A DNA stretch of 28,531 nucleotides, from positions 1-28,531 of the IMG/VR virus record IMGVR_UViG_3300032240_001572, one strand, 5' to 3'. Under the pieces are notes generated by a model that ran no database searches, was not told the DNA's origin, and saw only the letters and a list, made by a program, of their open reading frames with translations. Positions 1 through 28,531 of this stretch are shown here, piece after piece. Each line of letters opens with the position of its first letter. Position 1 is the first letter of the stretch. Source of the stretch: a virus. The position numbers were made by a program, and so were the translations under genes.

Positions 1-600
1 ACCCCACAAAGATTTAGAAGTTGATTTCCAGTTATCTGGAATTAAATCTTCTGCACCAAGTGAACGAGCACGAGAAATTATATGACGTTTAACATCTTCT
101 TTTGCTCCGCCACGGCCCCATGAACGAATTGCATTTTCTAAATCTGTACGATTTGCAATTGGATAAGATCCATCTGGCATTGCAGTTCCTGCAGAAGCCA
201 TACGTTCTCTTTCTTTTGAATTAAAATCTCTTTTACCCATGTTGTTAACACCACATTGTACGCAATCACCACAATCACATGCTCCTTGGCAATCTGCACA
301 ATCACATGTAGGTGCTAATGCTTTATTCATACCACCACACATCTTACATGTTCCGTCCATCATCTTTTTTGTATTGCACATCTGACATGACATATCTTTG
401 CAATCTGGACTTCCTGGTGTACAAGCACCTCCATACATTTTGTGTGCACAATCTGCACATGTTACGCTACCACAATGGTCGCTTTCTACAATGTCGCCCT
501 TAGCAACATCTTTGCCACAATCTGGGCAATCTGGGCAGTCAACATTTAGTTTCTTACATGTGGCACAGCCACAGCCTTTATACTCTTTAATAATATCCAT
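1..600 (-). CDS. Cysteine-rich phage protein with C-terminal DUF6582-like domain, 3' end cut by window
   Basis: The frame is open from the ATG at 600 to the window edge, giving 200 residues with no stop, so the C-terminus is missing. Residues about 10-116 hold 22 cysteines, mostly as CxxC or CxC pairs (CGCATC, CPDCPDCG, CDCADC, CDCGDCVQCG) among many Asp and Lys. This looks like an array of small metal-binding knuckles. After residue 130 comes a helical segment (MPDGSYPI, then LENAIRSWGRG and HIISRARSLGAEDLIP). I recognise this as the short domain found in many phage head-associated proteins and in DUF6582 proteins. The fusion suggests a structural or head-assembly protein at the start of a head module to the left. 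A TGnTATAAT box ends 6 nt before the ATG, and an AAGGTGG lies 12 nt upstream. Function is inferred; the cysteine pattern is directly visible. Confidence 0.75.
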   Translation of the reverse strand, partial: MDIIKEYKGCGCATCKKLNVDCPDCPDCGKDVAKGDIVESDHCGSVTCADCAHKMYGGACTPGSPDCKDMSCQMCNTKKMMDGTCKMCGGMNKALAPTCDCADCQGACDCGDCVQCGVNNMGKRDFNSKERERMASAGTAMPDGSYPIANRTDLENAIRSWGRGGAKEDVKRHIISRARSLGAEDLIPDNWKSTSKSLWG

Positions 601-606
601 AGTACG

Positions 607-615
607 ATTATACCA
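607..615 (-). promoter_or_regulatory. Extended -10 promoter (TGgTATAAT), probably leaderless
   Basis: On the minus strand TG-g-TATAAT is followed by six bases and then the ATG at 600. Initiation about seven bases after the -10 box would fall on the A of the start codon. There is no -35 match at normal spacing. It overlaps the stop codon of the upstream gene. Confidence 0.5.
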
Positions 616-949
616 CCTTTAGAATTCGTTTTATTTCTTCTAGCGATCTTTGCCTATCTTTGGGCAATTTTGATATTTCTGTATCATTAAATGCTTTATC
701 AGTTACCCTAACTTTAGGATTTTCCTCAGCAAAATCATCAATTGACAAAAACCCACGTTCCCAAAGATACATAATTTCAGCATTAACAAAGTTTAAATGC
801 TCATTATATAATTCAGGCATAATCTCTTTAAGTTTGTCTGTAAAGGTATAAAGGATCTCTCCATTTTCCATATCAATTCCACCAAGTTCAAGGGCACCTT
901 CAAGAATTAAATTATCAATAATTGCATTTTCAATGTCATCATTGTTCAT
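608..949 (-). CDS. Hypothetical acidic phage protein (113 aa)
   Basis: I do not recognise a family. The protein is acidic and looks all-helical and soluble. The first half is rich in Asp and Glu, an FTDKLKEIMPELYNEH stretch resembles an amphipathic helix, and the C-terminus is a basic helix (LEEIKRILKVV). There are no cysteines, signal peptide or membrane segment. Its ATG overlaps the TGA of the upstream DUF2061 gene as ATGA, so translation is probably coupled. The next gene begins 7 nt past its stop and has its own -10 box. Small proteins of this kind often sit beside phage head genes, but nothing in the sequence fixes a role. Confidence 0.75.
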   Translation of the reverse strand: MNNDDIENAIIDNLILEGALELGGIDMENGEILYTFTDKLKEIMPELYNEHLNFVNAEIMYLWERGFLSIDDFAEENPKVRVTDKAFNDTEISKLPKDRQRSLEEIKRILKVV

Positions 950-1149
950 TTTCTACCCCACTGGATATTATTCCATCCACGTTCATGAAAATAATATAAA
1001 ATAGTTTTAGTTAAAACTTCAAATCCAGCAATAGAAGCAGCAGTAATTGCTTTGTGTGTTATAAAATATGATAAAACGAAAGTATCTGCCGTACCAACTA
1101 TACGCCAAGTAATAGCCTTTATTGCTGATCTTTGCTTAGTTACTTTCAT
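946..1149 (-). CDS. DUF2061 small membrane protein, copy 1 (67 aa)
   Basis: This matches DUF2061: a basic N-terminus, then KAITWRIVGTADTFVLSYF and EVLTKTILYYFHERGWNNI. The family is about 60-70 residues with two hydrophobic segments (here about residues 14-31 and 34-53) and a conserved HERxW ending. Its biochemical role is unknown. It overlaps the kinase-nucleotidylyltransferase gene by 4 nt at its start and the next gene by 4 nt at its end, so all three are probably translated together. A second member of the family lies at 2492-2692. The link to the neighbouring APS-kinase-like enzyme is inferred from position only. Confidence 0.85.
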   Translation of the reverse strand: MKVTKQRSAIKAITWRIVGTADTFVLSYFITHKAITAASIAGFEVLTKTILYYFHERGWNNIQWGRK

Positions 1150-1907
1150 AAACCCATTTCTTTACGCTTTTCAGTAGCCGAAATAGCATGAATAGTCGCT
1201 CCTAAATCTACTTGTTCAATCTTGTATCCTACATCACGACCATATACAATGTTGGTAATGTTAGGTAATCTTAATACTAATGTATTACCATTGCCAATAG
1301 GATTTTCATTAAGAATTAAATCTTCTACTTTGTTGTATGGCATTGGATCTTTTTCAGATGTACCGTATGTGTTACGAACACCTACTAAAACTTGTTCTGT
1401 ACGGTTATGAGCCTCTTGTTTAAGTGCTTGATGTCCTTCATGCCAAGGTTGATAGCGACCAAGTTGTAAAGTAGTTGGAGCAGACCAATCAAATAATTTA
1501 CATGATTTAATAATTAAATCTACTTCTTCTTCTACTGTCCACTTATCATCAATTCTTACATCACAATACTTTGGATCTTCCCAAATTTTATTTGTATCTT
1601 CGTATCTACCTTGTTTAATTCTATCTACCCAAACAACAACATCAGCAAAACCAAATGCTCTGCGAGTTTGATCTGTTGGACAAACAAAATCTACAATTAC
1701 TGGAAATCCTTGTTTAGAAACTAAACGTGCAAGTTCACCCATACGCCTTGCTTGCTCAATCCTATCTTCATCAGTAAAACCAAGATCAATATTTAGTCCT
1801 GCTCTTACTTCATCTGCATTAAAATGAACGGCATTAATGCGTTCTTTAAGTGCTTTTGCAAGAACAGTTTTACCTGATCCTGGAAGTCCAATAATTTGAA
1901 TAATCAT
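1146..1907 (-). CDS. APS-kinase-like P-loop kinase fused to HxGH nucleotidylyltransferase (253 aa)
   Basis: The N-terminal half resembles adenylylsulfate (APS) kinase: a P-loop GLPGSGKT at residues 7-14, FNADEVRAGLNIDLGFTDED at about 29-48 (the family's DGDNVRxGLN...LGFS.ED region), and VDFVCPTDQTRRAF at about 72-85. The C-terminal half, from about residue 147, is a nucleotidylyltransferase: LGRYQPWHEGH with the HxGH signature at 156-159, and an ISATEKR near the end matching the ISTxxxR motif. NAD-cycle enzymes such as NadR combine these folds in the opposite order. The kinase half resembles CysC more than a riboside kinase, but NADE replaces the usual DGD, so the substrate is uncertain. It overlaps both flanking genes by 4 nt. 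Candidate roles are PAPS or sulfate metabolism, NAD salvage, or activation of a sugar or alcohol phosphate. Confidence 0.85.
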   Translation of the reverse strand: MIIQIIGLPGSGKTVLAKALKERINAVHFNADEVRAGLNIDLGFTDEDRIEQARRMGELARLVSKQGFPVIVDFVCPTDQTRRAFGFADVVVWVDRIKQGRYEDTNKIWEDPKYCDVRIDDKWTVEEEVDLIIKSCKLFDWSAPTTLQLGRYQPWHEGHQALKQEAHNRTEQVLVGVRNTYGTSEKDPMPYNKVEDLILNENPIGNGNTLVLRLPNITNIVYGRDVGYKIEQVDLGATIHAISATEKRKEMGL

Positions 1908-2164
1908 GCGTGGGGTGCTTCTTTTGCTTTGTTTTCAATGAGTTTATCACGTTCATCAATAATGCTAATCATAAATGACATCATTTTTTTATATCCTTCT
2001 GGATTGTCTATTATTTTATTATAATGATGACCACAAAACATTAATGCTCCATCAAGTCCAGTTACTTCTACAAGTGCTTCTGCATTACAAGAATCACACC
2101 TATCTGTTGCTTTAAGTTGCCATTCTTTAGTTAATACTGGCTCTTCTGTCATTAATTTAGTCAT
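1904..2164 (-). CDS. Zinc-binding protein of DUF7455 type (86 aa)
   Basis: The core reads ATDRCDSCNAEALVEVTG, then a loop, then FCGHHYNKI. This is the CxxC...CxHH pattern of DUF7455, a small zinc protein common in actinobacteria. I start at the ATG at 2164, one base after the TGA of the FmdB-like gene. A GTG at 2200 in the same frame would overlap that gene by 35 nt and add residues unlike the family. The C-terminal half is helical and charged. Its TGA overlaps the ATG of the kinase fusion gene (ATGA). The role is unknown. The family is the best single hint of an actinobacterial host. Confidence 0.75.
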   Translation of the reverse strand: MTKLMTEEPVLTKEWQLKATDRCDSCNAEALVEVTGLDGALMFCGHHYNKIIDNPEGYKKMMSFMISIIDERDKLIENKAKEAPHA

Positions 2165-2165
2165 C

Positions 2166-2351
2166 TCACTTCTTTCTATAATCGGTTGAATAAAATCCAC
2201 TACCGTTAAAAACTGCTCCTACATTAGAATATACACGAACTAGTATAGAATTGCAATCTTCACAATTATATCCTGGATCATCTTCATTAATAGACCTTTG
2301 TTTAACATATCTTTTTGCACAAGGCATACAGTCATATTCGTATACTGGCAT
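2166..2351 (-). CDS. FmdB-type zinc ribbon protein (61 aa)
   Basis: It begins MPVYEYDCMPCAKRY, continues with a YNCEDCNSILVRVY knuckle, and ends with the conserved VGAVFNGSGFYSTDYR segment. That is the FmdB/CxxC_CxxC_SSSS zinc ribbon layout with four cysteines in two CxxC pairs. Host members were first linked to formamidase regulation, but most are uncharacterised. In phages they occur among small accessory genes. Its start overlaps the preceding stop (TAATG), and the next start lies one base after its TGA, so it is part of a tightly coupled set. I would not infer a regulatory target. Confidence 0.85.
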   Translation of the reverse strand: MPVYEYDCMPCAKRYVKQRSINEDDPGYNCEDCNSILVRVYSNVGAVFNGSGFYSTDYRKK

Positions 2352-2491
2352 TACTTAGATCCTTTAGCCTTTTGTCCACGGTATCCAGTCTTTTTAATAT
2401 TCATAGACCCTGGTTTTTTTTGTCCAGGAGCATATGTTGCAGCCTGTCTTTGTTTCAATGCTCTTTCAATTTTATCTAAATGTTTACCCAT
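2351..2491 (-). CDS. Short basic hypothetical protein (46 aa)
   Basis: This short frame is directly readable: ATG at 2491, TAA at 2353-2351, the latter overlapping the FmdB start by one base. The product is very basic and low in complexity: an N-terminal helix (HLDKIERALKQRQ) followed by a Gly, Lys and Pro-rich tail with two GQK motifs. It begins at the base after the stop of the second DUF2061 gene, leaving no room for anything else, which supports a real coupled gene. It may bind nucleic acid through charge, but I cannot assign a function. Confidence 0.65.
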   Translation of the reverse strand: MGKHLDKIERALKQRQAATYAPGQKKPGSMNIKKTGYRGQKAKGSK

Positions 2492-2692
2492 TTATTTAAC
2501 CTTTTTTCCAAACTTAGCCCATAATCTTTCATGAATATAATATCCAAATGCTTCAATACCAGTATAAATAATTGCTCCTAAACTTGCATATTCCCATTCG
2601 CCACTAATCACATAAATAATTGTAGCAAGAATAGAAAAATGAAACACTTCCCAACTAAATGTTTTAAGCGTAGATTTTTTTGTTGATTCCAT
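2492..2692 (-). CDS. DUF2061 small membrane protein, copy 2 (66 aa)
   Basis: A second DUF2061 member: TLKTFSWEVFHFSILATIIYVISG, then YASLGAIIYTGIEAFGYYIHERLW. It keeps the two hydrophobic segments and the HERLW ending but differs strongly from the copy at 946-1149 elsewhere. It is therefore an old paralogue or was acquired separately, not a recent duplication. It starts with ATG at the last base of the secreted nuclease gene. Two members of one membrane family bracketing the kinase-nucleotidylyltransferase suggest a shared membrane process, but this is inference. Confidence 0.8.
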   Translation of the reverse strand: MESTKKSTLKTFSWEVFHFSILATIIYVISGEWEYASLGAIIYTGIEAFGYYIHERLWAKFGKKVK

Positions 2693-3219
2693 TAGTTAAC
2701 CGCCTCTGTAGTTGTATCTTTTGGTGTTACATACTTATTGTACGCTAATACCCAATTTTTTGCAATAGCAGTTTGTGCTACTTTAAGAGTAATAGTACCA
2801 TCACATACAAGACGTTTTAATTTTGTTTCTACAACATCTTTTTTACGTGCATTATTTCCTGCATATGGTTGTGGAAATAAATTTTTAGGATCTGTTGGGC
2901 TTCCGCCTAATTGCAAACTAATCAAATGATCTTCTTCATACAAAGACAAATCTGTTCCATAAATTTTAACAAATGTTTTATATGTTGTTGCTAATTGATC
3001 TGCTTTTAATTTATTTGTATAGTTAACTGCTGGACGAATTGTTGCTGTCCAACCAGATTTACATATATTATCTTTAATATTTTCTTGAGTTACGTTTAAA
3101 TTAATAACACCTGGAGTTGCTTTTTTAATTGGAAGTTTCCAATCTGTTGATGCAGCAGATGCTGAATTACCAATTAAAAGCAATCCAACAACTACGGCAA
3201 CAGTAAATTTATTTACCAC
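2692..3219 (-). CDS. Secreted HNH/His-Me-type nuclease-like protein (175 aa)
   Basis: A Sec signal peptide is clear: a short basic start, a hydrophobic core AVVVGLLLIG, and a cleavage region SASAAS near residue 22. The mature part holds ICKSGWTATIRP, then YEEDHLISLQLGGSPTDPKN and LFPQPY. This DHLxxLxLGG...NLxPQ arrangement is the His-metal finger of small secreted HNH-like proteins of bacteria. The first catalytic His would be in EEDH. Two cysteines (ICKSG, LVCDG) could form a disulfide outside the cell. I use the GTG at 3219, which overlaps the endolysin stop; no ATG is available. Possible roles are degrading extracellular DNA or aiding lysis and release. Confidence 0.75.
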   Translation of the reverse strand: MVNKFTVAVVVGLLLIGNSASAASTDWKLPIKKATPGVINLNVTQENIKDNICKSGWTATIRPAVNYTNKLKADQLATTYKTFVKIYGTDLSLYEEDHLISLQLGGSPTDPKNLFPQPYAGNNARKKDVVETKLKRLVCDGTITLKVAQTAIAKNWVLAYNKYVTPKDTTTEAVN

Positions 3220-3692
3220 TTTGGACGAGCCACTCCCATAACTAATGAGTATGGACGCTTACGCTTGTAAGCACCTCCTCCATTTGCTTGTGACCCAGTA
3301 GAATTTTCTGGGCTAGTATTGCCCTCATATGTAATAAGATTCTTTCCATCATTTGAAACAACAATACCTACATGCTCTGTTGTATGTGGGTCCTTATCAA
3401 AATTAAAAAATACAATATCTCCAGGCTCTGCTTGACCAACTGCTACATATTGTTTGTTTTTTACAAACCATTGCCATCCCGCATTACAAGATGCAAAACC
3501 TTTTTTGCTTGATGCTGCAACAAGTTTAATTGCCCCTGCTTCATCAAAACACTTTGATACAAACATTGCACACCATGGTTGATTGTTTAGTCCGTACCAC
3601 TTTCCAAAAATTGTATCGTTGTCGCCTGTTTCTACATATTTTGCATCTACATAGGCTTTTGCCTTTGCTAATACATCTACTGCTGTTGTCAT
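3213..3692 (-). CDS. CHAP-domain endolysin (159 aa)
   Basis: This is a single CHAP (amidase/endopeptidase) domain that cuts peptidoglycan at the end of infection. The catalytic Cys is in NQPWCAMFVSKCF near residue 41, the His in TTEHVGIV near residue 116, and EGNT follows as the usual third site. GDIVFFNF is the typical CHAP strand between them. There is no wall-binding domain and no signal peptide, so it should depend on a holin. The ATG has a strong AGGAGG six bases upstream and a consensus promoter 27-55 nt upstream, so it is likely strongly expressed in its own transcript. The secreted nuclease gene starts inside its last codons. Confidence 0.9.
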   Translation of the reverse strand: MTTAVDVLAKAKAYVDAKYVETGDNDTIFGKWYGLNNQPWCAMFVSKCFDEAGAIKLVAASSKKGFASCNAGWQWFVKNKQYVAVGQAEPGDIVFFNFDKDPHTTEHVGIVVSNDGKNLITYEGNTSPENSTGSQANGGGAYKRKRPYSLVMGVARPKW

Positions 3693-3718
3693 ATTAAACC
3701 TCCTATGGTTATATACTT

Positions 3719-3747
3719 ATTATACACTAAGCCGTTTTTTTTGTCAA
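3719..3747 (-). promoter_or_regulatory. Consensus promoter TTGACA-17-TATAAT for the endolysin operon
   Basis: The -35 TTGACA is at 3747-3742 and the -10 TATAAT at 3724-3719, with exactly 17 bases between. Initiation near 3712 would give a leader of about 20 nt carrying AGGAGG before the endolysin ATG. It overlaps the end of the HNH gene. Confidence 0.85.
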
Positions 3748-4002
3748 TCTATCATGAGTTCTTATTCTGTGACAATTAGAACACACCACTTCACATTTTG
3801 ATATTTCTTTTTTAATTGCTGCCCAAGAAAAACCATCGTGAATCATTCTTGACACATTGTATTTTTTATTACTAAGATGATCAAAATCTAAAACAATATG
3901 GTTGGTTTCTCCGCAGTCTGCACATCCAGCGTTCTCTTTAATTTCTTTAAGACGCTGTTTGAACTGTTGCTTATTATATTGCACCAACTCTTTGTCAGTC
4001 AT
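3727..4002 (-). CDS. Small HNH endonuclease-like protein (91 aa)
   Basis: A basic helix (NKQQFKQRLKEIKENA) leads into GCADCGETNHIVLDFDHL and then EVVCSNCHRIRTHDRL. That is two CxxC zinc ligand pairs around an HNH core with FDHL and NCHR. The type is common in actinobacteria and their phages; it may be a free-standing homing endonuclease or a packaging-associated nuclease. There is no ribosome-binding site. A TGaTATAAT box ends nine bases before the ATG, so its mRNA may be nearly leaderless. It stands apart from its neighbours: a large inverted repeat lies just upstream and the endolysin promoter overlaps its end. Confidence 0.8.
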   Translation of the reverse strand: MTDKELVQYNKQQFKQRLKEIKENAGCADCGETNHIVLDFDHLSNKKYNVSRMIHDGFSWAAIKKEISKCEVVCSNCHRIRTHDRLTKKTA

Positions 4003-4011
4003 ATTAAAGTA

Positions 4012-4020
4012 ATTATATCA
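4012..4020 (-). promoter_or_regulatory. Extended -10 promoter (TGaTATAAT) for the HNH gene
   Basis: TG-a-TATAAT on the minus strand, nine bases before the HNH ATG, with no -35 match and no ribosome-binding site between. This fits a leaderless or near-leaderless transcript. Confidence 0.5.
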
Positions 4021-4033
4021 GAACAATTGAAAG

Positions 4034-4113
4034 CCCCACACAGGTGATTCAGGCACGTAGGCCACGGTCATTATAAATGGGTAACTAATCCATCACTAAG
4101 GTCCTGTGTGGGG
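4034..4113. repeat. 80-bp element bounded by an 11-bp perfect inverted repeat; possible structured RNA or DNA site
   Basis: CCCCACACAGG at 4034-4044 pairs perfectly with CCTGTGTGGGG at 4103-4113. Inside are TGAT (4045-4048) with ATCA (4092-4095), an ATGG/CCAT hairpin around 4077-4093, and a GGC/GCC pair near 4052-4063; some of these exclude each other. It lies in the only gene-free gap over 100 bp in this block, between Hsp20 and the HNH gene. The composition is much richer in G+C than its flanks. Minus-strand RNA has only a CTTTC run after the stem, so it is a poor terminator. It may be a regulatory RNA, a replication or nuclease site, or an mRNA-stabilising end. Confidence 0.6.
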
Positions 4114-4127
4114 ACTATTATATTATA

Positions 4128-4544
4128 CTACTTTATCTTAATTGTTTTTGGTTTCTTTTCTTCAGGAACAATGCGATCAATATTTACATGAAGCATTCCA
4201 TCTTTAAGTTCTGCACCAGTAACTTCCATGTATTCACCAAGTGCAAATGATCGTGTAAACTTACGACCAGCAATTCCTTTGTGAACAATTTCAGCATCTG
4301 TAATTTCCGTAATTTCACCCTTAATTACGAGAGAACCATTATCTACTGAAACATCAATATCATCTTTTGTAAATCCTGCAATTGCAATAGATAAACGATA
4401 TGTATCTTCATCTAGTTTAAGAAGATCATATGGAGGATATGATTGTGAATTGATTCTATGTGCATCATTTAGGCGACTCAACTCTCTGTTGAAGCCAATA
4501 AAAAAAGGATCATTGAATAGATCCATAGCGAACTGTGTTACCAT
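4128..4544 (-). CDS. Small heat-shock protein, Hsp20/alpha-crystallin family (138 aa)
   Basis: The alpha-crystallin domain runs from about residue 38 to 128: YRLSIAIAGFTKDDIDVSV, then GSLVIKGE, FTRSFALG and GMLHVNI in place of the A-x-x-x-n-G-v-L signature. The C-terminal tail ends TIKIK, matching the IxI motif used in oligomer assembly. Such ATP-independent holdases prevent aggregation and are known in cyanophages, where they are thought to help late protein folding. The gene has its own promoter (TTGCCA-17-TATAAT) and a GAAAGGGG ribosome-binding site, so it is an independent unit. Full-length, with no sign of decay. Confidence 0.92.
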   Translation of the reverse strand: MVTQFAMDLFNDPFFIGFNRELSRLNDAHRINSQSYPPYDLLKLDEDTYRLSIAIAGFTKDDIDVSVDNGSLVIKGEITEITDAEIVHKGIAGRKFTRSFALGEYMEVTGAELKDGMLHVNIDRIVPEEKKPKTIKIK

Positions 4545-4603
4545 GTTATTCCCCTTTCAAGCGAATAAGTTAATTTATACTCCCTTACGGCAAGTACATA
4601 ATA

Positions 4604-4632
4604 ATTATATCATAAGTCTTACTACATGGCAA
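4604..4632 (-). promoter_or_regulatory. Promoter TTGCCA-17-TGaTATAAT for hsp20
   Basis: The -35 TTGCCA is at 4632-4627 and the -10 TATAAT at 4609-4604, spacing 17, with a TG extension. It sits in the last codons of the upstream gene. The leader to the Hsp20 ATG would be about 50 nt. Confidence 0.7.
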
Positions 4633-4796
4633 CACGGATCTCCGCCGTCTTCCCATTCTTGTAATTCTTCTTCACCCATAAATTCGTATCCACCATCATG
4701 AGTGTTGCAATATGGATCTGAAATCCATCCCCGCTCAAGACCGCTTGTCAACCAAATACCAAATTCTGCGTCTTCTATATCATTTTCTGTATGCAT
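4605..4796 (-). CDS. Conserved-looking acidic phage protein (63 aa)
   Basis: I know no named family. The protein is strongly acidic and compact, with FGIWLTSGLERGWISDPYC, a THDG turn and a GGDPCCHVVRL ending. Cysteines (DPYC, PCC) and two histidines could bind a metal or form a small fold. An AGGAG lies 12 nt before the ATG. It is separated by 15 nt from the Ntn hydrolase upstream and is probably cotranscribed with it. Its 3' end contains the hsp20 promoter. Confidence 0.7.
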   Translation of the reverse strand: MHTENDIEDAEFGIWLTSGLERGWISDPYCNTHDGGYEFMGEEELQEWEDGGDPCCHVVRLMI

Positions 4797-4811
4797 ATTA
4801 AAAGTATACTC

Positions 4812-5339
4812 CTAAATACTTACTACGTCAACTGGTCCAATACAGGATGTTGAATATTTTATGGCTGCTTCTACTGCTAATTGGGCTCTTCTTTTTCCAT
4901 TTTTTTGATTTTGTGTTGTCCATAAAGAACCAAGTGCAAAATCAGAGCCTGATCCCATAGCAAGATAATCTTCTTGATATTCTGTTAAAGACATATCAAC
5001 TGCATTATGTTCAAATACTCTACCTTTAATTGCAATAAGCATACCAAAGTCAGAGTCTTTTGATATGTCTACCCACCAAGTTTCATAAAAATTTCTAAGT
5101 GCAACAAGAAATTCAGTATACATAAATTTATCTAGATTAGCATTTGGTTTTGGTACAGGTGGTTTAAAATTGTGACGAATTCTTTCTCCGTCCATTGTTC
5201 CTGCATAACCAAAAAGATAAGGACCAATTTTAAATACTTTTGGAGCCTTTAATGCTAAGATAGAGTCTTCTGTTGATGCACCTCTGTCACCAGCCATATG
5301 AACTGTTTCATCTTGTCTTACAACAGCAATAATTGTCAT
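4812..5339 (-). CDS. Proteasome/HslV-like Ntn hydrolase (175 aa)
   Basis: It starts MTIIAV, so removal of Met exposes Thr as residue 1. Counting from there, Asp17 falls in HMAGDRGAS and Lys33 in ALKAPKVFKIG. These are the three active-site residues of proteasome beta subunits and HslV at their exact positions. The strand FGYAGTMDG and the later LAMGSGSDFALG also fit the family. The length equals that of HslV. There is no ATPase partner in the window. It may process capsid or host proteins, or form a self-compartmentalised peptidase. Its ribosome-binding site lies in the 3' arm of a terminator-like hairpin, and a consensus promoter is nested in that hairpin. Confidence 0.85.
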   Translation of the reverse strand: MTIIAVVRQDETVHMAGDRGASTEDSILALKAPKVFKIGPYLFGYAGTMDGERIRHNFKPPVPKPNANLDKFMYTEFLVALRNFYETWWVDISKDSDFGMLIAIKGRVFEHNAVDMSLTEYQEDYLAMGSGSDFALGSLWTTQNQKNGKRRAQLAVEAAIKYSTSCIGPVDVVSI

Positions 5340-5340
5340 G

Positions 5341-5391
5341 CAAAAACCCTCTCCGAATGGTAGATTTCAAGTATACCATTATTGGAGAGGG
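5341..5391 (-). terminator. Intrinsic-terminator-like hairpin that also contains the next gene's ribosome-binding site
   Basis: CCCTCTCC (5347-5354) pairs with GGAGAGGG (5384-5391), and inside it AATGGTA (5356-5362) pairs with TACCATT (5374-5380). On the minus strand the stem is followed by TTTTTG, so read-through RNA from the holin side should terminate. Read on that strand, the last arm, GGAGAGGG, is the ribosome-binding site seven bases before the Ntn hydrolase ATG. Confidence 0.8.
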
Positions 5392-5398
5392 CTGTCAA
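5370..5398 (-). promoter_or_regulatory. Consensus promoter TTGACA-17-TATACT nested in the hairpin
   Basis: The -35 is at 5398-5393 and the -10 at 5375-5370, spacing 17. Initiation near 5363 leaves out the 5' arm of the hairpin, so RNA made here has a free GGAGAGGG ribosome-binding site. Confidence 0.8.
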
Positions 5399-5413
5399 AG
5401 ACCTAAAATATGA

Positions 5414-5689
5414 CTAATTAGCCTTTTTATCAACAGATTTAAATGCATCATTTATTTCTGATAATGTTAGTTTACCATCTTCAAGATAGGCTCTAGCAAT
5501 ACGCTCAATAACTGAGGCTACTCCTAAGATCCCTGCAAGACCAACAGCCTTTATAGTGTCAATTCCAACTACTGCTCCTGCTCCTAATACTGACAGTCCT
5601 GATGCTGCAAATACTGCAACAATTCTCATCAAAATATTAGAAATTTCTTTTTGTGGGTTTGTTTTATGTGTTTCTTTTTTAGGTGTCAT
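5414..5689 (-). CDS. Holin-like membrane protein (91 aa)
   Basis: A polar basic N-terminus leads into a hydrophobic segment (IVAVFAASGLSVLGAGAVVG, about residues 23-42) and a second one (IKAVGLAGILGVASVI, about 46-61). Then come a basic turn and the tail AYLEDGKLTLSEINDAF. This order (two membrane segments, then a DGKLT-type helix) matches small actinophage and r1t-like holins, which permeabilise the membrane to release endolysin. The ribosome-binding site AAGGAG is six bases before ATG. It is 1 nt away from another small membrane protein, a common two-gene holin set, but the endolysin is 1.7 kb further on under another promoter. Confidence 0.7.
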   Translation of the reverse strand: MTPKKETHKTNPQKEISNILMRIVAVFAASGLSVLGAGAVVGIDTIKAVGLAGILGVASVIERIARAYLEDGKLTLSEINDAFKSVDKKAN

Positions 5690-5690
5690 T

Positions 5691-5876
5691 TTATTCTCCT
5701 TCCTTTGGATTTCTTAGTCTAAGGGTAATTACCCAAAGAATAAATGAAATCAGGGTGACTTTGCCAATTACTGTTTTTGCACTGCCCGTTAGAACGAGCC
5801 ATGCTGAGAATAATCCAACAAAGGTCCAAATTTCGGACATAAAATCTTTAGAAATATCTTTTATAAATTGTCTCAT
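5691..5876 (-). CDS. Small two-segment membrane protein, possible second holin or antiholin (61 aa)
   Basis: An amphipathic basic start (RQFIKDISKDF) is followed by membrane segments EIWTFVGLFSAWLVLTG and VIGKVTLISFILWVITL, then a charged tail RLRNPKEGE. I recognise no family. Its ATG overlaps the TGA of the lectin protein, and it lies just before the holin candidate, so lysis is the natural guess. Paired membrane proteins of this size are typical of actinophage lysis cassettes. Confidence 0.7.
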   Translation of the reverse strand: MRQFIKDISKDFMSEIWTFVGLFSAWLVLTGSAKTVIGKVTLISFILWVITLRLRNPKEGE

Positions 5877-7696
5877 GCTCCGAACCTCCTTCTAATGGCA
5901 GCAACCGCAACGGTTAATACCAATATTTTTTTTGCTTTTTTTCTTGTTACTGGACTCATATCATTTCCGATATTAGCCAATGCTACATATGCTGCATTTA
6001 CTGCTTGTGCTCCTGGTACTGCTGCTATTGCATCTGGAAGTGGTGTTTCTATCACTGGCACAGCAATATCTGGAGCATTAAATGTTGTACCTCCAGGTTG
6101 TCCAATAAATGTATCCTGCGTTGTAATCGCATCTGGCGGAATTGGTAGACCTGATCCTGGAGGTGGTGCGGGTGGAGTTAAATTTCCATCTTCTCCCACA
6201 ACCTGTGGTGCTGTTTTAGTTCCAAAGAATTCTATTCCGCCGTTTTCTATTCCTGGCTTATCTTCTTGTATATGTGGAACCAGCACTTCTTTTGGTGCTT
6301 CTTTTACTATTGTATCTGAAAGTTGATCTGGACTATTTGGTTTTACACCAATAGCATCTTGTTTTGCTTTATCATCTGCTGTTTTTTGTGCATCAATTTT
6401 AGCCTGTGCATCTTTTTGTGCTTGAATTGCAGCATCCGCTTGTGCTTTAGCATTTTTTGCTGCTTGATCTTTTGCAGCCTGATCTGCTGCTATTTTATCT
6501 GCTTCCGCTTTTGCATTTGCTAATTCTTGAGCAATTCTTGCAGCCTCATCTTTAGCCTGTTGAGCAGCAAGTGCTGCATCTGCCTCTGCTTTGGCTTTTG
6601 CATCTGCCTCTGCTTTAGCAGCATCTGCTTTTGCTTGTGCATTTTTTTCTGCTTGAATTCTTGCATCTTCTTCTGCTTTTAATCTTGCTGCCTCTGCTTC
6701 TTTAGCCTGTTGTTCTGCTAATATACGAGCATCTTCTGCTGCCTTTGCTTCTGCTGCTGCTTTTTGTTGTGCAGATTTTGCTTCCGCTATAGCCTTTTCT
6801 GCAGCAATACGATCTGCTTCTGCTTGTGCAGCCAATGCTGCTGCAATTCTTGCTCTTTCTAATGCTACTGCTGCATCTGCTGCTGCTTTGTCTGCAGCAA
6901 TCTTAGCATCTATGGCTGCTTTTTCTGCAGCAATTCTAGCAAAATCAGGTACTAAAACAGTTACTAAATTAGACCAATTAGAATATACCTTAAGTGTATC
7001 GTTATCTGCTCTAACTGAAAACATATAATTTTTATCTAAACCATCTTGTCCTATAATATTTGTTTGTATAGTTATAGTTGTATTTAATGCTGTTGAATCG
7101 CCAACATTTCCTGTAGCAATACCCCAACCATTTGTAGTATTGGTAAACCACATAATGGCATATCTTTCTGGAGATGTATTAGTTTTTGTTGGAGCAGTCC
7201 AAGTTAATGTAATTTTTTGAGTTGTTGTGTCTAGTACGGCAGATAGATTGTTTGGATCATTTAAAAATAAAGGTTCTGGCTTTGGAGCAGGAGGTGGTGT
7301 TGGCGTTGGAGATGGAGTTGGGTCAACTATTACTTGTGGCAAATCTTGTATTGCTAAAATAACAGAAAGTTGTTTATATACTCCACCGCATGGATCACCA
7401 AAAATATCATTACTTGCAGAAATAACTAAAGACTCATTTTGAATGGCTGATTTAACAATAGATAAAGAATCTACTGCATGGCAATTTGGATCTATTGTGT
7501 AATCTATTGGTGTTCCATATGATGCAAATACTACGTGATCAATTTTATACCCTTGGGGAGCAGCAAGTTGAAGCACATCATTTTCTGCTACAGTTGCAGA
7601 AATCTCAGTAATTGCTCCATGAGCCTTGCTTGCACCTACTAAAAGTGGAAGTAAAGCAATTAATGTTACTAAGGCTATACGAAATAATTTTTTAAT
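5873..7696 (-). CDS. Secreted SUEL-lectin / FN3 / TolA-like coiled-coil protein with C-terminal hydrophobic tail (607 aa, ATT start)
   Basis: No ATG, GTG or TTG precedes the signal peptide. The frame begins at ATT, seven bases after AAGGAG, and reads KKLFRIALVTLIALLPLL with ASKA at about 22-25. A later GTG at 7576 would remove this signal. Residues about 45-117 match the SUEL-type lectin: VVFASYGTP, NCHAVDSLSIV, ISASNDIFGDPCGG, YKQLSV. Only two of the usual cysteines remain. A Pro-Thr linker (125-142), one FN3-like domain (about 148-250) and about 200 residues of Ala/Lys/Glu helix like TolA follow. The end is KKILVLTVAVAAIRRRF, a short hydrophobic segment with a basic tail. It is probably a host-envelope or cell-surface adhesin; a virion fibre is less likely because of the signal peptide. 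Confidence 0.85.
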   Translation of the reverse strand: MKKLFRIALVTLIALLPLLVGASKAHGAITEISATVAENDVLQLAAPQGYKIDHVVFASYGTPIDYTIDPNCHAVDSLSIVKSAIQNESLVISASNDIFGDPCGGVYKQLSVILAIQDLPQVIVDPTPSPTPTPPPAPKPEPLFLNDPNNLSAVLDTTTQKITLTWTAPTKTNTSPERYAIMWFTNTTNGWGIATGNVGDSTALNTTITIQTNIIGQDGLDKNYMFSVRADNDTLKVYSNWSNLVTVLVPDFARIAAEKAAIDAKIAADKAAADAAVALERARIAAALAAQAEADRIAAEKAIAEAKSAQQKAAAEAKAAEDARILAEQQAKEAEAARLKAEEDARIQAEKNAQAKADAAKAEADAKAKAEADAALAAQQAKDEAARIAQELANAKAEADKIAADQAAKDQAAKNAKAQADAAIQAQKDAQAKIDAQKTADDKAKQDAIGVKPNSPDQLSDTIVKEAPKEVLVPHIQEDKPGIENGGIEFFGTKTAPQVVGEDGNLTPPAPPPGSGLPIPPDAITTQDTFIGQPGGTTFNAPDIAVPVIETPLPDAIAAVPGAQAVNAAYVALANIGNDMSPVTRKKAKKILVLTVAVAAIRRRFGA

Positions 7697-7736
7697 CTTC
7701 TCTCTCCTTATAGTCTTGGTGTTGACTAATAGGATT

Positions 7737-7745
7737 ATTATATCA
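7737..7745 (-). promoter_or_regulatory. Extended -10 promoter (TGaTATAAT) for the lectin gene
   Basis: TG-a-TATAAT 40 nt before the ATT start. The -35 region is occupied by the T-run of the upstream terminator and has no TTGACA match. The leader would be about 33 nt with AAGGAG. Confidence 0.6.
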
Positions 7746-7756
7746 TTTTATTGAAC

Positions 7757-7785
7757 AAAAAAGGGAGCCATGTTAATGACTCCCT
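7757..7785 (-). terminator. Intrinsic terminator after the Ig-like secreted protein
   Basis: On the minus strand AGGGAG pairs with CTCCCT (7780-7785 with 7762-7767), with three more pairs (CAT/ATG) past one mismatch, a four-base loop, and then six T (7762-7757). It lies 16 nt after the stop at 7802. Confidence 0.85.
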
Positions 7786-7801
7786 AAATTGTAAGTATTA
7801 A

Positions 7802-8848
7802 CTACTTAATAAGTGCAACCTTAGCCTTTGGATTAGCCTTGTTCCACTTCTTTGCAAGTACGTTGTACTGTGACTTATATGTTGCTGCAGTAAGATCTGA
7901 TACTGCCAACTTTGCAGTTGCTGTCTCTGAATCAGATTTAGCCTTAGCAATTGCATCCGCAAATGCCTTATCTGCTGCAACCTTATCTGCTGAACGACCA
8001 GCCTTTTCTGCTGCTAGTTCTGCCTTAAGCAATGCAATCTGACCAGCAAGATCAGATACTGTGAACTTGGAAATTGCTGACTTAACTGGAGCAGTAAGAC
8101 CTGTTACTGTTGTTGCTGCTGTAGCACCAGTTGCAACAACTGTTACTTCTCCTGCTACTGCTGTAGCAAGTGATTCTGTTTTTGAACCAATAACAGTTAC
8201 TGGAGTTACGCCTGCTGCAGAATTAACTGCTGAGGTTGTAAGTGTTTTTGTAACTGAATTGTCAGCAAATGCTGTTCCAACCAAAGTGATTGCAATAGCC
8301 TCTGAAGCAACTGGGTTGCCAAATACGTCTGTTGCAGATGCTGTGATTGTTGGAACTGTTCCTACTGCTGTTGCTGTAGGTACTGAAAGTGCAACATTAT
8401 ATGCTGGACCTGCTGTTCCCTGAATATAAACAATTGTTGAGTATGCACCATTTGCAATGGTAATTGATCCAACAGTTGTTGAAGTTGTGTATGCATATAC
8501 AGTCATTGCTACTCCAGCAGATGTTGCTGAGTATGATGATGTTCCAGATGCAGTAGTAACTGTTGCTGGTGATGCTGTATTTAGTGCAGTAACCAACTTA
8601 ACTGTTGATGAAGCAGTGAAAGATACTACTGTACCTGTATCTGCTGTTGCTGCAAGTGCAATAGCATATCCTGCAGAGATTGTGTTAGTTGATGGAACTG
8701 CTACCGTTGTCGGTGCTGCAGAAGTTGTTGTGTTTGCTCCACCTGCAACTGTAACAGCAAGTGCTGCTGCGTTGGATGATGTAGCCATTAACATTGTGCC
8801 AGTCAGGGCTGCAGCGATGACAAGGCTGATCTTTTTGAACGAATTCAT
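7802..8848 (-). CDS. Secreted Ig-like surface protein with C-terminal coiled coil (348 aa)
   Basis: The signal peptide is textbook: NSFKKISLVIAAALTGTMLM with a cleavage region SSNAAA near residue 28. The mature protein is Ala, Thr, Val and Ser-rich beta sequence. Residues about 150-230 carry a bacterial Ig-like domain (ASATDVFGNPVASEAIAITL, the invasin-type 'D-x-x-GNPV' turn). From about 265 there is a coiled coil (IALLKAELAAEKAGRSADKV), and the end is basic (YNVLAKKWNKANPKAKVALI). It resembles abundant secreted or S-layer-like proteins of actinobacteria more than a virion protein. AAGGAG sits 5 nt before ATG, two promoters lie upstream and a terminator follows, so it is a separate, probably highly expressed unit. 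The base composition is richer in GC than its neighbours, perhaps pointing to host origin. Confidence 0.8.
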   Translation of the reverse strand: MNSFKKISLVIAAALTGTMLMATSSNAAALAVTVAGGANTTTSAAPTTVAVPSTNTISAGYAIALAATADTGTVVSFTASSTVKLVTALNTASPATVTTASGTSSYSATSAGVAMTVYAYTTSTTVGSITIANGAYSTIVYIQGTAGPAYNVALSVPTATAVGTVPTITASATDVFGNPVASEAIAITLVGTAFADNSVTKTLTTSAVNSAAGVTPVTVIGSKTESLATAVAGEVTVVATGATAATTVTGLTAPVKSAISKFTVSDLAGQIALLKAELAAEKAGRSADKVAADKAFADAIAKAKSDSETATAKLAVSDLTAATYKSQYNVLAKKWNKANPKAKVALIK

Positions 8849-8894
8849 TCTTTCTCCTTATATTGTTTGTGTTTAGTCATTTGACTATAACTTT

Positions 8895-8923
8895 ATTTTA
8901 CTATAGTAAATTAAATCTGTCAA
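8895..8923 (-). promoter_or_regulatory. Promoter TTGACA-17-TAAAAT for the Ig-like protein
   Basis: The -35 is at 8923-8918 and the -10 TAAAAT at 8900-8895, with 17 nt spacing, straddling the end of the large terminase gene. The leader would be about 40 nt. Confidence 0.75.
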
Positions 8924-10703
8924 GGTAGTCTTTCACCTCATCAGGTATTTCTTTACCTTTATATTCTATCATACCCTCCCCATTATTGTCAACAAAGAGG
9001 GGAGTATCTTTTTTAGTATTAGTCCATGTATGGACTTCAATCTCAAGATTATTATCTTTTTGTGTAAAACTAATAGCATCAAATACGGCTCCGCAAACAG
9101 CATCTGCAAGGTCCTTAGATTTTTTACGTGGGTGATCTACTTTTTTACCATTATCTGTTATTTTTAATTCTGCCATCTCATCAAGTAATAATTGAATATG
9201 AGGCATTGCCACACGCTCTTCATAAATCATCATGGCCAAATCTTCATAATGTTTTTTAGCAACAGAAACAGTATCAGTTCTTATTCCAACAGCCTTTAGT
9301 TCTTGTTGAATATCAAATGACTGCCAACGGTCAAATGTAACCATACCAATATTAAATCCAAGCCTTCTAAGATTTTGAATCCACTGTTTAACCTCTGAAA
9401 GATTAACTGGTCCTTCAACTTTTGGCTCCCAATATACTACTGCATCTACGACTACAATGGGTGCTACTTGTTCATAGTTATTAATTACTTGAACATTTAC
9501 CCATTTTTCTACATGAGCAATTGCTACCGCACATTTATCATGTTTTTGTGCAAGGTCAGCATGTACAAAATAAACCTTTTCTGGATCTGGCTTAAACGAT
9601 TCATCAAACCTTTTAAAGTTATCAATAGGGTTTCTAAGTGTCATACATTTTTCAAGTTTATCTCTTTGTTTAAAAAATGCATCTGATGAATAGGTTGGTG
9701 TGCAAAGGAAACGCATCATTGCATCTCCCATATCTTTGAAAAAAGCCATTTTAAAATCTTCAATTTCACGAGTTGGATTTACTTCCCATGTTGGTCTTTT
9801 TAAAGCAAATACTCCAGGATATTTATATGAAATAATATGATCTTCTTCCCAAGCAATGTCTAATTTATTTCCAACTTCATCTTCTGGCAAATCAGGATTA
9901 ATTATATAAGTATACTTTCTATCAATAACATCTTTTTCAAGAATTACATCTTCATACCTTTGAGAAATAAAGTCTCCATTGTAACGTGGGAATGAAAGTA
10001 AAACAACCTTTCCAAGGTCTGGAAAACGGGAATCTACAGTACCACTAAATGCCTTATAAATATTGTCTGCAGTTTTACCTTGATCGTTACCTGTACCAAC
10101 TTCAGATGCAAATCCTGAAATTTCATCAAGTACTGCCATAAGCAAGTTCAAACCTTCATGTGATTCTCTTTCTGAATGTCCAGAATAAACAGTAATAGAC
10201 TTATCAAAACCAATAGAGTCTACTTTTGGATCATACTTTCCAGCAAACCATGGTGAGCGTTCAATCTTGCTTTTAAATCCTTTAAAGAAAACATTCTTAG
10301 CCTGTTGTGCGTTAATTGCAACGTTAATGATATCAATAGCATCTCCTGATGGCTTACCAAAATATCTAGCAGGATCTTTAAGACATAATAGTTTATAAAC
10401 TACATATGCACATGCTACTGTAGATACAAAGTCTTTTCCAGATCCCTTGCCAAGTTGCAGGATAATTTCATTTTTTGTATATTTTTTAAAATATTGAGCA
10501 CCTTTATCATGACCCATAAGCAACTTTAAATCTTCTTCTTTATAAATTTGACTCATTGCTTCAACTATGTCGTATTGAATAGTTGATAGTGATGGTTGTC
10601 CCAAATAATCTGGATGTTCAACAAATGTTTTTGCATCTACTGGAGTTTCTTCAAAATTGTTATCTTGAAGTGCCTCAAAAAAATCATTGAACTTCGTGGA
10701 CAA
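8901..10703 (-). CDS. terL: Terminase large subunit (600 aa)
   Basis: This is the packaging motor and nuclease that moves DNA into the prohead. The ATPase half has Walker A GKGSGKD at residues 85-91 and Walker B LLMAVLDEISGF near 190. The RNase H-like nuclease half shows the acidic residues in VHADLAQKHD, GMVTFDRW and SKDLADAVCG. The start is TTG at 10703, overlapping the small-subunit gene by 20 nt; the next Met is at residue 50, too far in. The length is normal for the family. It follows the small terminase gene and precedes the exported-protein block. Two promoters for the next gene lie in its 3' end. Confidence 0.92.
   Translation of the reverse strand: MSTKFNDFFEALQDNNFEETPVDAKTFVEHPDYLGQPSLSTIQYDIVEAMSQIYKEEDLKLLMGHDKGAQYFKKYTKNEIILQLGKGSGKDFVSTVACAYVVYKLLCLKDPARYFGKPSGDAIDIINVAINAQQAKNVFFKGFKSKIERSPWFAGKYDPKVDSIGFDKSITVYSGHSERESHEGLNLLMAVLDEISGFASEVGTGNDQGKTADNIYKAFSGTVDSRFPDLGKVVLLSFPRYNGDFISQRYEDVILEKDVIDRKYTYIINPDLPEDEVGNKLDIAWEEDHIISYKYPGVFALKRPTWEVNPTREIEDFKMAFFKDMGDAMMRFLCTPTYSSDAFFKQRDKLEKCMTLRNPIDNFKRFDESFKPDPEKVYFVHADLAQKHDKCAVAIAHVEKWVNVQVINNYEQVAPIVVVDAVVYWEPKVEGPVNLSEVKQWIQNLRRLGFNIGMVTFDRWQSFDIQQELKAVGIRTDTVSVAKKHYEDLAMMIYEERVAMPHIQLLLDEMAELKITDNGKKVDHPRKKSKDLADAVCGAVFDAISFTQKDNNLEIEVHTWTNTKKDTPLFVDNNGEGMIEYKGKEIPDEVKDYLDRFNLL
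8963..8992 (-). promoter_or_regulatory. Possible second promoter TTGACA-18-TGaTAGAAT
   Basis: The -35 is at 8992-8987 and the -10 TAGAAT at 8968-8963, with a TG extension, inside the last codons of the terminase gene. It would form a tandem with the promoter at 8895. Confidence 0.45.
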
Positions 10704-11220
10704 TTGTAATCACTTCGCCTTCTTTGGCTACCTGAGATAACTTTTGCATAATCAGATCACGAACTTCTGGATGAGTTGTAGCAACATCTCTTAAAATTCC
10801 AACTAAAACTTCTTGACGTTTTTCAATTTCAAGCATTTCTTCTGCAAGTTCTTTATTCTCAAGAAGTCCAGCCTTTTGTAACATATCAATACGTTTTGCT
10901 TCAATGTCCATAACAAGTTTAATTGCTTGAGTTTTTGCACCAAGATTATTAGTCATAGATGCTTCATCAATAACTTCATAAGATTTAGCAATAAGTTTTC
11001 CATAATGTGCGTCCATAGATGCTAAGGCTTCTTTTGCACGAGCACGAATAGCATCATTGGCAGATGCCATAACTTTCCATTCATTAATAAGTTCTACAAC
11101 TTTAACTCGTGGAATAGCAAGTTCTTTAGAAATCTTGGTTGGATCATTGCCTTTTAAGTATTCAGCAACAACAGTGTTTACTTGATCAAGATGTTTAACT
11201 AACTCTTCTTCAGTTGACAT
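10684..11220 (-). CDS. terS: Terminase small subunit-like protein (178 aa)
   Basis: A predicted helix-turn-helix at about residues 15-50 (VAEYLKGNDPTKISKELAIPRVKVVELI) is followed by long helices (about 60-150) that could form the oligomeric ring. The end is short and polar. Position immediately before the large terminase, a 20-nt overlap and the size all fit a DNA-recognising small terminase. The family call rests on context and the DNA-binding motif, not on a strong sequence signature. Its ATG overlaps the DUF3310 stop by 11 nt. Confidence 0.75.
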   Translation of the reverse strand: MSTEEELVKHLDQVNTVVAEYLKGNDPTKISKELAIPRVKVVELINEWKVMASANDAIRARAKEALASMDAHYGKLIAKSYEVIDEASMTNNLGAKTQAIKLVMDIEAKRIDMLQKAGLLENKELAEEMLEIEKRQEVLVGILRDVATTHPEVRDLIMQKLSQVAKEGEVITIVHEVQ

Positions 11221-11452
11221 ATTTGCCCTCTAGTCTGTTAATTTCATCTTTAATATAAAAAATAGCCTTTTCTAAATCTTGAATAGTCTTAGACTCATCC
11301 TTAAGTCCTGCTCTCCATAGATATTTAAAAGCATTTCCAATATTAAAATTACGATGACGAGTAATCTCAATACATTCAATACCAGATGGGTCATTTATAT
11401 AGTGTTGCGGATGATTAACTTGATCAACCGTAATCTTTAGATTATCACTCAT
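11210..11452 (-). CDS. DUF3310 family phage protein (80 aa)
   Basis: It contains VNHPQHYINDPSGIECIEIT, FNIGNAFKYLWRAGLKD and DLEKAIFYIKDEIN. These are the hallmarks of DUF3310, a small protein widespread in phages near replication or nucleotide genes. The biochemical role is not settled. It overlaps the preceding short membrane-protein gene by 8 nt and the small terminase gene by 11 nt, so it is part of the same run. Complete in length. Confidence 0.88.
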   Translation of the reverse strand: MSDNLKITVDQVNHPQHYINDPSGIECIEITRHRNFNIGNAFKYLWRAGLKDESKTIQDLEKAIFYIKDEINRLEGKYVN

Positions 11453-11564
11453 CTTCTATTTCCCAATCAAATGCATCTGGAAAATTTTTTAATGCAGAAA
11501 TAGCATAGGTGATTCCAACTGCACTAGCAATCGCTAATGCTAAAACAATTTTCTTTTTATTCAT
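11445..11564 (-). CDS. Short single-pass membrane protein (39 aa)
   Basis: A short gene readable directly: ATG at 11564, TGA at 11447-11445. The product has a basic start (NKKK), a hydrophobic stretch IVLALAIASAVGITYAIS and an acidic tail (DWEIEDE), so it is an N-in membrane peptide or an uncleaved signal anchor. The ATG overlaps the stop of the HTH gene (ATGA), and its own end overlaps DUF3310, which supports it being real. Function unknown. Confidence 0.6.
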   Translation of the reverse strand: MNKKKIVLALAIASAVGITYAISALKNFPDAFDWEIEDE

Positions 11565-11716
11565 CTTTTAGACTTCCTTAATCCAAATTTTGCAAGGTAT
11601 ACATATATAGTTTCCACTGTGCATCCACACTCCTTGGCAATGTCTTCAGGAGTCTTTTTATCCATGACATAGCGTTTACGAAGCCAAGACTCACTTGTAT
11701 ATAGTTTAGCAGCCAT
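11561..11716 (-). CDS. Small helix-turn-helix DNA-binding protein (51 aa)
   Basis: ATG at 11716, TGA at 11563-11561. The sequence WLRKRYVMDKKTPEDIAKEC followed by GCTVETIYVYLAKFGLRK is a compact helix-turn-helix of the homeodomain-like/resolvase C-terminal kind, seen in small phage regulators. It begins 4 nt after the RuvC stop and has no ribosome-binding site, so translation would rely on coupling. A promoter-like TTGACA-17-TAAACT overlaps its start, so RNA initiated there would miss this ATG. It may control the downstream terminase transcript, but this is inference. Confidence 0.65.
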   Translation of the reverse strand: MAAKLYTSESWLRKRYVMDKKTPEDIAKECGCTVETIYVYLAKFGLRKSKR

Positions 11717-11731
11717 GGTGTTATTTGTCAA
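11703..11731 (-). promoter_or_regulatory. Possible promoter TTGACA-17-TGcTAAACT ahead of the terminase run
   Basis: The -35 is at 11731-11726 and the -10 TAAACT at 11708-11703, with a TG extension and 17 nt spacing. Initiation near 11696 would fall inside the HTH gene and serve the short membrane-protein gene onward. Confidence 0.5.
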
Positions 11732-12317
11732 CCCCAATCGCTTTCCCCCAATTTTTTATAGCCCAGTGTCCAATACCGCAAGCATCTGCTACATCATTAT
11801 CAGTAATAGTCCTATTGTATTGAATATTAATAAACTTAATTGTTCTTTCTTTTCTTAGATTTCTTTCATATGTCTTTAGCCATGACTCAGACTTTTCTGG
11901 GTTCTGCGCTTTGATATAAAACTTTTCATCTTTTGAGATTTTCTTATTTCCAATAAAATTTTGCCAAGTAATTGGAGATACCTTACCAATAACCTTTGTT
12001 CCAGTCTGACCTGCAGAACCAAGAATTGCTCCTTGCACAAGAGCAAGATCAGCAGCAGTCTTGGGACTATTCATAAATACTGTATGTTCAATTACTATTG
12101 CTTCAAAACCATCATAAATATCTAAGAAAGCCTTTACTTTTTTACCAGCATCCATAACTTTATCGTATATGTCATTGCCTTCAAAGTTAATTTTTCCAAC
12201 ACTAATAAGATCTTTTGTAAAGGTATCAAAAATAGCAAAGGCAAGACTATTAGTACTAGCATCAATAGCACATATTTTTTTTGGAATAAGTTCTAATCCC
12301 CATTTATTCTTGCTCAT
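11721..12317 (-). CDS. ruvC: RuvC-like Holliday junction resolvase (198 aa)
   Basis: RuvC-fold nuclease that cuts branched DNA from recombination and replication before packaging. The first acidic residue is D19 in CAIDASTNS, the second E78 in AIVIEHTVF, and the last pair D176/D179 in TDNDVADACGIGHWA, as in RuvC. KTAADLALVQGAIL corresponds to the family's helix before the GxxxG region. There is an insertion around residues 125-165 relative to bacterial RuvC, rich in Lys and Glu. It overlaps the zinc protein upstream by 14 nt. The assignment is firm at family level. Confidence 0.88.
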   Translation of the reverse strand: MSKNKWGLELIPKKICAIDASTNSLAFAIFDTFTKDLISVGKINFEGNDIYDKVMDAGKKVKAFLDIYDGFEAIVIEHTVFMNSPKTAADLALVQGAILGSAGQTGTKVIGKVSPITWQNFIGNKKISKDEKFYIKAQNPEKSESWLKTYERNLRKERTIKFINIQYNRTITDNDVADACGIGHWAIKNWGKAIGVDK

Positions 12318-12597
12318 ACTCTATAATCCCTAATCTCTTTAGTTCTTTTAATGCTTTATTTACAAGAACTGGATCAAATTCACATGAATCGCATAATAAA
12401 TTATCATTATATGCTGATAGTTGATCTTGACAATTTCTGCAAACTCTTACCTTACCAAGTCTTTTTTTTCTTTTTAAAACTTTGTGACGTTCAGCAATTT
12501 TTTCTTTAGTTGCTAATTCTCTACATTGTTCAGAACAATATATTTGATATGTAACTGCAGGTTTAAATGATGTGTCACACCAACTACATAGTTTCAC
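12304..12597 (-). CDS. Double zinc-knuckle protein (97 aa)
   Basis: Two separate zinc motifs: LCSWCDTSFKP with YCSEQCREL in the first half, and VCRNCQDQ with LCDSC in the second. A very basic stretch lies between (KVLKRKKRLGKVR), and a helical acidic tail follows. It should bind nucleic acid, but I cannot name a family. The start is GTG at 12597 with GGAGG six bases upstream, a strong ribosome-binding site. It overlaps the upstream Cas4-like gene by 14 nt and RuvC by 14 nt, so it probably works with one of them. Confidence 0.75.
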   Translation of the reverse strand: MKLCSWCDTSFKPAVTYQIYCSEQCRELATKEKIAERHKVLKRKKRLGKVRVCRNCQDQLSAYNDNLLCDSCEFDPVLVNKALKELKRLGIIEYEQE

Positions 12598-13345
12598 TCA
12601 GTTCCTCCAGAGATGCGATCTTTACAGATCCTACCCCTGCATTACCACACGCTTCTTTTACTGGACAACCCTTACAAATCTTTGAATTAGATCTGTAGTT
12701 TTTTGTAGGAAGTTCTTTTGACTCCCAAGATTTGCGAACTTCTCGCATCCAGTTAAACGCATAGTCTACCCAATTTCTATACTGATCATTAACACCAATC
12801 TCAAAGATTAGTAGTTCATGATTATTTTTATTCTCATAGATAAGCATCCCCTTTGCTTTCTTAAGAATCTTCATATAAATAAGCAATTGAATTACATGCC
12901 CAGACTTAGGAGTTCCTGAGTTTTTACGGTATTCAAATGCTTCATTCATCATTGTTTTAATTTCACCAACAATTTCTTCGCCTTCCCAATTAAGCATGAC
13001 ATCGCCATAACCAAAAATTGGTGGATCAGTATTAAAAACTTTAAACTCTGTTGTATCATTGCCTTCATCATCTTTAAAGATTTTGGCAACTCCAGCCTTC
13101 ATCATTGCACCCTGAATTCTATCATGTCCCATAGTTCCAGATGACATATTGGCTGCACTGTATGGAGTTGTATCATCTTCAAATGTATTGCCTTCAAAAG
13201 CAAGGTACCAGTATCTTGGACATTCGCCATGACTCCATGCAATGGTTGATGGAGCAAAAGTTTTCTTTTGTGTATGCTTTGGTCCACGACCTTCAATATA
13301 TCCAGATTGGATCTTTGCGATCAAAGCCTGATTATCTATTGTCAT
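12584..13345 (-). CDS. Cas4/RecB-like PD-(D/E)XK exonuclease with Fe-S cysteines (253 aa)
   Basis: The nuclease core is seen as H (TMGHDRIQG), D (IFGYGDVMLNW), E-x-K (EEIVGEIKTMM) and a Q-x-x-x-Y helix (HVIQLLIYM). One cysteine lies early (GECPRYWYL), and three lie near the end in KICKGCPVKEACG. Together these give the four-cysteine 4Fe-4S arrangement of Cas4, AddB and related exonucleases. In phages these proteins resect ends for the phage recombinase. I start at the ATG at 13345; a TTG at 13396 in the same frame would add 17 residues but overlaps a -35-like box. Context with RecA and RuvC supports recombination, not CRISPR adaptation. Confidence 0.82.
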   Translation of the reverse strand: MTIDNQALIAKIQSGYIEGRGPKHTQKKTFAPSTIAWSHGECPRYWYLAFEGNTFEDDTTPYSAANMSSGTMGHDRIQGAMMKAGVAKIFKDDEGNDTTEFKVFNTDPPIFGYGDVMLNWEGEEIVGEIKTMMNEAFEYRKNSGTPKSGHVIQLLIYMKILKKAKGMLIYENKNNHELLIFEIGVNDQYRNWVDYAFNWMREVRKSWESKELPTKNYRSNSKICKGCPVKEACGNAGVGSVKIASLEELSETM

Positions 13346-13367
13346 TTTCTTTTCTGCTGTTTTTATC

Positions 13368-13396
13368 ATTACGTTTTTTAATAAATTTTTTGTCAA
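13368..13396 (-). promoter_or_regulatory. Weak promoter candidate TTGACA-17-CGTAAT
   Basis: The -35 TTGACA is exact (13396-13391), but the -10 is poor (CGTAAT at 13373-13368). It lies in the 36-nt gap before the Cas4-like gene. If used, transcription would begin near 13361 and favour the ATG at 13345. Confidence 0.3.
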
Positions 13397-13432
13397 TTTA
13401 AAACTCTTTTCTGTTCTATTAAGTATATCAGA

Positions 13433-13738
13433 CTATCGTGTTGTGTACTTTAATGCTGATACCAAGTTATTAATTGACTCCGCAGCAGTATAATATAAAT
13501 TTTTCTTCCCTCTATCAGACTTGTCAACATTAGCCATCCAAGTAGCCTTAAATGCCATCTTTGCTGCAATAGCCTGAAGTCTTACAATTTCAATTGTTGC
13601 TACTTGAGTTGGAATATCAGGCTTGATTATAACCTTAGCAATAAAAGTTAAAGCAGCAGTTAACTCCTCATCTTGCATATAGTCAGCAATCTCTGCCAAT
13701 CCATTTACCATATCTAATGTTGTTTCATTATTATTCAT
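13433..13738 (-). CDS. Hypothetical helical phage protein (101 aa)
   Basis: I do not recognise the family. It is nearly all helix: an acidic first half (GLAEIADYMQDEELTAALTF), a central helix (IEIVRLQAIAAKMAFKATWM) and a basic stretch DKSDRGKKN before a last helix. There are no cysteines and no membrane segment. It has an excellent ribosome-binding site (GGAGG, six bases before ATG). It sits between the Cas4-like nuclease and a putative resolvase, so a replication or recombination accessory role is likely. Complete length, no sign of decay. Confidence 0.72.
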   Translation of the reverse strand: MNNNETTLDMVNGLAEIADYMQDEELTAALTFIAKVIIKPDIPTQVATIEIVRLQAIAAKMAFKATWMANVDKSDRGKKNLYYTAAESINNLVSALKYTTR

Positions 13739-13739
13739 T

Positions 13740-14027
13740 TTATTCCTCCGTTAATTGTTCTAACATTTCCATTTCAATTATAGCAAGTCTAACCTTTGTA
13801 TTTCCTTCTCCAAGTATTACTATAATTGCTGGGGCTTTGTCTGTTCCTGCCTTTATAGCATCTGTTGTTACCTTTGCCCAGACATCTTGATTTAAGGTAA
13901 AAGACTTGGAGGCTTCTTTAAAATCAACCACAAACCCTTTCCAAGTTGCATCACCCTTTTGAGTATTGCGACCAGAATTTTTATGTTGTTTTGCACCAAT
14001 TCTTTTACTCTCGTTCTTTTCGCTCAT
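13740..14027 (-). CDS. Small basic protein, possible Hjc/VRR-type nuclease (95 aa)
   Basis: The N-terminus is basic and Gly/Asn-rich (RIGAKQHKNSGRNTQKGD), followed by WKGFVVDFKEASKSFTL, helices, and APAIIVILG...VRLAIIEM. The order (basic loop, strand with D-x-K, then two strands) resembles archaeal-type Holliday junction resolvases of the PD-(D/E)XK fold, in which a central Asp and ExK bind metal. Here the strand reads VVDFKEASK, so the metal residues could be D, K and E but do not match perfectly. The neighbours, a RecA and a Cas4-like nuclease, fit. It could also be an unrelated small DNA-binding protein. Confidence 0.65.
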   Translation of the reverse strand: MSEKNESKRIGAKQHKNSGRNTQKGDATWKGFVVDFKEASKSFTLNQDVWAKVTTDAIKAGTDKAPAIIVILGEGNTKVRLAIIEMEMLEQLTEE

Positions 14028-14193
14028 AATCTTTCCTTGAAGGTGGAAGAATATCTACAGAAGAAACATGTTTATTAGAACACATCCAACTTACAGAAAC
14101 AGTATCTTTCCAATACCTCATTGTTTTAACAATTTCACCACAAGTTTTACAAATAAACTGTCCTGGATACACAGTAAAAGGTTTATGAGACAT
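14005..14193 (-). CDS. Zinc ribbon protein (62 aa)
   Basis: A CKTCGEIV knuckle near residue 15 and a WMCSNKH element near residue 37 could bind one zinc (Cys-Cys then Cys-His). The first strands read FTVYPGQFICKTC. The C-terminus is highly charged (RKDYERKERE). It overlaps the RecA gene by 11 nt at its start and the next gene by 23 nt at its end. It is probably a nucleic-acid or protein-binding accessory of the recombination set, with no further assignment possible. Confidence 0.68.
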   Translation of the reverse strand: MSHKPFTVYPGQFICKTCGEIVKTMRYWKDTVSVSWMCSNKHVSSVDILPPSRKDYERKERE

Positions 14194-15202
14194 CTGTTAA
14201 TTGTTTCTTCAAAGAATCTTGAAGATCCAAATCCTCTTTCACTCTATTAACAAATCCTTCACGACCTTGAACTTTTGTTCCATCTGGAAGAAGATACCAT
14301 GCTCCAGTTCTAGTAACAAGTCCTGCTAGTTCTGCGGTATCAACAAGATCACCAATGCTATCAATGCCAACATTGTCTCCCCTGAAATAAAAGTCATACT
14401 CACCAGACTGAAAACCAGGAGAGGTTTTAGAAAATTGTAGTTGCCATAGTACTTTGCGACCAATTTTTTCCTCAATAAGTTTATCTCCAACAGGGATCTT
14501 TCCTTTAATTGCTTGGTTGTCGGACTCAGAAGAAAATAATTTAATAACAGTTGAGGAATAAAACTTAGTAGCCTGACCACCAGTAGGCTGCTGACTAGTA
14601 TACATAGCACTGATATTGTTGCGAGACTGAGAAATAAGAACAAGCATAGTTGGCTTAACTTTATTGTTTGCATAATTAAGCATTTTCCACGCATTACTAA
14701 AGTCTCTAGATTCTGCTCCGATTTGTTTTGTATTTTCAAGTTGTTTAAGTTCATCTGAATCCTTTTCAAAATATATTGCTGGAAGAAGAGAAGTAATACT
14801 ATCAATAACAATCATATCAACTCCAGCGTTCATAAGATTAGTTCCAATATCTACCATTTCATTAATTGTACGACATTGTGAAACAATTAACTTAGAAGTA
14901 TCTACTCCAAGTTTAGTTGCCCAATTTTTATCATAAGACATTTCTGCATCAATCCAAGCACAGATCTTTCCTTCTTTCTGTGCTAGACCTATCATTTGAA
15001 GGCATAGAGAAGACTTTGCAGACGATTTAGAACCCCATACAAGTATCTGACGACCATATGGAAGACCACCATTTAAAGCCTTATTTAATCCAAAACTAGG
15101 AGTAGGTGCATATTCCGTAGCAGGTAATGAATCTCCTGCCATAATTGTTTTACGTAACTTTGGATTAAGTTGTGCCAATACATCTTCAACTGTCATAGTC
15201 AT
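14183..15202 (-). CDS. recA: RecA-type recombinase (339 aa)
   Basis: Strand-exchange ATPase. TPSFGLNKALNGGLPYGRQ precedes Walker A GSKSSAKS at residues 57-64. The catalytic Glu is E87 in WIDAEMS, Walker B is in MIVIDSITSL, and the DNA-binding L2 region is PTGGQATKFYSS. Ala replaces the usual Gly before the P-loop Lys, a substitution reminiscent of T4 UvsX, where this position is also not Gly. The length is close to bacterial RecA, but the C-terminal domain is different and basic-acidic mixed. It overlaps MazG by one base (TAATG) and is flanked by nuclease genes, so it drives phage recombination-dependent replication or repair. Confidence 0.93.
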   Translation of the reverse strand: MTMTVEDVLAQLNPKLRKTIMAGDSLPATEYAPTPSFGLNKALNGGLPYGRQILVWGSKSSAKSSLCLQMIGLAQKEGKICAWIDAEMSYDKNWATKLGVDTSKLIVSQCRTINEMVDIGTNLMNAGVDMIVIDSITSLLPAIYFEKDSDELKQLENTKQIGAESRDFSNAWKMLNYANNKVKPTMLVLISQSRNNISAMYTSQQPTGGQATKFYSSTVIKLFSSESDNQAIKGKIPVGDKLIEEKIGRKVLWQLQFSKTSPGFQSGEYDFYFRGDNVGIDSIGDLVDTAELAGLVTRTGAWYLLPDGTKVQGREGFVNRVKEDLDLQDSLKKQLTDVS

Positions 15203-15519
15203 TAGAATCTAACCCCATGCTTTTCTGGACGTGTAGTATTGAATTGAGTTTTTTCTTCAAACATTTCATCAAGTGAATGACTTACATATCCATTATTAAA
15301 CATTCCAGCATATAGATCTAGTGTACGAATAAGAATATCTGCTATTTCTTTTGTTACTTCTTCACTACCCTTTGATTTTCTTACTGCTTCCATAACCTCG
15401 GTTACTTCAGATACGATCATCATACATTGTTTAGCAATAAAAATATCGTCTACTGGGGTATCCCAAAAACCTTTATCTGTTGCTGTTTTATGCAGTTCAA
15501 CTGCTAGTTCATTTAGCAT
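15202..15519 (-). CDS. MazG-like nucleotide pyrophosphohydrolase (105 aa)
   Basis: All-alpha NTP pyrophosphatase fold. IVSEVTEVMEAVRK and EEVTKEIADILIRTLDLY carry the ExxE...ExxD acidic residues that bind magnesium in MazG and related enzymes. Short single-domain forms are common in phages, where they may lower (p)ppGpp or clear non-standard nucleotides to support DNA synthesis. The ATG overlaps the polymerase stop (TAATG), and its own stop overlaps the RecA start the same way, so it is translationally tied to both. Substrate cannot be told from the sequence. Confidence 0.85.
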   Translation of the reverse strand: MLNELAVELHKTATDKGFWDTPVDDIFIAKQCMMIVSEVTEVMEAVRKSKGSEEVTKEIADILIRTLDLYAGMFNNGYVSHSLDEMFEEKTQFNTTRPEKHGVRF

Positions 15520-18500
15520 TATTGTACATCCTCCATTATTGTTGTTCCATCTTTTGTTTTGCCTAAACTAAATTTATATGCATTGCCTTCTTCAATTTTC
15601 ATATATGCTTTTGCAAATACGGTAGGAAATACTGTAATTGAATGAAGGTCTCTTGATGCATCTGCTACTGTTAATGAGGCCATCTTCTTTCCAGCCTTCG
15701 TAACCCTTGGCTTAAAAGAAACAACAAACATTTCTTCATCTGTATACGGTATTTGCTTGTAATTTAAAAACTTTACAAGACCAGAAGTTGATCCTTTTAT
15801 TTGATCAACAGGAATGGCACTAAGTATACGATTATCATTAGCCAAAATGAGATACGATATGCCAGCCTCAATAGTTGTTTGTTCGTCATCAAATATACCT
15901 ACGCTTCCTGTTTTATCTAAAATTTCTACTCTTGACCAACCTGTTCCTCGTTTAATTGATTTTACCATACCCATTAAAATAAAGGAACCCTTCTCTTCAA
16001 AATCTTCAATATCTTGAATAAATGCATAGTAATGAGAAGGAACTGTAATATTAAACTCTGGAAGATTAAGGAACTCATAAAGATTTTCCTTAACTTCTTT
16101 GTCATTAATTGGTTGATCTGCAAAAGTTGCTGCTCCAATAAGTCGCAAAGCATTTAATGCACGACTGTTAACTCCGTTACCCTTTGTAAAAGTAAACTCT
16201 TCTAATTCTTTATATGATTTAAAAGGGCGACCCTTCATATACTTTGAGGCAATATTATCTGAAATAAACTTAATACCAGTTAATCCAAATCTAATTCCCT
16301 TGCCTTCAATTTTAAAATCATTATCTGATTCATTAATGTGTGGCAATTTAATAGGAATATTCATACGCTTTGCTTCAATAAGATATTCTGTACGAGCATC
16401 TTTATCTTTTTCATTTTTAAGCAGTGAATACATAAACTCAAGTGGATAGTGATATTTTAACCATGCCGTCCAATACGAGAGCGTAGAATAAGCAACCGCA
16501 TGAGATTTGTTGAACGAATACCCTGCATGCGCTTCAAAGTCATGCCATAGATCAAGAGCCTGATTGGGACTAATATAGGCAGAAGCACCTTTAATGAATT
16601 GGTCTTGGTATACATCAAACTCTTTAGCATCCTTTTTCTTACCAATGATCTTTCTAACTTTATCTGCTTCTGACATGGACATTTGTCCAAGGTGTACGCA
16701 TGCTTGCATAACTTGTTCTTGGTAAAGAATACAGCCATAAGTGTCCTCCGTAAATTCTTTCATAATTTGATGGATATAAGAAACATTTTGCTTGCCATGT
16801 TTGCGAGCAATGTAATCTTTTCCAATAGTGTTTGCTGCACCTGGACGAACCAATGCATTTGATGCAGCAAGTTCATCTAGATTTTTTACTCCCATTTTAA
16901 CTAAGAGATTTGTATATGGTGTTGCTTCACATTGAAATACACCTTTTGTATAGCCATCAGAAAGCATTTGATAAACATTTTTATCTTGCATATTAATAGA
17001 CAATAAATCTATTTCTTTATCATGTCTTTCTTTAATAATTTCAAGAGTGTTCTTTAATACACTAAGGGTTTTAAGTCCTAATGCATCAATTTTAATAAGT
17101 CCAATCTTTTCAGCCTCTGCCATATCAACAGCAACTACTGGAATTCTTTCATCTTGACCAGTTACTGAACGTGTTTCCATTGGAGCAAATCTAAATATTG
17201 GATCTTTGCTAGTTACAACTCCAGCAGCATGAATGCCAGTTCCTCTAATACGACCACGAAGTTGTTCTCCATACATTTCAACCTCTGGATACTTATCTCT
17301 AAACCATTGAGTTGATTTTGAATAGCAATACTCTTCCCAAGTATCAACAAGTTTTAACACCTTGTTTACATCAGTTAGTGGAATATTTAATGAACGTGCT
17401 ACATCTCGCACAACCCCTTTATCTTTAAACTGCAAGAATGTTGTAATAGACGCAACATGGCGATATTGTCTAACTAAATAATCATTAACTTCATAACTAC
17501 GTGAATCTTTAATATCTGTATCAATATCAGGAAAGTCATTACTTTCTGTATTAATAAAACGAAAGAATAAAAGTCCATGTTTAATTGGATCAATATCCGT
17601 AATTCCAAGTGCATAGCAAAGCAATGAGCCTGCTGCAGATCCACGACCTGGGCCAACCATAATTCCTTCTTTCTTAGCCCAGTTAATCATATTGCGTACT
17701 ACAAGAAAATATGGTTCAAAATTCTTTTGAGCAATAATATTTAACTCTTCATCAAGACGATCTAAGTATTCTTTAGAATCAACTTTGCGTTGAGTTAATC
17801 CCTCTAAAGCAAGTTTCTTTAACTCTTCTCCTGGATTTCTATACTGTGCAGGAAGAAGGTTCAATCCTTCTTGAATACCATAATCGCCAATCTTATCTGC
17901 AATTTCATTTGTAGAAACAAACATATCTTCACGATCAATGCCTTGCTTTAACATTGCATTCTTCATTTCTTCATATGATAAAAGATGAATATCAAACTTA
18001 TTAAAACTCATCATACGATCTGTGCCATAAAGATAATCTAGACGCTCCATAAAGTTGTCCTTCTTTTTAGACTTATCGTATGTTACATCTTTTTCTAACT
18101 TTGCATGAGTATTTAGAATAAGCATAAGTTCTTGAATTTCTTTTTGACTTGTATCTGAGTGATGACAATCTGGTGTTACAACTATCTTAATATTCATTGC
18201 ATCAGCAAGTTGAATAATTCCTTTATTTACTTCTGAAGGATTATGTGGCATTATTTCAACATAATAATCATCGCCAAATTCTTCTTTAAACCACTTCATA
18301 TGTTTCTTTGCTGTTGCAAGTTCTCCTAGTTCAACAGCCTTTGCAATCCATCCACTAAGACAAGCAGATGTTACAATAATTCCTTCTTTATATTTAGCAA
18401 GAGTTTCAAAATCAAAACGTGGTTTGCTAAAAAATCCATCAGTCCAAGCAATCTCATTAATTTTATTAAGATTCTCTAAACCTATTTGATTCTTAGCGAG

Positions 18501-18785
18501 AAGGACTATATGATGATAATTTTGATCAAGAGGATCAGTGCGATCTGCCTTTGCTCTCTTATCCGCCATATTTGTAGTCATATAGCCTTCTACGCCAAGT
18601 ATTGGTTTAATGCCCTTTGCTTTTGCAATACGGTGCAGTTCCCTATGCCCAGATAAAGTACCGTGGTCAGTAATAGCAATTGCTTGCATTCCTAACTCAA
18701 CTGCACGGTCAACGTATTCTTCTGGAGTAGCAACACCATCCATAAGGGAGTAGTGTGTATGGACATGTAAACCAACGTAGTTCAA
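15519..18785 (-). CDS. dnaE: DNA polymerase III alpha subunit, DnaE type (1088 aa)
   Basis: Replicative C-family polymerase. An N-terminal PHP domain (YVGLHVHTHYSLMDG, AIAITDHGTLSG, VTPDCHHSD) keeps the metal-binding residues. The palm has GPGRGSAAGSL and PDIDTDI with two catalytic Asp, and the third in KIDALGLKTLSVL. LYQEQVMQ and the finger region KVRKIIGKKK follow. A helix-hairpin-helix region and an OB fold (SFILMGMVKSIKRG) complete the core. It is slightly shorter than bacterial DnaE (about 1160), and I see no clear clamp-binding motif at the end. The start is TTG at 18785, correct because the PHP domain begins at once. It lies between the ssDNA-binding protein and MazG. Confidence 0.95.
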   Translation of the reverse strand: MNYVGLHVHTHYSLMDGVATPEEYVDRAVELGMQAIAITDHGTLSGHRELHRIAKAKGIKPILGVEGYMTTNMADKRAKADRTDPLDQNYHHIVLLAKNQIGLENLNKINEIAWTDGFFSKPRFDFETLAKYKEGIIVTSACLSGWIAKAVELGELATAKKHMKWFKEEFGDDYYVEIMPHNPSEVNKGIIQLADAMNIKIVVTPDCHHSDTSQKEIQELMLILNTHAKLEKDVTYDKSKKKDNFMERLDYLYGTDRMMSFNKFDIHLLSYEEMKNAMLKQGIDREDMFVSTNEIADKIGDYGIQEGLNLLPAQYRNPGEELKKLALEGLTQRKVDSKEYLDRLDEELNIIAQKNFEPYFLVVRNMINWAKKEGIMVGPGRGSAAGSLLCYALGITDIDPIKHGLLFFRFINTESNDFPDIDTDIKDSRSYEVNDYLVRQYRHVASITTFLQFKDKGVVRDVARSLNIPLTDVNKVLKLVDTWEEYCYSKSTQWFRDKYPEVEMYGEQLRGRIRGTGIHAAGVVTSKDPIFRFAPMETRSVTGQDERIPVVAVDMAEAEKIGLIKIDALGLKTLSVLKNTLEIIKERHDKEIDLLSINMQDKNVYQMLSDGYTKGVFQCEATPYTNLLVKMGVKNLDELAASNALVRPGAANTIGKDYIARKHGKQNVSYIHQIMKEFTEDTYGCILYQEQVMQACVHLGQMSMSEADKVRKIIGKKKDAKEFDVYQDQFIKGASAYISPNQALDLWHDFEAHAGYSFNKSHAVAYSTLSYWTAWLKYHYPLEFMYSLLKNEKDKDARTEYLIEAKRMNIPIKLPHINESDNDFKIEGKGIRFGLTGIKFISDNIASKYMKGRPFKSYKELEEFTFTKGNGVNSRALNALRLIGAATFADQPINDKEVKENLYEFLNLPEFNITVPSHYYAFIQDIEDFEEKGSFILMGMVKSIKRGTGWSRVEILDKTGSVGIFDDEQTTIEAGISYLILANDNRILSAIPVDQIKGSTSGLVKFLNYKQIPYTDEEMFVVSFKPRVTKAGKKMASLTVADASRDLHSITVFPTVFAKAYMKIEEGNAYKFSLGKTKDGTTIMEDVQ

Positions 18786-18789
18786 TTAA

Positions 18790-19440
18790 TTACCACTCAA
18801 CATTTGAAGAGGTAACAGATGGAGTATCAAACCCAAAGTAGAATGCTTCCTGCTCTGCGTATGGTACTTCACGAACAACCTTTTCTAGGTTGAATCCTTC
18901 AACAGTCCATGTGTATGGTTCTGCATCTGGAGCAGTTGGAAGTAGTGTGTAATTGGTTTCAGTTCCCTGTCCATTACGCTTTAACTTCCAACTAAGATTT
19001 GTGATGCTGCCTGTTTCTAGTGCATACTCACGAATATTATTAAATGCTGATTGCTTACTGATACCTTGAGACCATACGGCTACGTAAGGCTCTTCTGTAC
19101 CATCATCTACAAGAACATTGCAATAGAAGCGCAAACGTGCTCTCCAACCGCTCTTAGGTTCTTTACGAGCCATCTCACAGCCAAAACAACGACCTAGTGA
19201 TTCTTGTGTACAAGCAGCCTTGCGCTTATAATCCTTTGGATTTGTGTGTTCTGAAATTACTACAGCAAGACCACGATCTTCTGTAAAGTGTGCTGAATCT
19301 GAATCCAACTCTTCAACAAAACGAATCTTTGCTGATTGACCATCCGCTAGTTTAACCCAACGAACTTTGATACTTGATGATTCCATCTTTGGCTTGTCAA
19401 GCAGGGCATTAATATTTTTGAGTCCCTTTACTACGCTCAT
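18790..19440 (-). CDS. Putative ssDNA-binding protein with gp32-like zinc signature (216 aa)
   Basis: After a basic, flexible N-terminus, strands surround a zinc site: H65, C77, C85 and C88 (SEHTNPKDYKRKAACTQE, then GRCFGCEM). T4 gp32 has H64, C77, C87 and C90, nearly the same positions and spacing. The following RARLRFYCNVLVDDG and EEPYVAVWSQG read as OB-fold strands, and WSQGISKQSAFNNIREYA fits the family. The position between primase and polymerase is where an ssDNA-binding protein is expected. It has its own promoter and AAAGGAG, so high expression is likely. The protein ends VEW; a long acidic tail as in gp32 is not obvious. Confidence 0.75.
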   Translation of the reverse strand: MSVVKGLKNINALLDKPKMESSSIKVRWVKLADGQSAKIRFVEELDSDSAHFTEDRGLAVVISEHTNPKDYKRKAACTQESLGRCFGCEMARKEPKSGWRARLRFYCNVLVDDGTEEPYVAVWSQGISKQSAFNNIREYALETGSITNLSWKLKRNGQGTETNYTLLPTAPDAEPYTWTVEGFNLEKVVREVPYAEQEAFYFGFDTPSVTSSNVEW

Positions 19441-19465
19441 TTTTTCTCCTTTTATGTTGTATGTT

Positions 19466-20410
19466 TTAGTTTAGCATAGACATGATTGAATTGTCAAATT
19501 TAAACTCTAAAGTTTTAATTGCTTCATCACTCATGTCACCTATATCTTTATATTGTTTGTCTAACTGTATAACGGAAACACGAGATCCAAGTTTTTCAAT
19601 TATCCTGTCTTTCATATTTCCACCTGCTTCATCGTTATCTGCAATAACAATTATGTTATTGAAGTATTTTTGAAGCAATTCTGTTTGTGTGTTTGATACA
19701 TTTGCACCAAGAGTTGCAACTGCTGGAAACCCTACTTGATCAAGTCTAATAGCATCAAATGATGATTCAACTATATAAACCTTATCAGAGGATTTTACTC
19801 TGTGCAAGTTAAATAAAACTTTGCTTTTAGGTAATCCTGGTGTATTTTTAAATTCTTTGCCTTCAATAGAACGACCAACAAATCCAAGTGGTAATCCATC
19901 TGGTGAATGTACTGGAACAGTAACCATATCTTGTTTTTCTGAATATCCAAGTCCAAACTTTGCAAAAGAAGATGTATCAATTTTACGATAAATAAAATAA
20001 TCTTTTGCTCTATCAGATGTATTAAGATTGTTATAAAGTCTTTTAAGAATTAGTTCATCAAACTGAACATAGTCTGGCTTTGCATATAACGCTTTATTAA
20101 TTACAGATTCAATATTGTTTTCTTGTTCTTTACTTTTAATAAAACGAGCAGCCTCAAAATAAGATCTTCCAGAAGAATGCATCACAACTTCAATAAGTGT
20201 TTTAGTTATTTGACAGGAGAAGCAAAAGAAGGTTCCTTTTGTTTTAGATATTTCTGCAGCGGGAGTACGATAGTTATTGTGATAAACACAAAATACAATA
20301 TAGTCATTGTCTAACTCATTAGAAATGTCTATACCTGAGCCGTTGAGGACTCTTTTAACTTGTTCGGCGGTGTATATATCACCTTGTTGCCGTCTATCCC
20401 TTGTATACAT
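19466..20410 (-). CDS. dnaG: DnaG-type primase (314 aa)
   Basis: Makes RNA primers for lagging-strand synthesis. The zinc-binding head is CVYH at residues 41-44 and CFSC at 63-66, a CHC2-type ribbon. The TOPRIM core shows VYIVESSFDAIRL (catalytic Glu) and IVIADNDEAGG (the DxD pair). In between are FGLGYSEKQDMVTVP and GLPLGFVGRSI, typical of the RNA polymerase domain. It is shorter than bacterial DnaG (about 600) and lacks the helicase-binding C-terminal domain. It overlaps the unknown gene upstream by 82 nt and is one gene away from the helicase. Confidence 0.9.
   Translation of the reverse strand: MYTRDRRQQGDIYTAEQVKRVLNGSGIDISNELDNDYIVFCVYHNNYRTPAAEISKTKGTFFCFSCQITKTLIEVVMHSSGRSYFEAARFIKSKEQENNIESVINKALYAKPDYVQFDELILKRLYNNLNTSDRAKDYFIYRKIDTSSFAKFGLGYSEKQDMVTVPVHSPDGLPLGFVGRSIEGKEFKNTPGLPKSKVLFNLHRVKSSDKVYIVESSFDAIRLDQVGFPAVATLGANVSNTQTELLQKYFNNIIVIADNDEAGGNMKDRIIEKLGSRVSVIQLDKQYKDIGDMSDEAIKTLEFKFDNSIMSMLN
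19468..19497 (-). promoter_or_regulatory. Promoter TTGACA-18-TAAACT for the ssDNA-binding protein
   Basis: The -35 is at 19497-19492 and the -10 TAAACT at 19473-19468, inside the last codons of the primase gene. Initiation near 19461 gives a 20-nt leader with AAAGGAG. Confidence 0.6.
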
Positions 20411-20655
20411 TCTGTTTGCTTCTTTCCTATATATATTCCATACACTGAGAGTTTAAACTCAAAGTATTGCTTTCTTTCATTATAGTCTACCGTAAAATCA
20501 GGGTTTATGTCAAATCTTGGCACATACCCCAAAAGTTTCATTTGTGATAAAAGTAATCTTATATACTCATCTTTTAGTCTTGGTGTTGCTGCTTCATCAT
20601 GGATTAACCCATTTAAGTCAAACTTTTTAATTGGCTTGTGATGATAATTGTGCAC
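20329..20655 (-). CDS. Hypothetical protein between helicase and primase (108 aa)
   Basis: The start is GTG at 20655; the ATG two bases upstream is in another frame. A helix (LKDEYIRLLLSQMKLLGY) is followed by strands PRFDINPDFTVDYN, KQYFEFKLSVYGIYIG and a GNKVIYTPP end. I do not recognise a family. It overlaps the primase by 82 nt, long for this genome, so the real end of useful sequence may be earlier or the overlap may couple expression. Position between DnaB and DnaG suggests a replisome accessory. Confidence 0.68.
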   Translation of the reverse strand: MHNYHHKPIKKFDLNGLIHDEAATPRLKDEYIRLLLSQMKLLGYVPRFDINPDFTVDYNERKQYFEFKLSVYGIYIGKKQTECIQGIDGNKVIYTPPNKLKESSTAQV

Positions 20656-20661
20656 ATTATA

Positions 20662-21888
20662 TTATACCTGCTTATCTTCATAATCTTTGTAACGATAATA
20701 ACCTCTATCAAAATCACATTGAACTAAAAAATCTCCCATAAAACCATTTCTGTTTTTACGAAAAGCACATTCAATAATATCACTATTTGTAGCACGACCA
20801 AGAGCCATAACCCAATCAGCATCGTATGCAATCTGTCTTGACCATGCAGTTTGACCAAGTGTAGGAACACTGCTTAAATCATTAACATCATCAGGTGTTG
20901 CAGATGAAATAGCAATGATAGGAACTTCTTCACCAATAGCCATAAGTTTAAGTTCTCTTGAAAGATTCTTCATTCGTACCGTTTCATTATCTGACTTTTG
21001 ATTTGGACTCATAAGTTGTAAATAATCTACAATAACAAAGTCTGGTTTGTATTGATCAATCTTTCCACGAAGCACAGAAGGAGTAACTTCTCCACCTTGA
21101 TCACTTGAAATAATATGAAACTCTGGCTTGCCTTCAAGTTTATCAGCATGCCATTTCTTTAGCATATCTAATTCAACTTCACCATTTGAAAGTTTTCTAT
21201 GTGACCAAAGGCCTTCACCCATAATAGTAAATACACGATTACGAACTTCTGTCTCAGACATTTCAAGAGAAATAATTAAAGGAGACTTTCCTTGTTTCCA
21301 AGCCTGTACAGCAAAGTATAAAGCCAACCATGATTTTCCAATTCCTGGATAAGCAAGAAATACTCCCAACTGTCCTGGCATAATTCCAGCAGGAAGATAG
21401 TTATCAAATCCTGGAAGCCCAGTTTTAATTCCACGATGACCTAATGCTTGTTGCTCTTTTACGTTTTCATAATAAGCAAGAGCAGAATCAAGATCTGTTA
21501 CATCAATATCACGAATCATTGAAGTATTCTTTTTAAGTTCAGATGTCTTTTGAATTAAAGATTCTAGAGCCTGACCACCTTGACCTAGTTGAATATCAGA
21601 GGCTGCACTTCTAATAATGTCTTTAAGACTATCATTTAAATATTCTGTTTGCAATTCTTCAAGGTGATGTTTAGTTGAACCTACATCTTTTACTGGCTCA
21701 AAGTCTCTAAACTTTTCAACAACCAAGGAGGTTGGAGGAAGTGCTGCATTGTGTTCTGAATAATTACGAATAAACTGCCAGATATCACTATGAGTTCTAA
21801 GAAGATTATCTACATTTGCCTGAAGCAAAACGTGGATCTGCTTATCTTCTAATACTGCTGAAAGTAATCTTGCTTCTGTATTATTCAC
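20662..21888 (-). CDS. dnaB: DnaB-type replicative helicase (408 aa)
   Basis: Hexameric helicase of the RecA fold. It has a short N-terminal helical domain (residues 1-120), then GIKTGLPGFDNYLPAGIMPG and Walker A AYPGIGKS at 179-186. LIISLEMSETEVRNRV is the DnaB H1a/H2 region, with Walker B FVIVDYLQLM near 280. The later REL and GQTAWSRQIAYDADWVM region resembles motifs H3-H4 and the Arg finger. The usual DnaB length is 450-470, so this is a compact form. It overlaps the upstream gene by 8 nt and should load at phage forks with the DnaG and DnaE of the same operon. Confidence 0.92.
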   Translation of the reverse strand: MNNTEARLLSAVLEDKQIHVLLQANVDNLLRTHSDIWQFIRNYSEHNAALPPTSLVVEKFRDFEPVKDVGSTKHHLEELQTEYLNDSLKDIIRSAASDIQLGQGGQALESLIQKTSELKKNTSMIRDIDVTDLDSALAYYENVKEQQALGHRGIKTGLPGFDNYLPAGIMPGQLGVFLAYPGIGKSWLALYFAVQAWKQGKSPLIISLEMSETEVRNRVFTIMGEGLWSHRKLSNGEVELDMLKKWHADKLEGKPEFHIISSDQGGEVTPSVLRGKIDQYKPDFVIVDYLQLMSPNQKSDNETVRMKNLSRELKLMAIGEEVPIIAISSATPDDVNDLSSVPTLGQTAWSRQIAYDADWVMALGRATNSDIIECAFRKNRNGFMGDFLVQCDFDRGYYRYKDYEDKQV

Positions 21889-22192
21889 TCTTTAACCATT
21901 CCCTTGCCATAAGTCTACGTTGTGCTCTTTCTTCATCATCTTGCTTCTTATCTTTAATTGCCTGTAATATTTTTTCTGCGCTATATGCAAAATAATTCCA
22001 TGTTGGTGAAGGTGCAACGCTAAAATAATATTCTAAAAGATCATAGCACTGACTAATGCCATATGACTCAATAAGGGCATCAGCAGACCATTGCTCTACA
22101 TTTAAATTTAAAGATGGCTTTTGCTCATACCTTGCAGTATGAAACTTGCTGTAGCGACTAAGCAAAGCCATTCGGTCTTTGCGGTCTGCCAT
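21881..22192 (-). CDS. Helical protein next to the helicase, possible loader (103 aa)
   Basis: Not a family I can name. It is basic and helical throughout (RKDRMALLSRYSKFHTARY, ALIESYGISQCYDLLEYYF, NYFAYSAEKILQAIKDKK), with a charged end EERAQRRLMAREW. Small helical proteins immediately upstream of phage DnaB genes are often helicase loaders, and the 8-nt overlap with the helicase fits coupled synthesis of partners. There is no ATPase motif, so it would act as a protein clamp, not an AAA+ loader. Confidence in the function is low, in the gene good. Confidence 0.72.
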   Translation of the reverse strand: MADRKDRMALLSRYSKFHTARYEQKPSLNLNVEQWSADALIESYGISQCYDLLEYYFSVAPSPTWNYFAYSAEKILQAIKDKKQDDEERAQRRLMAREWLKSE

Positions 22193-22401
22193 TATCCTTC
22201 AGCAGCCTCTGACTGTGCTTCTTGAATTTTTGTAGTTAGTTTTTCTTCAACAAACTTGTATACACGATCAAAAGCCTGATCTGTATTTTCTCCATCACGC
22301 TTAGAATCTACAACACCAAGGTCAAGCCTCAATGATTGAAAGTTTCCAAGGTTAAGTGTGTATCCAAGTGTTACAGATACTTTAGTTGAATCGTTTTCCA
22401 T
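22192..22401 (-). CDS. Small conserved-looking phage protein (69 aa)
   Basis: It begins with beta strands (KVSVTLGYTLNLGNFQSLRLDLGVVD), then a loop rich in charge and a helix (AFDRVYKFVEEKLTTKIQEA). The layout resembles a small family often found in phage replication operons, of unknown function. It is the first gene after the consensus promoter at 22475 and overlaps the next gene by one base (TAATG). A GGGTGG lies three to eight bases before ATG. Confidence 0.7.
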   Translation of the reverse strand: MENDSTKVSVTLGYTLNLGNFQSLRLDLGVVDSKRDGENTDQAFDRVYKFVEEKLTTKIQEAQSEAAEG

Positions 22402-22416
22402 TTTCCACCCATTCTA

Positions 22417-22959
22417 TTAAATAGATTCATTCCACACTGGAATAAATCGTCCATCTTCTGTCCTCGTATATGTAAGTATACCTTCTCCCATGCGCCTTGT
22501 CAACTCTTGCGTATTAGGAGTAATATTATTTGTTACCAATCCATCTTTTCTTGGTTGTCCAATATGGATACTTGCAAGTATATCACGTATGTCTTTTACA
22601 TGCGATTCTGAGTAATAAGATCTTACTTGCCATCCTGTTTTGCCACCTTTTTGAGATCCTAATGGTGGAGGAATAACTCCTCTTTTAATTAATGATGGCA
22701 TATATTTTTTATGACGATTAATTAATTTAGCAGTCTCTCCAACTGTGTAAGCCTTTTCACGATTGCGTTTAAAATCACTAATTAAACAAGTTTCAATTCT
22801 GTCTTGAATAATATTATAAACAGAAATTAAACCATTAGATTTATTATAATGATGAACCCTTACTAAATCTCCATTTAAAAACCAAACTTTTTGATTTCCT
22901 TTAATTACAGGGGAGTTATTGTACTCTTCACTAGTAACTTTTCCTGTTGAAGTATCCAT
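22417..22959 (-). CDS. MerR-like helix-turn-helix protein (180 aa)
   Basis: A central winged-helix domain at about residues 90-150: AYTVGETAKLINRHKKYM, then LIKRGVIPPPLG and WQVRSYYSESHVKDIRDIL. That is the MerR/excisionase layout, where the HTH is followed by a wing and a helix. The first 80 residues form a beta-rich domain (VWFLNGDLVRVHHY, LISVYNII) seen in other phage HTH proteins. There is no C-terminal effector coil. It is placed just before the replication operon and overlaps its promoter, so it is a plausible switch or origin-binding protein. It overlaps the upstream zinc ribbon by 55 nt, which is unusual. Confidence 0.78.
   Translation of the reverse strand: MDTSTGKVTSEEYNNSPVIKGNQKVWFLNGDLVRVHHYNKSNGLISVYNIIQDRIETCLISDFKRNREKAYTVGETAKLINRHKKYMPSLIKRGVIPPPLGSQKGGKTGWQVRSYYSESHVKDIRDILASIHIGQPRKDGLVTNNITPNTQELTRRMGEGILTYTRTEDGRFIPVWNESI
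22475..22503 (-). promoter_or_regulatory. Consensus promoter TTGACA-17-TATACT for the replication operon
   Basis: The -35 is at 22503-22498 and the -10 TATACT at 22480-22475, with exactly 17 bases between. It lies inside the 3' end of the HTH gene. Initiation near 22468 gives a leader of about 67 nt before the first replication gene. Confidence 0.75.
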
Positions 22960-23096
22960 AATCCTACTCTACTACTTGATGGTGGATTAAAAAATTTTCT
23001 TGATCCACAAGTTAAACAAAAAATTTCAAGATGATCTATTGTTGTATATTGCCTATCAACAAACATTCTTTTTTTACATTTATCACATTTTGGCAT
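22905..23096 (-). CDS. Zinc ribbon protein (63 aa)
   Basis: PKCDKCKKRMFVDRQYTTID followed by IFCLTCGSRKFFNPP gives two CxxC pairs of a compact zinc ribbon that ends near residue 40. The remaining 23 residues (SRVGLWILQQEKLL and onward) lack zinc motifs and overlap the HTH gene by 55 nt. The tail may be neutral, or a frameshift may once have joined the two. The ATG overlaps the preceding stop (TAATG). Likely a nucleic-acid-binding or regulatory partner of the HTH protein. Confidence 0.65.
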   Translation of the reverse strand: MPKCDKCKKRMFVDRQYTTIDHLEIFCLTCGSRKFFNPPSSSRVGLWILQQEKLLVKSTITPL

Positions 23097-23539
23097 TAAT
23101 TAGGTATTCCAATGATAATTAAGTTTACAATTGTTGAAACACTACCATTGGCATTATATCTGACAAAACCTGTTACGCTTGATCTACTAACATCTGTTAA
23201 AACAACTGTAACATTCTCACCTGCAGAATTTTTTCCTGAGTTAATTGGGGTTGCTGTAACAATTGGAACATATTTAAAATCACCTGAAAATGTATATGTA
23301 AAGGATTTTGTTTGAGATGAAGTAACTGTACTATCGCTAGACACTACTACATATCCACCAACTACTCTGGTTTCTGAAGTTTTAATACTTTGCTTACCTG
23401 AATCTATGGTATCAATTGTAGTATAGTTATATGTTGCTGAAGATACTTGACCAGCAATATCATTTACTGCTGCTGAAAGTTGAGAAATATATGCAACATC
23501 TAATGGTTGCCCTCTTTGTGGTATTGGTACTCTTGACAT
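23096..23539 (-). CDS. Small tail or fibre-associated protein (147 aa)
   Basis: Starts SRVPIPQRGQPLDVAYISQL with a short helix (AAVNDIAGQV), then Thr/Ser-rich strands typical of phage tail fibre heads (SFTYTFSGDFKYVPIVTATP, VTGFVRYNANGSVSTIVNLI). This resembles the H-type receptor-facing strand pattern in which a conserved 'VTATP' strand follows a 'GF' turn. It has its own extended -10 box and AGGAGG seven bases before ATG. It follows the tail genes at 28531-23565. Probably a virion surface component, receptor-binding or trimerising, but no named family. Confidence 0.7.
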   Translation of the reverse strand: MSRVPIPQRGQPLDVAYISQLSAAVNDIAGQVSSATYNYTTIDTIDSGKQSIKTSETRVVGGYVVVSSDSTVTSSQTKSFTYTFSGDFKYVPIVTATPINSGKNSAGENVTVVLTDVSRSSVTGFVRYNANGSVSTIVNLIIIGIPN

Positions 23540-23555
23540 GTTTGCCTCCTATTAA

Positions 23556-23564
23556 ATTATACCA
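23556..23564 (-). promoter_or_regulatory. Extended -10 promoter (TGgTATAAT)
   Basis: TG-g-TATAAT, 17 nt before the ATG at 23539, with AGGAGG in between. No -35 match. Lies just after the stop of the preceding tail gene. Confidence 0.5.
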
Positions 23565-24086
23565 TTACGGTACTGTTATTGCTGCCGTTTCAAATAATTT
23601 TGCACCAACAGTGACTGCTTTTGGATATGTAGGTGTTTGTACTAATATAGTTATTGATGTTTCAAGAGAGTTGGATCTAGTAACTACATATGTATTTGTA
23701 TAGGATGTACCGTAATATGAATAAGATCCACTATTCTTTTTAACAAAAATATCAAAAGTATTTGTTCCTAATGTAGTAGGAATTGTCCAGTTTACTCTCA
23801 ATGCTGTATTGGTTCCAGTTGATGTTGTAACTGTTTCTTTTACATATGAATAATCAAGATTAGTTACTGGAACTTGTCCACTTCCATTAATATTATATAT
23901 TGATGACCAATGAGATGTTCTATTTTTATCTTCAGAAACTATTCTATATCTAACATTATATCCATATGTGGTGTTATGTGTAGGAGTTGCATTACCAGAA
24001 GTTGTTGAGTCAAACATAGGAGTTAGTAAAAGTGATGGTAGTTGTGCTTTTGGTATTACAATTTTTTTAATATTTGCATCTGGCAT
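23565..24086 (-). CDS. Tail protein with FN3/Ig-like strands (173 aa)
   Basis: After a short basic start (IKKIVIPKAQLPSLLL) the sequence is Thr, Tyr and Ser-rich beta: YNVRYRIVSEDKNRTSHWS is the classic FN3 'YxVRYR...S.W' strand pair. The later ALRVNWTIPTTLGTNTFDIF and YYGTSYTNTYV also fit FN3. It sits between two fibre-like genes, starting where the longer one ends (one-base overlap). Likely a baseplate or tail-tip decoration that touches the cell surface. No signal peptide, as expected for a virion protein. Confidence 0.72.
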   Translation of the reverse strand: MPDANIKKIVIPKAQLPSLLLTPMFDSTTSGNATPTHNTTYGYNVRYRIVSEDKNRTSHWSSIYNINGSGQVPVTNLDYSYVKETVTTSTGTNTALRVNWTIPTTLGTNTFDIFVKKNSGSYSYYGTSYTNTYVVTRSNSLETSITILVQTPTYPKAVTVGAKLFETAAITVP

Positions 24087-25618
24087 TATGTTACATCCAC
24101 AATAAGTCTGTATTCAATATAATTATTAGAGTTTGAAGATTTTACTATTGTTTGCGCTGGAGTATTTGTAATATCTTGAACAATAGAATATCCAGTCATT
24201 CCGTATAAAGGATTAATTGTTCCAACATTATCAAAACGTATTGCATCAAGAGCAACAAAGTATTTAGAAGATGCTGCTTCTATTGCCTGTGTTAATCCAG
24301 TAGAACCAGATCCAGGAGTTGTTGTAGGTGTGTACCTAAATGTATTTGATGCTGGCGTATCATAAACTGTAAATTGTCCATCGTATCCTGTTCCAAGACC
24401 AGAAATTTTAACAATATCACCTGCTTGCAAATTATGAGTTGAACTTGTTGTTAATGTTACATATGGAGATGAGTAAGCCTTTGTTGTAATAGTATAATTA
24501 TTGATTGCACTTACATATATTTTAACAACACTAACTGCATTCCATGAAAAAGTTGTTGAATAAGTTAAAGCATCTAATCTTTTTGAAACAACCATATATC
24601 TATTAGTAGAGAAGTTTGATTCAGTATGTGTTGATTCAGCATTCATTCTTGCATATTGTAATCCATCGCTGCTTGCAAATTCAATTAAAACTCTTACTTT
24701 ATCAGGATATGTTGAAGCAGCACCATAAACATTTACTATTGAAAATGCTATTTTTATTAAATCTGAAGTTGAGTTTCTTGTAAAATCAATTGTTTGTCCT
24801 GTTAATTGCAAAAACTTAGGAGTTGTACCAACGGATAAAACTCCTCCAGCATTACTTAAATAAGAATTATTGCCTCTAAGCATAATAACATTATTAAAAT
24901 ATCTACATCTTTCATATCTTGCAGCACGAGTTGTATCTAAAAATCCAGTATTATTTGATAAAGTTTGAATTGCATTTGCTGTTGAAGTAATAACATTTGA
25001 TCCATCAATAATAGAACTTGTTATGGAAACTGGACTGGTTAAAGTAGAACTACCAGAATCATTTAATTGCCAGTTTTCTGCATCAGTAAAAGCATAAAGA
25101 GTTTTACTATCGTAAGATCCAGCACTTGGATTTGACCCCGCAGAATATAATCCAATTTCAGAAATTTCATATCTTTCTTCTGTTGGAAGTTCTGCAGTAA
25201 AAACTATTTTGTCATAAGTTCCATCATTAACATATCCTCTTGAAGATATGGGAATTCTAAACATTTCAAAATCAAGTGATTTTTTTTCTTTATCAATTTC
25301 AATAATAACTGTTGCTCCAGATAATGCTACTGTGGGTGCTATGCTAAGTGTAAACTGTGTACTACTAATAATTGAAGTAACTACAGCGGTTTCTGGAATT
25401 GAACCTGTCCCCGCTGTTACATGATAGACTGATGCACCTACCCATAATCCAGTGGTAGTTGTAGTAGTTACAGTTGTTCCTGAAGATGAACAAGAAGTTA
25501 ATACGTTAATATTTAATCTTGGTTTTGGTCCACAGCCAACAGCAATGTATGAAGCGTATGCTGGAGCGATACCCATTAAATATTTAGCGAGAATTTCTTT
25601 ACCTGTATTAGTTATCAT
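24086..25618 (-). CDS. Tail fibre-like protein (510 aa)
   Basis: The start ITNTGKEILAKYLMGIAPAY followed by SYIAVGCG is typical of fibre proteins that join to a tail tip and then carry surface domains. Two small beta modules are visible: TTTTTGLWVGASVYHVTAG with STQFTLSIAP, and GDIVKISGLGTGYDGQFTVY with NTFRYTPTTT. Both are recurrent 'SSTQFTL' and 'GYDGQF' fibre repeats. The middle (about 200-370) reads as a larger beta domain. It is likely a receptor-binding or adhesin part of the virion. It overlaps LysM-protein stop and next start by one base each (TAATG). Confidence 0.78.
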   Translation of the reverse strand: MITNTGKEILAKYLMGIAPAYASYIAVGCGPKPRLNINVLTSCSSSGTTVTTTTTTGLWVGASVYHVTAGTGSIPETAVVTSIISSTQFTLSIAPTVALSGATVIIEIDKEKKSLDFEMFRIPISSRGYVNDGTYDKIVFTAELPTEERYEISEIGLYSAGSNPSAGSYDSKTLYAFTDAENWQLNDSGSSTLTSPVSITSSIIDGSNVITSTANAIQTLSNNTGFLDTTRAARYERCRYFNNVIMLRGNNSYLSNAGGVLSVGTTPKFLQLTGQTIDFTRNSTSDLIKIAFSIVNVYGAASTYPDKVRVLIEFASSDGLQYARMNAESTHTESNFSTNRYMVVSKRLDALTYSTTFSWNAVSVVKIYVSAINNYTITTKAYSSPYVTLTTSSTHNLQAGDIVKISGLGTGYDGQFTVYDTPASNTFRYTPTTTPGSGSTGLTQAIEAASSKYFVALDAIRFDNVGTINPLYGMTGYSIVQDITNTPAQTIVKSSNSNNYIEYRLIVDVT

Positions 25619-26445
25619 TATATACCTACCTCATTTATTATACCACTAGAAGTTATTTCAATTTCAGCCTGTTCCTCATCAGATAAATTAATAAACTCAA
25701 TAACAAGATTGCCACTAGGGTCAAGATAAACATTGCTTCCATTTGATCCGTTACCTACTACAGGAATTTTATCTGCCAGTTTAATACTAAAACTATTAAA
25801 AAATTTATCAGATGTGTTTTGAAGTCTAATAATATTATTAGGGTTATATTGTTCTTTTAAAATATTAAGATTTTTAATAGGCTGGTAAAGTATTTTTTGT
25901 CCATTAATAGTATCTGATCTTCCAATGCTTAATAGTTCTTGTCCTCCAATATTTTCAAAAAGCAAATCAACAATAGCATCTACTGGCACTTCATCATCAT
26001 TAAATAATATAAATTGTGGAGTTGCTGTTTTTATTGCTGGTGTTGGTGTTGGTGTACTATATGATGGAGAATATGATGGAGTGGGTTGTGGTGCAAATAC
26101 GGGACTAGGAGTTGTGTCTGGTATTGAAATTGGAGTAGGATCTGGTTGTGGAGTCGGAGCAGGATCGGGTGGTGGAGTTATGTTAGGTGTTGTTAAAGGT
26201 GGATTTTCTGGCGCAGGTGTTGGTGGAGGAACAACTGCTGCTTTTGCTTCTGGTGGTGCAATATTTATTTTAGTATTGCTAAAAATTGTATTTCCATTAT
26301 TATATTTTGGATTGCTTGTTAATGCTGGATTAAGTGCTTTAATTTCAGCAAGGGTTAATCCATTTGCTTTAGCAATAGCACTAAGTGTATCTCCAGGTTG
26401 TACACGAACTGCTGTATTTGGACTATTAGGATCTGCAATTGCCAT
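25618..26445 (-). CDS. LysM-domain tail protein with Pro/Thr linker (275 aa)
   Basis: A LysM domain at about residues 12-60 (VRVQPGDTLSAIAKANGLTL, then EIKALNPAL) binds N-acetylglucosamine-containing polymers such as peptidoglycan. A long Pro, Thr and Ser-rich linker (about 68-140) follows, built of short PTP-like repeats. A compact C-terminal domain comes last, in which FILFNDDEVPVDAIVDLLF and VIEFINLSDEEQAEIEI resemble strands of a tail accessory fold. No signal peptide, so a virion-bound wall-binding protein is likely: it would anchor the tail at the cell wall. Its start lies two bases from the preceding minor tail stop. Confidence 0.83.
   Translation of the reverse strand: MAIADPNSPNTAVRVQPGDTLSAIAKANGLTLAEIKALNPALTSNPKYNNGNTIFSNTKINIAPPEAKAAVVPPPTPAPENPPLTTPNITPPPDPAPTPQPDPTPISIPDTTPSPVFAPQPTPSYSPSYSTPTPTPAIKTATPQFILFNDDEVPVDAIVDLLFENIGGQELLSIGRSDTINGQKILYQPIKNLNILKEQYNPNNIIRLQNTSDKFFNSFSIKLADKIPVVGNGSNGSNVYLDPSGNLVIEFINLSDEEQAEIEITSSGIINEVGI
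25637..25645 (-). promoter_or_regulatory. Extended -10 promoter (TGgTATAAT) for the fibre-like gene
   Basis: TG-g-TATAAT at the end of the LysM gene, 18 nt before the ATG at 25618. No -35 match. A GAGGTAGG lies between. Confidence 0.4.
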
Positions 26446-26447
26446 TT

Positions 26448-28531
26448 TTATACCTCATTAGCATAAATAACCATTGATGGACCATCTATGCCCTTTCCAT
26501 AATCAATTTGATAAACAACCAAATTTACATTATTTTTAACAACAAGATCTATTCCATCTTCTGTTTTATAATTAATATTAATTATATCACCCAACTGTAA
26601 AGTAGGTATAGAAAAAATTTCCATTCCAACTGCTTTTCTTGGTCTAGACATTTTATTTGAAATCCAACCAACAAGTTCTGCTGCTGAGTCTTGATCTTGA
26701 ATATAATCTGCTTGTAAACTAAATTCATTTTTGCCATATTTTATTCTGCTAGTGCGAATTTTGTCATACTCTTCTATATATCTATAAGGAGATGTAACAA
26801 GTTCATTACCTTTTAACTCTGGATCTGATAAGTTACCACGTTTTTTATAATAATCATCTACTGTTAATTTATGAGTTGTATCTTGAGTAAATGTTACTCC
26901 TTGAATTCTTAAATAATTACCTGTGGTTTCATCAAGACTTAAGGCTTTATCTGTTGCGTTAAAAATTAAAAATTCTGCACCATAGGAATCTGCAGTAAAT
27001 CCAGAAACAGTATATCCTTTTACTCTATTAAATGTATCAGATATTTTTGCATATAATGCAGGATATGCTTTATCATATTTAATATTAAAATAAGCAGCCT
27101 CTCTCATTATTGATCCAAATTCTTCATAGTATAGATTATATTGAGGAATTACTTGTGGACAAATACCTTTTAAATATGTTTTTTGAATTACACCACTTAG
27201 TGCGTATTTATTCATTGCTTGATTTGCATTAATAAATTTATCTCCATCACCAAAAACTGAAGAAATAGGAACACCTGTTGTAAAGGTTGAATTTAATGCA
27301 TAATTATTAGATAAAGCATAAATATTTTCAAACATTGCTCTTGTTGAACCACGAACAAATAGTCCCATTGTGTTTCCTTCAATTGGTAATGGGTTTGTAT
27401 CTGTTACTGTTTGAATTAATTTTTCATTAATATATAAATAAAAAGTTCTAGTTGTAGCATTGACATCTACGTATTCAATTGCTAAATCATATACTGTTGG
27501 ATTTTCTTCATTTGTTATTCTGTATTGACCAGTAAAGTTGCCATCATCAACAATAATATTGCCAATTCCTCCCCAAATTTTTGTTGGAACGGCTCTAGAA
27601 CTAGATGCATTTTTTTGTATTTTATAAAAAACAATATTATCAAGATTTAATGTTGTTTGTCCATTATTATCTGTTTTTAAATAACTATTAATATTAGAAT
27701 CAGTTAATGCTGCAATTTCAAAATAATAACCTTGATTTGTTGTTGGATTAGCAATACAAATTCCTCCTGCGCCACCACCTAAAGTTACACTTTTTGTTGG
27801 ATCAGTATTTGGAACAGTGTAATAACTGGTTGATCCAACTGGAGTTTGTTTTGTTGCTCCAGATGATTCTATCTTACCAATTATTCTGATGCGTGTTCCA
27901 AAATGTTTATATGGTTTATCTAAAATTTTCCAAACATAAGAAATAAAATCTCTAGATTTTTCTGTTGCTGTAAAAATAGGTCCATCAAAAACTAATGCTG
28001 AGGATTGAATTGTTCCAGTTTGTGGAGTTTTTAAAGTTATTGTTGAGTTTTCACTTTCATATCCTGATGCAAAATAATTTTTAATTATTCCATTTCTATT
28101 AGATTTTTCTGCTTGAATTTTATTTATTCCTGCTGCTCCAGATGTTACTGAAGGAAGTGTTGGATTTATTTCAGTACTATATAAATATTGAGACTCCATA
28201 TCGCATCCTTGAACATAATCATTATTTGACCAATAAGAAGATAGACCTGCTGAGTGTGACTGAATCTCTGTTCCAAATTGTGCTCTACCATGTTTAACAA
28301 CTTTACCATTTTTTAATTTAGTTACCCCATCTACATTTTCATAATATGGTTCAGAATAAATTCTTACATTTCCAGTAGGATACATTTTTCCATTAAAAGT
28401 AATTTTTGAAAAATAATTTTGATATTCTAAATTACTTGTTATCCAAGTATTTCCAACTCCTGGCACATTATATTCAACTGCATCATATCTTATTACTTCT
28501 CCATTTGAATAAAAATATCCATTATATCTTG
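26448..28531 (-). CDS. Large minor tail protein, 5' end beyond window (at least 694 aa)
   Basis: The frame stays open to the right edge: 21 codons precede the GTG at 28466 and look like the same protein (GYFYSNGEVIRYDAVEY), so the start is outside. The centre has a concanavalin/laminin-G-like region (YDLAIEYVDVNATTRTFYLYI, then GNTMGLFVRGSTRAMFEN). The end (VVYQIDYGKGIDGPSMVIYA, preceded by LQLGDIININYK) is the typical close of siphovirus tail-tip proteins. A middle stretch (GSIMREAAYFNIKYDKAYPAL) matches distal-tail-like folds. It is probably the central tail-tip or tail-associated protein that connects tail tube to fibres. Confidence 0.82.
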   Translation of the reverse strand, partial: RYNGYFYSNGEVIRYDAVEYNVPGVGNTWITSNLEYQNYFSKITFNGKMYPTGNVRIYSEPYYENVDGVTKLKNGKVVKHGRAQFGTEIQSHSAGLSSYWSNNDYVQGCDMESQYLYSTEINPTLPSVTSGAAGINKIQAEKSNRNGIIKNYFASGYESENSTITLKTPQTGTIQSSALVFDGPIFTATEKSRDFISYVWKILDKPYKHFGTRIRIIGKIESSGATKQTPVGSTSYYTVPNTDPTKSVTLGGGAGGICIANPTTNQGYYFEIAALTDSNINSYLKTDNNGQTTLNLDNIVFYKIQKNASSSRAVPTKIWGGIGNIIVDDGNFTGQYRITNEENPTVYDLAIEYVDVNATTRTFYLYINEKLIQTVTDTNPLPIEGNTMGLFVRGSTRAMFENIYALSNNYALNSTFTTGVPISSVFGDGDKFINANQAMNKYALSGVIQKTYLKGICPQVIPQYNLYYEEFGSIMREAAYFNIKYDKAYPALYAKISDTFNRVKGYTVSGFTADSYGAEFLIFNATDKALSLDETTGNYLRIQGVTFTQDTTHKLTVDDYYKKRGNLSDPELKGNELVTSPYRYIEEYDKIRTSRIKYGKNEFSLQADYIQDQDSAAELVGWISNKMSRPRKAVGMEIFSIPTLQLGDIININYKTEDGIDLVVKNNVNLVVYQIDYGKGIDGPSMVIYANEV

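Follow-up and report, generated by a model that had tools for sequence, protein, structure and literature searches.

Phage T5 is protected by its lipoprotein Llp, which is phage-encoded, exported and surface-exposed and acts against re-infection of the same cell. Ltp of phage TP-J34, a superinfection-exclusion lipoprotein (PMC3952083), shares these properties. Other phage membrane proteins are linked to lysis of actinobacterial hosts: LysZ of the Corynebacterium glutamicum phages CL31 and Cog is a protein of 177 aa with one transmembrane domain (TMD) in N-in/C-out orientation, and LysF1a and LysF1b of the F1 mycobacteriophages are a small two-TMD protein and a second membrane protein whose genes overlap by ATGA (PMC13056207). 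Here we compare with these systems a locus in 28,531 nucleotides of viral DNA (the window; positions 1 to 28,531 of IMG/VR virus record IMGVR_UViG_3300032240_001572). Its minus strand, on which all window features given below lie, carries a gene for a secreted, stalked, lectin-like surface protein of 607 aa (5873..7696), called from its ORF, Pfam matches and relatives, and behind it the gene of a two-helix membrane partner of 61 aa (5691..5876). Unlike the lipoproteins Llp and Ltp, the surface protein is a stalked lectin with a membrane partner and has no evident lipobox. LysZ resembles it in being a membrane protein of a phage with an actinobacterial host that is linked to lysis and is said to engage glycans outside the membrane, but the published account describes no lectin domain (PMC13056207), and the likeness is one of description. 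The LysF1a/LysF1b pair resembles the window pair in its two-TMD protein, its ATGA overlap and its place in an actinophage lysis cassette; however, LysF1b (124 aa) lacks a glycan-binding domain, its outside part is short, and the gene order is opposite.

The original prediction had placed a gene at 5873-7696 without stating its strand. The ORF runs from 7696 to 5873 on the minus strand, and a plus-strand reading of the same positions was rejected for its stops throughout. The gene was also said to encode a SUEL-type lectin at residues about 45-117, and a SUEL/rhamnose-binding-lectin (RBL) domain is indeed predicted at residues 38-113 (7358..7585). A match to PF02140 spans residues 45-113 and model positions 2-77 of 80, scoring 31.3 bits when searched as protein, just under the cut-off of 31.4, and 35.8 bits in a genome search, above the cut-off. 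An AlphaFold model of the domain, made from a 14-row alignment, has a pLDDT of 94 and a pTM of 0.83, and all 14 PDB matches found by Foldseek at E≤0.001 (TM 0.76-0.84) are SUEL, RBL or latrophilin lectins or the lectin-type domain of rice beta-galactosidase. The lectin thus passed both the HMM search and the fold prediction that had been suggested as checks. A family profile of the phage domain matches sea urchin SUL-I (3e-48), CSL3 (1e-21) and bacterial RemA (2e-17); fold, sequence profile and the core motif SNxxFGDPCxGxYK are common to these proteins, latrophilin and the window domain, and RemA is a bacterial carrier of the SUEL domain. A loss of most cysteines had been noted, and indeed two are left in the window domain versus about eight in classical SUEL domains; the classical disulfide pattern, which is common but not required by the Pfam model, is absent. 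Nine columns are invariant across 14 members, including Y60, N96, D101 and K108, which we take to be ligand positions in rhamnose-binding lectins and which are candidate ligand residues here. UniProt already gives the SUEL name to two uncultured Caudovirales proteins, so that SUEL as such is no novelty in tailed phages. The window domain differs from known SUEL proteins in residing near the N-terminus of a stalked, phage-encoded secreted protein with a membrane partner.

The head is preceded by the predicted Sec-type signal peptide (about residues 1-28; 7613..7696), in a layout that relatives share. An FN3-like domain follows (residues 147-233; 6998..7258), whose earlier assignment is weak when taken alone (18.7 bits against a Pfam cut-off of 25) but gains from its recurrence in relatives, residues 158-249 being 42.7% identical to a protein of phage DSL-LC01. 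Both the Ala-rich helix and the hydrophobic C-terminus that had been described are present. The former is a TolA-like helical stalk (about residues 253-448; 6353..6940), seen in the sequence and similar to stalks of two host proteins (L169 and L170). The latter belongs to a conserved C-terminal module (residues 482-607; 5876..6253) with an NIGNDMSP family motif, a hydrophobic helix and a basic end, which is 66% identical to an actinobacterial chromosomal protein. The hydrophobicity of this helix is only moderate, which counts against the surface display proposed below; the AlphaFold model of the module was poor (pLDDT 64) and was left out of the argument. The C-terminal Arg-Arg codons (AGAAGGAGG, window 5873-5895) double as an apparent Shine-Dalgarno (SD) site of the partner gene, and part of the basic C-terminus may be conserved for this reason. 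A sortase-like C-terminal signal, for which motif, helix and basic end are present, was rejected: the helix is weak, long Gly/Ser linkers follow it in some members and the Arg-Arg pair overlaps the SD of the next gene. The original prediction stands for the domain, the Sec signal, the stalk, the tail and the phage context, and the functions it suggested, superinfection exclusion or binding of polysaccharide, are still plausible and come near to the reading that we favour below. Missing from it were the partner with its 4-bp overlap, the site in a lysis cassette, the ATT start together with its promoter and hairpin, the exchange of heads and the homologues of stalk and C-terminus on host chromosomes.

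The partner gene overlaps the surface gene by ATGA. Its products, of 55-68 aa across the family, have two hydrophobic stretches with basic ends and the pattern T-LLG-F-AW-VL-GSAK-VVGYAI. Ten IMG/VR relatives of the head all start with a signal peptide and a variable head; a stalk rich in Pro or Ala then leads to a C-terminal module, in which a hydrophobic helix and a basic end come after the motif GN(I/V)GADMSPxxR. Each of the ten has the partner gene immediately 3'. Scans of IMG/VR found at least 592 relatives with the small protein and, run separately, at least 376 with the C-terminal module. In the fetched loci the small gene lies downstream of the module in 163 of 165 cases, so that pairing is independent of which half served as bait; the four unpaired halves are all at contig or fetch ends, and the start and stop of the two genes overlap or abut in most pairs. 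These loci come from one viral collection and were fetched by similarity, and the counts cover related sequences. In DSL-LC01, the one named phage related to the family, stalked and two-helix proteins are naturally fused in one polypeptide (L012 6672-9506, WJZ48438.1). Only the fused domain of DSL-LC01 matched phrog_29041, of unknown function; no PHROG identity was found for the window lectin or partner, and the PHROG search gave no holin-family match for the partner. Neither the canonical partner nor the C-terminal module matched any of 50,697 GenBank phage records, tblastn with the small protein, the C-terminus or the SUEL domain found no canonical pair in cultured phages, and the literature searches made returned no description of the pair. 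Across hundreds of uncultured, mostly actinophage contigs, the stalked protein and the two-helix protein form an obligate unit.

The expression signals of the surface gene also have described counterparts. The AUU start codon of E. coli infC is repressed by IF3. In Streptomyces, the GTC start of sigR is likewise repressed via IF3 (PMC5472188), and this case provides an actinobacterial precedent for a rare start as a means of translational control, as we propose here. All start codons given are predictions. The ORF begins with IKKLFRIALVTLIALLPLLVGASKAHGA, encoding the Sec signal, immediately 3' of TATAAGGAGAGAGAAG, and contains no ATG, GTG or TTG that would retain the signal peptide. The earliest standard start, GTG 7576, lies within the lectin domain and was rejected because the signal peptide would be lost. 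Since a standard start with signal peptide is absent and an SD site (AAGGAG; 7704..7709) lies upstream at fitting spacing, we infer that ATT (7694..7696) is the start codon, and the gene thus appears to begin at ATT 7696; two relatives (L040 and L042) have ATG at the equivalent place behind the same kind of leader.

The 3' arm of a leader hairpin (7705..7734) enters the SD site. The window leader folds with -9.8 kcal/mol (z -4.0), and in the main class, represented by 37 leaders, 90.7% of cells are paired and 16 cells are changed on both sides, giving a covariation score that none of 500 shuffles reached and that slid versions came nowhere near. A minority class of leaders differs in that CATTCC can pair with GGAGTG, and Rfam holds no credible match for the leader. 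Upstream of the hairpin is an extended -10 promoter-like site, TGATATAAT (7737..7745): TATAAT occurs in the upstream 90 nt of 52 of 55 ATT/ATC/ATA loci, with 4.5 expected from shuffles, as opposed to 4 of 66 loci with standard starts. A terminator-like hairpin of 10 pairs (5 GC) with a T run (7762..7785) separates the upstream Sec gene from the lectin gene, and similar C/T-rich tracts precede the promoter in many ATT loci. Where a surface gene has a strong SD, the codon found at fitting spacing is only ATT, ATC or ATA in 50 cases and a standard start in 6, whereas other genes of the same loci show 19 rare and 227 standard starts (Fisher p 2e-34, a nominal value because the sequences are related); a rare start was assigned in 34 of 81 cluster representatives. 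In the window's group, the AUU start and the SD hairpin probably keep translation low or conditional. Unlike in infC and sigR, AUU, AUC and AUA recur here through a phage family and come with a promoter and SD hairpin of their own. The window also encodes an HSP20 small heat-shock protein (4128-4544) with homologues in related loci, some of them preceded by TATAAT and an apparent ATA.

The surface gene of the window is unsplit. In nine loci (L033, L039, L040, L042, L043, L051, L052, L066 and L068) it is split, the first ORF ending in T TTA AAA TAA or C CCA AAA TAA (slippery TTTAAAA or CCCAAAA), the C-terminal module lying in the -1 frame and a hairpin of -14 to -23 kcal/mol following about five bases past the site. 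Among other long ORFs, a slippery heptamer stands at the end of only about 1.3%. The nine loci thus look like textbook sites of programmed -1 frameshifting, from which two products are predicted in this clade, one soluble and one extended at the C-terminus.

Heads and stalks are exchangeable above the fixed C-terminal module. Among 81 representatives, Pfam recognises PA14 in 24, FN3 in 7 and SUEL in 6; with the family profile, SUEL-like domains turn up in 45 of 145. L001, the phage relative closest to the window, has a head 76% identical to that of the window and the same neighbouring genes, but differs in its Pro-rich stalk and in its C-terminus; in stalk type and C-terminus the window protein matches actinobacterial chromosomal proteins rather than this phage. 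Because a WhiB gene scores above cut-off in 38 of 49 virus records tested, most phages of the family are taken to be actinophages. The WhiB match of the window is sub-threshold, and its host is probably actinobacterial in view of its relatives and host-like C-terminus. The pair was found in 3 of 296 genomes of one actinobacterial order, with no further carrier among a sample of 297 genomes of the class, and a scan of a species-level genome collection with a narrow pattern gave three matches only, two of them known host copies. A purely viral distribution was dropped on account of these copies, and their rarity makes a widespread host origin unlikely. The host pairs lie among normal chromosomal genes. 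As judged from sequence reading, one of them (L176) has for instance threonyl-tRNA synthetase-like and cytochrome bc1-like neighbours, and another (L170) neighbours of the two-component, prenyltransferase-like and ribosome-hibernation-factor kinds; no phage or lysis genes are evident in the vicinity. L170 also holds an apparent remnant of a second copy (9816-10360), with a C-terminus of 57 aa, an in-frame stop and its own partner gene.

On the minus strand of the window the order is terminase, secreted surface-like protein, lectin, two-helix protein, holin-like protein, others and CHAP endolysin. The holin-like protein (5414..5689) was assigned by phrog_443 (holin, 4e-5) and has relatives downstream in many loci; its stronger PHROG match is phrog_26427, labelled nuclease. 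The endolysin (3213..3692) matches PF05257 and phrog_21357 (endolysin). Directly upstream of the lectin gene, 7802-8848 encodes a second secreted protein, S-layer-like and without a Pfam match, with a C-terminal coil ending in KVALIK; similar proteins precede the pair in 29 loci, and it is possible that this product is a viral copy of a host surface protein. An HslV/proteasome-like peptidase (4812-5339; phrog_1040, E 8e-23), encoded between the holin-like and endolysin genes, has relatives near the pair in other loci. The product of 2692-3219, directly after the endolysin, is secreted and weakly matches a non-specific endonuclease, and 1146-1907 encodes a P-loop kinase (APS-kinase-like) fused to a weak cytidylyltransferase-like domain.

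What does the surface module do? We regard the export signal, the lectin fold, the obligate partner, the gene order and the arrangement of promoter, hairpin and ATT as established at the level of sequence. It is appealing to propose that the infected actinobacterium exports the glycan-binding protein and displays it on its own surface, where it would mask receptor glycans and exclude superinfection and debris, much as Llp does for T5. We favour this scenario tentatively, with somewhat less than even confidence, and within it the purpose of the module is most likely the covering of a receptor glycan. The signal peptide is clear by sequence, and the C-terminus and the partner suggest that the protein is retained by the cell: the C-terminal module would be held in the membrane, or inserted into it, by the two-helix protein, and the lectin, taken across the cell wall on its stalk, would bind the host's own surface sugars. 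If the covered glycan is the receptor of the window phage and its competitors, the dying cell and its debris would then spare superinfecting or new virions. Masking is favoured because heads vary, stalks are long, a soluble form is predicted in one clade and solitary pairs occur in hosts. Interchangeable heads are in keeping with an arms race over surface glycans; soluble and extended forms would both be usable for masking and are unexpected for a purely membrane-bound lysis factor; and host pairs without nearby lysis genes are easier to reconcile with an autonomous surface module than with a lysis effector. Apart from split copies and the DSL-LC01 relative, the heads show no similarity to other proteins of the same loci, so that a common target with the receptor-binding protein of the phage is unsupported.

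Proximity to holin and endolysin genes suits a role in lysis at least as well as masking. Perhaps the pair acts as LysZ does, as a membrane-tethered glycan binder that opens the envelope after holin and endolysin, with a holin-like partner and with lipid-anchored or wall glycans outside the membrane as its target. This accessory role has roughly one chance in three in our estimation and is a close second to masking because of the gene order, in which lectin, two-helix and holin-like genes are followed further on by the CHAP endolysin gene. Siting with lysis genes, as for LysZ, extends to the family: where at least 3 kb of downstream sequence is available, these 3 kb contain a holin-like or endolysin gene in 83 of 109 loci and an endolysin gene in 62, the latter count being firmer because holin-like profiles may have drifted during iteration, and about ten more loci have a lysin elsewhere. 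With its two hydrophobic stretches and basic ends the partner looks like class II holins and LysF1a, and LysZ itself is reported to act on lipid-anchored glycans, loss of host LAM rescuing lysZ deletions (PMC13056207). The architecture is another matter, since the window protein has 607 aa with a signal peptide and a C-terminal hydrophobic helix, probably N-out/C-in, where LysZ has about 177 aa and a single TMD in N-in/C-out orientation. The intact solitary pairs on host chromosomes and the soluble form predicted from frameshifting in one clade also speak against such a role, and the variable heads and very long stalks exceed the needs of a membrane-proximal factor. Masking and an accessory role in lysis are compatible, not exclusive.

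T4 RI, which acts with the holin T, offers a model for an improbable third scenario, a sensor of lysis timing whose head senses a superinfecting phage or the state of a glycan and whose partner is an antiholin. Obligate pairing, the fusion with a holin-like hairpin, the position in the lysis cassette and the signs of tight translational control could be accommodated in this way, but contact between partner and holin is unsupported and one host copy stands alone, without a holin. Least probable of all is a virion component, a decoration or tail protein with a glycan-binding head. Virions do use heads of this sort (SUEL, PA14 and FN3), and some members weakly match tail fibre and tape measure PHROGs, probably through coiled stretches, but essentially all full-length members have a classic Sec signal, the protein is paired with a membrane protein on the lysis side and host chromosomal copies lack structural genes.

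Taken to its full extent, receptor masking would be the work of an actinophage lectin-display system, with swappable heads, a stalk, a two-helix anchor partner, an AUU/SD-hairpin switch and, in one clade, soluble and anchored forms made by -1 frameshifting, that shields the dying cell and its debris and is sometimes kept by host chromosomes for their own protection; that all these parts hold together is rather unlikely. The recurrent AUU, AUC and AUA starts with their hairpin offer a natural system for studies of rare-start translation, and automatic annotation will misplace such starts and drop the signal peptide, as the ORF finder did in beginning the gene at GTG 7576. In lakes, few cells are as abundant as freshwater actinobacteria, whose phages have barely been cultured. 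At least 592 IMG/VR stretches with the small partner, set against none in 50,697 GenBank phage records for its canonical form, point to a widespread and undescribed viral module, which probably acts on the host cell surface. The gene pair provides a defined, testable handle on how such phages may manage the host surface late in infection.
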